From Candidatus Firestonebacteria bacterium RIFOXYD2_FULL_39_29 (GTDB taxonomy: Bacteria > Oederibacteriota > D2-FULL-39-29), in contig MFGV01000012.1 of NCBI GenBank assembly GCA_001778375.1, forward strand, positions 1 through 45,027: DNA of 45,027 nt, read 5' to 3'. Numbering within the stretch: position 1 is the first letter of the stretch; every line of letters begins with the position of its first letter. The notes under the pieces are model-generated. The model searched no databases. It was not told where the DNA came from and saw nothing but the letters and a program-made list of their open reading frames with translations. The position numbers were made by a program, and so were the translations under genes. Shown piece by piece: positions 1 through 45,027 of this stretch.

Positions 1-14
1 CGGTTAAAAAACCG
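1..14 (-). other. Small hairpin at the left edge
   Basis: A 5-bp perfect inverted repeat (CGGTT/AACCG, 4-nt A-rich loop) lies 12 nt downstream of the boxA-like motif when read on the minus strand. On that strand it shows a T-run between its arms. It may belong to the leader of whatever is transcribed leftwards out of the window. Its role cannot be decided because the downstream sequence is missing. Confidence 0.35.
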
Positions 15-26
15 CTTCTTGGTTCC

Positions 27-40
27 AGTTGTCAAAGAAC
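27..40 (-). promoter_or_regulatory. boxA-like antitermination motif facing out of the window
   Basis: The minus strand reads GTTCTTTGACAACT. This closely resembles the boxA element bound by NusB/S10, typically a TGTTCTTTGAAAACT-like string in rRNA leaders and spacers. boxA elements also precede many CRISPR arrays. The motif faces the left edge with no coding sequence between it and base 1. A long untranslated transcript (rRNA operon or CRISPR array) is therefore expected just outside the window. The match is by eye and the RNA itself is not visible. Confidence 0.5.
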
Positions 41-71
41 GGTGTTTCTAGAAATAATTGCGACACAGTCT

Positions 72-222
72 GAATTACTAAATTCTAAGCACTAAACAAT
101 ACGCAAATCTTAAGCTTTAAACAAAATCATTGTATTTAAGTAATAATCTTCTTTTTTAGTTATTAGTTATTTAATCTTAGTAATTGTTGTCGAATTTAGT
201 GCTTAGTACTTAATTAGTTATT
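72..222. repeat. Intergenic inverted-arm spacer element
   Basis: Two arms of similar wording face each other. A 12-bp perfect core CTAAGCACTAAA (85-96) is inverted at 195-206, with less perfect matches on both sides and a 98-bp AT-rich middle. The arrangement resembles the arm-middle-arm spacers at 33281-33435, 34255-34471 and 40251-40503, although the arm words differ. There is no open reading frame inside. It fills the space between the left-edge leader and the stop codon of the MauE-like gene. Confidence 0.5.
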
Positions 223-226
223 TTTT

Positions 227-700
227 TTACGATGGTAGTATCTGCCGTTCTTTTTGTTTTTTCAGTTTAATCTCATTTGTTCCATAGATCAACAGGGGCA
301 GGCAAAGAAGTATAAAAACTGCATCACGTGCAATAGAAAACCCGCCTATAGGCTCATTTAGCCCAAATATTGTAAAACAACCGCATTCATGGACCAGTCC
401 CCATATCAGATTAAGTACGATACCTATTATATATCCGATATTCAACCCTATCATGATTAAAGCACAAGACTGAGCAAAGATATTGGCTATCATGAATATT
501 CCCGTAAAGAACTCCACCCACGGCAGAGTTACCGCAACCAACGGTATAAAAATACCGGGTATTAATTTATATTCTCTCAGTATCATTGAGAACATCGAAG
601 GATTCATGATCTTGTCAACACTTGCCAATATAAAAATACCGCCCATAATAATTCTTAGAGCCAGTAATAATTTTTCATTTGAGAAAATGTTTTTACTCAC
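227..700 (-). CDS. MauE/DoxX-family membrane protein
   Basis: The 157-residue product is an integral membrane protein with about four hydrophobic segments (roughly residues 12-30, 45-72, 75-100 and 120-140). The loop motif HECGCF near residue 104 is the cysteine pair characteristic of the MauE branch of the DoxX-like superfamily. MauE proteins support disulfide or redox maturation of periplasmic proteins in methylamine dehydrogenase systems, but most homologues lie outside that pathway and their substrate is unknown. The start is GTG at 700, preceded by a GAGG-type ribosome site. The gene overlaps the end of the rhodanese gene by 8 bp, so the two are translationally coupled. Rhodanese plus MauE-like pairs suggest envelope sulfur or thiol chemistry; this is inferred from context only. 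Confidence 0.8.
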   Translation of the reverse strand: MSKNIFSNEKLLLALRIIMGGIFILASVDKIMNPSMFSMILREYKLIPGIFIPLVAVTLPWVEFFTGIFMIANIFAQSCALIMIGLNIGYIIGIVLNLIWGLVHECGCFTIFGLNEPIGGFSIARDAVFILLCLPLLIYGTNEIKLKKQKERQILPS

Positions 701-1415
701 CGGTAACCTCGCCTTTTTTTACTTTCATACCTTCAATAGGATAACCCGCATTATTCCATTCATCCCAACCGGCAGCGAATACTTTAACATTATTAAATCC
801 GCGTTCTTTAAGATTAGCCGCCACCATATCGCTTAGATGACAGGTAAGACTGCTGCAATATATAACATAAAAATCATCTTTATTTAGCTTATCCTTTATA
901 ACGTCATATTGAACGTTAAACCTGCTGGCCGAGAGAGATACGGCACCTTTAATATGCCGCTCAATATATACATATTCCGGCCGGGCATCTACAAATACTG
1001 CCTTACCTGAATCAAAATATTTTTTGGCTTTTTCCAAATCAATTTTTTTATCATCAACAACAGCAGCTTCCTGCGTTACGACCTTTTTCTCTTCAACTGC
1101 AGGAGGTTTAACTTCAGGAGTAGCAGATTTTTTTATTTCTTTCACCTCGGCGACAGGATGCTGGGCTTGTTGCACCGGAGCGGTATTCTTGTTTTCCGGT
1201 TTTTTCGCTGGAAGAGTTCTTTCAGAAGCAATCTGTCCCTGCTTTTTTGTTTCATGTGGTATGGGCTTTACGGTTTCAATTTTTTTCAGCTCTTTCTTTG
1301 GAAGAAGAGAGAGACTGTTTGGATTAACGATATTAAACATAAGCCCAAAAAATCCCGCAAAAATGCAGATAACAGCAGACATAAATATTACACTGACTAT
1401 TTTTTCAAATTTCAT
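693..1415 (-). CDS. Membrane-anchored rhodanese-domain protein
   Basis: The 240-residue protein starts with one transmembrane anchor (about residues 8-29). A Lys/Pro/Glu/Ala-rich low-complexity linker follows (about 40-125), then a C-terminal rhodanese domain (about 127-232). The rhodanese signatures VFVDARPEYVYIERHIKGA (140-158) and the active loop YCSSLTCHLSD (186-196) are present. Cys187 sits in the catalytic position and a second Cys192 lies inside the loop, replacing the usual CxxGxR pattern, so substrate preference may differ from thiosulfate sulfurtransferases. The domain should sit on the outer face of the inner membrane. It overlaps the MauE-like gene. No Shine-Dalgarno precedes the ATG; instead TAAAAT lies 5 nt upstream (see the promoter entry at 1421-1449). 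Confidence 0.85.
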   Translation of the reverse strand: MKFEKIVSVIFMSAVICIFAGFFGLMFNIVNPNSLSLLPKKELKKIETVKPIPHETKKQGQIASERTLPAKKPENKNTAPVQQAQHPVAEVKEIKKSATPEVKPPAVEEKKVVTQEAAVVDDKKIDLEKAKKYFDSGKAVFVDARPEYVYIERHIKGAVSLSASRFNVQYDVIKDKLNKDDFYVIYCSSLTCHLSDMVAANLKERGFNNVKVFAAGWDEWNNAGYPIEGMKVKKGEVTGE

Positions 1416-1420
1416 ACTAT

Positions 1421-1449
1421 ATTTTAGCTATATCGGCATCCAAATACAA
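1421..1449 (-). promoter_or_regulatory. Candidate promoter giving a leaderless rhodanese mRNA
   Basis: The minus strand has TTGTAT (1444-1449), a 17-bp spacer and TAAAAT (1421-1426), ending 5 nt before the ATG at 1415. A start site about 6-7 nt after the -10 would fall at the start codon. There is no ribosome-binding site between them. The rest of the 1416-1564 gap holds nothing recognisable. Confidence 0.45.
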
Positions 1450-1564
1450 GCCTAAAAATGGAAGCTCAGATGTTCGGAGGCGCGGAGGCACAGTGAAAAC
1501 AGATGTGCGATATATGAAATGATTCTAGAACTAGAGGTTTTTCCCGAGCATCCGCGCATCTATC

Positions 1565-4500
1565 TCACTCACTTTTTAATGCTTCCAGCAAGCTGCCTCT
1601 GATTGAAAAATATGCTGCAATTGAACAGGAAATCAGGCCTAAAAGAAGCATTCCGAGGAGAGTTGTAACCGGTAATGTAAAATCTAAACGATTATGCATC
1701 TTTATTATATATGGAAGAGATATCACAAGAGAAGCAATAAAACCTACTCCGAGACCGGTTATCAGTAATATGCCGTTTTCAAATATAACCTGCCTTACAA
1801 GGCGGCTCTTTTTAAAACCAACGGCAAATTGCAAAGAAAATTCCTGCTTTCTTTCATATACATTCTGAAGAAGTACCGCAATTATACCGAAAGTGCCGAG
1901 AAGAAATCCGAGACCGCCCAGAATTTGAAAAGTGAAAAGATATGTATTTTGAACATTCGCAAAGGCAGACAGAAGTTCGGAGGTTTTCATGACGGTATAA
2001 CCGGCCCCGCCCAGCTCTTTCTGAAGCTCTGAAAGAACCTCGTCTTCCTTTCCTTCGCCTGTCCTTATTAAAAAATAATTACACCCGCCGGTACTGCCGT
2101 ACATTTTAATAAAATTCTCTTCCGACACCAAAAGAACTCCGGCGAATATACTTCCGGACAATGCGCCGTTCACTTTTACTTTATTTTCACCATCAACAAG
2201 AAGTTCATCACCTATTTTTTTATGCAATATCCATTCAAGACTGTTCGCATCGGCATAGACAGGAAAGGCGCCATTATTATCCCGCCCCTTTAGTCCTGCC
2301 CAGGGAGTTTCTCCGGGTTTTATCTTTCCATAAGAGGAAAAGATAAATCCTTGTTCATTTAATATTTTTTCCGGAAGGCCCAGCACTCCGGGTTGCCCCG
2401 GTTGATTTATATTCAGACAGCTGATATCATCCCCTTCTCTGCTCTGACGGCAGCCTACAAACGCTGCATCATTCCAAATTGGAGAGTTAAAAGAGGAAAA
2501 GCCGTTCTTTTTTCTTCCCTCCGGAGTGTTAAGATCTCCAAACATTGATACAGAAGATCTGGCAAGTAAATTATACCCGCCGGCTCCGGAACTCTTATCC
2601 AGTGTTTTAAAATTAAAAGTTTGAGGCCTGTTAACAGCCGTGATAATTATAATAAAAGCGGCGGCGGCAAAAAGACCGGCAGTAAGGAAACTTCTCTTTC
2701 CTGAATACAGTATCGACCTTAAAGCAAGGGTAATATAACTATTTACTTCCGTCCCGGAGACAATTCTTTTAGACTTAATTACTTTTTTTGCCAGCAATGC
2801 TTTGATATTTGCCTTTTTAAACAATACAACTCCCCACAGAATAGAAAACAGGGATAACGCAGAACCCAAGACTATTCCTGATATGATATCGCTTCTTTCA
2901 AGGTAAAGTTTAAAGCTATAACTCTCTCCGAGTAATGGCTTAAGAAAACTCAATACAAAACCTGCATAATATACACTAAGGGGCAGTGAAAACGCGCATC
3001 CTAACAGGACAATAAGGATTCCTTCTATTATATAGACAGCAAAAAGGGTCTTTGGAGCAAATCCCGAAGCCAGTAGGATTCCGGCTTCAGCGCCCCTTTT
3101 CTCCAGGAAGAGCCGGAACAAGAATGCAGTCAGACCTAAGGCTGAAAGGACAATTATAAAACTTAGGGAGACAAAAAGCATTGAGTAATCGGTAGAGCCT
3201 TCCGCGGCTTTCAAAGCCTCTTCTTTCAAGGATATAACTCTGATACCTGCATCCGTATAATTATAATTCTTCAGGAAGTTTCTTTTAAAAACTTCAATAT
3301 CCCTCTCTTTAGTAAAAGTTACTTTACTGGAAGTCACCCCGGAATACTGCGGCGGCCAGAAGGATCGTGCCATTTCGAGTGAAACCAGAGCCTTGGGAGC
3401 GGTTTTATATTTATCCCAGTAAAGTTCATCTTTATTGCGGATCTTGTTCATATCAACAGGAAACGGGGATTTCCAATCAGCGATATTCCGGGAGTCGCTG
3501 ACTCCTTCTAAAAAAGGAGCCCTAACAAGTTTTGCCATTTCTTCCGTTTTTAAGATCTCTTTAACAGTGGATACTTTATACTTTGTAATATACTCTCCGC
3601 CGGAGGTGATCTCAAAATACTCTGCCTTTAAAGTATCACCTTTCTTTGAGCCGGTATCTTCAGCCATCCAGTCACTCAAAACTATTTCATCATTACCAAT
3701 ACCTGTTAAACCTCCCACCACAGAATAAGGAGAGGTTCCATTAACATTATTTAGTATATAGAAGGAGACCGGAGAGAAATCTGCTTTTACTTGAGATGCA
3801 GTCTGACGCACCGCTTCAAGCGCTCCGGAGGTTAGTATAAGGTTGTCACTTTCAAGAAGAATGTTTTTCCCCGTAATGCTTAGTTTTATACCCAGATCAG
3901 AGAACGTCACAGCTTCTTTCAGCCGTTCTTCCCAGTATAACGCATAACCGGATTTGAGAAGCAATACGGTATTTATTAAATCATTTTTTTTCAGCTCTCT
4001 CTGAAGAAACTCCAAAGAGATGTAGATATTCCGGGGTTTAATAGTTTCATTTTTTAAATTAAAAATATCAGCCCTGGGATACTGTACCGTTCCAAGCACT
4101 TTCACAGAAAAAGACTGGATATTATCGGAAAGTTCCTTTTGTCCGAAAAGAGTCTCCACAGGCGCCGGCCCGGTTTTTCTTGTCTTTACGACGAGGAAAT
4201 CGCCTGATTTAACCTTGAGTTCCCTCTGCAATACTTCACTAAGATAAACCTCCCTCCCTGATAGGGGATTAACTTCCGAGCCTATTCCGTATTTAAACCC
4301 GTTGCCCGTAATGCCGATAAGGTTAATTTCAGGTATTACCGCACCGTTTACCGGTTCAGTTACGGAAGCGGAAAGTATTAAGGCAGGCTGGGTAATAGTT
4401 TCATTTCCTGGGTCTTTTCTGAGCGAATACGCCAGATCTTTTGTAAAATACCCGTTTGATCGGACAACAGCTTCTACATTACCAAGACGCCCTATAGCAA

Positions 4501-4645
4501 TATCTCTTAAATTGTTTTTAACGGACTTGCCAACCAAAAGAGAACCCGTAAGCGCTGCAATAGCAACAGCTGTCCCGAGAGAAATTACCAGGGCTGTCTT
4601 CCAATAATATCTCAGGCTTTGAAATGCAACTTTAAGAATACTCAA
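1565..4645 (-). CDS. FtsX-like ABC transporter permease (LolC/E, MacB type), double domain
   Basis: This 1026-residue inner-membrane permease has the duplicated architecture of large FtsX-like transporters. There is an N-terminal transmembrane helix (about 14-38), a large extracytoplasmic domain, and a three-helix FtsX block (about 490-620). A second helix (about 658-680), a second extracytoplasmic domain and a terminal FtsX block (about 905-1020) complete it. Family members work with a LolD/MacB-type ATPase to extract lipoproteins, export peptides or drive mechanotransmission; the substrate here is not evident. The start is TTG at 4645 inside a TTGA overlap with the ATPase stop codon. A GAAAGG ribosome site 7 nt upstream supports that start. 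With the ATPase it forms a complete two-gene exporter; no periplasmic adaptor is encoded next to it. Confidence 0.88.
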   Translation of the reverse strand: MSILKVAFQSLRYYWKTALVISLGTAVAIAALTGSLLVGKSVKNNLRDIAIGRLGNVEAVVRSNGYFTKDLAYSLRKDPGNETITQPALILSASVTEPVNGAVIPEINLIGITGNGFKYGIGSEVNPLSGREVYLSEVLQRELKVKSGDFLVVKTRKTGPAPVETLFGQKELSDNIQSFSVKVLGTVQYPRADIFNLKNETIKPRNIYISLEFLQRELKKNDLINTVLLLKSGYALYWEERLKEAVTFSDLGIKLSITGKNILLESDNLILTSGALEAVRQTASQVKADFSPVSFYILNNVNGTSPYSVVGGLTGIGNDEIVLSDWMAEDTGSKKGDTLKAEYFEITSGGEYITKYKVSTVKEILKTEEMAKLVRAPFLEGVSDSRNIADWKSPFPVDMNKIRNKDELYWDKYKTAPKALVSLEMARSFWPPQYSGVTSSKVTFTKERDIEVFKRNFLKNYNYTDAGIRVISLKEEALKAAEGSTDYSMLFVSLSFIIVLSALGLTAFLFRLFLEKRGAEAGILLASGFAPKTLFAVYIIEGILIVLLGCAFSLPLSVYYAGFVLSFLKPLLGESYSFKLYLERSDIISGIVLGSALSLFSILWGVVLFKKANIKALLAKKVIKSKRIVSGTEVNSYITLALRSILYSGKRSFLTAGLFAAAAFIIIITAVNRPQTFNFKTLDKSSGAGGYNLLARSSVSMFGDLNTPEGRKKNGFSSFNSPIWNDAAFVGCRQSREGDDISCLNINQPGQPGVLGLPEKILNEQGFIFSSYGKIKPGETPWAGLKGRDNNGAFPVYADANSLEWILHKKIGDELLVDGENKVKVNGALSGSIFAGVLLVSEENFIKMYGSTGGCNYFLIRTGEGKEDEVLSELQKELGGAGYTVMKTSELLSAFANVQNTYLFTFQILGGLGFLLGTFGIIAVLLQNVYERKQEFSLQFAVGFKKSRLVRQVIFENGILLITGLGVGFIASLVISLPYIIKMHNRLDFTLPVTTLLGMLLLGLISCSIAAYFSIRGSLLEALKSE

Positions 4646-5331
4646 TTTTTAACCTTTCTCAACAAACCGTTATCCAGATGGTAAATGCTTTCAAATTTTT
4701 CCGCAAGTTCTTGATTATGGGTCACCATTACCACAATAACCTTTTCCATCTTAGCCAATTTTAAAAATATATCAACTACTTTTTTTCCGTTGGCCGCATC
4801 CAGATTACCGGTAGGCTCATCACAGAGCAGAAGTTTCGGAGAATTTAGCATAGCTCTGGCAATTGCCACCCTTTGCTTTTCCCCTCCGGAAAGCCCGGAA
4901 GGAAATGAACCCGCTTTATCTTTTAAACCAAGCTTAGAAAGAAGTTCAACCCCTCGTGCTTTAAGCTCCCTTCCCTTTCCCTCCGGTATAGCCGGCAGTA
5001 AAACATTTTCAAGCGCGGTGCACTGCGGCAAAAGAAAATGCTCCTGAAAGATGAAACCTACAGATCTATTACGATAAGCGTATAACTCGGCCCCTTTCAA
5101 ATTCAAAACATTTACACCGTCAAGAATGATCTCACCACTATCAGGATCCTCGATTCGTCCGATTATACTTAAAAGCGTGCTCTTCCCCGACCCCGAAGGT
5201 CCGGTAACTGCAAGAGTCTCTTCCGGCAGAGCATCAAATGAAATTTTCTTAAGTACCTTCAACTCCCCCGCCGCATTTTTGTAATTTTTACATATTCCTT
5301 TAACCTGCAAGCCACTCTTTTTTATCAACAT
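4642..5331 (-). CDS. ABC transporter ATP-binding protein, LolD/MacB type
   Basis: The 229-residue ATPase has every canonical motif: Walker A GPSGSGKST (44-52), Q-loop Gln96, signature LSGGEKQ (147-153), Walker B LLLCDEPTGNLD (167-178) and H-loop His205. The EPTGNLD wording is typical of the LolD/FtsE/MacB ATPase group that pairs with FtsX-like permeases. It should energise the permease encoded immediately downstream, whose start overlaps its stop by 4 bp. A clear GGAGG site lies 9 nt upstream of the ATG. The promoter region is shared with the divergent propeller gene at 5519 and contains a palindrome at 5354-5373 covering a TATAAT. Confidence 0.93.
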   Translation of the reverse strand: MLIKKSGLQVKGICKNYKNAAGELKVLKKISFDALPEETLAVTGPSGSGKSTLLSIIGRIEDPDSGEIILDGVNVLNLKGAELYAYRNRSVGFIFQEHFLLPQCTALENVLLPAIPEGKGRELKARGVELLSKLGLKDKAGSFPSGLSGGEKQRVAIARAMLNSPKLLLCDEPTGNLDAANGKKVVDIFLKLAKMEKVIVVMVTHNQELAEKFESIYHLDNGLLRKVKN

Positions 5332-5353
5332 AATTTATTACCTCCAAATACCC

Positions 5354-5373
5354 ATTGTATATCATTATACAAT
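5354..5373. promoter_or_regulatory. Palindrome overlapping the -10 of the ABC exporter genes
   Basis: ATTGTATA and TATACAAT form an 8-bp perfect inverted repeat with a TCAT spacer. On the minus strand it contains TATAAT (5364-5369), placed suitably for transcription of the ABC genes starting at 5331. A palindrome over a -10 element is a common operator arrangement. No convincing -35 was found, so the element may instead be a short leader hairpin. Confidence 0.35.
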
Positions 5374-5416
5374 AATACCTTCCCTTTTGGTACATTTCAG
5401 AAGTTCGTCTGTCCCC

Positions 5417-5445
5417 GTGTGACAGTCACACCGTGACTGTCACAC
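5417..5445. repeat. 13-bp perfect palindrome (REP-like)
   Basis: GTGTGACAGTCAC is followed after 3 nt by its exact inverse complement. The element is GC-rich relative to its surroundings and lies between divergent genes. It could form a stable hairpin or cruciform. Only TTTTG follows, so it is a poor terminator, and a terminator would have no obvious purpose between divergent genes. A dispersed REP-like palindrome or a regulator site are the main alternatives. It occurs once in this window. Confidence 0.5.
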
Positions 5446-5447
5446 TT

Positions 5448-5476
5448 TTGAGTATTATTGAAATTACAGTCAAAAT
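5448..5476 (+). promoter_or_regulatory. Candidate promoter of the first propeller gene
   Basis: TTGAGT (5448-5453) and CAAAAT (5471-5476) are separated by 17 bp, each matching the sigma-70 consensus at 4 of 6 positions. A strong AGGAGG ribosome site follows at 5507-5512, 6 nt before the ATG at 5519. Confidence 0.35.
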
Positions 5477-5518
5477 AGTGGTATTATTGTCCTGCTCTAC
5501 TAAAATAGGAGGCTTCAT

Positions 5519-6736
5519 ATGATAAGATTCACTTTGGTTTTGCTAATATCAGTGTTTTTCAATGCCCTTTCTTATGCTGAAACACCGTCCTGGCCGACAT
5601 TCCAGGGGGTAAATCAAAAGAGTATCTGCCCGGAAACGGGACTGCTTAAAAGCTGGCCAAATGGCGGATTGGAACTGCTCTGGAAATTTGAGGACTGCGG
5701 GAAAGGTTATGCTTCCGTTACGATTTCCGACGGGATGATATTTACTGCGGGGGATATTTCAGGGGAAAACACGGTAATGGCGCTTGATATGGAAGGAAAA
5801 CTTCTCTGGAAGCAAGCCACAGGTAAAGCCTGGAAAGCGGATTATCCCGGAACAAGAGGGACTCCTACCTATGATGATGGTATGACTTACCATCTTAGCG
5901 GAGCAGGAATGCTGGCGGCGCTAAATGCTAAAACAGGAAAACCTGTATGGTCTTTGGATCTTGTTAAAGAGTGCGGGGGCACCATCGGCAGCTGGGGACT
6001 TGCGGAATCCCTTCTTATAGACGGAAATAATATTCTCTGCATGCCGGGCGGGAAGGAAGCTATTGTCCTCGCTTTAGACAAAAAAACCGGAAAAAAGAAA
6101 TGGGCCACAACCGGACTGGAAGACACTCCTTCCTACTGTACGCCGACTATAGTAAAAGTAGGAGCAGTAAGACAGCTCCTCACCATGAGCGCAAAATACG
6201 CTCTCGGAATAAATGCTGATACGGGAAAACTAATCTGGAAATTTTTCTACGAAACCGGATGCGATGTCCATGCTACCACTCCGCTTTATAAAAACGGTTC
6301 TATTTTCATTACCAGCAATTACGGCAAGGATTCCAAACTCCTGAAGCTTTCTAAAGACGGTACTTCCGTAAAAGAAGTCTGGTCAACTCATGCTATGGAA
6401 AACCATCACGGAGGAGTGGTCTTAATTGACGGTTATATTTACGGGGCCGGAGCCAACGTATGGTCCTGTATAAATTTTGAAAACGGGAAAACCTCCTGGA
6501 AAGTTAGAGAAGGCAAAGGTTCAATTCTTTACGCGGATAAAATGCTTTACCTGCTTAATGAGAGCGGAAAACTGGTACTTATCGAGGCAACGCCCAAAGC
6601 ATACAAAGAGATCAGCTCTTTTGAACTCCCGAAAGCAAGTAAAGACACCTTTTGGGCGCACCCTGTTATCTGTGACGGAAAACTTTATATCAGACATGCG
6701 AATATGCTTTATACTTATGATGTAAAAGGGAAATAG
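5519..6736 (+). CDS. Secreted PQQ-like beta-propeller protein (copy 1)
   Basis: The 405-residue product has a clear signal peptide (about 1-20, cleavage after SYA) followed by WPTFQG. The rest is a series of propeller blades with recurring alternating patterns such as MALDMEGKLLWK, ALNAKTGKPVW and GINADTGKLIWK, typical of PQQ-like/BamB-type domains. Opening segments of this kind are familiar from secreted propellers of Planctomycetes, Verrucomicrobia and Lentisphaerae. The protein probably folds as an eight-bladed propeller in the periplasm or outside. No cofactor-binding residues or enzyme activity can be assigned. A close paralogue follows at 6861, so the pair arose by tandem duplication. 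AGGAGG at 5507-5512 supports the ATG. Confidence 0.85.
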   Translation: MIRFTLVLLISVFFNALSYAETPSWPTFQGVNQKSICPETGLLKSWPNGGLELLWKFEDCGKGYASVTISDGMIFTAGDISGENTVMALDMEGKLLWKQATGKAWKADYPGTRGTPTYDDGMTYHLSGAGMLAALNAKTGKPVWSLDLVKECGGTIGSWGLAESLLIDGNNILCMPGGKEAIVLALDKKTGKKKWATTGLEDTPSYCTPTIVKVGAVRQLLTMSAKYALGINADTGKLIWKFFYETGCDVHATTPLYKNGSIFITSNYGKDSKLLKLSKDGTSVKEVWSTHAMENHHGGVVLIDGYIYGAGANVWSCINFENGKTSWKVREGKGSILYADKMLYLLNESGKLVLIEATPKAYKEISSFELPKASKDTFWAHPVICDGKLYIRHANMLYTYDVKGK

Positions 6737-6758
6737 GAAAAGCATAAAACTCTAAACT

Positions 6759-6784
6759 CGAAATTCGAAACAAATTCGAAAAAG
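6759..6784 (+). repeat. TCGAA-word repeat, copy 1
   Basis: The first 24 bases are identical to the reverse complement of 11407-11430, and 25 of 26 match over the full length. The sequence is built from the word ATTCGAAA repeated about every ten bases. CGAAAAAG (6777-6784) is inverted as CTTTTTCG at 6832-6839, giving this spacer the same arm-middle-arm layout as other spacers in the window. It lies between the two propeller genes. Confidence 0.6.
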
Positions 6785-6860
6785 AACAAAAAAAGAAGCA
6801 AAAATTAAATATTTCTGTTTCATTCTTTCAGCTTTTTCGGGTTTCAAAGGGAGGCTTTAA

Positions 6861-8096
6861 ATGGTAAAAAGTATTTTGACTACAGCGCTATTTTCAACTG
6901 TACTGCTCTTTTCGGTTTGCGGGGCGGAAACGGCTTTTTGGCCGGCGTTCAACGGCACAAATCACGATAACATATCAGCTGACAAAGGTCTGCTAAAAAT
7001 CTGGCCGCCGGAAGGCCCAAAACTTCTCTGGAAATTTGACAAGTGCGGAAAGGGATATGCTACCGTTATGGTTGTAGATAACCTAATTTATACGGCAGGT
7101 GACTCAAAAAGTAAGACTTTTATTACAGCTTTTGAGATGAACGGCAAAATGTTATGGCAGGTCGAAAATGGAAAGGCCTGGACAGGGGCTTACCCCGGAA
7201 CAAGAAGTACTCCCGTTTACAGTGACGGAATGATTTATCAGATAAGCGGCGGCGGACGGCTCGGGGCTTTTGATGCAAAGACAGGAAAAGAAGAATGGAG
7301 TTTTAACTTTAAAGATGAAGAAGTGGGAGGTTCCTCAGGTAACTGGGGTTTTGCCGAATCAGTCACAATAGACGGCGACAACTTAATATGCATGCCGGGA
7401 GGTTCTAAAGTACTTTGTGTCGCGCTTAACAAAAAAACAGGAAAACAAGTTTGGGCTACCGAAAGTATTAAAGATAATGCCTCTTATTGTTCGGGAATAA
7501 TAGTAACTCATAAAGGTAAAAACGTACTTTTGACGATGAGCGCAAAATACGCTGTCGGAATAGACCCTAAAAACGGCAAACTCATCTGGAAATTCCCTTA
7601 CTCCACTCCCTATGATGTGCACGCAACAACTCCGGTTTACAAAGACGGTTTTGTCTATATCACAAGCGGTTATGGCACTGAGGACAAAGCGCTAAAAATC
7701 AGCGATTCAGGAGATTCAGTTGAGGAAGCCTGGTCCGGAAAAAACATAGACAACCATCACGGCGGTGTTGTGATGCTGGACGGTTATATTTACGGCGCCG
7801 GGGATAAATACCGGGGCTGGCATTGTATAGACATTAAAACCGGCAAAGAGTTATGGAAGGCAAACGGTGTCGGTAAAGGCTCTGTAACCTACGCAGACGG
7901 TATGCTCTACTGCTACAGCGAAAAAGGCCAGGTAGCTCTTATCGAAGCCTCCACAAAAGGCTATAAAGAGACAGGGAACTTCAAACTCGAAAGCGAAGGC
8001 AGTGACCCTTTCTGGAACCACCCCGTAGTCACCGGAGGAAGGCTGTACCTGAGACACGAAAACGATCTCTTTGTTTATGAGGTAAAGAACAAATAA
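6861..8096 (+). CDS. Secreted PQQ-like beta-propeller protein (copy 2)
   Basis: The 411-residue protein is a paralogue of the preceding gene and aligns along nearly its whole length. Shared blocks include LLWKF, CGKGYA, YPGTRSTP, GGSSGNWGFAES, ICMPGG, LLTMSAKYA, YDVHATTP and NHHGGVV. It has its own signal peptide (about 1-22, with CGAE near the cleavage site; CGA could also act as a weak lipobox-like site). Blade motifs AFDAKTGKEEWSF and GIDPKNGKLIWKF identify a PQQ-like/BamB-type propeller. The function is unknown; an extracytoplasmic binding or scaffold role is the safest guess. AGGGAGG at 6848-6854 supports the ATG. A strong terminator follows at 8143-8171, so the two propeller genes form one transcription unit or a closely linked pair. 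Confidence 0.85.
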   Translation: MVKSILTTALFSTVLLFSVCGAETAFWPAFNGTNHDNISADKGLLKIWPPEGPKLLWKFDKCGKGYATVMVVDNLIYTAGDSKSKTFITAFEMNGKMLWQVENGKAWTGAYPGTRSTPVYSDGMIYQISGGGRLGAFDAKTGKEEWSFNFKDEEVGGSSGNWGFAESVTIDGDNLICMPGGSKVLCVALNKKTGKQVWATESIKDNASYCSGIIVTHKGKNVLLTMSAKYAVGIDPKNGKLIWKFPYSTPYDVHATTPVYKDGFVYITSGYGTEDKALKISDSGDSVEEAWSGKNIDNHHGGVVMLDGYIYGAGDKYRGWHCIDIKTGKELWKANGVGKGSVTYADGMLYCYSEKGQVALIEASTKGYKETGNFKLESEGSDPFWNHPVVTGGRLYLRHENDLFVYEVKNK

Positions 8097-8101
8097 AAAA
8101 C

Positions 8102-8142
8102 GTCCATAAAAGTCTATAAATGTCTGTAACGTCTATAAAAGT
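8102..8142. repeat. Tandem 10-bp word repeat
   Basis: Four consecutive units, GTCCATAAAA, GTCTATAAAT, GTCTGTAAC and GTCTATAAAA, repeat with a period of 9-10 bp, about one DNA turn. They directly precede the terminator hairpin downstream of the second propeller gene. The imperfect, helix-phased repetition is like the word arms in other spacers here, with a different word. Confidence 0.6.
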
Positions 8143-8171
8143 AAAAGGCGGGATAATCTCCCGCCTTTTTT
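8143..8171. terminator. Bidirectional rho-independent terminator
   Basis: AAAAGGCGGGA and TCCCGCCTTTT form a perfect 11-bp stem with a 5-nt loop and a T-run on the plus strand. On the minus strand the stem is followed by TTTTACTTTTAT, so it can serve both the plus-strand propeller genes and the convergent glyQ-glyS operon. Confidence 0.9.
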
Positions 8172-8248
8172 ATTATTATAATGTGAGTAACGTGGAACGC
8201 GAGTAAAATTATTCAAACAACCTTAATCAATCATCCCTCAAGATTTTA

Positions 8249-8287
8249 GACCTTATGAACCTTATAAACATTACAAACTTTATGAAC
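8249..8287. repeat. CCTTAYAAAC-word repeat 3' of glyS
   Basis: An imperfect run of words of about ten bases (ACCTTATGA, ACCTTATAAAC, ATTACAAAC, TTTATGAAC) ends 7 bp from the glyS stop codon. The same word family sits directly downstream of the sugar-phosphate transferase gene (27670-27706) and of the tRNA nucleotidyltransferase gene (40464-40503). All three copies have the same relation to a minus-strand stop codon. Confidence 0.55.
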
Positions 8288-8294
8288 TATATTT

Positions 8295-10382
8295 TTACTG
8301 CACTATCTTACTAAAATCCCCCATCTTCTTGAACATGAAATTGAGGTGCGTCAGCAGAGTTATCCTGTTATTTTTAACGGCATTATCTTTATCCATTACC
8401 ATTACTTTTTCAAAGAAGGCATCAATATAGGGCATGAGTTCTTTTAAGACCTTGAACGCGGATACATAATCGCTATTTTCTATCATTTTAATAAAATCAA
8501 GTTTCCTTTTTTCTATTTTACCATGAAGATCCTTTTCCTCTTGCTCTTTAAAAAGGTGCGGGTTAGGCGCATCCGTCAAAGTCCCGTGCTCACCCCCCTT
8601 CTTGGAAATAATATTTATTACTCTGGAGAAGGTCGTTATTGCTTTATTAAAATCCGGCTCTTTCGAAAGATTGTTCAGCTCGGCTGCTTTTTTAAAAGTC
8701 AGAGTTACATTATCAAAATCAGAGGCCAGAACGGCATTTACCACATCATAACGGATTCCTTTATCAAGAAGGAGGTTTTCCATTCTTCCTTTCACAAACT
8801 CCATTATTTCATTAAGAACTTTTCCTTTCTGTACATTGATCTTGTCCGCGTAAGTATCCAGGGAAGCGTTGATCAACTCTTCAAGGTGCACCTCTATCTT
8901 TTTATTCAATATAATACTTACAACGCCAAGAGCATTTCTTCTAAGTCCGTACGGATCCTGCGAGCCGGAGGGAATAACGCCGATTGAAAAGCACCCGACG
9001 ATAGTGTCTATTTTATCAAGAATGGCAAGTGCCATACCGGTTTCGGTCTTAGGAAGGCCATCTCCGAGAAACCGAGGGAGGTAGTGTTCTGAAATAGCCA
9101 TGGCCACTTCTTTTTTTACCCCGTCAGCAAGCGCGTACTCCCTGCCCATCACACCCTGAAGCTCTGTAAACTCTCTGACCATACCTGTGTTAAGATCTAT
9201 TTTTGAAAGTTCACAAGCTTTTTTAATATCATCATACTCGGACAATTTAAGGAGCTGCTTTGCTTCATTGGCAAGTTTGGCAAGTCTTTCTGTCTTGTCA
9301 AACATAGTACCCAGCTTATCCTGAAAAGAGACTGTTTTTAATTTAGGCAGCTTGCTTTCCAGTGTAGTTTTTCTGTCTTCGTTGAAGAAAAACTCTGCAT
9401 CTTCAAATCTCGCCTTTAAAACCCTTGCATTACCGTCAATAATAACAGGAACCGCGGTATCTTTCCCGTTTTTCACGGCAATAAAGAACGGGAGGATCTT
9501 TTCTTTCTTTGAGCCCCTGACAGAAAAATACTTTTGTGTTTGCTCGATAACCTGGATCAATAGTTCTTCCGGCAAGGCAAGGTACTTTTCATCAAATCTC
9601 CCGAGCATTGCAGTCGGATACTCAACAGTATTTACATTTTCTTCCAGTATTACCGGTGAAATATTGGCAACTCCGCCCGCTTTTACGGCAAGAGCTTCCA
9701 CCTGCTTTATAATCTCATTCTTTCTTTCTTCAAAATTCGCGATTACCGCTTTTTCACGCAGTACTGACAGATATTTAGAAGGTTCCATAACTACCGCGCT
9801 TTCCGGGCTCAATATTCTATGACCGTAAGTTTTATTGGATGATGTAACATCTGAGACGGTAAATTCTACCGTATCTTTCCCGAAAAGACAGAGCATTGAA
9901 CGTATTGGTCTAGGAAAGCGGACTTCATCATGCCAGCGCATTGATTTAGGCCAATTAAGAGATAAAACAAGTTTCTTCATAAGTTCGGAAAGTACGGACT
10001 TAACTTCCTTACCTTTGATAAGTTTTTGAGCGCAGAGATATTCGCCTTTTGGCGTGGATTTTATTATAAGGTCCTTTACATCCATTCCATTTGTTTTAGC
10101 AAAGCCTAACCCCGCCTGCGTAGGTTTTCCCTCCGAATCAAAAGCCGCTTTTTTTGGCGGTCCCATAAGTTCAAGAGAGATATCCTCCTGTATTTCAGAA
10201 ACACCGGTAACCAGAAGTGCAAAACGTCTCGGCGTAGAATAGCCGGTAACACCGCCCTCTATCTTTATCTTATTTTCCGAGAAAAGCTTGACAATATTAT
10301 GCCCGAGCTGCTGCATAGCGGAAGCAATATAGCTTGCAGGTATCTCTTCCGTGCCTATTTCCAGTAATAGATCTTTACTCAT
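8295..10382 (-). CDS. glyS: Glycine--tRNA ligase beta subunit
   Basis: The 695-residue protein is the beta subunit of the heterotetrameric bacterial glycyl-tRNA synthetase, which charges tRNA-Gly with the alpha subunit in the cytoplasm. The N-terminus [15 protein letters not shown] and blocks such as [27 protein letters not shown] and [10 protein letters not shown] are diagnostic. The HD-like region and a C-terminal anticodon-binding DALR-like domain complete the usual length. It overlaps glyQ by 8 bp, the normal glyQ-glyS order. The transcript should end at the bidirectional terminator at 8143-8171 after a word-repeat tail. Confidence 0.97.
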
Positions 10383-11229
10383 CAGTTTCTCCGGTTTTCT
10401 TCAGATACCCTAAAGCGCATTTCCTTGCGATATTTCTTACCCGTCCAATATAATGCACTCTTTCCGTAACGCTTATGGCGCCCCGGGCATCCAGCAAGTT
10501 AAAAGTATGAGAACATTTTAATACATAGTCATACGCGGGTAAAGCGTAACCCAGTTTTAGAAGCGCTTTTGCCTCTTTTTCGTACATATCAAACAGCTGC
10601 GCCAGCATTCCGGTATCAGCCAGCTTAAAATTATAATTAGAGAATTCTACTTCCGACCTGTGAGCCACTTCGCCGTACGTCACACCTTTGTTCCACTCTA
10701 TATCAAATATGGATTTTTTCTTCTGGATGAACATAGCAATACGTTCCAACCCGTAGGTGATCTCAGAAGAAATTGGTTTTAGATCAATACTTCCCATCTG
10801 CTGGAAATAAGTAAACTGGGTTATTTCTAAACCGTCCAGACGCACTTCCCACCCGAGTCCCCAGGCGCCGAGAGTCGGAGATTCCCAGTCATCTTCAAGG
10901 AAACGGATATCATGTTCATCCTTACTTATACCAAGTTCTTTCAAGCTGGCAAGATAGATATCCTGAATATCTTTGGGCGAGGGTTTTATTATGACCTGAT
11001 ACTGCTGAAAACATTGAAGGCGGTTCGGATTTTCCCCGTATCTTCCGTCAGTAGGACGCCTTGAGGGCTCCACATAAGAAACCTTAACGGGCTTTTCCCC
11101 GAGTACATTAAAAAAAGTAGCCGGATTAGAGGTTCCCGCCCCTTTTTCCATATCATAAGGCTGGACTATAACACAGCCGTAATCGGACCAGAATTTATTC
11201 AAATTAAATATAATCTCTTGAAAATACAT
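10375..11229 (-). CDS. glyQ: Glycine--tRNA ligase alpha subunit
   Basis: The 284-residue protein carries the class II catalytic core of the alpha2beta2 glycyl-tRNA synthetase. Blocks such as [60 protein letters not shown] and QQMGSIDL are hallmarks of the family, and the length is typical. ATG at 11229 is preceded by a GGAG site. glyS overlaps its 3' end. The upstream spacer (11230-11467) holds a TCGAA-word element, a 32-bp palindromic insertion and a core motif seen in other spacers; no T-box leader was recognised. Confidence 0.97.
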
Positions 11230-11260
11230 GGTTTTACTCCAATACCGTTTTTTGTTAAAC

Positions 11261-11300
11261 CGACAGCTAATCCGTACAGTAAGATTCTACTGATACAAGC
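11261..11300 (+). repeat. Spacer core motif, member 1
   Basis: The order AGCT, TCCGTA, AAGATTCTACTGATA (11281-11295) and GCTAAAT matches the core of the element at 34301-34360, where AAGATTCCACTGATA occurs at 34328-34342 (14 of 15 identical). Both sit directly upstream of a minus-strand gene. The match is by eye. Confidence 0.45.
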
Positions 11301-11315
11301 TAAATTCGAAGCATT

Positions 11316-11361
11316 AAACTCGTCCGCTGAAAGCGAGATCTCGCCAAAGGCGGAAAACTCG
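11316..11361. mobile_element. 32-bp palindromic insertion with 7-bp duplication
   Basis: A 32-bp segment (11323-11354) has terminal inverted repeats TCCGC/GCGGA and a central 12-bp perfect palindrome GCGAGATCTCGC. It is bounded by identical 7-bp copies of AAACTCG (11316-11322 and 11355-11361). Removing the segment and one copy restores a continuous TCGAA-word sequence like that at 6751-6784. This is what a recent insertion of a non-autonomous palindromic element with target duplication would leave. No transposase is present in the window. Confidence 0.55.
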
Positions 11362-11404
11362 AAACAAAACCGACAATAAACCATCTTCTTTGTTGTTTCT
11401 TTTT

Positions 11405-11430
11405 CCTTTTCGAATTTGTTTCGAATTTCG
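11405..11430 (-). repeat. TCGAA-word repeat, copy 2
   Basis: On the minus strand this is 25 of 26 identical to 6759-6784, with 24 consecutive identical bases. It forms the right arm of the spacer between glyQ and the Ig-like protein gene. The left arm (11301-11322 plus 11355-11370) is interrupted by the 32-bp palindrome. Between the two distant copies lie the second propeller gene, glyS and glyQ. Confidence 0.6.
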
Positions 11431-11467
11431 TATTTCTAATTTTTCACTTTGTACTTATCTTCCATAC

Positions 11468-13414
11468 TTACTTAATATATATAACGCCTTTAAAATCTTT
11501 TATCAAACTTTCCCCGTTTTTCCCCTGCGCTACTTTTGCCACTCTGAAAATATAACTGGAATGGGGTTCCCAACCGTTTTTTGCTTCTATGTTTAATATA
11601 TCATAATTGTCGGGGGAACTCCAAAGGAAAACAACTTCTGTTTTTGGTTCGATACTGACAAATTTTTCTGTTTCCTCATGATTCATTACCGTATTAAAAA
11701 TAATTTTAATTCCGCTCTTTGGATCTACATTCATACTGCCTTCCCCGGGCTGCATATAGGAAACCCTGCAGGATTCGGTCTTAAATTTGAATTTATACGG
11801 CTCTTTTAGTTTTTTATCGTACAAATCCACAACACTGTCGGCTATATTAATAGTATATTCTGTACTTACATTAAAATACGGTTTATGCTTCATTATGCAA
11901 TATTCAATATTAGTATCATCTATTTTCCATACCAGCTCCGCCGTAATATCAGGCTTCAATGAAATTGCTTTTTCCACCGTTTCTTTCTTCACATTACTGT
12001 TAAAAAAAACATAAGGAAATCCGCTGGTTAAAATATTTTTCTCTTCATCCTTGGGCCAGGTAGTCATAACTTTTAACGGTTCAGTAGTAAAATTTACAAT
12101 TACATCCGCGCCAAGAGTTCCGCCTGTCCCTCCCTTTAGATCTTTTTTCAGAGTAACCGTAAAAGCAGTATCTGAGGGCAGGAATTTCTCTGCAGTAAAG
12201 CTTATCTGATTCTCCTTATTATCCTTTAACAGCAGCCGGCCCTTTAAACCGGGATATACTATGATATTTGAAGGAGTAACGCTATTTTTATCCACAGGGA
12301 AATTAAAATAAAATTCCAGAGATCTATTTGAAGGCGAATGGAGTTTTGAGTCAGCCGGAACCGACCCAATAAACTTCATTCCGCCGGTAGTAAAAGTAAA
12401 TGGTTCCGCTTTTACAAGTTTTTTGCCGTCTATAGCAACGGCGCCTTCTTTAAAACTCACTTTATATTGCGTATTCGGTTTTATCGGATTTTCTTCTGCC
12501 AGGGTATCGCATTTGACAATAAGACGCCGGGAGCCGACCCAGGAAACCGAGAACCTGACAACCGGAGTAATTATCACAGCTTTTTCAACACTATCTTTAT
12601 CCATAGGTTTTGAGAAATCGAAAGCCATAAACATATTTGTATTACCTGCCTCAAGTTCGCTTATACCGAAAGTATTCGGGATCTGCACATCAAGAGCTCC
12701 TCTTTCCGGTTTACTCCTTGTAATTCTGGGATAAGCTGTATCAAAGTCAGGCTTAAGTATAATATCGCCAAGCTTTTGATTTTTATTTTTTTCTACTTTC
12801 ACCCCTTCTTTCGCCACAGGATAATACTCTTCTGCTTTAGCAAGCAGCTTGTAACTCCCTACCGGTACCATCATAAAACTAAACTCACCTTTTTCATTGG
12901 TCTTAACCGCTATTTCTACTTTATCCTGCCGGATGATTACCGTTGAGCCCTCATGGTAATAGGATTCTTCCAGTAATGCCCGGCCGGAGATACTTCCTGT
13001 TTCGGACACAGAATAACTACCCTTAGTACCCGTTATATCAGCAGCACTGCCCTCAGGCACGCCGGATTTAACTTCAGTTTTTTCAAAAGTCCCTTTTTCA
13101 ACAGATTGGGTTTTAATATCTTTTCTCTCAACTTTGCTGTCCGGATTAAATTTATTACTGCCAAATTGATTTTTATTTTCAGGATAATATATCTTTCTAT
13201 CCTCATTTGTATTTCTAACCGGGGTTTCCAAAGAAGCGGAGCCGGAACTGTCCTCCGAAGTACTTTCCCCGCTTGACTCAGCCTTTTCTGAAGTGGATTT
13301 TGAGAAGATAACGAAATATGACCCTGTAATAATCACCGCAGCAACCGCTGCTATCAAAATGTAGTCTTTGATTGCCGCAAAAAAAACAGCTATGTTAAAA
13401 CTATTATTTTTCAA
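11468..13414 (-). CDS. Membrane-anchored multi-domain Ig-like protein
   Basis: The 648-residue protein has an N-terminal transmembrane anchor (about 13-33) and a Ser/Glu-rich linker. A carboxypeptidase-regulatory-like beta domain follows (about 138-218, GRALLEES... GEFSFMMVPVGSYKLLA). About four Big_5/SbsA-type Ig-like domains make up the rest. Their signature of a paired sign phrase (KPERGALDVQ, VPADSKLHSP, WPKDEEKNI, MQPGEGSMNV) with FSKPMDKDSVEKA/FNFPVDKNSV is repeated at roughly 225, 347, 447 and 547. Such proteins are extracytoplasmic adhesive or structural scaffolds. The start is TTG at 13414 with AAAAGG upstream; no other Met lies near. It diverges from the duplicated-domain protein at 13507, which also carries an N-terminal anchor, so the two may act at the same envelope site. 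Confidence 0.8.
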   Translation of the reverse strand: MKNNSFNIAVFFAAIKDYILIAAVAAVIITGSYFVIFSKSTSEKAESSGESTSEDSSGSASLETPVRNTNEDRKIYYPENKNQFGSNKFNPDSKVERKDIKTQSVEKGTFEKTEVKSGVPEGSAADITGTKGSYSVSETGSISGRALLEESYYHEGSTVIIRQDKVEIAVKTNEKGEFSFMMVPVGSYKLLAKAEEYYPVAKEGVKVEKNKNQKLGDIILKPDFDTAYPRITRSKPERGALDVQIPNTFGISELEAGNTNMFMAFDFSKPMDKDSVEKAVIITPVVRFSVSWVGSRRLIVKCDTLAEENPIKPNTQYKVSFKEGAVAIDGKKLVKAEPFTFTTGGMKFIGSVPADSKLHSPSNRSLEFYFNFPVDKNSVTPSNIIVYPGLKGRLLLKDNKENQISFTAEKFLPSDTAFTVTLKKDLKGGTGGTLGADVIVNFTTEPLKVMTTWPKDEEKNILTSGFPYVFFNSNVKKETVEKAISLKPDITAELVWKIDDTNIEYCIMKHKPYFNVSTEYTINIADSVVDLYDKKLKEPYKFKFKTESCRVSYMQPGEGSMNVDPKSGIKIIFNTVMNHEETEKFVSIEPKTEVVFLWSSPDNYDILNIEAKNGWEPHSSYIFRVAKVAQGKNGESLIKDFKGVIYIK

Positions 13415-13506
13415 CCTTTAACCTTTTAAAAATTATTTTTTTATGATAACATATAACAAATTACAGTTATTGTACTAAATACTTCTTTTAAAGTAAAGGA
13501 GCTTTT

Positions 13507-14262
13507 ATGAAAAAATTGATATTTCTAGTCATTCTAGGGGCCCTGATATATTCAGCTTATCTATACTTTGTTAAACACCAAAACCCTCTGACAGCTTTCG
13601 AAAAAAAAGGTACAGCAACAGAAACCGTAACAACTAAAACAAGCGAGACCAAGAATCACCTGATTTTCAACCTGGAGATCGGAAAATATGTCACCGTAAA
13701 ATCAGCAATTATACCTGCCGGAGAAATCCGGCTGCTGGGAGTTGACGAAGCAAACCAATCATGCATGGTATCAATATATAAGAGTCCGGGAACGGTATCT
13801 AAAGGTATGGATCTCCGAAAAATAGTAAAAAATAAATGGACCCTTGAAGTCAGGCTCATAAGCGTTAAGGGTTCAAGCGCTATTTTATCAATAGCTCCCA
13901 TTACCAACCCGGATGACGCACTGACTATAATAAACCCTTCCGAAACAAACTCCGGAAAATCAACGGGCACAGCTGCAGACGGGAAAGAATATATTATCAA
14001 TTTAAAGTCAGGAAAACAGGTTTCTATAAAATGCAGAAATCTTTCCTATGGCTACATCGGACTTAATACTATAAATCATTCCAGGGACGAGTGCACTATT
14101 ACAGTTTACGAAATCAAAGGAACGCTAAGCAAAAATGTTGATTTTAGAAAGCAGATCGGGACTGTAACTGTTAAAGTGCGGATCGTTTCATTACAGCAAT
14201 CCGGCGTTACACTGGCCTTATCATTATCCGACTATTCTGACAGGTTTGAAGCCGGCAAATAG
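13507..14262 (+). CDS. Membrane-anchored protein with an internally duplicated unknown domain
   Basis: I do not recognise this 251-residue protein. It starts with a hydrophobic segment (about 4-22) that is either an anchor or an uncleaved signal. Two copies of an 80-residue beta-rich module follow (about 51-131 and 160-241). Shared positions include IxNLxxGKxVxxK, the xxCxxxxYxxxGTxSKxxDxRKxxx stretch and VxVRxVSxxxSxxxLxxA. Each copy has one cysteine in the same place (Cys86 and Cys196) and the second has Cys176 as well. A Thr/Ser-rich linker separates copy 1 from the anchor. AAAGGAG lies 7 nt before the ATG. It is convergent with rnr, with only 38 bp between stop codons and no strong terminator. 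Confidence 0.75.
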   Translation: MKKLIFLVILGALIYSAYLYFVKHQNPLTAFEKKGTATETVTTKTSETKNHLIFNLEIGKYVTVKSAIIPAGEIRLLGVDEANQSCMVSIYKSPGTVSKGMDLRKIVKNKWTLEVRLISVKGSSAILSIAPITNPDDALTIINPSETNSGKSTGTAADGKEYIINLKSGKQVSIKCRNLSYGYIGLNTINHSRDECTITVYEIKGTLSKNVDFRKQIGTVTVKVRIVSLQQSGVTLALSLSDYSDRFEAGK

Positions 14263-14300
14263 ACGGAGTTCTCAAAGAAAAACCCGGAGAAAACTTTGTT

Positions 14301-16406
14301 TTACTTCGCTAACACAAAATCTACCTGCCGTTTATCAACATCAACGCGTTCAACTTTGACTTTTACTTTATCTCCCAGCCGGTATCTCTTTTTGTTATTT
14401 CGGCCAAACATTGCATACTGTTTTTCATCAAAAGTATAATAATCATCGGCCATACTGGAAACATGTACCAGTCCTTCAATATAAAGCACTGAAAGTTCCA
14501 CGAAGATACCGTAGCTTTGTACGCCGGTAACAACCCCGTCAAGCACTCTACCGACATGGTTTTTAATAAGCTGGATTTTTTTCAGTTTTACTATCTCTTC
14601 TTCAACTTCCTCAGCAACCCGTTCCGTATCCGAACAATGTTTCGCAGTCTTTATGAGTTCACTTTGAGGATATTTGTTTCTATTATCCTTTTCCAGAAGT
14701 ACTTTAAGCACGCGGTGGACCGCAAGGTCAGGATATCTTCTTATCGGCGAGGTAAAGTGACTGTAATACTTCTTTGCCAGAGCAAAATGTCCTCTTGCTT
14801 CCGTGGAATAAACAGCAAGTTTCATAGACCGGAGCGCCAGATTATTTATAACTTCTTCTTCCGGTGTACCCTTTACTCTCTTTAAGAGAGCCTGGATAAG
14901 TTTTGGATCGACATCTTCTTTCAACTTTAAGGGATACTTTAAGGAATTTACAAACCGTTCAAATTCAATCAAATCATCATAGTCAGGAATATCATGCACC
15001 CTGTATATTGAAGCAAGCCCCTGGCGGAAGATATGCGTGGCAACCACTTCATTGGTAAGCAGCATGAACTCTTCAATAAGCCGGTGAGCCCAGTTACGGA
15101 TAATTTTTTCGACCCGGAGCGGCGCGTCATGGCTATCCAGAATAATTTTAGTCTCAGGAAGGTCAAAATCTATTGAACCGTCGTTAAATCTTTTTTTGTT
15201 CAGGATTTTTGCGAGCTTAAGCATGTTGTCAAGAGTGGAAGCAATGTCAGAATATTCCGCTCTCAGCTCTTTATCTTTATCCTCTACTATTTTTGAAACC
15301 TTCGTATAAGTCATCCTTCGTTTCGACCTGATGATACTCTTTACCAGTTCGTATCCTTTCAGCTCGCCCTTCGCATCCAGTTTCATTACAGCAGACATAG
15401 TAAGGCGGTCTACATCCGGTTTAAGCGAACACATTTCATTGGACAAGGCTTCAGGGAGCATAGGGATAACATGATTCGGGAAATAAATACTGTTTCCCCT
15501 CTCATACCCCTCGCTGTCAAGCGCTGAACCCGGTTTAACATAATAACTGACATCTGCAATATGCACGCCCAGATGATACTCTCCGTTTTTTTCTGTAAGT
15601 GAAACGGCATCATCGAAATCTTTTGCATCTTCACCGTCTATTGTAAAAACAATATCATCTCTAAAATCTTTCCTCTTCCAGATTTCTTCTTCCGGAATGG
15701 GCTGCGCAGAAGCCTTTGCTTCTGCTATTACCTCAGGAGTAAATTCAGTTCTTATATTATACTGCCTTATTATTGCTTTGAAATCAACTTCAGGGTCCAA
15801 TTTGAATCCAAGGATCTCGGTAATCCTCCCTTCCGGGTTCTGTCCTTTATCCGGCCATTCCGTCACCTTTACAACTACCTTTTGCCCGCCCTTTGCTCCC
15901 TTTGAATCATTTTTGTGAATATAGATATTATGCCAGACCTTTTTATCATCAGGAACAACAAAACCAAAGTGCTTGCTCTCCTCATAAACCCCGACTATTT
16001 CATTGTTTGCCCTCTCAAGTACCCTGATTATCTCCCCTTCTTTCTTTTTCCCCCCGTCTTTACTTCCCGTGACACGAACAACCACTTTATCATTATGCAT
16101 TGCTCCGTTCATCATAGGCGGAGGTATAAAAATATCCTGTTCAGCATCGGGAATAATAACAAACCCGAAACCGTTCCTGTGTCCGGAGAGTACTCCGACT
16201 TTAAGGTCCATGGCTTCCGCTAATCCAAATTTATCATGCGCCACCCGTACAATCGTACCGTCAGCTATTAGTTCGGAAAGAAACCTGTCCAGACGCTTTT
16301 TGTCCTTTTTGGAAATATTAAATTGCTTCATTATCTCCCTGAAGGGCGCCGGACCTTTTCTTCCGCTTGCAAGATATTTGAGGAATGTTTCTTTTGTTAT
16401 CATCAT
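14301..16406 (-). CDS. rnr: Ribonuclease R (RNB family exoribonuclease)
   Basis: The 701-residue protein has the RNase R domain order. There is an N-terminal winged-helix domain (about 4-62), two cold-shock domains (about 65-200), the RNB catalytic domain (about 247-575) and a C-terminal S1 domain (about 615-700). The catalytic aspartates Asp257, Asp263, Asp265 and Asp266 lie in FTIDGEDAKDFDDAVSL. It degrades structured RNA 3' to 5' and takes part in rRNA and tRNA quality control. The chain ends right after S1 and lacks the Lys-rich tail of enterobacterial RNase R. Two ATG codons are in tandem (16406 and 16403). No Shine-Dalgarno is present, but TATAAT lies 6 nt upstream, suggesting a leaderless mRNA. 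Confidence 0.96.
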   Translation of the reverse strand: MMITKETFLKYLASGRKGPAPFREIMKQFNISKKDKKRLDRFLSELIADGTIVRVAHDKFGLAEAMDLKVGVLSGHRNGFGFVIIPDAEQDIFIPPPMMNGAMHNDKVVVRVTGSKDGGKKKEGEIIRVLERANNEIVGVYEESKHFGFVVPDDKKVWHNIYIHKNDSKGAKGGQKVVVKVTEWPDKGQNPEGRITEILGFKLDPEVDFKAIIRQYNIRTEFTPEVIAEAKASAQPIPEEEIWKRKDFRDDIVFTIDGEDAKDFDDAVSLTEKNGEYHLGVHIADVSYYVKPGSALDSEGYERGNSIYFPNHVIPMLPEALSNEMCSLKPDVDRLTMSAVMKLDAKGELKGYELVKSIIRSKRRMTYTKVSKIVEDKDKELRAEYSDIASTLDNMLKLAKILNKKRFNDGSIDFDLPETKIILDSHDAPLRVEKIIRNWAHRLIEEFMLLTNEVVATHIFRQGLASIYRVHDIPDYDDLIEFERFVNSLKYPLKLKEDVDPKLIQALLKRVKGTPEEEVINNLALRSMKLAVYSTEARGHFALAKKYYSHFTSPIRRYPDLAVHRVLKVLLEKDNRNKYPQSELIKTAKHCSDTERVAEEVEEEIVKLKKIQLIKNHVGRVLDGVVTGVQSYGIFVELSVLYIEGLVHVSSMADDYYTFDEKQYAMFGRNNKKRYRLGDKVKVKVERVDVDKRQVDFVLAK

Positions 16407-16412
16407 AAGACT

Positions 16413-16437
16413 ATTATAATAGAACTAAAGGAGGATA
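16413..16437 (-). promoter_or_regulatory. Candidate leaderless promoter of rnr
   Basis: TATAAT on the minus strand (16413-16418) ends 6 nt before the ATG at 16406. TTGTAT lies 18 bp further upstream. No ribosome-binding site is present between them. The same spacing occurs before the HD-GYP gene. Confidence 0.45.
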
Positions 16438-16441
16438 TACA

Positions 16442-16670
16442 AGAGGTATAAAGGATCTTTGGAGGTGTTCTTGGAAATCTTTCGAAAATCGAAATTTGAG
16501 ATTTGACCGCAATCGATACCGTCAGTACTTAATGTATACTTTTACTCCGTCGTGCTTTTTGACGAAGAACCGTTATATACCTCATAAAGACTTTTCGAAA
16601 ATAGAAAATCGAGAATAGAACGCAATTGAGCATCTTTATCTATTGTCTATTTTCAATTGCTCAATTGCTC
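16442..16670. repeat. Composite word-repeat spacer between rnr and tRNA-Leu
   Basis: No gene is visible here. An imperfect direct repeat of about 38 bp (16479-16515 and 16591-16632) starts with CTTTCGAAAATCGAAA-like wording and ends near CGCAAT. GAGGTATA (16443-16450) is inverted at 16576-16583. A core motif at 16554-16597 (GCTTTT, CCGTTATATA, ATAAAGACTTTT) resembles the one at 40291-40333. AATTGCTCAATTGCTC words at 16655-16670 reappear as a related string 3' of tRNA-His (18658-18695). Confidence 0.5.
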
Positions 16671-16671
16671 A

Positions 16672-16753
16672 TAACGCGCTTACGAAGTGAATATAATATT
16701 CCCAATCGCGTCATACCCTGTGGGTATATTAAATTTGCTTTGGCAAATTTAAT
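16672..16753 (-). repeat. Chain of small palindromes abutting the 3' end of tRNA-Leu
   Basis: Read on the minus strand from the tRNA, three palindromes follow in sequence. First is an 11-bp perfect stem (16743-16753 with 16728-16738, CAAA loop) that even includes the tRNA discriminator base. Second is ATACCC/GGGTAT with a 3-nt loop (16713-16727), with no gap between them. Third is ACGCG/CGCGT arms enclosing GAATATAATATTC (about 16672-16711). The first lacks a T-run, so it is not a standard terminator. Confidence 0.6.
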
Positions 16754-16836
16754 GCGGAAGGGGGGACTTGAACCCCCAATCCCGTGAAGGAACTAGAACC
16801 TGAATCTAGCGTGTCTGCCAATTCCACCACTTCCGC
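16753..16836 (-). tRNA. tRNA-Leu (anticodon CAG)
   Basis: The 84-nt sequence folds as a class II tRNA. The acceptor stem is GCGGAAG/CTTCCGC with discriminator A, the D-arm contains GGTGGAATTGGCAGAC, and the anticodon loop TTCAGGT gives CAG. There is a long variable arm and the T-arm contains GGTTCAAGTCC. The CCA end is not encoded; the next bases are TTAA. It begins only 5 nt after the diguanylate cyclase stop codon. No good promoter lies between, so it is probably processed from that mRNA or started inside the gene. Confidence 0.97.
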
Positions 16837-16841
16837 AGCAG

Positions 16842-18623
16842 TTAACTACTCTTTATTTCTGTTTCTGTCGATTCCGGCAGGCATACTCTGTTTCTGCCGC
16901 CTTCTTTTGCTTTGTAAAGCATCTCGTCCGCTTTCGCAATAAGTTCATTCAGCTTTTTTGCATCCACGGGGTAGCTTGCAACGCCTATACTTGAAGTAAT
17001 CTTTATTTTACTGTCCCCGATATCAAAATCGCGCTTTTCAACGGCGGCTCTTATTCTTTCAGCGTAGACTCTGGCGCCTTCTCTTGATGTTTCAGTAGCT
17101 ATTATAGCAAATTCTTCGCCGCCATACCTAGCAATAAGATCTGTAGAACGGCTTATTCCTTTAACAACCTGAACAAATTCTTTAAGTACTTTATCTCCCG
17201 CCTGATGACCATAGGTATCATTGACTTTCTTAAAAAAGTCCAGATCTATCATTAGAACAGATATTACGCCGCCATAACGCTGCACCCTTTTAACTTCTTC
17301 TTCCAGACGGAAAAGGAAATATCTTCGTAAATAAGACTTTGTAAGCCCGTCAGTAATAGAAAGTGTATGCAAATAAGAGTTCTCAATTGCCACGTTTGCC
17401 ATACCTATAAGCGCCGACAAAAACTCCCAATCTTCTTCCTGATATTCTCTTTCATATTTGCAGGGCCCGATAATCATCAGACCATTAACTTTTTCTTTTG
17501 CAATTATCGGAGCAAGAATCTGACAATTTAATTTTCTGAGATTATCAAGATTTTTCTTATCGCTTTCACCCAGCGCTTTTTCCAGCTCCGGCATAAGCAG
17601 GATTTTTTTGTGTTCAGAAATATATTTGAACAACAGGTCAGAGGTGTCAAAAGAAATCTTCCCGGTATCATTTATCCCCGACGCTACGTTAAAGCTGAGT
17701 ATTGCCTCTTCTTCACTGAGTAAAAGATAAAGAACCGAGCTTGAGGCATTAATATGTTCTTTACAGGTATAAAGAATAACACTTACAATATTCTTCATGT
17801 CCTGGCTGAAATTAAGCTCTTTTGACGCGTTTAGCAGGGTGGAAATATCCCTGACACGCCTTCGAAGTTTATTCTGTGTCTTATCAAGAATCTCAACAGT
17901 TTCATTAAAACTGTCAGCAAGTTCCCGTATTTCATCATTAGATTTAACAAGTATCTTCTGGTCAGGACCTCCCTGTCCGAACAATTTAACAGCCCGGGTC
18001 AGTTGTTCTATCGGTCTTACCATCATACTTATTGCAAAGAAAGAAACTAAAATCGTAATCCCTATTGCAAAAGCTGCGACTATAAGAATCATCCTGCTTA
18101 CTTTGCCGACTGCTTTTTCCACTTCGTCTTTTGAATACCCCAGCCTTACAATACCAAGTTTTTTCCCGGAAACAATTATCGCCCTGGAAATATCCAGGAC
18201 TCCAATACCGGTTTTGGCATCAATGGTATCCTGCTTGTAAAATTCGTTACCGGCTGTCATTGCACCAAGAGAGGCAGTATCATTAAGGCGGGTCCCTTTT
18301 ATAATCTCCGCATTAGAATGCGCTATTATTTTATTTTCGTTGTCAACAACCATCGCATAGATAACTCCGGGATCGCTTTTACCCGCATTCTCAACATCTT
18401 CGGAAAGACGCAGTTCATCCCCGGTAAGTATAGCTTCTGAACCCGAGCGGAGCAGATTCCTTGTAATAGCCGCCGCTTTCTTTTCAATTTCGTTTTCAAG
18501 AGGTTTTTTAAGTTGGTCTATGATTATAAAACTTACCGCAATAAGTACTGCGGATATAATCAAAAACACCATCAAAGCCATTTTTACTTTTATCGATATT
18601 CTCATCACTTTGAAGGTCTGCAT
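16842..18623 (-). CDS. Membrane diguanylate cyclase with HAMP, GAF and GGDEF domains
   Basis: The 593-residue sensor enzyme has a transmembrane helix (15-37), an extracytoplasmic sensor region (38-175) and a second helix (178-201). A HAMP domain (201-255), a GAF domain (about 265-415) and a C-terminal GGDEF domain (about 420-585) follow. The active-site signature GGEEF is intact at 501-505 and an inhibitory I-site RSTD lies at 492-495, so it should make c-di-GMP with product feedback. Downstream targets may include the PilZ proteins at 35542-37181, and the HD-GYP protein at 43123 would be the opposing enzyme. GGAG directly touches the ATG at 18623; Met7 is an alternative start. tRNA-Leu follows 5 nt after the stop. 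Confidence 0.94.
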   Translation of the reverse strand: MQTFKVMRISIKVKMALMVFLIISAVLIAVSFIIIDQLKKPLENEIEKKAAAITRNLLRSGSEAILTGDELRLSEDVENAGKSDPGVIYAMVVDNENKIIAHSNAEIIKGTRLNDTASLGAMTAGNEFYKQDTIDAKTGIGVLDISRAIIVSGKKLGIVRLGYSKDEVEKAVGKVSRMILIVAAFAIGITILVSFFAISMMVRPIEQLTRAVKLFGQGGPDQKILVKSNDEIRELADSFNETVEILDKTQNKLRRRVRDISTLLNASKELNFSQDMKNIVSVILYTCKEHINASSSVLYLLLSEEEAILSFNVASGINDTGKISFDTSDLLFKYISEHKKILLMPELEKALGESDKKNLDNLRKLNCQILAPIIAKEKVNGLMIIGPCKYEREYQEEDWEFLSALIGMANVAIENSYLHTLSITDGLTKSYLRRYFLFRLEEEVKRVQRYGGVISVLMIDLDFFKKVNDTYGHQAGDKVLKEFVQVVKGISRSTDLIARYGGEEFAIIATETSREGARVYAERIRAAVEKRDFDIGDSKIKITSSIGVASYPVDAKKLNELIAKADEMLYKAKEGGRNRVCLPESTETEIKSS

Positions 18624-18657
18624 CTCCTTAAATTTACAAGATTTAATGGCATGTTAA

Positions 18658-18718
18658 TATTGTCTATTTTCTATTGATCTATTGTTCAATTGCTCTATTA
18701 TTTGCTTTGCAAATAATA
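18658..18718 (-). repeat. Palindrome and word repeat abutting the 3' end of tRNA-His
   Basis: A 10-bp perfect palindrome (18696-18705 with 18709-18718, AAA loop on the minus strand) begins immediately after the encoded CCA of tRNA-His. Words based on CAATAGA and AATTGA follow, closely related to those 3' of tRNA-Leu (16638-16670). Its apex TTTGC-AAA-GCAAA is the same as that of the tRNA-Leu palindrome apart from one extra C. Confidence 0.6.
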
Positions 18719-18796
18719 TGGGGCGAGTGACGGGATTTGAACCCGCGGCATCCAGATCCACAATCTGACGCTCTAACCAACTGAGCTACACCCGCC
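18719..18796 (-). tRNA. tRNA-His (anticodon GTG), CCA encoded
   Basis: The sequence folds as tRNA-His. The acceptor stem is GCGGGTG/CACTCGC with an encoded extra G at -1 (18796) opposite discriminator C73 (18722), the histidine identity pair. The D-arm is GCTCAGTTGGTTAGAGC, the anticodon loop TTGTGGA gives GTG, and the T-arm is GGGTTCAAATCCC. CCA is encoded at 18719-18721, unlike the tRNA-Leu in this window. A sigma-70-like promoter lies 19 nt upstream of the G(-1). Confidence 0.97.
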
Positions 18797-18815
18797 GCCT
18801 TTATATCAGACAAGT

Positions 18816-18844
18816 ATTTTATTATAAAAAGCCCTTAAAATCAA
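18816..18844 (-). promoter_or_regulatory. Promoter of tRNA-His
   Basis: TTGATT (18839-18844) and TAAAAT (18816-18821) are separated by exactly 17 bp on the minus strand. The -10 ends 19 nt before the tRNA 5' end. This is a good sigma-70 arrangement. The rest of the 18797-18987 gap shows nothing else recognisable. Confidence 0.65.
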
Positions 18845-18987
18845 TCATTTTCATTTATTCTGAGGAATTTCAGACAAGAGAGGCTTAAATCTATGCTCAT
18901 TTTCTAAAAAGCAGCAGGTAAATACAATTCTCATTAAAAAGAAAGTGAATGATTAAACAGATTCCGGATCCGAAAACACGGTATAAT

Positions 18988-21372
18988 TCATATTTTCTTA
19001 CGCCTGCCTTTTGAATCCACAAAATATCCTTTTAATTCACACGGATAATCCACATCGTATGAAAGTTTTCCCTGTTTATCTCTTTTCCATTCCGCTTTTA
19101 TGTCACCGAATGATGTAGGAATAACACCTTTTGCCCATTTAATATTTAAATCTTCACAGGGCTTGAATTCAAATGTTTTCCAATTTGCGCCCGTTGCCTT
19201 TAATCCAAGCACATTCCTTGAAAGAAGCGCCACCGGGTGAGCGCTCCACGCATGGCAGACCGACCAGGCACCGTCTAAAGCTCCCCATGTTTCCCAGAAA
19301 GTTGTAGCTTCTTTTTTTATCATTTTGCCCCAACCTTCCTTAATTCTTTTTAAAGCCAGTTCCCTTTCACCGAGCTTAAACAAAGCTTCAAGAACATAGT
19401 AGGCAAAATAACTGCTTGCTCTGGGATTCTTATAGGTAGATTCCTTATAAAAAGAATCTTTTAATATCTTTTTACCGCCGCTACCCACAGGTAAATCCGC
19501 CAAAACCACTAAAGCATTTGCATGCTGGCTCAACTGGCTTAATTTGCCGGTTTTAGGATCATAGGATTCGTACCAGCAGCCTGATTTCCTGTCGTAGAAT
19601 GTTTTTAACAGTGCTTTTTTAAGTTTTATCTCGAGTTTTCTGTAATGACTTCCGTTTTGTTTCAGTAATTTGCATATTCTCTGCATGCACTGCAAACCCA
19701 AAAGATACCATAAATTAAAACTTGCGGTAATCCCTGTTTTATCAATTGTTGACCAGTCCAAAAACAGCCATAACCCTTCGGGATTTCCAAGCAAATTTTT
19801 TTCGCCTGCGAATTTTTCAAACCAGGTTAGATTTGATTTTGCGGCCGGAAAAATCTCCTCAAGTATGGAAATATCTCCCGTATAAAAATAGTATCTTTCA
19901 GCTGCAAGAAGCCATGTAAAATTATAATCGGGTAATATACAGGAATGCGCCTCAGTCGGAAAAACTCCGAATAAGAGCTTATTCGGCAGTTGACTTTGAG
20001 CACCCTGCCTTATTAACCTTTTAGCAAGGAATTTATCGCCAAATGCATGAAAATTAACATCTTCTTCGACTAAAGCATCTCCCATCCATTGCCCCTGTTC
20101 CCGGTCAGGACAATCCACGTAAGAATCAAGCATACAGCAGCGCATGGTCCATCTTCCGACATCCCATATTTTATTTAATTCTTTATCCGAGCACTCAAAT
20201 TTCCCTTTAAAATCAACAGGATAAGCCACAAAGTTATGATAGATCTTTTTTATAATAAGAGGCTTGACCACATTTCTGAAAACTAAAAGCAGATAGCGGT
20301 ATCCCTTAAAATGGAACGGTTCAAACTCCTGCTCCCCTTTCCTGCAAACATACCTGTCTATAAGCGCAATCTCACAGTAATCTTTCGGTTTAAACATAAA
20401 ATTTATATCGTCAGGAGACCTCATAGTATAAAAAAGATCGACAACCTCTCCACCCGCCAAAGATTCTATAGCGATGTTCGGACACCCGACAGAAGTTCTG
20501 CCTGTATCCAGCAATACCGCCAGGAATTTATCTTTGCCTGAGGGTTTTACTGTGAATGATTCAACACCGTCAATGGTTTTCGTTACTTTTATCGGGTTAT
20601 TAGGGGAAGAAGCCGGAATATGATTTCTTTTTTCTTCATATAGTATTTCTCTAAGCCGGCTGTTATTTTTCCAGTCAGCATGATTTTTACCTGAATAAAA
20701 CCTTACTGCGTCAATAAATTTATTTTTTTCTTCACTTAATAAAGGAGTTCCTCTTTCTTCCATATTGTACCAGGGAGAGCCTCCCGGTTTAACCATCTCC
20801 ACCGCACAAAACCATTTACTGTCGTCAAAATCTATTTCTGTCCATCCTTTCTCATCTTTTTTTGCATCAAAAACCTCCTGAAAGAACAAAGCCATTCCAT
20901 ACCGGCTGGTTTCAGGAACCCTGGAGGAATCAGAAATTGCTTTCCAGGTACTGTTGGTATCCAATCTGACCGGTGCGGCGTTTTCCAAGGTCACTTCCCC
21001 GTCAAGAATAATTCCGGCTCTGTTTCTCCAAACGTTAGAAGAAGTGGAAACTCCGCAGGAATAATGAAGAACTGCCAGGACGTTTTTTCCGGGCTTCAGA
21101 TATTTTTTTATATCTACAACATCATACGGCTGAACCCAGGGATAACCCTTGGCAGGACCGCGGCAAACATATACCCCGTTAACCCATAATTTATATCTCG
21201 TATCCGCAGATATCCTGATTGTTGCAGAGTTAATATTATTTCCAGGCAGGTTGAAGCTCTTTCTAAACCTGTAATAAAGATTTATGAAATAAAAACCGTT
21301 GCCAAGCGTAACCCACTTCGCTTTCCAGTTATCCAAAGCTTCATATTTATATCCTAATTTTAATTTGGACAT
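18988..21372 (-). CDS. GH78-like alpha-L-rhamnosidase
   Basis: The 794-residue enzyme has an N-terminal beta-rich region (about 20-390) including a carbohydrate-binding jelly roll (ADTRYKLWVNGVYVCRGPAKG), then an (alpha/alpha)6 barrel (about 395-715) and a C-terminal beta domain. Family hallmarks are DCPDREQGQW (420-429, carrying the acidic catalytic region), the LPDYNFTW block (480-487), TFWETW (691-696, Glu694 as candidate second catalytic acid) and CHAWSAHP (706-713). GH78 enzymes release terminal alpha-L-rhamnose. No signal peptide is present, so the enzyme should act in the cytoplasm on imported oligosaccharides or glycosides. It lies 65 bp downstream of a second large glycosidase. No Shine-Dalgarno precedes ATG 21372, but TATAAT ends 5 nt upstream. 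Confidence 0.85.
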   Translation of the reverse strand: MSKLKLGYKYEALDNWKAKWVTLGNGFYFINLYYRFRKSFNLPGNNINSATIRISADTRYKLWVNGVYVCRGPAKGYPWVQPYDVVDIKKYLKPGKNVLAVLHYSCGVSTSSNVWRNRAGIILDGEVTLENAAPVRLDTNSTWKAISDSSRVPETSRYGMALFFQEVFDAKKDEKGWTEIDFDDSKWFCAVEMVKPGGSPWYNMEERGTPLLSEEKNKFIDAVRFYSGKNHADWKNNSRLREILYEEKRNHIPASSPNNPIKVTKTIDGVESFTVKPSGKDKFLAVLLDTGRTSVGCPNIAIESLAGGEVVDLFYTMRSPDDINFMFKPKDYCEIALIDRYVCRKGEQEFEPFHFKGYRYLLLVFRNVVKPLIIKKIYHNFVAYPVDFKGKFECSDKELNKIWDVGRWTMRCCMLDSYVDCPDREQGQWMGDALVEEDVNFHAFGDKFLAKRLIRQGAQSQLPNKLLFGVFPTEAHSCILPDYNFTWLLAAERYYFYTGDISILEEIFPAAKSNLTWFEKFAGEKNLLGNPEGLWLFLDWSTIDKTGITASFNLWYLLGLQCMQRICKLLKQNGSHYRKLEIKLKKALLKTFYDRKSGCWYESYDPKTGKLSQLSQHANALVVLADLPVGSGGKKILKDSFYKESTYKNPRASSYFAYYVLEALFKLGERELALKRIKEGWGKMIKKEATTFWETWGALDGAWSVCHAWSAHPVALLSRNVLGLKATGANWKTFEFKPCEDLNIKWAKGVIPTSFGDIKAEWKRDKQGKLSYDVDYPCELKGYFVDSKGRRKKI

Positions 21373-21377
21373 GTTTA

Positions 21378-21383
21378 ATTATA
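21378..21383 (-). promoter_or_regulatory. -10-like TATAAT directly before the GH78 start
   Basis: TATAAT lies 5 nt before the ATG at 21372 and no ribosome-binding site is visible. No clear -35 was found at 16-18 bp. It may drive a leaderless internal transcript within the glycosidase pair. Confidence 0.3.
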
Positions 21384-21437
21384 TCATTATCTGCTCAAAT
21401 ATTCCGCAAGATAAATACATCTTTAAAATGCGCTTTA

Positions 21438-24400
21438 TTACCTGCATATTTTTATTATCACCGGACCGATCAATCCTGATTTTAACTCACCCCTGTATCT
21501 GGTCGGGATTGCAATATAATTATTGGACAGAGTATTATAAATTAGCAGTCCTATTTGATTTTCACTTTCCTTTGCAAATTGAGTAATATCGAATGTCCAG
21601 GGTGGTGAAAGCTTAATACCGACGCTCTTCCCGTTCACATACAATTCAACTGAAGATACCAACTCTCCAAGGTCAATTTCCAATTTGTTTTTTAAATCCG
21701 CGGCCAGGATATCAACGGTTTTTCTATACCAGGCTCCGCCGGAATATGATTTTAAACCGTCAATTTTTGACCAGTCTCCCAAATTTATGGAACCTTTGCC
21801 GCATTGCTGCCTGAAATACGCAGGAATAGCGCCTGCACCACGGTAACCCGGCTGGTATTTTATTTTTAATACAACTAGCGAACTCGTTAATTTTGAATCT
21901 TTAAGATTTACAATATACCCCGTTAATCCATCAAGTTGTTTTTGTCCGGCTATCGGTCGTATTTGAACGCCATCAATCCAGATTGTCACTTTTCCGTAAG
22001 CCGAGAAAGTAAATGAACGCAGTCCCGGGGTTGATTCAAAAGCAAATAACCCTTGCGGATCTTTTTTAATTGAACAATCAAAAGGCAGCACGCCATAATC
22101 CTTATACCAACGCATTGAAACCGGTTGCTTTTTAGGATACGGCGCCTTCGGTTTACGTGCCAGGAAGTAGGTCTCACATGCTTTGTTATACACAAGTAAT
22201 ACCGGATTGGCACCTTTTCTCAAAATAATTGTTCTGCTGTTTACATCTGTTTTTGAATTATTTACAAATAATGCTATTGGTTTTTCATTGCCCGTCAAGA
22301 GATCGAAAACTCCTGCAAAAGGAGCAATGATCGATGTATATAGGATGTAGTAATTTCCCGAAGGTTCCGGAAATCTTTTTTTTGAATGTTTCAGTTCTCC
22401 TAAAGCGCCCAAACGGATAAAATCATCATACATTTGTCCTTTCAAGCCGTGCCAGCCCTGATGACCGGGATCGTCTTCTACGCCATGCTGCCAGGAAAAA
22501 GCATACTCTTCCCAGAGGTATTTCTTACCGTTGATCTTTACTCCGGTTCCCGCGTTTTGAGGCTTCATCTTTATCAACTCTTCTTCAAAAGGTAAAACAG
22601 GCAAAGCGCCAAGCTTTTGAAATTGAGGTCCGTAAGCACAGGTCACGTTTTTCCAGTTTTTATCAAAAACAATTTTCTCACCAGCATACTCTTTGTCTTC
22701 ACAAGAGTACAATTGCCGCACTTCCGCGCCTAATAATTCTTTCCCGGCAGGAAGCTTAAAGTCCCCCCATTGATTATCAAGCGAAGGCTTTATTTCAAAC
22801 TCCCAGGTATTGTCGAGAGTAATTTCCTTTAAAACTTTTTTCTTTCTGATAATATTTTTACATCCGGTGTTTTCCGGGTCAAAAACAATGATCTGGATTT
22901 CTTTTTTTGATAACGGTAAAGTTAATTCCGTGCCTTCATTCGTCTGCACGGCAAAATCAGAGAGCGAAGCAATTCCCCCTTTCCATGGATCCCAGAGCGT
23001 AACCGCTCCTTTCGCTTTAAAAAAACATCTGCTTCCTGCAGGGAAATTGTACAGAGCATACACATCACGTTTTCCTATTATCCGGTGCACAACATAAGGT
23101 CTTTCCTTCAATGCTGAAAGTATTTTGAAGTTAGCCTGATATTTTCCCGATATAATAGAAGGCACTATTTTTGCATCCTGGCAACGTAAAATGTTCCGTC
23201 TTTTTGCAAATATACCGGCAATAAGTTCTGATGTTTTCGCATCATTCGAGCCGCATTTTTCCGTTGCTTCGGGGATATCACCGATATTTACTATCAAACC
23301 GCCGGCATTTTTGAACTCTTCTATTTTTCTAAGCGAAGAATAACGCATTACCTTCATCGAAGGAATAACCAGCACCTTATATTTTTCGCCTGCAACCTGC
23401 AATTCTTTGTCTTTAACCCCGGCGCACGCCAGAGATTCAAAATCAATAAAGTCGAAGTCGATGCCTTTGTCGTATAACCTTTCCCCTGCTTCAAAAGCAG
23501 CGTTCACGGATTTTTTCCCGTCCAGTCCGGCAATCACCGGTTCGGTGGGATAAATAATTGCAACGTCACAATTGTGATAACCCTGTGACAGCAAGTACGA
23601 CAGACGCTGTATACAATCCATCAAAGGACTAATTTGGGCCCAATAAGGCATACGGAAATGATTGCAGGGTGGCGCCCATTCCCACCAACCGCCTTGTGTT
23701 GAATATTTAAGAGCGGCAAATGACAGTAGATTATATCCTGCCACAAAATTGGCAAAAATAGCATCCGTAACGGCGGCAGAAGTTGTACCCCAACCGCTGC
23801 CATAAAAGCCTTCAAGCCACACACGCGGCCGGTTGTACAAATGGGCAATTGATGATGCAACTTTTGCTTTGATAATATCTTTTGACAGATTAGGCTGATC
23901 CGAACCCGGACCCTGATTCCAGCGCTGCGTACGGAAATAATCACCGAATTCTTCAGGATCTTTTCCCCGTCCGCCGTGATCACAGCCATAAATAAGACCT
24001 CTGTCCTGATGCCACTGATATACAGGCTTAAAAAAGTTTTCTTCAGAAAGTTTCACGATAACATCATTATAATCGAGCCGTATTTTCGGGGTGACAGACC
24101 CGATGTCGGTATATAAAGCATCCAGATACGGGATCAGGTCATAGGATTTTCGTTTTTTAAATTCTTTTGCAAAACGTTTATTCCAAAGATTACCGATTAC
24201 CCTGAAATTTAATTCATCAGAAAAGAAAAAATTAAGATATTTTGAACTTTTTCCCGGCAACGCTTTTTCAAATTTCTCGAAAAAATATTTAATATAGGCC
24301 TTACCGCTTTGCGGATGCATAGGGTCGTAGGAGGGAATTAACCGCTCTGCATATACGGCTATTACTTTCCATTTTTCCCGGCCAAAATCATAACTCAAAC

Positions 24401-24971
24401 TGCCGGCTTTAACCTTAGACATAATATTTTTTCTGGTATTAATGTTCAAAGAACCGTCTTCTTTCATTTTATACACGGTCAGATTAAGAAGATTTTCCGG
24501 CATCTTAAGAGTGCCTGCCCCGGCGAGAATATTCGTAATATTTTTCAGCATGGAACCGTTTAACTCCGGATTTTTTTCTATTGCTTCATCCATTGAAAAA
24601 CCCTGCCCTATCCCGAGCGTATAATCACTAAGGCTCACTGTCATATCACGCTTTTTAGCTTCAAAAGCAAACCATTTAAAAAGTTTCCACCATTCCACTG
24701 TAAAAAGCGCAGGTTTGCTGGGATTGGAAAGGCCAAAGAAAAAACCGCCTTCATCAAGATGGCTGTAATTGATCTGCAGGCTGGATATGCCTTTATTCTT
24801 TAGTTGATCCAACTGCCAAAGCAGGCGCTTTCGGGTAAGCCTATCCCCCTGCCACCAGTAAAAAGGAACTTCACCATAACCTTTTGGAGGATCAATAAAC
24901 CCCGGCAATACATCCATAGAAACGCTTCTATCAGGATACCCTGCCTGCATTAAATGCGTATTTTTAGTCAT
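21438..24971 (-). CDS. GH106-like large glycoside hydrolase (putative alpha-L-rhamnosidase)
   Basis: The 1177-residue protein begins with the pattern FIDPPKGYGEVPFYWW (25-40) then LTRKRLLWQLDQLKNKGI. This resembles the opening of the (beta/alpha)8 domain of GH106 rhamnosidases and related very large hydrolases. A GWGTTSAAVTDAIFANF stretch and a glutamine-amidotransferase-like segment (AIIYPTEPVIAGLDG... VLVIPSMKVM) follow. The C-terminal third has beta-sandwich domains, ending in a GH2-type sugar-binding fold (GGAWYRKTVDI... VSSVELYVNGKSVG... PPWTFDITQFAK). Catalytic residues cannot be fixed by eye. There is no signal peptide, so it is probably intracellular. AAAGGAG precedes ATG 24971. It pairs with the GH78-like gene downstream, consistent with using rhamnose-containing glycans or plant glycosides. 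Other GH2-superfamily activities are possible. Confidence 0.7.
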   Translation of the reverse strand: MTKNTHLMQAGYPDRSVSMDVLPGFIDPPKGYGEVPFYWWQGDRLTRKRLLWQLDQLKNKGISSLQINYSHLDEGGFFFGLSNPSKPALFTVEWWKLFKWFAFEAKKRDMTVSLSDYTLGIGQGFSMDEAIEKNPELNGSMLKNITNILAGAGTLKMPENLLNLTVYKMKEDGSLNINTRKNIMSKVKAGSLSYDFGREKWKVIAVYAERLIPSYDPMHPQSGKAYIKYFFEKFEKALPGKSSKYLNFFFSDELNFRVIGNLWNKRFAKEFKKRKSYDLIPYLDALYTDIGSVTPKIRLDYNDVIVKLSEENFFKPVYQWHQDRGLIYGCDHGGRGKDPEEFGDYFRTQRWNQGPGSDQPNLSKDIIKAKVASSIAHLYNRPRVWLEGFYGSGWGTTSAAVTDAIFANFVAGYNLLSFAALKYSTQGGWWEWAPPCNHFRMPYWAQISPLMDCIQRLSYLLSQGYHNCDVAIIYPTEPVIAGLDGKKSVNAAFEAGERLYDKGIDFDFIDFESLACAGVKDKELQVAGEKYKVLVIPSMKVMRYSSLRKIEEFKNAGGLIVNIGDIPEATEKCGSNDAKTSELIAGIFAKRRNILRCQDAKIVPSIISGKYQANFKILSALKERPYVVHRIIGKRDVYALYNFPAGSRCFFKAKGAVTLWDPWKGGIASLSDFAVQTNEGTELTLPLSKKEIQIIVFDPENTGCKNIIRKKKVLKEITLDNTWEFEIKPSLDNQWGDFKLPAGKELLGAEVRQLYSCEDKEYAGEKIVFDKNWKNVTCAYGPQFQKLGALPVLPFEEELIKMKPQNAGTGVKINGKKYLWEEYAFSWQHGVEDDPGHQGWHGLKGQMYDDFIRLGALGELKHSKKRFPEPSGNYYILYTSIIAPFAGVFDLLTGNEKPIALFVNNSKTDVNSRTIILRKGANPVLLVYNKACETYFLARKPKAPYPKKQPVSMRWYKDYGVLPFDCSIKKDPQGLFAFESTPGLRSFTFSAYGKVTIWIDGVQIRPIAGQKQLDGLTGYIVNLKDSKLTSSLVVLKIKYQPGYRGAGAIPAYFRQQCGKGSINLGDWSKIDGLKSYSGGAWYRKTVDILAADLKNKLEIDLGELVSSVELYVNGKSVGIKLSPPWTFDITQFAKESENQIGLLIYNTLSNNYIAIPTRYRGELKSGLIGPVIIKICR

Positions 24972-25093
24972 CTATTTACTCCTTTTTCTTTAGGACTCTT
25001 AATTCCTAGCTCAGAACATTGAATATTCGATGCCATTCTGACGTTTTAAAAAAACACCTGTCTGTTACAAACAAGCATTTTCGACAACTAAGA

Positions 25094-26863
25094 TTATTTT
25101 TCATACAGCAGATTATTCAATAAAACGGAGGCTTTTTTACTTCCTTGTTTTTCGGCAAGACTGTACCATTTTTTTGCTTCATTTATGTCTTTTTTAACAC
25201 TCAACCCTTCCTCATACATCTGACCGAGGAAGATCTGGGCATCAACATAGCCTTTACCGGCTGATTTCTTGATCCAGGAAACGGCTTCCTGATTATCACC
25301 GTTCCGGTCATCAAACAAATATTGACCCACTTCATACTCCGAGAGGGTCTTTGCTAGTTCTGAAGAGTTTTTGTACCATTCCTCCGTATAAAACTCATCA
25401 GTTTCAGGTTTTTCCGGATCATCTTCAGCAGCTTTTTTAAAATATTTAAAAGCATTTTTATAATCACCTATGTACTGATAGTACTCTCCCCTGGAATAAG
25501 AGCTCATCTTCCAGACCTGTCGTTTCTCCGCCATCTCCCAGAAACCGTCATCCATTTCTTTACACATTTTGCTCAGCAGGGCTTTTATATATTTAATCTT
25601 TGCCGCAATAACCGGATCGTTTTTGCTCTTTTTCTTTATAACTTCCGGGTAAAACACCATATGACAGAATATCTCCGCGCGATCCTCTTTTGCATTTGCC
25701 TGGGAGTATCTTGTTATAAAACCGGAAAAAGGCTTTTTGTTCTGCCGGTCTTTCGCAATTTTGTCAAGGAATTCCTCGCCTATTCCGAACCTGCAGAAAT
25801 ACTTAAAATCTTTTGGATTTAGTTTTTCCCACTCTTCCTCTTCTTCCCCTTTAAGTTCATCCAAGGAATGGAAAAACTCGTGATGCACCGTAAGCCGGAT
25901 ATGGTTAAAAGTATCTAGTTCCCCTACATTCTGAAAAAAAGCATTATTTCCCCTCATAAAAAGAGCGTACCCCAGTCTCTGATTTTCATTATTTTTCATA
26001 TTCCGGCAAAGGACTATCTTTTTCATCATTGAACTTTCAAATAGTGCAGGGGGATAAATGGAAAACTCCGACATGAGCATTGGAACATACACCGCAAGCT
26101 GGGAATCAAGAGCTTTTTCACCATTTACGCCGGAGCTGTTATAAAAAAGCTTTTTGTAATCCACGGTGATCTTATATTTCTTTTCAAATTTTTCTATTTG
26201 CTTCTGCCAGTACTCGTTGGGAGCTTTTTTGCCGTCTTTAGAACCCGTCTCTCCTGCTATATTTGAGACACACAAAAGACAGCCGAGTACGGCTGTCAAG
26301 AATACACATATATTCCGCGTTTTTGTAATCTTCTTAGCCCTGGAAATAAACTCTCGATACTTTTTTAAGTTTGATTCCCCTTTTGCCCATTTCTCGATGC
26401 TTTTATAGTCAAGAGTTTTAGTTTTTGCCACAAGAATAGCCTGCTCCAGTGATTGTTTATCGTCCCAGTAAAAATAAGCAGCCAGTCTATCTTTAACACA
26501 ATCCGATGGTGTAAGGAGTTTTATCATACCCTTTCGAGTCTTAATAATGGAAAGCTGTTTTACCGGAGCATTTCCTATAGCCAGAGGAGGTTGAACAAAA
26601 TCGAGAAAATATTCACAATCTTTTTTTTCAAAGAATCTCGTTTTATCTTTTCTCTTGAAACCTATTTCCGTTAAAGCATTCTCAATTTCCCCAAGCGGCC
26701 AGTCAGAAACTATATCAATATCTCCTGAAGAGTATTTATTATTGGAGTATATTTCAACACAAGCACCCCCAACAAGAGTCGAATCTATACCATATTTACT
26801 TAAAGTCCCCTGGACAACAACCGCTACATCTTTTACTTTCATTGTTGCCCAATTATTATTCAT
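25094..26863 (-). CDS. Nucleotidyltransferase fused to a membrane-anchored zinc metallopeptidase with Sel1/TPR repeats
   Basis: This 589-residue protein joins parts usually encoded separately. Residues 8-178 are a nucleotidyltransferase-like domain (LVGGACVEIY 30-39, SSGDIDIV 45-52 with Asp48/Asp50, TPSDCVKDRLAAYFYWDDKQ) of the AbiEii/DUF6036-like kind. Residues 184-203 form a signal-like hydrophobic stretch (ICVFLTAVLGCLLCVSNIAG) with a possible lipobox VLGC. Residues 215-440 contain HHEFFHSL (zinc motif HEFFH, 328-332) and EDRAEIF with Glu397 as probable third zinc ligand. Residues 450-589 hold a TPR-like stretch and a Sel1 repeat (AGKGYVDAQIFLGQMYEEGLSVKKDINEAKKWY). The frame is open throughout and no start codon with a ribosome site lies at the junction. 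It overlaps the winged-helix gene by 4 bp. The fusion is real in this sequence; its function is unknown. Confidence 0.8.
   Translation of the reverse strand: MNNNWATMKVKDVAVVVQGTLSKYGIDSTLVGGACVEIYSNNKYSSGDIDIVSDWPLGEIENALTEIGFKRKDKTRFFEKKDCEYFLDFVQPPLAIGNAPVKQLSIIKTRKGMIKLLTPSDCVKDRLAAYFYWDDKQSLEQAILVAKTKTLDYKSIEKWAKGESNLKKYREFISRAKKITKTRNICVFLTAVLGCLLCVSNIAGETGSKDGKKAPNEYWQKQIEKFEKKYKITVDYKKLFYNSSGVNGEKALDSQLAVYVPMLMSEFSIYPPALFESSMMKKIVLCRNMKNNENQRLGYALFMRGNNAFFQNVGELDTFNHIRLTVHHEFFHSLDELKGEEEEEWEKLNPKDFKYFCRFGIGEEFLDKIAKDRQNKKPFSGFITRYSQANAKEDRAEIFCHMVFYPEVIKKKSKNDPVIAAKIKYIKALLSKMCKEMDDGFWEMAEKRQVWKMSSYSRGEYYQYIGDYKNAFKYFKKAAEDDPEKPETDEFYTEEWYKNSSELAKTLSEYEVGQYLFDDRNGDNQEAVSWIKKSAGKGYVDAQIFLGQMYEEGLSVKKDINEAKKWYSLAEKQGSKKASVLLNNLLYEK
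26278..26297 (-). other. Terminator-like hairpin inside the fusion junction
   Basis: GACAGCCG and CGGCTGTC form a perfect 8-bp stem with a 4-nt loop, followed on the coding (minus) strand by TTTTGTGTGT. It lies at codons 189-195, within the hydrophobic stretch just after the nucleotidyltransferase domain. It may be a relic of a terminator between two formerly separate genes, or a chance hairpin in coding sequence. Confidence 0.35.
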
Positions 26864-27189
26864 AACGGTTTTCCTTTTTGGCGGGGCCTATTTCTTTCCA
26901 TATAATATTTATCAGCATATCCTTCAGGAAGGAACTCTGAAGCTTTTTTTATTAAAATAATCAATTCTTTGGCAAAAGGATATCTGGGGTTTAACTCATA
27001 CATTCTGGTTCTGCCGACTAAAACACTTACAAGGATTCCGCCCTGTTCAAGACGCGTCAATTGCTGTTGTATTCCATTTATTCTGATGTCATAAACATTT
27101 GCAAGCTTGCTTGCATAAGCCTTTTTACAGTAATACATATAAAATAGAATTTTCTCAACAACATCATTCCCAAATATAGGCTTCAACAT
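26860..27189 (-). CDS. Winged-helix regulator paired with the nucleotidyltransferase
   Basis: The 109-residue protein contains a winged helix-turn-helix (about 6-72: KILFYMYYCKKAYASKLANVYDIRINGIQQQLTRLEQGGILVSVLVGRTRMYELNP in outline, the recognition helix near IRINGIQQQLTRLE). A basic C-terminus RNRPRQKGKPL follows. Small ArsR/MarR-like regulators of this shape are commonly encoded directly before a nucleotidyltransferase gene, an arrangement reminiscent of AbiEi-AbiEii toxin-antitoxin pairs. Here it overlaps the nucleotidyltransferase fusion by an ATGA. The promoter contains two identical-spaced palindromes (27199-27234), which strongly suggests autorepression. Whether the pair is a toxin-antitoxin module is inference. 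Confidence 0.75.
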   Translation of the reverse strand: MLKPIFGNDVVEKILFYMYYCKKAYASKLANVYDIRINGIQQQLTRLEQGGILVSVLVGRTRMYELNPRYPFAKELIILIKKASEFLPEGYADKYYMERNRPRQKGKPL

Positions 27190-27198
27190 ACACCCTCC

Positions 27199-27243
27199 AC
27201 CATACTATATGGTAATATTACCATACTTTATGGTTATTGTCAA
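27199..27243 (-). promoter_or_regulatory. Consensus promoter with twin operators for the winged-helix/nucleotidyltransferase operon
   Basis: TTGACA (27238-27243), a 17-bp spacer and TAATAT (27215-27220) form a near-perfect sigma-70 promoter. Two 15-bp palindromes, ACCATAAAGTATGGT (27220-27234) and ACCATATAGTATGGT (27199-27213), flank the -10 element. Their centres are 21 bp apart, two helical turns, so bound dimers would sit on the same face. GGAGGG at 27193-27198 precedes ATG 27189 by 3 nt. The layout predicts tight repression by a dimeric regulator, most simply the first gene product. Confidence 0.8.
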
Positions 27244-27259
27244 GAACACACAAGAAGGA

Positions 27260-27646
27260 TTAACTTATATTAATATCGGGGTTCTTTGTTTTGACTATTT
27301 CCATAAATACATCACGATCATCAGGTGTAATGAACATATATTTTGGATGCTTCCAAGAGCCCTTTTTAAGCACTATTTCAATTCCTGACTTTTTTACCTT
27401 AGAATAATAAACATAGTTCCAATCTCTCTCTCCGAATGTAAATAATTTCAATGCACTAATTTTTCGCAACTCACTAATTTCACCCAGATTAATGTTCATT
27501 CTTAACAAAGGGACAAAAAACAATATTCGAGACCTGATATTTAGAGTATTTTCGGTAATTTCATAGGTATAGCGCATTGAAAATTGAACAAGTATTATTA
27601 ATAAAATTTCAATTAAAAATAAAGAAATAGCAAAAATATTATCCAT
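27260..27646 (-). CDS. Small membrane-anchored PH-like domain protein
   Basis: The roughly 128-residue protein has a single N-terminal transmembrane helix (about 4-22 from the chosen Met). A compact beta-rich domain follows: YEITENTLNIRSRILFFVPLLRMNINLGEISELRKI... GIEIVLKKG... KYMFITPDDRDVFMEIVKTKNP. This is the layout of bacterial PH-like (bPH/YdbT-type) domains. The function is unknown. An in-frame GTG at 27652 exists, but ATG at 27646 fits the GGTG ribosome-site sequence better. It is a solitary gene with 70 bp separating it from the winged-helix gene start. Confidence 0.6.
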   Translation of the reverse strand: MDNIFAISLFLIEILLIILVQFSMRYTYEITENTLNIRSRILFFVPLLRMNINLGEISELRKISALKLFTFGERDWNYVYYSKVKKSGIEIVLKKGSWKHPKYMFITPDDRDVFMEIVKTKNPDINIS

Positions 27647-27669
27647 TTTCACCTTTTTTATCTTTTACT

Positions 27670-27706
27670 TTACAAACCTTAAAAACCTTACAAACTTTAT
27701 TAACTT
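27670..27706. repeat. CCTTAYAAAC-word repeat 3' of the sugar-phosphate transferase gene
   Basis: The string contains TACAAACCTTAAAAACCTTA and continues with CAAACTTTATTAACTT. Bases 27685-27699 (ACCTTACAAACTTTA) are identical to 40476-40490. It ends 7 bp from the stop codon of the gene at 27714, the same relation as the copies after glyS and after the tRNA nucleotidyltransferase gene. Confidence 0.55.
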
Positions 27707-27713
27707 AGGACAC

Positions 27714-28715
27714 TTACTTCATCCGGCTCAATTTGACTCCTGCAAATATAGCGAAGGCAAATACCAGAGTATAAAGTATTCCTGCGTGGAAAACAGGAAG
27801 CTTTGTCGATACATACGCAACTATAGCCAGAATAAAACCAACAGAGTAGACTATTGTGAGTACCCTTCTACCTGACATACCGGAGCGCTTCAAGCGCAGA
27901 GGAAAATGATCCGGGCTTCCGAAATAAACAGGTTTTCCCTGTTTGGCCCTCATCAACATTACAAAGAGTGTATCAAATATCGGCACCCCTAGGATTATTA
28001 CCGGAGTGAGAACAGCAAGATTATTCACATTGGTATAACTTTCTGTCAGAGAAAATGCCGCGAGCATAAAGCCGATAAAAAGACTGCCGGCATCCCCCAT
28101 GAATATCTTTGCAGGAGGAAAATTATAATATAAAAATCCGACACAGGATCCCGCCAGGGCCAGAGATGCAAGCGGAGAAAATAGTTTACCTGCGTCCACC
28201 CCGAGCACAAAAAAGGTAAGCGCGGCAATAACTGCTATTCCGGAAGAAAGTCCGTCCATTATATCAAGCAGGTTAAAAGCATTCGTCACTCCAACCACCC
28301 ATATAATTGTCAGCACGGCATTCAGTAATTCGTTCTCCAAAAACTGTACCTTTATTCCGAAGATTATAAGCGTTACGGCGGCAAGGATCTGAACACTAAA
28401 CTTAAGAGGTACAGAAAGTTTTTTGATATCATCTACAACTCCCAGAACAAATATCAAACTCCCTGCCATAATAAGTCCCACTAAACCGCGCAGACTATGA
28501 TGTTCTACCAGCTGATTTATCACCAGGGTGATAAAGAATGCCAGGAATATTGCAGCACCGCCAAGATAAGGAATTGCCTTGCCGTGCTTTTTAAGCTCAT
28601 TATCGGGTTTATCCATGATCCCGTATTTCCTTGCGAAATAAGCGGCTAACGGGACAAATCCCATGGAAAGAATAAAAGCACCGGCAAATACTATAAAGTA
28701 ATCTAAATAATCCAT
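27714..28715 (-). CDS. Polyprenyl-phosphate sugar-1-phosphate transferase (WecA/TagO/MraY superfamily)
   Basis: This 333-residue enzyme spans the inner membrane with about ten or eleven helices. It should transfer a sugar-1-phosphate from a UDP-sugar to undecaprenyl phosphate, starting a surface glycan. Superfamily motifs are visible: PYLGGAAIF (49-57), the Asp pair VVDDIKK (93-99), NAFNLLDIMDGL (145-156), GDAGSLFIGF (207-216) and the cytoplasmic loop HFPLRL (270-275). The last is closer to WecA/TagO-type than to MraY. It is the last gene of the aroQ-led operon and overlaps the glycosyltransferase gene by 13 bp. The true sugar donor is not determined. Confidence 0.92.
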   Translation of the reverse strand: MDYLDYFIVFAGAFILSMGFVPLAAYFARKYGIMDKPDNELKKHGKAIPYLGGAAIFLAFFITLVINQLVEHHSLRGLVGLIMAGSLIFVLGVVDDIKKLSVPLKFSVQILAAVTLIIFGIKVQFLENELLNAVLTIIWVVGVTNAFNLLDIMDGLSSGIAVIAALTFFVLGVDAGKLFSPLASLALAGSCVGFLYYNFPPAKIFMGDAGSLFIGFMLAAFSLTESYTNVNNLAVLTPVIILGVPIFDTLFVMLMRAKQGKPVYFGSPDHFPLRLKRSGMSGRRVLTIVYSVGFILAIVAYVSTKLPVFHAGILYTLVFAFAIFAGVKLSRMK

Positions 28716-29659
28716 TTCTTGATCTCCGATTTCATAATTTTTGTTCTGACTACCTTCCCCTTTTCTCTCATCCGATTGCGAAGTTTAAAGTATTTCTTCA
28801 TTCCCGGTATTACTCTTATATCAAATATAATAAGATAAATCCAAAATAATAGTTCATATAGAATAATAAACGGAAGATTTCGAATTATCAAACCTGCCGG
28901 TGCATTTTTGGCCAGCACCAGGTATCTGTTTGCCAGGAGATGCCGTTTAAGTTCAAGGCTCTTTTTCCTGAATAGAAAAATCTTGCTGCCCTTCTTCCCG
29001 TCACTTCCTCCTCTAAAGTGAGTTGCAACCGCTTTAGACTCGTAGTAACATCTCCACCCCGTCGCATTTGCCCGTAGTCCCATGTCAAAATCCTCAAAAT
29101 ACATGAAGAAATCCTCATCAAAGTACTCTTCTTCAAATTTTACGCTTTCAAGCATCTCTCTTTTCAAAAGCATTACAGCGCCGCAGGGGAAAAAACAATC
29201 CCCGGCAGGATACGCCTTGTCAGCCTTGCCGTAATTTCTCTCTATCGGTCGGAGAGTACGCCTTATGAACTGTCCTGCTGAATCTACTAAATTCTCATCC
29301 TGCATCCTGAGAAGCTTTCCGGAGAACATTCCGTAAGTACCGTCAAGTTTTTCAGCCGTCCCGCAAAGTTTTTCCAGAAAATCATTTTTCAAGCAAGTAT
29401 CGGAATTCATAATAAGTACGTGATCCCCGGAGCTCTCCCTTATTCCTATATTTGCCGCAGCTGCAAAGCCTATATTTTTACTTAGCTTTTTAATGTTAAA
29501 TTCGCCGTATTTTGCGAGTATCTCCGCTGAATCATCCGAAGAAAAAGAGTCAATTATTATAATTTCAAACGTTTTTAGCACTTGCGCCGTCACTGAATTT
29601 ACGCACTTTTCCAGAAACTCAGCGCCATTATGATTTATTATCACCGCGGTTACTTTCAT
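28703..29659 (-). CDS. Family 2 glycosyltransferase (rhamnosyltransferase WbbL-like)
   Basis: The 318-residue protein has a GT-A fold catalytic domain (about 1-225). It shows TAVIINHNGAEFLEKCVNSV, a nucleotide-binding IIDSFSSDDS, the metal-binding NSD (85-87) and MYFEDFDMGLRA, the acceptor/base motif. The C-terminal part has a hydrophobic segment (about 258-290) likely to attach it to the membrane. It resembles WbbL-type transferases adding rhamnose or a similar sugar to a polyprenyl-linked acceptor. Context supports this: it sits between the polymerase and the initiating transferase genes, overlapping both (4 bp and 13 bp). Confidence 0.9.
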   Translation of the reverse strand: MKVTAVIINHNGAEFLEKCVNSVTAQVLKTFEIIIIDSFSSDDSAEILAKYGEFNIKKLSKNIGFAAAANIGIRESSGDHVLIMNSDTCLKNDFLEKLCGTAEKLDGTYGMFSGKLLRMQDENLVDSAGQFIRRTLRPIERNYGKADKAYPAGDCFFPCGAVMLLKREMLESVKFEEEYFDEDFFMYFEDFDMGLRANATGWRCYYESKAVATHFRGGSDGKKGSKIFLFRKKSLELKRHLLANRYLVLAKNAPAGLIIRNLPFIILYELLFWIYLIIFDIRVIPGMKKYFKLRNRMREKGKVVRTKIMKSEIKKWII

Positions 29660-32600
29660 CTTTCACCGCCCAGAAAAACCAGATTTCTCTCATAGGTAAT
29701 GGTTGCAAGGCTCCGGTACTTTTTATTTATTTCCAGCGCTTTTTCTTTCTCCCGGCCGGCTGCCTTAGTATTTTTCTGCTTCATATATATTTCGTAAAGC
29801 GCCCAATGCCCGCCTGCGTAATTTGGTTCAAGGCTTACGGCTTCTCCGGCATATTTTTTTGCATGTTCATACCTGCCCTCAAAATAGCAGATCCTTGCAA
29901 CTTCGGACTTAAAAAACACATCAAAAGGACTTTTTTGGATTGCAGCAGCGTACTCCTGCAAAGCCAGAGACGGGTAACCTGCATAAAAATAAAACAGCCC
30001 AAGTTCTCTGTTGAACTCCGGATTTGCCGGATTATTTTTTGCCGCCTGTTTAAAATTCTTTTCCGCTTCAAAGAACAACTTTTTGTCCTTTGTATTCAAG
30101 TAACCGCCTGCATATAATTTCCCCAGCCCGGCGTAACTGTCCGCAAACACGGGGTTTAAAAACATTGACAGCTTCATATTCCTCTCAAATTCCCCGGCAT
30201 TTGAAGGTTCCATCTTGTAAAAATATACGGAAAGATACGACATCCCTGCCAGAAGCATAAATATTGAAACCAGAAGCGCAGCAAATATTTTAAATTTAAA
30301 ATAATTTGGTTTTTCTGCAGCAAGAGCTTTCTTTGATGTAAAGTATCCGGAAAAGAGCACACCCGTAAGAAGAACAAAGAATATCAGGGTCGGCAGACAA
30401 TGAAAATTAAAATCAACCAGAGCATGGGCAAATAAACCTGTAAGAGAAGTAAAAACAGCGCAAGCCGTAAATATTTTTCCCTTGTCCTTTGTATTTTTTA
30501 TAATAGTTATAAACCTGTTCACAAGTACAAAAAGAAAGACTAAAATTAAACCCGCCCCCAAAACTCCGAGCTCTGCCATTGTCTGCAGATATTCATTATG
30601 CGCATGATGAGCGACCCTGGTGTAGTTACCTATAGTTCCACCCTCGGGAAACCGGTATTTGGGTGCAATATCTTTAAAGGTATTAAGCCCATAACCAAGA
30701 AAAGGCCTGTCTTTAAACAGCTTAAAAGCGCTTACTGCTATTTTACCTCTGGAATACGCTGCATCGTCATATACTCCGTCCCTGGCGGCCCTTTTAACTA
30801 CAGGGTTAAGGGGAGTTATTAAGATCCCAATCACAACCAGTATGCTGACTGTGGTCCAAAATCTAACCGGTTCTTTCACTATTTTCTTTTTCTTTAATAT
30901 TATCAGAGCAAACAGAAAGAATACTAAAATTATTCCGAACGCCAATAAAGCGCCCCGGGACTTTGTTAAAAGAAGGCAAATGAAAGAAAGTACCGCGCTT
31001 ACTGCATAGAATATTCGAATTGTTCCTTTTTTACTCAGGATATCATATAAAAGGAACCCGATTCCCGCCGCAAGAAATCCGCCGAGAAAGTTCGGATTAG
31101 GGAAAAAAGCATCTACTCTGTCCGCTTTGAACCATATATATTGAGAAATCCCGGCAACAGAAACAAACAAACATACCAGCCCCGTAAAGAAAGAAAAATA
31201 ACCGATATCTTTGGCTTTACTTATACTATTAACCGCGGAATAATAGACCATCACGCATCCGAGCAGTAAATATACAGCCCGAAAAGAAACAAATCTGTTT
31301 ACTGAAACCACTAAGGAAATGAAACAGGTGAAAAGCAGGGCAATTACAAAAATATCTAATTTTGTCCTGATATACGTATTGCTCAAAGAAACAAACGAAA
31401 GAAAAAGAAACGCGCTTAAAAACACAAATATTATCAGGGCTTCATTTTCAAAACGGCTTGCAGAAAGTATTATGGAAACCGACAGCAGAACTATAGAAAA
31501 TATACGGAAATAATTACGGCTCAAGTATCCGGATATTACAGGAAGAATAACCGGATTATTTTTTGTTTTGGTACCGGACTTAAAACCGGCAGCGGTAATT
31601 CCTGCCAGCGCAAAGGCGGTCAAAGAATTCTGCCAGAGGTTACTGTCTATATCTAAAAGATTATGGAAGAGGAAGCCGCAAAATCCTGCAAATAAACCGG
31701 CAAAGACAAGCTTCTTTCTTCCTTCCATTCTTTTTAAAGTTCTGATACTTTCTCTTACCATGACGCAAACAAAAATAAGCAGTGCTCCAAAACCTAAAAC
31801 CCCTGTCTCGACAAGAGTCTGCAGATACCAGTTGTGCGGATATTTAACCCCGCCTGCGGCCAGAGACCCGTAGGTGTTTACTCCGCTCCCCAGAACCGGG
31901 TTTTTCATGAACATTTTAACAGCTTCACTGAAATAACCAAACCGGTTAAGAACAGAATTATCCATATTTGAAAAATCTAAAATATCAGGCCGAAGAAATA
32001 ATACCGCCGCGAAAAAAGCAGCAGATAAAGCACCTGCTGCCAGAAGCACCTTTTTCTTTTCTTTGATCACGGACAAAAGAAAGACTAAAAGAGAAAATAA
32101 AACAGCAAGCATTCCTCCGACAGAAGAGGTCAGAGCAAGGGATGCCGTTAAAATGACCACAATAAACCCCACACCTATTTTTGTCAACAGACTTTTGCCG
32201 TTGTTTGCAGAGGCTCCTTTACCTGCTTCGGAAAGAAAAATCCCCAAAGCAACAGGTAAGACCATTGCAATATAGCCTGCAAAAACATTCGCATTTAGAA
32301 AGGTGGAAAAAACTCTTCCGGCGCCTATATTTTTAAGAAATTCTTCATATACTCTGGGATTGGAAACAATGTCCTTATTCTTATCAAGGTAAACAGCCAT
32401 ATCAGAAAGTCCCGTAAATTTCTGATAAAAAGCATAAATAGCCGTAAATACTGCGCCGCCAAGTACGGCAAAAGCTGCTTTTTTTCTGTCAACAGGAGAA
32501 CTAAAAATATTTAAAGAAACAAGAAAGATAGCCAGAAAATAAATAAGTTGAATGTTCATCACATTAAAAGGAACAGTCTTTGAAAAAAGAGCGGCAAAAA

Positions 32601-32811
32601 CAAATGCAGCAGAAAGAAACAATACAGGGAAATTCATTGGAGAAGAGGTATAACTTTCCTTTGTTACAAAGAACCGGTCTATGATAAATATAAAATAAAA
32701 GAACAAAACAAGGACCGGGTAAATCAAATTAAGGTACGGGAACCACTCAGGAGAACAAAGCGGGACAAAAAACAAAAGAATAAAAATTGCCCATCGCAGA
32801 AGCTTGCCCAC
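29656..32811 (-). CDS. Double O-antigen ligase/polymerase domain membrane protein with C-terminal TPR
   Basis: This 1051-residue integral membrane protein contains two consecutive O-antigen ligase/polymerase-like (Wzy_C/WaaL) units. Unit 1 (about 1-420) shows FSTFLNANVFAGY and PVLGSGVNTYGSLAAGG... PHNWYLQTLVETGVLG. Unit 2 (about 430-860) shows FFPNPNFLGGF, LTKSRGALLAFG and PFLGYGLNTFKDIAP... HHAHNEYLQTMAELGVLG. The H-N-x-Y-L-Q-x-x-x-E-x-G-x-L-G motif occurs in both, so the protein arose by fusion or duplication. A TPR region (about 890-1045) forms the C-terminus and should lie outside the membrane. Family members polymerise or ligate polyprenyl-linked glycans on the periplasmic side. The start is GTG at 32811, 5 bp after aroQ. 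Most family members have one unit. Confidence 0.85.
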   Translation of the reverse strand: MGKLLRWAIFILLFFVPLCSPEWFPYLNLIYPVLVLFFYFIFIIDRFFVTKESYTSSPMNFPVLFLSAAFVFAALFSKTVPFNVMNIQLIYFLAIFLVSLNIFSSPVDRKKAAFAVLGGAVFTAIYAFYQKFTGLSDMAVYLDKNKDIVSNPRVYEEFLKNIGAGRVFSTFLNANVFAGYIAMVLPVALGIFLSEAGKGASANNGKSLLTKIGVGFIVVILTASLALTSSVGGMLAVLFSLLVFLLSVIKEKKKVLLAAGALSAAFFAAVLFLRPDILDFSNMDNSVLNRFGYFSEAVKMFMKNPVLGSGVNTYGSLAAGGVKYPHNWYLQTLVETGVLGFGALLIFVCVMVRESIRTLKRMEGRKKLVFAGLFAGFCGFLFHNLLDIDSNLWQNSLTAFALAGITAAGFKSGTKTKNNPVILPVISGYLSRNYFRIFSIVLLSVSIILSASRFENEALIIFVFLSAFLFLSFVSLSNTYIRTKLDIFVIALLFTCFISLVVSVNRFVSFRAVYLLLGCVMVYYSAVNSISKAKDIGYFSFFTGLVCLFVSVAGISQYIWFKADRVDAFFPNPNFLGGFLAAGIGFLLYDILSKKGTIRIFYAVSAVLSFICLLLTKSRGALLAFGIILVFFLFALIILKKKKIVKEPVRFWTTVSILVVIGILITPLNPVVKRAARDGVYDDAAYSRGKIAVSAFKLFKDRPFLGYGLNTFKDIAPKYRFPEGGTIGNYTRVAHHAHNEYLQTMAELGVLGAGLILVFLFVLVNRFITIIKNTKDKGKIFTACAVFTSLTGLFAHALVDFNFHCLPTLIFFVLLTGVLFSGYFTSKKALAAEKPNYFKFKIFAALLVSIFMLLAGMSYLSVYFYKMEPSNAGEFERNMKLSMFLNPVFADSYAGLGKLYAGGYLNTKDKKLFFEAEKNFKQAAKNNPANPEFNRELGLFYFYAGYPSLALQEYAAAIQKSPFDVFFKSEVARICYFEGRYEHAKKYAGEAVSLEPNYAGGHWALYEIYMKQKNTKAAGREKEKALEINKKYRSLATITYERNLVFLGGER

Positions 32812-32816
32812 TTTAT

Positions 32817-33263
32817 TTACCTTTTGGTTTTAGATATATTTACAGCCGCAAGGAATCCAAGAATATAACTGTCTTTTCCAAAACCAAATATTCCTCCGGC
32901 GGAAACAGGAGAAATATAGGATTTATGCCTGAATTCTTCACGCTTAAATATATTGGAAAGATGGACTTCAACTGCCGAGATCTTTACGGCAGATATGGCT
33001 TCTCTTATAGCCACACTTGTATGAGTGTAGGCAGCAGGATTAATGACCATTGCATCCGCCCAGGATTCACATTCTTTTTGAATAATATCTACAATTTCAC
33101 CTTCAGTATTTGTCTGAAATATTTTTATACCAACTTTACTTTTCCTTGCCAGGGCTTTCAGTTCTTTATTAATAGATTCGAGAGTCACTTTTCCGTACAC
33201 ATCCGGCTCCCGCTTACCGAGTAAGTTAAGATTCGGCCCGTGAATTACTAGTATGTTTTTCAT
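32817..33263 (-). CDS. aroQ: 3-dehydroquinate dehydratase, type II
   Basis: The 148-residue enzyme dehydrates 3-dehydroquinate to 3-dehydroshikimate in the shikimate pathway as a cytoplasmic dodecamer. The type II signatures are complete: HGPNLNLLGKREPDVYG (8-24) with catalytic Tyr23, INPAAYTHTS (74-83), VHLSNIFKREEFRHKS (100-115) with catalytic His101 and Arg112. Length is normal. It is the first gene of a four-gene run with the surface-glycan genes, 5 bp before the polymerase. GGAGGGG precedes the ATG. The spacer upstream is filled by the repeat element at 33281-33435. Confidence 0.97.
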   Translation of the reverse strand: MKNILVIHGPNLNLLGKREPDVYGKVTLESINKELKALARKSKVGIKIFQTNTEGEIVDIIQKECESWADAMVINPAAYTHTSVAIREAISAVKISAVEVHLSNIFKREEFRHKSYISPVSAGGIFGFGKDSYILGFLAAVNISKTKR

Positions 33264-33280
33264 AAAAACCCCTCCTAAAA

Positions 33281-33435
33281 GATAATGACTAAGTACTATT
33301 GACTAACGACTATTTAAGGAACGCGGGGAAAATACCCGCCAAATATTTTAAAACATTTATTATTTTCAATAAATATCAGCGGTGCTTTTATCACCCACCT
33401 TAAATAGTCACTAGTCATTTGTCATTGGTAATTTT
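33281..33435. repeat. Intergenic element X1 (arms plus inverted core)
   Basis: The element fills the gap between aroQ (its ribosome site) and the amidohydrolase stop codon. Left arm 33281-33319 and right arm 33398-33435 are imperfect inverted repeats ending in GACTATTTAAGG/CCTTAAATAGTC. Inside are hairpins GCGGG/CCCGC (33323-33339) and GGTG/CACC (33381-33395). Bases 33363-33392, read on the minus strand, match 34301-34328 at about 25 positions with three short indels. Bases 33288-33316 match 34264-34292 at 28 of 29 positions in direct orientation. Confidence 0.65.
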
Positions 33436-33437
33436 CG

Positions 33438-34238
33438 TTACTGTATTTTTAGTATCTTCTTAGCATTCTCGTAAAAATACAAGTGGATATCACCATAAGT
33501 GAAACCCAGAGAAGTCAGTTTTTCGGACCACCAATCATCATCCAAACCATATTGTTCTCCGGCGTTATCAGTCCCGTACATCAACTGGGTCCTGAACATC
33601 GATTTCAAACCGGGCATATCATTCTCAAAAACCCACCTTCCCCAGCCCGGGCAGGTATCGGCAAAAGCATTTTTAAGCCTGGAGGTAAGAACAAGCGTCT
33701 CCAGATACGTCGCGCCCCCGCCAAAGTGCGCAAATATAAAATTAATACCGGCATGCCTTCTGGCAGGCACTTCAAAATGAAAAGGACTTGCTCCGTCTAC
33801 AGACTCCAATCTCATGGAAGGATTTTTACTGTTTGGCAAGATCCAGCCGCAATGAGAAAATACAAGCATTTTTCTCTTTTCTACTTCCTGCCAGATCGGT
33901 TCATACTGATCATCATTGGGATCAAAACCTACATTCGGAAATAGTTTTATGCCTATAAGGCCTTTATCTCCATACTTCTTTATTAAATCAAGAGCTTTAT
34001 CAACCCCTTTCGAAAAATCCACGGCAACAGTACCAAAAAACCTTTGAGGATGGGCTTTTACGGCTTCAACAACAGCTTCATTGGGATTAGGCATATCCTT
34101 ACCCCAGTCCCAGCCCTCTTCCGGAAAACCGTGAACAAGACCGGCGACAACATTATGCTTATCCATTATCCGGAGATACTTTTCCATCTTAGAATCACCT
34201 GCTATCGGATGAAGATGTATGTCTATTTTTTGTATCAT
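33438..34238 (-). CDS. Amidohydrolase-2 family metal-dependent hydrolase or decarboxylase
   Basis: The 266-residue TIM-barrel protein carries the amidohydrolase metal-binding positions: IDIHLHP near the N-terminus, VFSHCGW mid-protein, FIFAHFGGG and a C-terminal YGTDNAGEQYG with the catalytic Asp. It belongs to the PF04909-like group (aminocarboxymuconate-semialdehyde decarboxylase and relatives), whose members hydrolyse or decarboxylate diverse small molecules. The substrate is unknown. Genomic position between aroQ and pheA might suggest an aromatic compound. However, it is separately bounded by repeat elements X1 and X2 carrying a 28/29 direct repeat, so its location may be secondary. AAAGGAG precedes the ATG. 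Confidence 0.85.
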   Translation of the reverse strand: MIQKIDIHLHPIAGDSKMEKYLRIMDKHNVVAGLVHGFPEEGWDWGKDMPNPNEAVVEAVKAHPQRFFGTVAVDFSKGVDKALDLIKKYGDKGLIGIKLFPNVGFDPNDDQYEPIWQEVEKRKMLVFSHCGWILPNSKNPSMRLESVDGASPFHFEVPARRHAGINFIFAHFGGGATYLETLVLTSRLKNAFADTCPGWGRWVFENDMPGLKSMFRTQLMYGTDNAGEQYGLDDDWWSEKLTSLGFTYGDIHLYFYENAKKILKIQ

Positions 34239-34254
34239 AAAAACTCCTTTGAAA

Positions 34255-34471
34255 GATGTAATTACTAAGTACTATTGACTAATGACTATTTATTGTAACG
34301 GATAAAGCTTCCGTATATTTATTGAAAAAGATTCCACTGATAAAGTCTGCTCTAAATCCTAATCAGCTCTCGTAAAATCTCTTTTATACTTTCCTATACT
34401 TTTAAAAACTATTATATCGGCGAAGGTTCCATTTCGCCCTTCATTAAATAGTCATTAGTCATTAGTACTTT
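34255..34471. repeat. Intergenic element X2 (arms plus forward core)
   Basis: It fills the space between the amidohydrolase ribosome site and the pheA stop codon. Arms 34268-34292 and 34445-34469 are inverted repeats with 24 of 25 matches, made of AGTACTA and TGACTAATGACT words. Inner hairpins are ACGGA/TCCGT (34298-34314) and GGCGAA/TTCGCC (about 34419-34438). The core 34301-34379 (GATAAAGC, CCGTATATTTATTG, AAGATTCCACTGATA, AAAGTCT, AAAATC) has partial matches in the spacers at 11261, 16554, 33363 (inverted) and 40288. No ORF is present. Confidence 0.65.
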
Positions 34472-34474
34472 CTT

Positions 34475-35542
34475 TTATTGTTTCTCCGCCGGGTATGATC
34501 CAAGCACCTTAAAGAACCGGCATTCCTTCCGGAGCTCACTCAGCGCTTTCTTTACATTTGCATCTTCCACATGTCCGGACATATCAATGAAGAAGAAATA
34601 TTCCCACGCTTTCTTTCTTGAAGGACGCGACTCAATACTTGTAAGATTGATTTTATACTTTTTAAAAGGCAAAAGCATGGAATACAATGCCCCCACTTTA
34701 TCTTTCAAAGAAACAAGCACAGAGCTTTTGTCATTTCCGGTTCTTGCCACATTTTTCCGGCCTATTATTAAAAATCTGGTAAAGTTATCCGGTATATCTT
34801 CAATCCGGACCGCCAGAGAATTTAGGATATAGAGCTCTCCTGCTAAAGAATTTGCTATGGCCGCACTGTTTTTATCTTTAGCCGCAAGACGGGCAGACTC
34901 GGCTGTATTTTTTGCCTCTACAATTTCTATCTCCGGCAAATTAGTCTTAATCCAATTACGGCATTGCGCCAGAGGCTGATTAAAAGCATAAATCTTCTTA
35001 ATCTGTAAAAGATTTTTAGATTTACTGAGAAGATTATAAGAAACCTTCAACAAGGTCTCCGCACAAATTTTCAGATCTGAATCTACAAACATATCAAGTG
35101 TATGATTTACCACACCTTCCGTGGAATTTTCAATGGGAATAACACCGTAATCAGCTCTTCCATTTTCTACTTCAGCAAAAATATCCGCAAGATTCTTAAT
35201 TGCTACAAGCTCTACGGAAGAGCCAAAATGACGAATCGCAGCCAGATGGGTAAAAGTAGCTTCCGGGCCCCAGTAGGCAATCTTTAAAGGCGCTTGCAAA
35301 GCTCTTGAGGCAGATACTATCTCCTTAAAAACCGCTTTTACAGAATTATCCGGAAAAGGTCCTTTATTTCCTGACAGTATTTTCTTAAATACCGCAGCTT
35401 CGCGTTCAGGGACATAAACCTCATATCCGGCTCCCGATTTATGCTTTTTTACCTGCAGCGCCAGACCGGCTCTAATATTTAACAGGGAAAGTAATTTTTT
35501 ATCCGTACCGTCTATTTTTTCCCTGATTTTTTTTAAGTTCAT
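34475..35542 (-). CDS. pheA: Bifunctional chorismate mutase / prephenate dehydratase (P-protein)
   Basis: The 355-residue enzyme converts chorismate to prephenate and then phenylpyruvate for phenylalanine synthesis. There is an AroQ-class chorismate mutase (about 1-85, LKKIREKIDGTDKKLLSLLNIRA). A prephenate dehydratase domain follows (about 90-272, KIAYWGPEATFTHLAA, GVIPIENSTEGVV, and the TRF motif in NFTRFLIIG). A C-terminal ACT domain (about 278-350) carries the ESRPSRKKAWEYFFFID feedback-binding block, so allosteric inhibition by Phe is expected. It is the last gene of the site-2 protease-trpS-scpAB-PilZ run, and its ATG overlaps the preceding stop by one base. Confidence 0.96.
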   Translation of the reverse strand: MNLKKIREKIDGTDKKLLSLLNIRAGLALQVKKHKSGAGYEVYVPEREAAVFKKILSGNKGPFPDNSVKAVFKEIVSASRALQAPLKIAYWGPEATFTHLAAIRHFGSSVELVAIKNLADIFAEVENGRADYGVIPIENSTEGVVNHTLDMFVDSDLKICAETLLKVSYNLLSKSKNLLQIKKIYAFNQPLAQCRNWIKTNLPEIEIVEAKNTAESARLAAKDKNSAAIANSLAGELYILNSLAVRIEDIPDNFTRFLIIGRKNVARTGNDKSSVLVSLKDKVGALYSMLLPFKKYKINLTSIESRPSRKKAWEYFFFIDMSGHVEDANVKKALSELRKECRFFKVLGSYPAEKQ

Positions 35543-36339
35543 TATTTCACCTCACCCTGATCGCCGCCCTTTTTTATGGGAGTAAAGAACATATCTGCCA
35601 TAACTTTATCTACCTCCCGGAGGCGGTGCGACAGAGTACGAATAAAAACCCAAAGAAGTTTGTGGGAGAGCATATCATTATTATCCAAAACCTTTTTAAA
35701 GTCCTCCCTGGTAATAACAAAAAGACTGGCATTCTCAAAAGCGACTGCTCCGGCAGATCTTAGGCCTTCATCCAAAAGAGCTATCTCTCCAAAAAAATCC
35801 CCTTCTTTAACCGTTGCAAGAGTTTCCTCTTTTCCCTGAGGATTTCTCTTAACTATTTTAACCTTACCGTTAATCATAATATAAAACGCATCACCTTCCG
35901 TACCCTCTTCAAAAACCTTCTGCCCCTCCTTAAAATAAACCTCTTTGCTTATTTTCCTGATATACCAGGCCTCTTCATCAGAGAGGGTGCTAAACGGCTT
36001 AATTTTTTTCAGAAACAGAACCGAACCCACGTAAATCTCCAGTTTTCTCTTTAACTCAGCATCCAGCGTAATAAAGCGGACGGCAGAAAAAAACTTGTCT
36101 TCTGCTTCGCGGGAACGGATAACCTGACCTTCTATACCGTCAATCTTCAGCCCTTCCTGCAGCTCAAAGTTAATAAATAATGTTGTCCCTTGAGGAAGAA
36201 AAGTATTTATAAGCAATCCAATACCTTCCGATCCGATATTAGTAAGAGTTCCTATAAATACCCTGTCTCCAAGATCTCTTACCATTACCCCTACAGAAAC
36301 CCTGATATTTATTCTGCTAAATTTTCTTCTCTCCTGCAT
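35542..36339 (-). CDS. PilZ-CNB two-domain protein (copy A)
   Basis: The 265-residue cytoplasmic protein joins an N-terminal PilZ domain (about 2-105) to a cyclic-nucleotide-binding CRP-like domain (about 113-245). PilZ signatures are ERRKFSR (3-9) and NIGSEGIG (34-41), where the usual D/N-x-S-x-x-G has Gly in place of the Ser position, so c-di-GMP affinity may be altered. The phosphate-binding cassette FGEIALLDEGLRSAGAVA (183-200) has Arg194 followed by Ser, the arrangement in cAMP-type sites. No DNA-binding or enzyme domain follows. It may integrate c-di-GMP and a cyclic mononucleotide. GGAGGG lies 8 nt before the ATG. A paralogue lies directly upstream. Confidence 0.9.
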   Translation of the reverse strand: MQERRKFSRINIRVSVGVMVRDLGDRVFIGTLTNIGSEGIGLLINTFLPQGTTLFINFELQEGLKIDGIEGQVIRSREAEDKFFSAVRFITLDAELKRKLEIYVGSVLFLKKIKPFSTLSDEEAWYIRKISKEVYFKEGQKVFEEGTEGDAFYIMINGKVKIVKRNPQGKEETLATVKEGDFFGEIALLDEGLRSAGAVAFENASLFVITREDFKKVLDNNDMLSHKLLWVFIRTLSHRLREVDKVMADMFFTPIKKGGDQGEVK

Positions 36340-36380
36340 AGATCTGCCCTCCGTGTTGTTTCCCCAGTTTTTTAATAATA

Positions 36381-37181
36381 CTATTTCATATCATTTAAAG
36401 CTGCTTCACTGAACAGCAAATCCACCATCTCCTGATTCATGGATTTTAATCTTTTTGAAAGCGTCCGGATAAAGCCAAGAAGAACTTTAATTGCCAGCTT
36501 ATGATTTGTTTTTATAAGTTCATTAAACTGATCCGCTGTAATAGTAAAGAGTTTACAGCTTGTATGCGCCGCCGCATTAGCAGTACGCAATCCTTCATCA
36601 AAGAGCGCCATTTCACCGAAAAACTCTCCTTCCCGGATAAGCGCCAGAACTTCTTCATTGGTATCATCAATATTTGATTTTTTACTAATCCTTACTTTCC
36701 CGTTTATCACTGCGTAAAAAGCATCCCCATCGGCACCTTCGTTAAAGATAATGGCCCCTTCAGCGTAATCAACATCCGTACCTACATTCTTTAAAAAAAG
36801 AGCTTCCTCATCCGTTATAATGGAAAACAACTTTATCTTTTTTATAAAAAATATCACATCGGCAATGCTGTTAATATTCTCCATACCTTCTTTAGGCATA
36901 TTGAGAAATTCCAGACCGTATATAAATCTGTCATCAATATCGCTGGATCTGACCACCTTTGCAGATATACCGCTAAAAGCAAGACCACTTTGAACTTTAA
37001 AAGATAAAAGAAGATTTTTCCCCAGAGGAATAAATTCATCAAGAATAACAGACATGCCTCCCGCACTTAAGTTCATTGTCGTTCCCTTAAAAACCTTGCC
37101 GGTCTCTTTTATGGTTAAACTAACTTCAAATTCAAGCTTTATACGCCTATGTTTTCTTCGCTCGGAATAATCTTCAGACAT
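36381..37181 (-). CDS. PilZ-CNB two-domain protein (copy B)
   Basis: The 266-residue paralogue of the next gene has the same layout. Its PilZ domain carries a complete motif set, ERRKHRR (7-13) and NLSAGG (37-42), the canonical c-di-GMP-binding pattern. The CNB domain has the cassette FGEMALFDEGLRTANAAA (188-205) with Arg199-Thr200, compatible with cAMP or cGMP. The two copies presumably arose by tandem duplication, and copy B kept the stronger PilZ motif. The gene overlaps scpB by 8 bp and ends 41 bp before copy A, so both are in the seven-gene run. Without an output domain they are likely to act by protein-protein contact. Confidence 0.92.
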   Translation of the reverse strand: MSEDYSERRKHRRIKLEFEVSLTIKETGKVFKGTTMNLSAGGMSVILDEFIPLGKNLLLSFKVQSGLAFSGISAKVVRSSDIDDRFIYGLEFLNMPKEGMENINSIADVIFFIKKIKLFSIITDEEALFLKNVGTDVDYAEGAIIFNEGADGDAFYAVINGKVRISKKSNIDDTNEEVLALIREGEFFGEMALFDEGLRTANAAAHTSCKLFTITADQFNELIKTNHKLAIKVLLGFIRTLSKRLKSMNQEMVDLLFSEAALNDMK

Positions 37182-37719
37182 CTGATTCTTCCCCCATTTT
37201 TCCGATAAGTTCTTCTATCTTCGGCATTTCTGTCAGGTCTTTTAAACCAAAGTACCGTAAATACTCTTTGGTAGTCCCGTACAACAAAGGCCTGCCTACC
37301 ACATCCTTACGGCCTTTAATGGCAATGAGATCTCTTTCGAGCAGGGTATCTATAACACCTTCCGCGCTTACACCTCTTATTGACTCAATTTCAATTTTTG
37401 TAACAGGTTGACGATATGCAATAATGGCAAGAGTCTCAAGCGCCGGTTTTGAAAGGCGGTGAGTCAGCTTGCTCTTATACATTTTTTTTATCCACTCCGC
37501 AAATTGCGGGCGCGTAACAATCTGAAAGCCTTCGGCTATTTCCGTAACAGCATAAGCCCGGCCGGTAGTCTCGTACTCCAGCGCCAGATCGGCAATATGC
37601 TTTCTTATTTCATCCTCTTTTAATTCATCAAGGACAGCCTTAATGGCCTTTGTCGATAGCGGTTCATCTGCGACAAAAAGAAGCGCCTCTATTATCGATC
37701 TTGCGAAATTACCGTCCAT
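37174..37719 (-). CDS. scpB: SMC-ScpA partner, segregation and condensation protein B
   Basis: The 181-residue protein is the winged-helix kite subunit that, with ScpA and SMC, forms the chromosome-condensing complex. Family signatures are ARSIIEALLFVADEPLS near the N-terminus, the KPALETLAIIAYRQPVTKIEIESIRGV block (about 91-117) and LLERDLIAIKGRKDVVGRPLLYGTT (about 126-150). Its length is typical. GGGAG precedes ATG 37719. It follows scpA by 31 bp, the usual gene order. Confidence 0.95.
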   Translation of the reverse strand: MDGNFARSIIEALLFVADEPLSTKAIKAVLDELKEDEIRKHIADLALEYETTGRAYAVTEIAEGFQIVTRPQFAEWIKKMYKSKLTHRLSKPALETLAIIAYRQPVTKIEIESIRGVSAEGVIDTLLERDLIAIKGRKDVVGRPLLYGTTKEYLRYFGLKDLTEMPKIEELIGKMGEESDV

Positions 37720-37750
37720 TTAATCTCCCGCCTTCAAATTCGATATTTTT

Positions 37751-38467
37751 TTAACCTGCGACTTCCCCGTCTCTAAGTTCATCCGCGTTGAAAACAATCT
37801 GCTTCTTTTTCATAACAAATATCTCATGCGTGATAACGTTCTGTTTGCAGGAGATAAGCCCGAGCCTTATAAGTTCAAGCATAGCCAGAAAAGCAGCAAT
37901 CATATGTTCTTTAGTCGGCTGTTTCTTAAGGAAATCCACGAACATTATACGGTCCGCGTTCTCCAGCTCTTCCAGAAGCTCGTTGGTCTTCTGGACAACC
38001 GTAATACCCTCCCTAGAAATAGACATAATTTCGTCTTTGGGAAGGTAGGCCAGGACGCTCTTAAAACAGGACATCAGGTCATAGAGCGTGACTTCAACCA
38101 CCTGTTCTTCCGCAAACTCTCCGGAGTAATCGACATCTTTGAAGAAGATATCTCTTTGTTTCGTTTCCCTTTGTTCCAGCGTACCCGCAACAGCCTTAAA
38201 CCTCCGGTACTGCTCCAGAAGTTTTTGCAAGTCTATATCTTCTTCCGTCAACACCTCTTCTTCTTTGGGAAGCAGGGCTTCGGATTTCATGTATATTAGG
38301 TTAGCCGCGCCTGCAATAAAATCACTGCCTTCATTGATATTCTTAGTCGAAAAACTTTTAACTATATCCAAAACCGAAACACGGTTAACATCAAGTTCGT
38401 CATCTTTTACAAGCATTAAAAGAACTTCAAAAGGCCCCTCATATGTCTTAGAAACTATATTAAACAT
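37751..38467 (-). CDS. scpA: Segregation and condensation protein A (kleisin)
   Basis: Starting at Met 38467 the protein has 238 residues, the normal ScpA length, and begins MFNIVSKTYEGPFEVLLMLVK, the conserved N-terminal SMC-neck-binding helix. Further family blocks are VLDIVKSF, DFIAGAANLIYMKSEALLP and the C-terminal winged helix IAAFLAMLELIRLGLI... HEIFVMKK. A longer reading to 38563 would add 32 Lys/Arg-rich residues unrelated to ScpA and overlap trpS by 104 bp, so I rejected it. The chosen start overlaps the trpS stop by 8 bp, in keeping with the other overlaps in this operon. Confidence 0.94.
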   Translation of the reverse strand: MFNIVSKTYEGPFEVLLMLVKDDELDVNRVSVLDIVKSFSTKNINEGSDFIAGAANLIYMKSEALLPKEEEVLTEEDIDLQKLLEQYRRFKAVAGTLEQRETKQRDIFFKDVDYSGEFAEEQVVEVTLYDLMSCFKSVLAYLPKDEIMSISREGITVVQKTNELLEELENADRIMFVDFLKKQPTKEHMIAAFLAMLELIRLGLISCKQNVITHEIFVMKKKQIVFNADELRDGEVAG

Positions 38468-39458
38468 AGTTTTTCCCGAATACCGATTCTCTGACTTCCG
38501 CCATATTCTTTTTTGCAACAGTATCTGCTTTTTTGGTGCCTTCGCGGAGGACTTCTTCGGCATAACCTTTTTTAGAAATGATCTTACTCCGTTTTTCCTG
38601 TATCGGTTCCATCTCTTTTGAAAGATTATCCAGCAATATCTTTTTGCAGTCTACACAACCCAAAGCTCCGGATTCACAATCCTTCCTGATCCCGACAGTC
38701 TCTTCATAGCTGTAGATATTCTGCAGCATAAAGATAGGACAACCATCCGGATGTCCTGGATCATTTTTACGCATCTTCAGAGGATCCGTAAAAGCCGACT
38801 TTATTTTTTTAGTGTACTCTTCCTTTGAATCAGAAATAAAAACAGCATTATTATACGATTTGCTCATCTTCCTGCCGTCAGTTCCGAGAAGTTTCGGTAC
38901 TTTGGTAAATAAGTGCATAGGTTCAGGAAAAACTCTGCCGTAGATATTATTAAACCTGCGGCAAATCTCCCGGGTGAGCTCCAGATGGGGCAGCTGATCC
39001 TGACCTATCGGAACTACGTTTGCCTTATATATCAAAATATCAGCCGCCTGTAGTACCGGGTAGCCGAGAAAACCATAATTTGAAAGATCCTTATCCTTAA
39101 TCTCGTTTATCTGCTCTTTATAAGTAGGACATCTTTCCAGCCACGGAAGAGGCGTTATCATGGAAAGCAGCAGATGAAGCTCGGCATGCTCGATTATCTG
39201 TGATTGAACAAACATGACTGATTTTTCCGGATCAAGCCCAGCCGCCAGCCAGTCTGTGACCATTTCTTTTATGTTTTCCGACATTGCTTTAGTATTTGCG
39301 AACTCGCTCGTCAGCGCATGCCAGTCTGCTACTTCAAAGTAACAGTGATACTCATCCTGCAAAGAAACCCAGTTATTAAGCACTCCGAGCAAATGCCCGA
39401 TGTGAAGCTTGCCCGTAGGCCTCATCCCGCTTAATATGGTTTTCTTTTGCCCGGTCAT
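38460..39458 (-). CDS. trpS: Tryptophan--tRNA ligase
   Basis: The 332-residue class I synthetase charges tRNA-Trp. It has the HIGH motif as HIGH (19-22) within GMRPTGKLHIGHLLG and KMSKS at 197-201 in GTDGRKMSKSYNN. An insert with CESGALGCVDCKKIL (about 262-276) is found in a subset of TrpRS. Length and motif order are normal. The start overlaps the site-2 protease stop by 4 bp. No T-box or tryptophan attenuator was recognised; expression should come from the promoter at 40134-40162. Confidence 0.96.
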   Translation of the reverse strand: MTGQKKTILSGMRPTGKLHIGHLLGVLNNWVSLQDEYHCYFEVADWHALTSEFANTKAMSENIKEMVTDWLAAGLDPEKSVMFVQSQIIEHAELHLLLSMITPLPWLERCPTYKEQINEIKDKDLSNYGFLGYPVLQAADILIYKANVVPIGQDQLPHLELTREICRRFNNIYGRVFPEPMHLFTKVPKLLGTDGRKMSKSYNNAVFISDSKEEYTKKIKSAFTDPLKMRKNDPGHPDGCPIFMLQNIYSYEETVGIRKDCESGALGCVDCKKILLDNLSKEMEPIQEKRSKIISKKGYAEEVLREGTKKADTVAKKNMAEVRESVFGKNYV

Positions 39459-40096
39459 AACAAGGTAACTCCCGAAAATATTCGAACAAGAAAGGTTATC
39501 GGTATAGTTAAAATCACGCTAAGCCCGCTGTTTAGTAAAAGAAGTAATGAAATAAGTACAATAAAACCAATCGTCCGATTAGCAAAAAACATAACATATT
39601 TTATTGACAGAGAGGAAGGCAGCAGTTCTTTGAGCACATGCGAACCGTCAAGAGGCGGAATGGGGATAAGGTTAAATATAGCAAGACCGCAATTTATTGC
39701 CACAGACATAACAAGCATTGAATGTACAATGGAAGCATAACTGCCAAATACGGTTAAATCAACAAAGCGGATTATTAAGCCGAAGAAAAGCGCTTGAATA
39801 AGATTTGCGGTAACTCCCGCAAGAGAAACAAGTATTTCATCTACTTTTGGATCCTTGAAATTAGCAGGATTAATAGGAACCGGTTTTGCCCACCCAAAAA
39901 ATGTAAAAATCAAACAGATTAAACCAAGAATATCAATATGCGGCCAGGGATTAAGAGTCATTCTTCCCATCGCCTTTGCAGTCCCGTCCCCCCTGAGGTA
40001 GGCAACATATGCATGCGCAAATTCATGAGTAGTTAAAGCCAATAAAATCACAGGCAAAAGTATCAATTTCATCTGAATATAGCCGCCATCAAACAA
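39455..40096 (-). CDS. Site-2 protease family (M50) membrane metallopeptidase
   Basis: The 213-residue protein is a compact M50 intramembrane protease with about five or six helices. Zinc-binding HEFAH (24-28) lies in the first helix, and the third ligand motif NLIPIPPLDGSHVL (about 142-155) follows. An inner GWAKPVPINP block is typical of the small YwhC/Rip-like subgroup often found next to trpS and scpA. No PDZ domain is present and the substrate is unknown. The start is TTG at 40096, supported by AAAGGAG 6 nt upstream; no ATG occurs until residue 9. It is the first gene of the trpS-scpA-scpB-PilZ-pheA run and has a consensus promoter upstream. Confidence 0.9.
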   Translation of the reverse strand: MFDGGYIQMKLILLPVILLALTTHEFAHAYVAYLRGDGTAKAMGRMTLNPWPHIDILGLICLIFTFFGWAKPVPINPANFKDPKVDEILVSLAGVTANLIQALFFGLIIRFVDLTVFGSYASIVHSMLVMSVAINCGLAIFNLIPIPPLDGSHVLKELLPSSLSIKYVMFFANRTIGFIVLISLLLLLNSGLSVILTIPITFLVRIFSGVTLL

Positions 40097-40133
40097 GAGA
40101 AACTCCTTTCTACAAAAGCATAATAATTAACGT

Positions 40134-40162
40134 ATTTTAACACAGTTTTCCGGTTATGTCAA
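40134..40162 (-). promoter_or_regulatory. Consensus promoter of the M50-trpS-scpAB-pheA run
   Basis: TTGACA (40157-40162) and TAAAAT (40134-40139) are separated by exactly 17 bp on the minus strand. They lie 38 bp from the TTG start, with a good ribosome site in between. This is the strongest sigma-70 candidate in the right half of the window and can serve seven genes. Confidence 0.75.
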
Positions 40163-40250
40163 AAGCATAGTTCTACCAATAAATACAATGGAAAATACTA
40201 ATCTATAAGGTTATTTGTGAAAATGCAGCTATTGGCAGACACACGTTCCA

Positions 40251-40503
40251 GTTTATAAAGTTTGTAAGGTTTTTAAGGTTTGTAAGCAAAGCTTTTCCCG
40301 ATAGGATATATATCAGCGGGATAAAGTCTTTTTAAGAGGTGGTATTAAATCTAGCAAAATCATATCCCGTCTCCCCAGAGAGGAAGAAAACTAAGATAAT
40401 CCGCAAGCTTACGCCAGTGGTTTTCAAAACCGCCTACACAATAAATAATCCTACAACGATTCTAAACCTTATAACACCTTACAAACTTTAAAAACCTTAA
40501 AAA
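40251..40503. repeat. Intergenic element X3 (arms plus core)
   Basis: The 408-bp gap 40097-40504 has no gene. Its upstream half contains arms with AAAGTTTGTAAGGT (40257-40270) inverted exactly at 40476-40489, surrounded by further AAGGTTT words. Inside lie hairpins TCCCG/CGGGA (40296-40321), GGTTTT/AAAACC (about 40419-40431) and the core GCTTTTCCCGATA... GATAAAGTCT (40320-40329)... AAAATC. The core shares block order and near-equal spacing with element X2 (35/35 bp there, 32/36 bp here). CGGGATA (40317-40323) can also pair with TATCCCG (40363-40369), so two mutually exclusive stems exist. The right arm ends 2 bp from the tRNA nucleotidyltransferase stop codon. Confidence 0.6.
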
Positions 40504-40504
40504 C

Positions 40505-43126
40505 TTAGAACTTGTACTTTTTTACAAGTTCAAGTTCTTCCGCCCGTGTCTTTATCGTGCCGTCCAGCTTCAGGTTTAAGAGCTCTTTGAATATTTCTTT
40601 ATAAACAGGACCGGGTTTTATGCCGTAGGCTTTTAAATCTTCACCTGTCACATCTACCTTTATTTTGTATAAGGAAGATAAATACAGGTGAATTCTTTGT
40701 CTGGCGCGCATGGATTTGGATTTTGACATGTAAAATAACAGACCTTCGTAAGAGACTTTAAAAAGCAGATTATACACCTCGCTATTCTTCATCTTTACTT
40801 TTTCCAGAATACGGAGTATTTCTTTTTCCCCGGTCCTTATCTGTGAAAGCTGGGCTATAACCTTAGAAGATAACTTAAATTTTTCGCAAATGTGGGTGAT
40901 CTGGTCCAGATTAAGATCATCTACAAGCGCAAGAAAATTCACAAGCCATCTGTCAACAGGATCATCAAGAAAAAGAACTTCCACCGTAAAACTATTGGTA
41001 ATCTCCCTGAAAATATGTTTTTTCGCGGGAGTTACTTTAATACCGGGGTGAATATATTTCAGCACATCAAGTTCTCTCATCCTGTCAATGGCTTTTAAAG
41101 GAAGGTCCTCGCTTAGAATAAGCACCAGTTCATCTTTCATTTTATAAGTGGCAAGCTGGTCGAACATTTCCAGATCAAGAGCATTATCCAAAAAATTCAT
41201 GGAGCTTTCTTCCATCTTAAACCCGTACCGTTGTTCGAAACGGATTGCCCGAAAGATCCTGGTCGGGTCTTCCACAAAACTCATATTATGCATAACCTTT
41301 ATCTGCTTTTCCTGTAAGTCCTTCTGCGCGCCGAAGAAATCAACCAGCATGCCAAAATCCTGGCGGTTTAATTCAATTGCCATGGCATTAATGGTAAAAT
41401 CGCGCCTGTAAAGGTCATATTTAATCTTGGAAAATTCAACGGTAGGAGCACTCGCCGGATACGCATAAAATTCCACCCTGGCTGTTGCGACATCTATTTT
41501 AAACCCGCCGGGTAAATTAAGTACGGCCGTGCCAAATTTTTTATGTTTTTTTATATCCGCGTTCAATTTCTTTGCCAGAACAGAAGCAAAACCTATTCCA
41601 TCACCTTCGATAACAATATCCATGTCAAAGTTCTCAATGTTCAAAAGAAGATCTCTCACAAAGCCGCCGACCACATAAACCTTACATTTTTCTTTATCTG
41701 CGAGTTTTCCTATCTCCTGAAGCAGACTGTAGACTTTTCCTCCCAGTCTTTTCTCCATAAGATCTTTTACATTATGCAAGTGCGGATCAGCGCTTTCCAG
41801 TTTTTTCTCTATCTGGATAATTTTATCTTTCATAATATCTTTGTTAAGGCTTCTAAGAACATCTGTTCTGGTCACAATACCTTTTATTATTAAACTGCTG
41901 TCTATAACAGGGATCTTCCCGACACCTTCGTCTATCATAAGTTTTTGAATATCTGATACGGCTGTTTCCGGACCTACAGTTTTAACATTTGTACACATAT
42001 AACCGGATACTTCCGCATCATTAAGCTTATGTTGTATTGCTTTATCAAGATCCGAGATTGAAACAATACCCATCAGGATATTACCCTCTGCGACAGGAAG
42101 CGAACTGTGATTAAAGCGAAGCATTATTTTCCTTGCTTCTTCTACGGTTACATCAGATTTAATGGTTAATACCGGATTACTCATGATGTCTGACGCAATC
42201 ATAAAAGGCCTGGTCTTTTCGCGGAGAATTCGAAGAAGCTTTTCTTTTACATCAAAAAGAGTACCTTCCTTAAGCGTTGCGGAAGCAGCTACTTTATGAC
42301 CCCCGCCCCCAAACTCCTTCATTATTTCACCTGCATTTATTTCATCAAGTGAAGACCTGCACACAAGGTGAATACGCTCGGGCAGCTTTACAATAACAAA
42401 AATGCAGTCCAGATTTCCCATATCACGAAGCTTATGCACCACCAGCGCAATATCCTTTACAAACCTGTCCATCTCAGTAACCGCAATACGAACAGGCAGA
42501 CTCTTTACGTCATAGGTTTCAATAGAATTAAGAAGTTTACGAAAGAGCGCATCCTGTTCGGCCGAAAAACCTTCTTTAAGAAAATCTCTCGCAATATTAA
42601 TTTTTGCGCCGCACTCTATAAGGTACGCCATCATCTGAAAATCAAGAGGAGTAACCGTCAAAAATTCGAAGGAACCCGTTTCTTCATAAAGGGCTATGGC
42701 ATAAAGTGTCGCCTCAGTCTCGCTTATGGCTATTTTTTCTTCTTTGAATTTGAGAAGGAACTTTGTAATAGCGCAACCGACCCTGACGTTTTTCATTATC
42801 TCCTCTCCGGAAATATCATCTTCCCCTTCAGGGTGATGATCCCAGATAGTTACCTTAAGATTTTTATTATTCAGGATTTTAACCAGTTCACCGATGCGCT
42901 TCTTTGCCTTAGTATCAACGACTATAAGATCGTCAACTTCATTGAGGTCGATATCTTTAACCTTATAGACTTTAAATTCATTGCTATAAAGGGCGAGATA
43001 TTCATTAACCTTCTTCTCTGCGTTTCCGGGAAATACCATGACGGCATCGGGATAGAGTTTTTGTGCGGCAACCAGAGAGGCGAGGGCGTCAAAATCAGCA
43101 TTAGTATGGGTAGTGATGATTCTCAC
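40505..43126 (-). CDS. DHH-CBS-tRNA nucleotidyltransferase/poly(A) polymerase family protein
   Basis: The 873-residue protein has four parts. A DHH phosphoesterase domain (about 1-145, TTHTNADFDALAS and DHHPEGEDD) comes first, then a DHHA1-like region with GGGGHKVAA (about 170-305). A CBS pair follows (about 312-435), and then a class II tRNA nucleotidyltransferase domain (about 470-870, VYVVGGFVRDLLL, NFDMDIVIEGDG, RRDFTINAMAI, DPTRIFRAIRFEQRYGF). This fusion is known from several deltaproteobacterial and related genomes as a tRNA A- or CCA-adding enzyme. tRNA-Leu here lacks an encoded CCA, so such an activity is needed. Whether it adds A only or the whole CCA cannot be told. The start is GTG in a GTGA overlap with the HD-GYP gene. 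Confidence 0.93.
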   Translation of the reverse strand: MRIITTHTNADFDALASLVAAQKLYPDAVMVFPGNAEKKVNEYLALYSNEFKVYKVKDIDLNEVDDLIVVDTKAKKRIGELVKILNNKNLKVTIWDHHPEGEDDISGEEIMKNVRVGCAITKFLLKFKEEKIAISETEATLYAIALYEETGSFEFLTVTPLDFQMMAYLIECGAKINIARDFLKEGFSAEQDALFRKLLNSIETYDVKSLPVRIAVTEMDRFVKDIALVVHKLRDMGNLDCIFVIVKLPERIHLVCRSSLDEINAGEIMKEFGGGGHKVAASATLKEGTLFDVKEKLLRILREKTRPFMIASDIMSNPVLTIKSDVTVEEARKIMLRFNHSSLPVAEGNILMGIVSISDLDKAIQHKLNDAEVSGYMCTNVKTVGPETAVSDIQKLMIDEGVGKIPVIDSSLIIKGIVTRTDVLRSLNKDIMKDKIIQIEKKLESADPHLHNVKDLMEKRLGGKVYSLLQEIGKLADKEKCKVYVVGGFVRDLLLNIENFDMDIVIEGDGIGFASVLAKKLNADIKKHKKFGTAVLNLPGGFKIDVATARVEFYAYPASAPTVEFSKIKYDLYRRDFTINAMAIELNRQDFGMLVDFFGAQKDLQEKQIKVMHNMSFVEDPTRIFRAIRFEQRYGFKMEESSMNFLDNALDLEMFDQLATYKMKDELVLILSEDLPLKAIDRMRELDVLKYIHPGIKVTPAKKHIFREITNSFTVEVLFLDDPVDRWLVNFLALVDDLNLDQITHICEKFKLSSKVIAQLSQIRTGEKEILRILEKVKMKNSEVYNLLFKVSYEGLLFYMSKSKSMRARQRIHLYLSSLYKIKVDVTGEDLKAYGIKPGPVYKEIFKELLNLKLDGTIKTRAEELELVKKYKF

Positions 43127-44892
43127 TTATTACCAAGAACCTTTATAAAAGCATTAACTATATCGGGATCGAATTGAGAACCGGAATTTTTTTCAAGTTC
43201 CACTACCGCAATATTTTGTTCCATGCCTTTTCTATAAGGCCTGTCAGAAGTCATAGCGTCATAGGAATCTGCCACCGAGAGAATTCTTGCTATAAGAGGT
43301 ATCTCTTCCTGTTTTATCCCGTCAGGATACCCGCCGCCGTCAAATCTTTCATGATGTCCCCTGATGAAAGTTGAGATCCCTTTCATAAATTCAAGCGGAC
43401 CCAGTATTTGAGCTCCTTTATCCGAATGAAGTTTTACCTCAGCTCTTTCCGCAGTGGTAAGCGGCCCCTGTTTGGAAAGTATATCATCCTTTATTGCAAT
43501 TTTACCTATATCATGCAGTTTTCCCGCATATCTAATAGTAGTGATCTCTGCTTCCGACAATCCCATAACTTTTGCAATATCAAGCGCATACTGGGTAACC
43601 CTGTCGGAGTGACCCTTTGTATAAGGATCTCTGGCTTCTATTGTCAGAGCAAGCGTTTGAATGGTCTCAAAATAACTTTTATTTAAATTCTCGTAAAGCC
43701 TGGTATTTTCTATTGCCACCGCGCACTCAGCCGCGAAGGTGGAAAGAAGGTTAATCTCTTCCTGCATAAACACATGCTCAATATTTTTATAAATTGTCAG
43801 AGTTCCGATAATTTTTTCTTTAAGAGCAATGGGTACTGAAAGCTGGCTTATAATACCCTCTTTTTGAGCCGCAATCGTTGAAAGATATCTTTTATCCTCA
43901 AGCACATTTGAGATTGCAATCGGTTTTCCTTCTTTTACCACATTACCGTTTATCCCCTGACCGACTTTAATTTTAGAAACTTTTTTTACAAACTCCTCGC
44001 TCAATCCTACCGAAGCCCTTATCCTCAAGGTATCGCCATCTTCATCAAGAAGCCTGAGAGAGCAAACCTCTACATCCATTATCTCTTTGGCTTTATCAAC
44101 AATGAGCTGGAGCACATAACCAAGCTCTTTCATGGACGCAACTTCCTTGCTTATTTCCAAAAGAGTCGTCAGGGCTTTTAGTTTATCCGTTACCTCCCTG
44201 TACATCCTTGCATTATCAATAGCAATGGCCGCTTGAGTAGCTATAATCATCAGGCAGTAAAGATCATCCTCATTGAACTTCTGGGATTTTGTCTTACTGT
44301 TAACATTAATAACACCGATAACTTTATCTTTTACCGTAAGAGGAACACTTATTAGACATTTACCGTTATAAATAGGATTTCCGGTGCCTTTAAATCTGGG
44401 ATCTTTGCTGATATCAGGGACAAACAAAGGTTCATTTGACTCTGCAACACGCCCTGCAATACCCTCTCCCAGTTTTAGGATGGTTTTTTTTGTTATCTCT
44501 TCTGAAAGCCCTTTTGCAGAAAATATCTTAAGCTCTTTTTTTTCCGGATCCAACAACATAAGCGAGCAGACTTCCGTATCAAGAAGCCTCGAGGTAACAC
44601 TCACGATAAGATCCATTAATTCCTGAAGGGTCATCTGAGAAACTACACCCTTACTTATATCAAAAATAGAGGTAAGAGGTATTTTGTCTTCCGAGATTGT
44701 ATTTCTGATCATAGAAATGAGGTCTTGCCCCGTTTCCGGTATAGAAGAAACCAGCTTTCCGCCAAAATCAATAACGGAATCTATAGTCTCCGTTATTTTA
44801 TCTTTATCTTTTCTCCGGTATTTGAGGATTATAGCAATAAGTACAATGATTATTACGAAGAGCACTATGTTTATATAAATCGCATTATTCAT
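43123..44892 (-). CDS. GAF-GAF-HD-GYP cyclic-di-GMP phosphodiesterase
   Basis: Starting at Met 44892, the 589-residue protein has an N-terminal transmembrane anchor, two tandem GAF domains (about 85-235 and 245-395) and a C-terminal HD-GYP domain (about 400-585). The HD-GYP motifs are intact: KLHDIGKIAI, HHERFDGGGYPDG and ILSVADSYDAMTSDRPYR. It should hydrolyse c-di-GMP in response to GAF ligands or partners, opposing the cyclase at 16842. A TTG 18 nt further upstream is in frame, but it lies within the promoter and has no ribosome site, so I prefer the ATG. It overlaps the tRNA nucleotidyltransferase gene by 4 bp. Confidence 0.93.
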   Translation of the reverse strand: MNNAIYINIVLFVIIIVLIAIILKYRRKDKDKITETIDSVIDFGGKLVSSIPETGQDLISMIRNTISEDKIPLTSIFDISKGVVSQMTLQELMDLIVSVTSRLLDTEVCSLMLLDPEKKELKIFSAKGLSEEITKKTILKLGEGIAGRVAESNEPLFVPDISKDPRFKGTGNPIYNGKCLISVPLTVKDKVIGVINVNSKTKSQKFNEDDLYCLMIIATQAAIAIDNARMYREVTDKLKALTTLLEISKEVASMKELGYVLQLIVDKAKEIMDVEVCSLRLLDEDGDTLRIRASVGLSEEFVKKVSKIKVGQGINGNVVKEGKPIAISNVLEDKRYLSTIAAQKEGIISQLSVPIALKEKIIGTLTIYKNIEHVFMQEEINLLSTFAAECAVAIENTRLYENLNKSYFETIQTLALTIEARDPYTKGHSDRVTQYALDIAKVMGLSEAEITTIRYAGKLHDIGKIAIKDDILSKQGPLTTAERAEVKLHSDKGAQILGPLEFMKGISTFIRGHHERFDGGGYPDGIKQEEIPLIARILSVADSYDAMTSDRPYRKGMEQNIAVVELEKNSGSQFDPDIVNAFIKVLGNK

Positions 44893-44898
44893 AAGTAC

Positions 44899-44927
44899 AT
44901 TATAACTCAATTTTTGCGATTTGTAAA
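44899..44927 (-). promoter_or_regulatory. Leaderless promoter of the HD-GYP gene
   Basis: TTTACA (44922-44927), a 17-bp spacer and TATAAT (44899-44904) form a strong sigma-70 promoter on the minus strand. The -10 ends 6 nt before the ATG at 44892, so transcription should begin at or next to the start codon. No Shine-Dalgarno is present. Nothing else was recognised in 44928-45027. Confidence 0.6.
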
Positions 44928-45027
44928 GGTGGGGGGCAGCGATTCCGCAACAAGCAAATTAAGCCATAACTTTTGCACTGAAAAATCAAGGATTTTATTC
45001 TTTTGTGACCCGTGTTAATAATTATAC

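Follow-up and report, generated by a model that had tools for sequence, protein, structure and literature searches.

Organization of the locus

In the window, the 45,027-nucleotide stretch of DNA analyzed here, we observe on the minus strand a gene for a 109-residue winged-helix (wHTH) regulator that overlaps by 4 nt the start of a nucleotidyltransferase (NTase) gene, in agreement with the AbiE-like two-gene layout described in an earlier note on this DNA (Table 1). In the open reading frames of the window, the frame that begins with the NTase runs from position 26863 to 25094, giving 589 uninterrupted codons with no internal stop. The encoded protein consists, in order, of the NTase (GG at residues 32–33, D48/D50 and D88), a hydrophobic helix, a zincin domain with HEFFH at residues 328–332 and EDRAEIF at 393–399, a TPR region and Sel1 repeats. 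Residues 275–406 match the Pfam family Peptidase_Mx1 (E 7e-9; 35.8 bits, above the curated cut-off of 25.6), and the characteristic feature of that family, HExxH followed by an acidic EDxAE segment, is present. Two Sel1 repeats are matched with an E of 1.6e-13, and the TPR match is weak and falls below its cut-off. The helix, residues 185–203, is preceded by basic residues and is the sole strongly hydrophobic 19-residue stretch of the protein, with a mean Kyte–Doolittle value of 2.38, as against at most 1.16 elsewhere. The domain order that the earlier note had proposed is found in one continuous frame, and its description of the locus is accurate. A search of the genome found the fused gene in a single copy; the nearest named relatives place the genome in Candidatus Firestonebacteria.

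Table 1. Features of the wHTH–NTase–peptidase locus (positions in the window)
Feature	Position	Strand	Basis or remark
−35-like hexamer TTGACA, with TAATAT at 27220-27215 and a 17-nt spacer; sigma-70-type promoter candidate for the operon	27238..27243	-	10/12 matches
Putative operator, first half: ACCATAAAGTATGGT, 15-bp palindrome lying between −35 and −10	27220..27234	-	palindrome scan
Putative operator, second half: ACCATATAGTATGGT, 15-bp palindrome lying 21 nt downstream of the first half	27199..27213	-	palindrome scan
wHTH (ArsR/MarR-like) regulator gene, 109 aa, conserved C-terminus RPRxxGKPL	26860..27189	-	homologue comparison
NTase domain, residues 1-178: hGGx14DID, D88, invariant DRLAAYFYWDD segment	26330..26863	-	relatives end here; weak DUF2204 only
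Fusion junction, residues 173-183	26315..26347	-	start-codon scan, comparison with relatives
Terminator-like element within the fused frame, shortly after the junction: perfect 8-bp hairpin, then TTTTGTGT	26278..26297	-	−15.1 kcal/mol for hairpin
Hydrophobic helix, residues 185-203, probably the h-region of the peptidase's old signal peptide	26255..26311	-	aligns with stand-alone relative's signal peptide
Zincin domain, residues 206-445 (Peptidase_Mx1); HEFFH 25868-25882, EDRAEIF 25667-25687	25529..26248	-	Pfam, alignment
TPR-like and Sel1 repeats, residues 456-580	25124..25498	-	Pfam, PDB sequence search

The wHTH–NTase pair

The wHTH–NTase pair is a widespread, ordinary two-gene operon for which the libraries tested (Pfam, NCBIfam and PADLOC) offer no named model. 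NTase matches at E 1e-6 or better occur in 35 of 384 genomes, including 13 of the 45 genomes of the phylum, and wHTH relatives adjoin the NTase in nearly all loci compared. Plasmids of Sulfurimonas, Sulfurospirillum, Bdellovibrio and Leptospira also carry the pair, as do three contigs of a viral collection; the phage collection searched contained no NTase relatives, and the viral contigs searched with the wHTH alignment and with the peptidase contained no relatives of either. General features of toxin–antitoxin systems are present, namely two small overlapping genes that are co-inherited, patchily distributed and carried on mobile DNA.

DUF2204 (PF09970), a family of NTases of unknown function, matches the N-terminal core in 9 of the 11 members of the NTase family compared, with a best E of 2e-5 in one member; the match to the window NTase is below the curated cut-off (E 0.0026) and covers only about residues 16–51. 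No NCBIfam model matched the NTase of the window protein or of two relatives, and a PDB sequence search with the NTase found nothing. The predicted structure of the NTase is of moderate confidence (mean pLDDT 71, pTM 0.56), and a fold search of this model against the PDB gave nothing significant, the best hit being an NTase-like protein at E 0.23.

The pair resembles the AbiE type IV toxin–antitoxin systems (COG5340-DUF1814; MenAT of mycobacteria) in that a wHTH gene, the autoregulator in AbiE, directly precedes the gene for a polymerase-β-type NTase, in the paired inverted repeats over its promoter, as for abiE (PMC3985639), and in its occurrence on plasmids. The core of AbiE motifs I/II, hG[G/S]x15DhD, is recognizable as hGGx14DID at residues 31–50, one residue shorter than reported. 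Despite these similarities, we consider it highly improbable that the pair is itself an AbiE (AbiEi/AbiEii) phage-defense system. Neither AbiEii nor AbiEi Pfam models match the window proteins, and the PADLOC AbiEii model gives only stray matches in 2 of the 11 NTase members, at E 0.013 and weaker. The RLAAYFYWDD segment is similar to AbiE motif III, KLxAaxxR, without its final arginine, and no +DxxD (motif IV) follows in this NTase of 180 residues. In addition, the 109-residue wHTH protein ends in a short tail and is too short to hold the separate antitoxin domain of the two-domain AbiEi, and the palindromes differ from those of abiE in sequence and spacing. The MNT–HEPN (HepT) modules are likewise mobile two-gene pairs based on an NTase; the partner in the window differs from theirs in that it is a DNA-binding wHTH protein and not HEPN. 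The phage-defense candidate PDC-M05 was dropped, as only the generic winged-helix part of its first component was matched and its second component gave no match. Two nearly identical NTase relatives, in G008 and G006 (L039:997-1536 and L040:4264-4803), lack the DxD, with GEPVFAV replacing GDIDIV, and keep their wHTH partner; judged by this motif, these copies are possibly catalytically dead.

Twin palindromes over the promoter

The candidate promoter TTGACA-17-TAATAT lies just upstream of the wHTH start and overlaps the putative operator, a pair of 15-bp palindromes; the number of sigma-70-type sites in the region is not above that in shuffled sequences. The same palindrome pair arrangement lies upstream of the wHTH gene in the congener G001 and in most relatives. 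Over 23 regions upstream of related wHTH genes, the summed palindrome-pair score is 225 at a spacing of 21 nt versus 178–195 at every other spacing from 16 to 30, and at 21 nt p is below 0.05 against first-order shuffles in 15 of the 23. The letters of the palindromes vary among lineages, and the 21-nt register is constant in most wHTH–NTase operons across several phyla. This register corresponds to two helical turns and so fits two dimers bound on one face of the DNA.

The conserved position of the paired palindromes upstream of the wHTH gene points to an autoregulated, AbiE-like module. AbiEi represses through two inverted repeats in the abiE promoter (PMC3985639), which suggests the same control logic here, though the sequences and the protein families differ. 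Most likely, the wHTH protein acts at its own promoter by binding to the two palindromes there; as a repressor, it would set the level of the whole transcript. Carrying this twin-operator signature (palindromes of 15 bp, register of 21 nt) and belonging to no family named in the libraries tested, the wHTH–NTase pair is a ready candidate for toxin–antitoxin tests, and this by-product of the analysis may be worth more than the fusion itself.

The two genes are separate in relatives

In all 23 NTase relatives examined, a stop codon lies 0–18 residues past the matched region, as opposed to 409 in the window. The congener G001 carries the pair at the syntenic locus, preceded by the same neighbors as in the window (ligase-like, glycosyltransferase and MraY-like genes), and the pair is 77–84% identical to that of the window (77% for the NTase, 83% for the wHTH protein). 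In this genome the NTase ends in TAA, and the very next codon starts a different, exported MORN-repeat gene. With this gene (L027:5550-6128), an exported gene is found directly next to this NTase for the second time. Matches running past the NTase in G001 and others were rejected as downstream homology, the two signal peptides simply aligning across the stop codon. Long frames in G170 (412) and G010 (296) were also rejected as fusions, their extensions being N-terminal readings upstream of the NTase.

The peptidase part has its own stand-alone counterpart. The genome G004, which belongs to the same family, encodes the peptidase in a gene of its own (438 residues, with a signal peptide); this peptidase is 67% identical to the peptidase part of the window protein and shares its TPR/Sel1 repeats, and its gene sits among glycosyltransferase genes with an unrelated gene upstream. 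The fact that the NTase part matches its relatives from end to end and that the peptidase part is 67% identical to a stand-alone protein indicates that the fused frame did not arise by chance. In the alignment with the G004 peptidase, the internal helix falls on that protein's signal peptide (ILTAVL/FLTAVL), which identifies the helix as the probable old signal peptide of the protease. Distant Peptidase_Mx1 relatives with a readable N terminus look exported or like lipoproteins, and their signal sequence is N-terminal whereas that of the fused protein is internal. The HExxH and EDxAE segments, together with export, are common to Peptidase_Mx1 proteins, LIC13305-type lipoproteins and the TIGR04549 zinc metallohydrolase lipoproteins; the window protein differs in its N-terminally fused NTase and in its added TPR/Sel1 repeats, which the G004 peptidase also has. 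A PDB sequence search with the peptidase part returned only Sel1/TPR proteins, its predicted structure is poor (pLDDT 44, two sequences), and a search of a literature library on Peptidase_Mx1 and on DUF2204 NTases found nothing.

The junction

Between codons 146 and 188 of the fused frame there is no in-frame ATG, GTG or TTG, so that the protease lacks a normal start of its own. A rare start, ATT, occurs at codon 179, eight bases after AGGG, and would open a typical signal peptide. From these features, translation of the protease would depend on ribosomes continuing from the NTase, on rare re-initiation, or on both. The terminator-like hairpin with its TTTTGTGT tail, located inside the frame, might reduce transcription into the protease part; the stand-alone relative has no such element in its corresponding stretch. 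The base composition changes along the frame, with GC3 at 0.30/0.31 in the NTase and wHTH genes but 0.43 for the peptidase (Fisher p 0.0007); the corresponding gene boundary of G001 shows the same step, 0.35 to 0.50.

These data bear on whether the continuous frame reflects a sequence or assembly error, the two genes being separate in the organism, whether abutting or overlapping, and joined by a base-level mistake. Such an error is consistent with the separate genes in every relative and with the draft state of the source genome (93 contigs), and, according to a frame simulation, an error of one base around the junction could mask a stop codon. A single substitution would nevertheless be insufficient, because the protease would still have no normal start, and the stretch in which an indel would be needed, after the conserved Phe172, contains no long homopolymer. 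Elsewhere in the window, orthologue lengths match those of relatives (701/699, 593/586, 333/333, 318/317 and 1051/1041), which argues that frameshift errors are not common in it. We regard an error as unlikely.

Origin and meaning of the fusion

We consider it probable, from the comparison of sequences, that the locus results from a one-off, lineage-specific in-frame fusion of an autoregulated, toxin–antitoxin-like wHTH–NTase module with a complete, adjacent gene for an exported Peptidase_Mx1/Sel1 protease. The two genes are separate in every relative found, as the comparison proposed in the earlier note was designed to ask, so that the fusion looks like a lineage-specific event and not a new kind of system. 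That note had named a recent gene fusion as one of its alternatives, and this alternative gains support from the separate genes, from the position of the junction at the end of the NTase and from the match between the helix and a signal peptide. The fusion would have arisen when the NTase lost its stop codon and the protease its normal start. One product would be the 589-residue protein with the old signal peptide serving as an N-in/C-out signal anchor, keeping the NTase cytoplasmic and exposing the protease on the outside; signal peptidase may cut it at this point. In addition or instead, translation could re-initiate weakly within the frame, near codon 179, and yield the protease. Each half probably still performs the function it had before the fusion.

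The dN/dS ratio between the window and G001 is about 0.1 for both the wHTH and NTase genes, like that of neighboring genes, and the peptidase differs from that of G004 with a dN of 0.19 and a saturated dS. Given the low dN and the fact that all invariant NTase positions are kept in the window protein, both halves look functional; these pairwise values span pre-fusion time and hence give no sign of selection on the fused form.

The intact catalytic motifs in both halves, their low dN, and a geometry that would put them on opposite sides of the membrane would also suit a real coupled transmembrane system, in which a cytoplasmic NTase and an outside protease work as one machine, for example with the state of the protease controlling NTase toxicity or with the NTase anchoring the protease. 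We judge such a system very unlikely. The fusion is seen in one genome only: no second NTase–zincin case occurs among NTase relatives in 384 window-centered and 386 other-phylum-centered genomes (partly the same), nor among the plasmid or viral hits examined, and the NTase of the congener works, or at least persists, without the protease. The earlier note's proposal that the fusion couples the NTase to envelope proteolysis, and its suggested domain-architecture search for further NTase–TM–HExxH–Sel1 proteins, thus find no support in the genomes searched, where NTase relatives end at the domain end. The proposal is weakened further by the close peptidase relative, a stand-alone exported protein whose signal peptide already explains the helix. 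A literature search for NTase–metallopeptidase fusions in a toxin–antitoxin context returned no paper whose title or abstract describes one. Coupling of the two activities is possible, and nothing found favors it; that the 589-residue protein has been kept as one membrane-spanning NTase–zincin enzyme under the wHTH operator, selected for linking the NTase to outside proteolysis, we hold to be scarcely likely. What we find instead looks like a genuine and singular fusion between a two-gene module and an exported protease, each of a known kind. It is most likely an isolated accident of evolution and offers a clean example of how a protein with an internal signal anchor may originate when an operon gene runs into its exported neighbor.

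A variable slot beside the MraY-like gene

The window also holds, adjoining the fusion at 18988-24971 on the minus strand, two large rhamnosidase-type genes (Bac_rhamnosid6H and Glyco_hydro_106); the related genomes compared show no homologues of them at the corresponding position. They lie in a slot bounded by the MraY-like gene and RNase R, and the content of this slot varies within the family: G003 and G002 have other genes there, G001 and the window have the wHTH–NTase pair, and G004 has a Polbeta NTase and HepT-like pair (L112:8823-9432) beside the MraY-like gene, in the same syntenic position. This variation suggests that the slot is an integration-prone place for NTase modules, and its acceptance of mobile NTase modules fits how an exported-protease gene and a wHTH–NTase pair became neighbors.

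Follow-up and report, generated by a model that had tools for sequence, protein, structure and literature searches.

This locus raises the question of whether two repeat-armed elements make the single gene between them a mobile unit, or whether the gene and the elements each have a history of their own. The window, a stretch of 45,027 nucleotides (contig MFGV01000012.1), comes from the genome of Candidatus Firestonebacteria bacterium RIFOXYD2_FULL_39_29 (G000; 3.0 Mb in 93 contigs), and coordinates are window positions unless labelled otherwise. Three genes with strong Pfam matches lie here on the minus strand: pheA as the upstream neighbour (34475-35542), encoding chorismate mutase/prephenate dehydratase (Pfam CM_2+PDT+ACT); an amidohydrolase gene of the Amidohydro_2 family (33438-34238), assigned by Pfam and synteny; and aroQ as the downstream neighbour (32817-33263), encoding a type II dehydroquinase (Pfam DHquinase_II). 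The initial annotation had described a direct repeat beginning two arm-core-arm elements, which fill both spacers of the amidohydrolase gene, and had proposed a one-gene cassette. The structural description is borne out: the two 29-mers (33288-33316 and 34264-34292) are identical but for a single base (28/29) at a spacing of 976 bp, element X1 (~33284-33433) occupies the aroQ-amidohydrolase spacer (33264-33437), and element X2 (~34260-34470) occupies the amidohydrolase-pheA spacer (34239-34474), with the pheA stop codon ~4 bases from its edge. Two features had been overlooked, namely that the arm repeats occur genome-wide, and that a second, unrelated repeat is nested in X2.

Read on the plus strand, X1 opens with a left arm of the alpha type (33284-33316; heptads AATGACTAAGTACTATTGACTAACGACTATTTA) and closes with an inverted right arm of the beta type (33401-33433; TAAATAGTCACTAGTCATTTGTCATTGGTAATT). 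Its core contains a first hairpin evident from the sequence, GCGGG gaaaata CCCGC (33323-33339; predicted fold z -5.6), and, in the predicted fold, a central AT hairpin (33355-33374) and a second hairpin, GGTG cttttat CACC (33381-33395). X2 likewise runs on the plus strand from its left arm (34260-34292; AATTACTAAGTACTATTGACTAATGACTATTTA) to an inverted right arm (34445-34470; TAAATAGTCATTAGTCATTAGTACTT), enclosing the predicted hairpins ACGGA..TCCGT (34298-34314; z -7.8) and GGCGAA..TTCGCC (34419-34438). It is longer than X1 because the unrelated repeat of ~80 bp, beginning TTGAAAAAGATTCCACTGAT (34322-34401), is nested inside; this repeat is matched with 90% identity across 81 bp in contig C87 of the same genome (L189 8298-8378), and partial short matches elsewhere suggest that it is a family of its own. 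Allowing up to two mismatches, TGACTAATGACTA has eight matches in the window against 0.72 expected, a number not reached by any shuffle, and seven of the eight fall in X1 or X2.

The arms are widely dispersed. One arm searched against G000 gave 74 matches with at most one mismatch, compared with 0-1 in a reversed control, and fetching the surroundings of the arm matches resolved them into ~45 copies, 35 two-armed and ~10 one-armed, with X1 and X2 being two among them. A sister species, 'Candidatus Firestonebacteria bacterium RIFOXYA2_FULL_40_8' (G001), carries 20 copies within the stretches fetched. Of 45 genomes from the phylum (Ca. Firestonebacteria), a strict two-arm pattern matched G000 and G001 and none of the other 43, and G001 was the sole match among 84,980 species of GTDB, a set from which G000 was possibly left out. 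The element had no match in a plasmid search, nor any match to Rfam covariance models at E<=1. Carriage by viruses was also considered and rejected: 45 viral pattern matches were found, but they are attributed to chance because none has a second heptad.

A typical element measures ~105-210 bp and lacks an open reading frame. Two terminal arms in inverted orientation, each with about four units of 7 bp (heptad unit TGACTAN), enclose a core in which two GC-rich hairpins are usually present. The arms are of two end types, alpha (TGACTAAGTACTAnTGACTAnTGACTATTT) and beta (GTACTAnTGACTAnTGACTAnTGACTATTT). Over 30 bases, the two arms of a copy differ by a mean of 6.7 mismatches, compared with 5.8 between arms of different copies. 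Co-variation of arms within a copy is thus ruled out, and it was the failure of this test that led to recognition of the two ends; the arms of a copy are not mirror copies because each copy has one end of each type. Core hairpin stems vary between copies yet retain pairing, as in GCGGG/CCCGC, GATGAC/GTCATC and GGCCTGC/GCAGGCC. Cores without arms have a mean fold z of -3.8, with 31 of 32 below -2, in single-sequence folding against mononucleotide shuffles, and the whole of X1 and X2 give -5.6 to -7.8 against dinucleotide shuffles. Cores of 35 bp are 89-100% alike at unlinked loci (C84, C2, C63 and, in G001, C142), and shorter core types exist with the same alpha and beta ends. A separate repeat of ~42 bp (AAGCATAGCTTGTTTTGATCTTGAATACTTGAGCAAAATA) is inserted at one and the same arm point (TAAATA/GTCA) in G001 contigs C16 and C78 (L126, L119) and in G000 contigs C36 and C82.

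Placement was scored for 45 copies with both neighbours identified, taking gene ends from a simple ORF caller. Forty of these lie in spacers between co-directional genes, and in 33 of the 40 the arm edge is no more than 10 nt from the upstream stop codon. The stop codon lies inside the arm in 13 copies, and the next start codon typically follows 15-25 nt past the far arm. The elements fit closely into the gap from one gene's stop codon to the Shine-Dalgarno sequence of the next. Orientation is not fixed, since the alpha end is upstream in 11 copies and downstream in 14, and such randomness fits a symmetric RNA structure and neutral parasitic DNA alike. The arms close 2.75 of three reading frames compared with 1.87 after shuffling, a property that might allow an element to insert across a stop codon without harm.

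The age of this occupancy can be gauged from 20 spacers paired between G000 and G001 through flanks ~75-90% identical, a few of them cut by contig ends. With arm types assigned by eye on alignments, TGACTA elements are present in both species at 14 of the 20 spacers and an other-armed palindrome occurs at six. GACRATT-type arms stand in G001 at two spacers, the X1 site among them, a palindrome with 9-base arms is present in one species at three, and AAGTACR heptads are found at one. Cores are nearly identical at some paired sites (C26/C142, C75/C16) and replaced at others. None of the 20 spacers is an empty site, so recent mobility is not demonstrated. At the corresponding genes, most spacers of G002, from the same genus, lack such palindromes. 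Scanned de novo, 396 kb of G000 yielded 22 palindromes, several of them with arm periods of 7 or 9 bases, and 80 kb of G005 yielded four, while 240 kb of G002 and 80 kb of G003 yielded none. Other repeats came to light alongside these. A second G000 palindrome family has 9-base GTTTGTAAR arms (L199 9307-9438, L199 12356-12507 and L162, C45 ~29820-29970), and G005 has similar 9-base arms (GTTTATAAC). Another dispersed repeat of ~60-95 bp occurs in many G000 copies (C15:895-987, C66:17578-17665, C45:8929-9003, C36:24346-24431) and in G001 (L128 ~4780-4870).

As to how the elements might move, oriented copies have no recurring duplication of their flanks as a target site, and a transposase gene bounded by alpha and beta ends was not found. 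Mobilisation by a RAYT/Y1 transposase was rejected, as none of 12 Y1 loci in G000 has TGACTA heptads within 1.5 kb. The one Y1 gene that was read from end to end carries GGGACAGTCCC palindromes in place of heptads, and at L255 a RAYT-like Y1 gene flanked by GGGACAGTCCCTAAGGGACTGTCCC palindromes (~1260-1300 and ~1935-1970) represents a separate REP-like system. The candidate for an autonomous parent element, the widely spaced arms in C15, encloses ordinary genes only; it was the sole such set examined, in an incomplete genome with unassembled insertion sequence (IS) copies.

One such IS bears on the arms directly. Its end, CAGACTGTGTCGCAAT, is present in 61 copies, all in G000 (window 57-72 on the minus strand, and 60 other places), and is absent from G001-G003. 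The copies form the ends of an unassembled IS and lie mostly at contig ends, as do all 24 matches of one IS end. The outer flanks, most of which terminate in AATT, have a 7-base periodicity of 0.52 compared with 0.31 in AT-rich background, and 23 of 48 reach at least 0.55 where 2.4% would be expected. Five short MITE-like derivatives of 117-119 bp with both IS ends lie in heptad arrays (L185 17319-17437; L222; L231; L247; L201), and their 4-bp target duplication is exact in four and one base off in the fifth. Judged from these flanks, the IS inserts mainly into the heptad arms of the palindromes, which are its landing site. Insertion sequences that target REPs are known, and REPs are IS insertion hotspots (PMC1525189). 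A further heptad family, AAGCACTAAACAATTACTAAT, is seen mostly where the IS has inserted (L228, L229 and L239, at the starts of contigs C11, C12 and C26).

Whether the amidohydrolase gene travels with its flanking elements can be judged from related genomes. The order pheA-amidohydrolase-aroQ is kept in four sister-family genomes with element-free spacers of 20-29 bp, and the gene is therefore ancestral at the locus. It is absent from G002 and from G003 and G004 of the same family, where the pheA-aroQ spacers (66-210 bp) hold no TGACTA element, although 9-base repeats occur in the G003 and G004 spacers. The junction predicted by the initial annotation, with one element and no amidohydrolase, is thus not what the relatives show: they have the gene without the repeats, or lack it with no TGACTA element left behind. 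In G001 the order is pheA-X-amd-X-amd-X-aroQ, with tandem amidohydrolases and elements (X) in all three spacers, one of which contains an N gap. The middle element is a hybrid, its outer flank as in the pheA-side element and its amidohydrolase-proximal hairpin as in the aroQ-side element, which supports recombination between flanking elements; unequal exchange between them, acting once, probably produced the tandem. In the amidohydrolase protein tree, G001 copy A groups with G000 to the exclusion of G001 copy B (support 0.98), which places the duplication before the split of the two species, so that G000 later lost one copy. Site patterns of the G000 gene are copy-A-like over the first 480 nt and lean towards copy B at its 3' end, and the stretch in between shows signs of conversion; on this weak evidence, a crossover within the genes looks at least as likely a cause of the loss as one between elements.

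Gain or loss of the amidohydrolase gene with one element, by recombination between the direct repeats, would account for the placement of the 28/29 repeat, for the variable number of amidohydrolase copies (two in G001, none in G002-G004) and for the hybrid element. It does not account for the same gene at the same place without elements, for ~45 element copies elsewhere that stand beside ordinary operon genes, or for gene-less junctions without a TGACTA element. The cassette reading is largely refuted by the element-free synteny, and we consider it very unlikely; what survives of it is the capacity of the repeats to recombine, as seen in G001. The earlier statement that no recombinase is present holds for the window, and no site-specific integrase was seen around the locus. 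The amidohydrolase gene is an ordinary operon member, long resident here, and a false lead is thereby removed for this locus. Another origin, in which the heptads expanded through slippage of the polymerase and a templated inversion gave rise to the second arm without any transposition, could draw on the occurrence of several unrelated arm units of 7 and 9 bp, and on a statement in PMC4679880, citing Mrazek et al. 2007, that long simple repeats in most repeat-rich bacteria have 7 as their commonest period. This seems highly improbable, as the arms of a copy are two defined ends rather than copies of each other, and one arm sequence recurs at ~45 unlinked loci with shared cores.

The more serious competitor is that the elements are MITEs of a wholly neutral, parasitic kind: a transposase that has since been lost would have spread them once, and they would have been kept only where harmless. 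Distinct ends, the lack of an open reading frame, random orientation and similar cores at unlinked loci all agree with this, and a strong survivor bias would be expected to leave such copies in stop-codon/Shine-Dalgarno spacers. Against it, all 20 compared spacers are still occupied after ~20% flank divergence, six of them with a different palindrome type, where decay or loss at some sites would be expected, and hairpins persist in cores of differing sequence. We regard neutrality as possible, though rather unlikely. A further reading is that these operon spacers are selected to hold a large palindrome of whatever sequence, which would be a position-conserved but sequence-replaceable intercistronic element. 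Structure and not sequence would then be conserved, with unrelated palindrome families (TGACTA, GACRATT and AAGTACR heptads, and nonamers) taking each other's place in sister species within one gap between stop codon and Shine-Dalgarno sequence. This remains a tentative proposal, to which we give still less credence than to neutrality; if true in more strains, replacement at fixed sites would separate an intercistronic structural role from parasitic spread, a long-standing question with REP-like elements.

We favour, with moderate confidence, the reading that X1 and X2 belong to a family of dispersed, non-coding, MITE/REP-like intercistronic palindromes, which builds on the dispersion, two ends, placement, folding propensity and old occupancy observed here. 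On this reading, orthologous sites, gene context and orientation counts indicate that the elements settled in operon spacers, from stop codon to Shine-Dalgarno sequence, mostly before the split of G000 and G001, and were kept in either orientation. From the similar cores at unlinked loci and the two defined ends, we infer that they spread as DNA, probably mobilised in trans by a transposase or recombinase for which the heptad ends are substrates. Within polycistronic mRNA, each element is predicted to fold into a stem of ~30 bp with internal hairpins, and such an intercistronic structure could influence mRNA processing or stability and uncouple translation. The elements would also have supplied the homology for the unequal exchange in G001.

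The family amounts to a dense system of operon-spacer palindromes with repeat arms, in a phylum that has not been cultured. Its ends are of two defined kinds, one palindrome family apparently replaces another at fixed positions, and an IS inserts into these palindromes by preference. The elements resemble REP and MITE types and the heptamer pairs of Xanthomonas, and are proven members of neither. In Xanthomonas, GGGAATC heptamer arrays form inverted pairs at 70-75 per genome (Rehm et al. 2015, PMC4692102); they too are intergenic, often have about four units, and lie mostly between co-directional genes near the 5' neighbouring gene (PMC4692102). Their unit, GGGANTN, is G-rich and quadruplex-forming, in contrast to TGACTAN here. 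The REP/BIME/REPIN elements and their RAYT transposases (PMC3116915, PMC2817692) offer a second parallel as dispersed extragenic palindromes and IS hotspots (PMC1525189). REPs are 20-40 bp long and in most cases are tagged at one end by GTAG or CGTC (PMC3733652), whereas the arms described here are heptad arrays with neither tag and no association with a Y1 (RAYT) gene. MITEs are similarly short, non-coding and multicopy with inverted ends, but the present elements have no target duplication, and no parent transposon was found in the one widely spaced set of arms examined. Finally, the TAACTGA repeats of Beggiatoaceae and some Cyanobacteria, known as 169 sets of direct arrays and one indirect repeat (PMC4679880), are likewise intergenic heptamers with stop triplets, often found just upstream of start codons (PMC4679880); they form direct arrays, unlike the paired arms around a core that define the elements described here.
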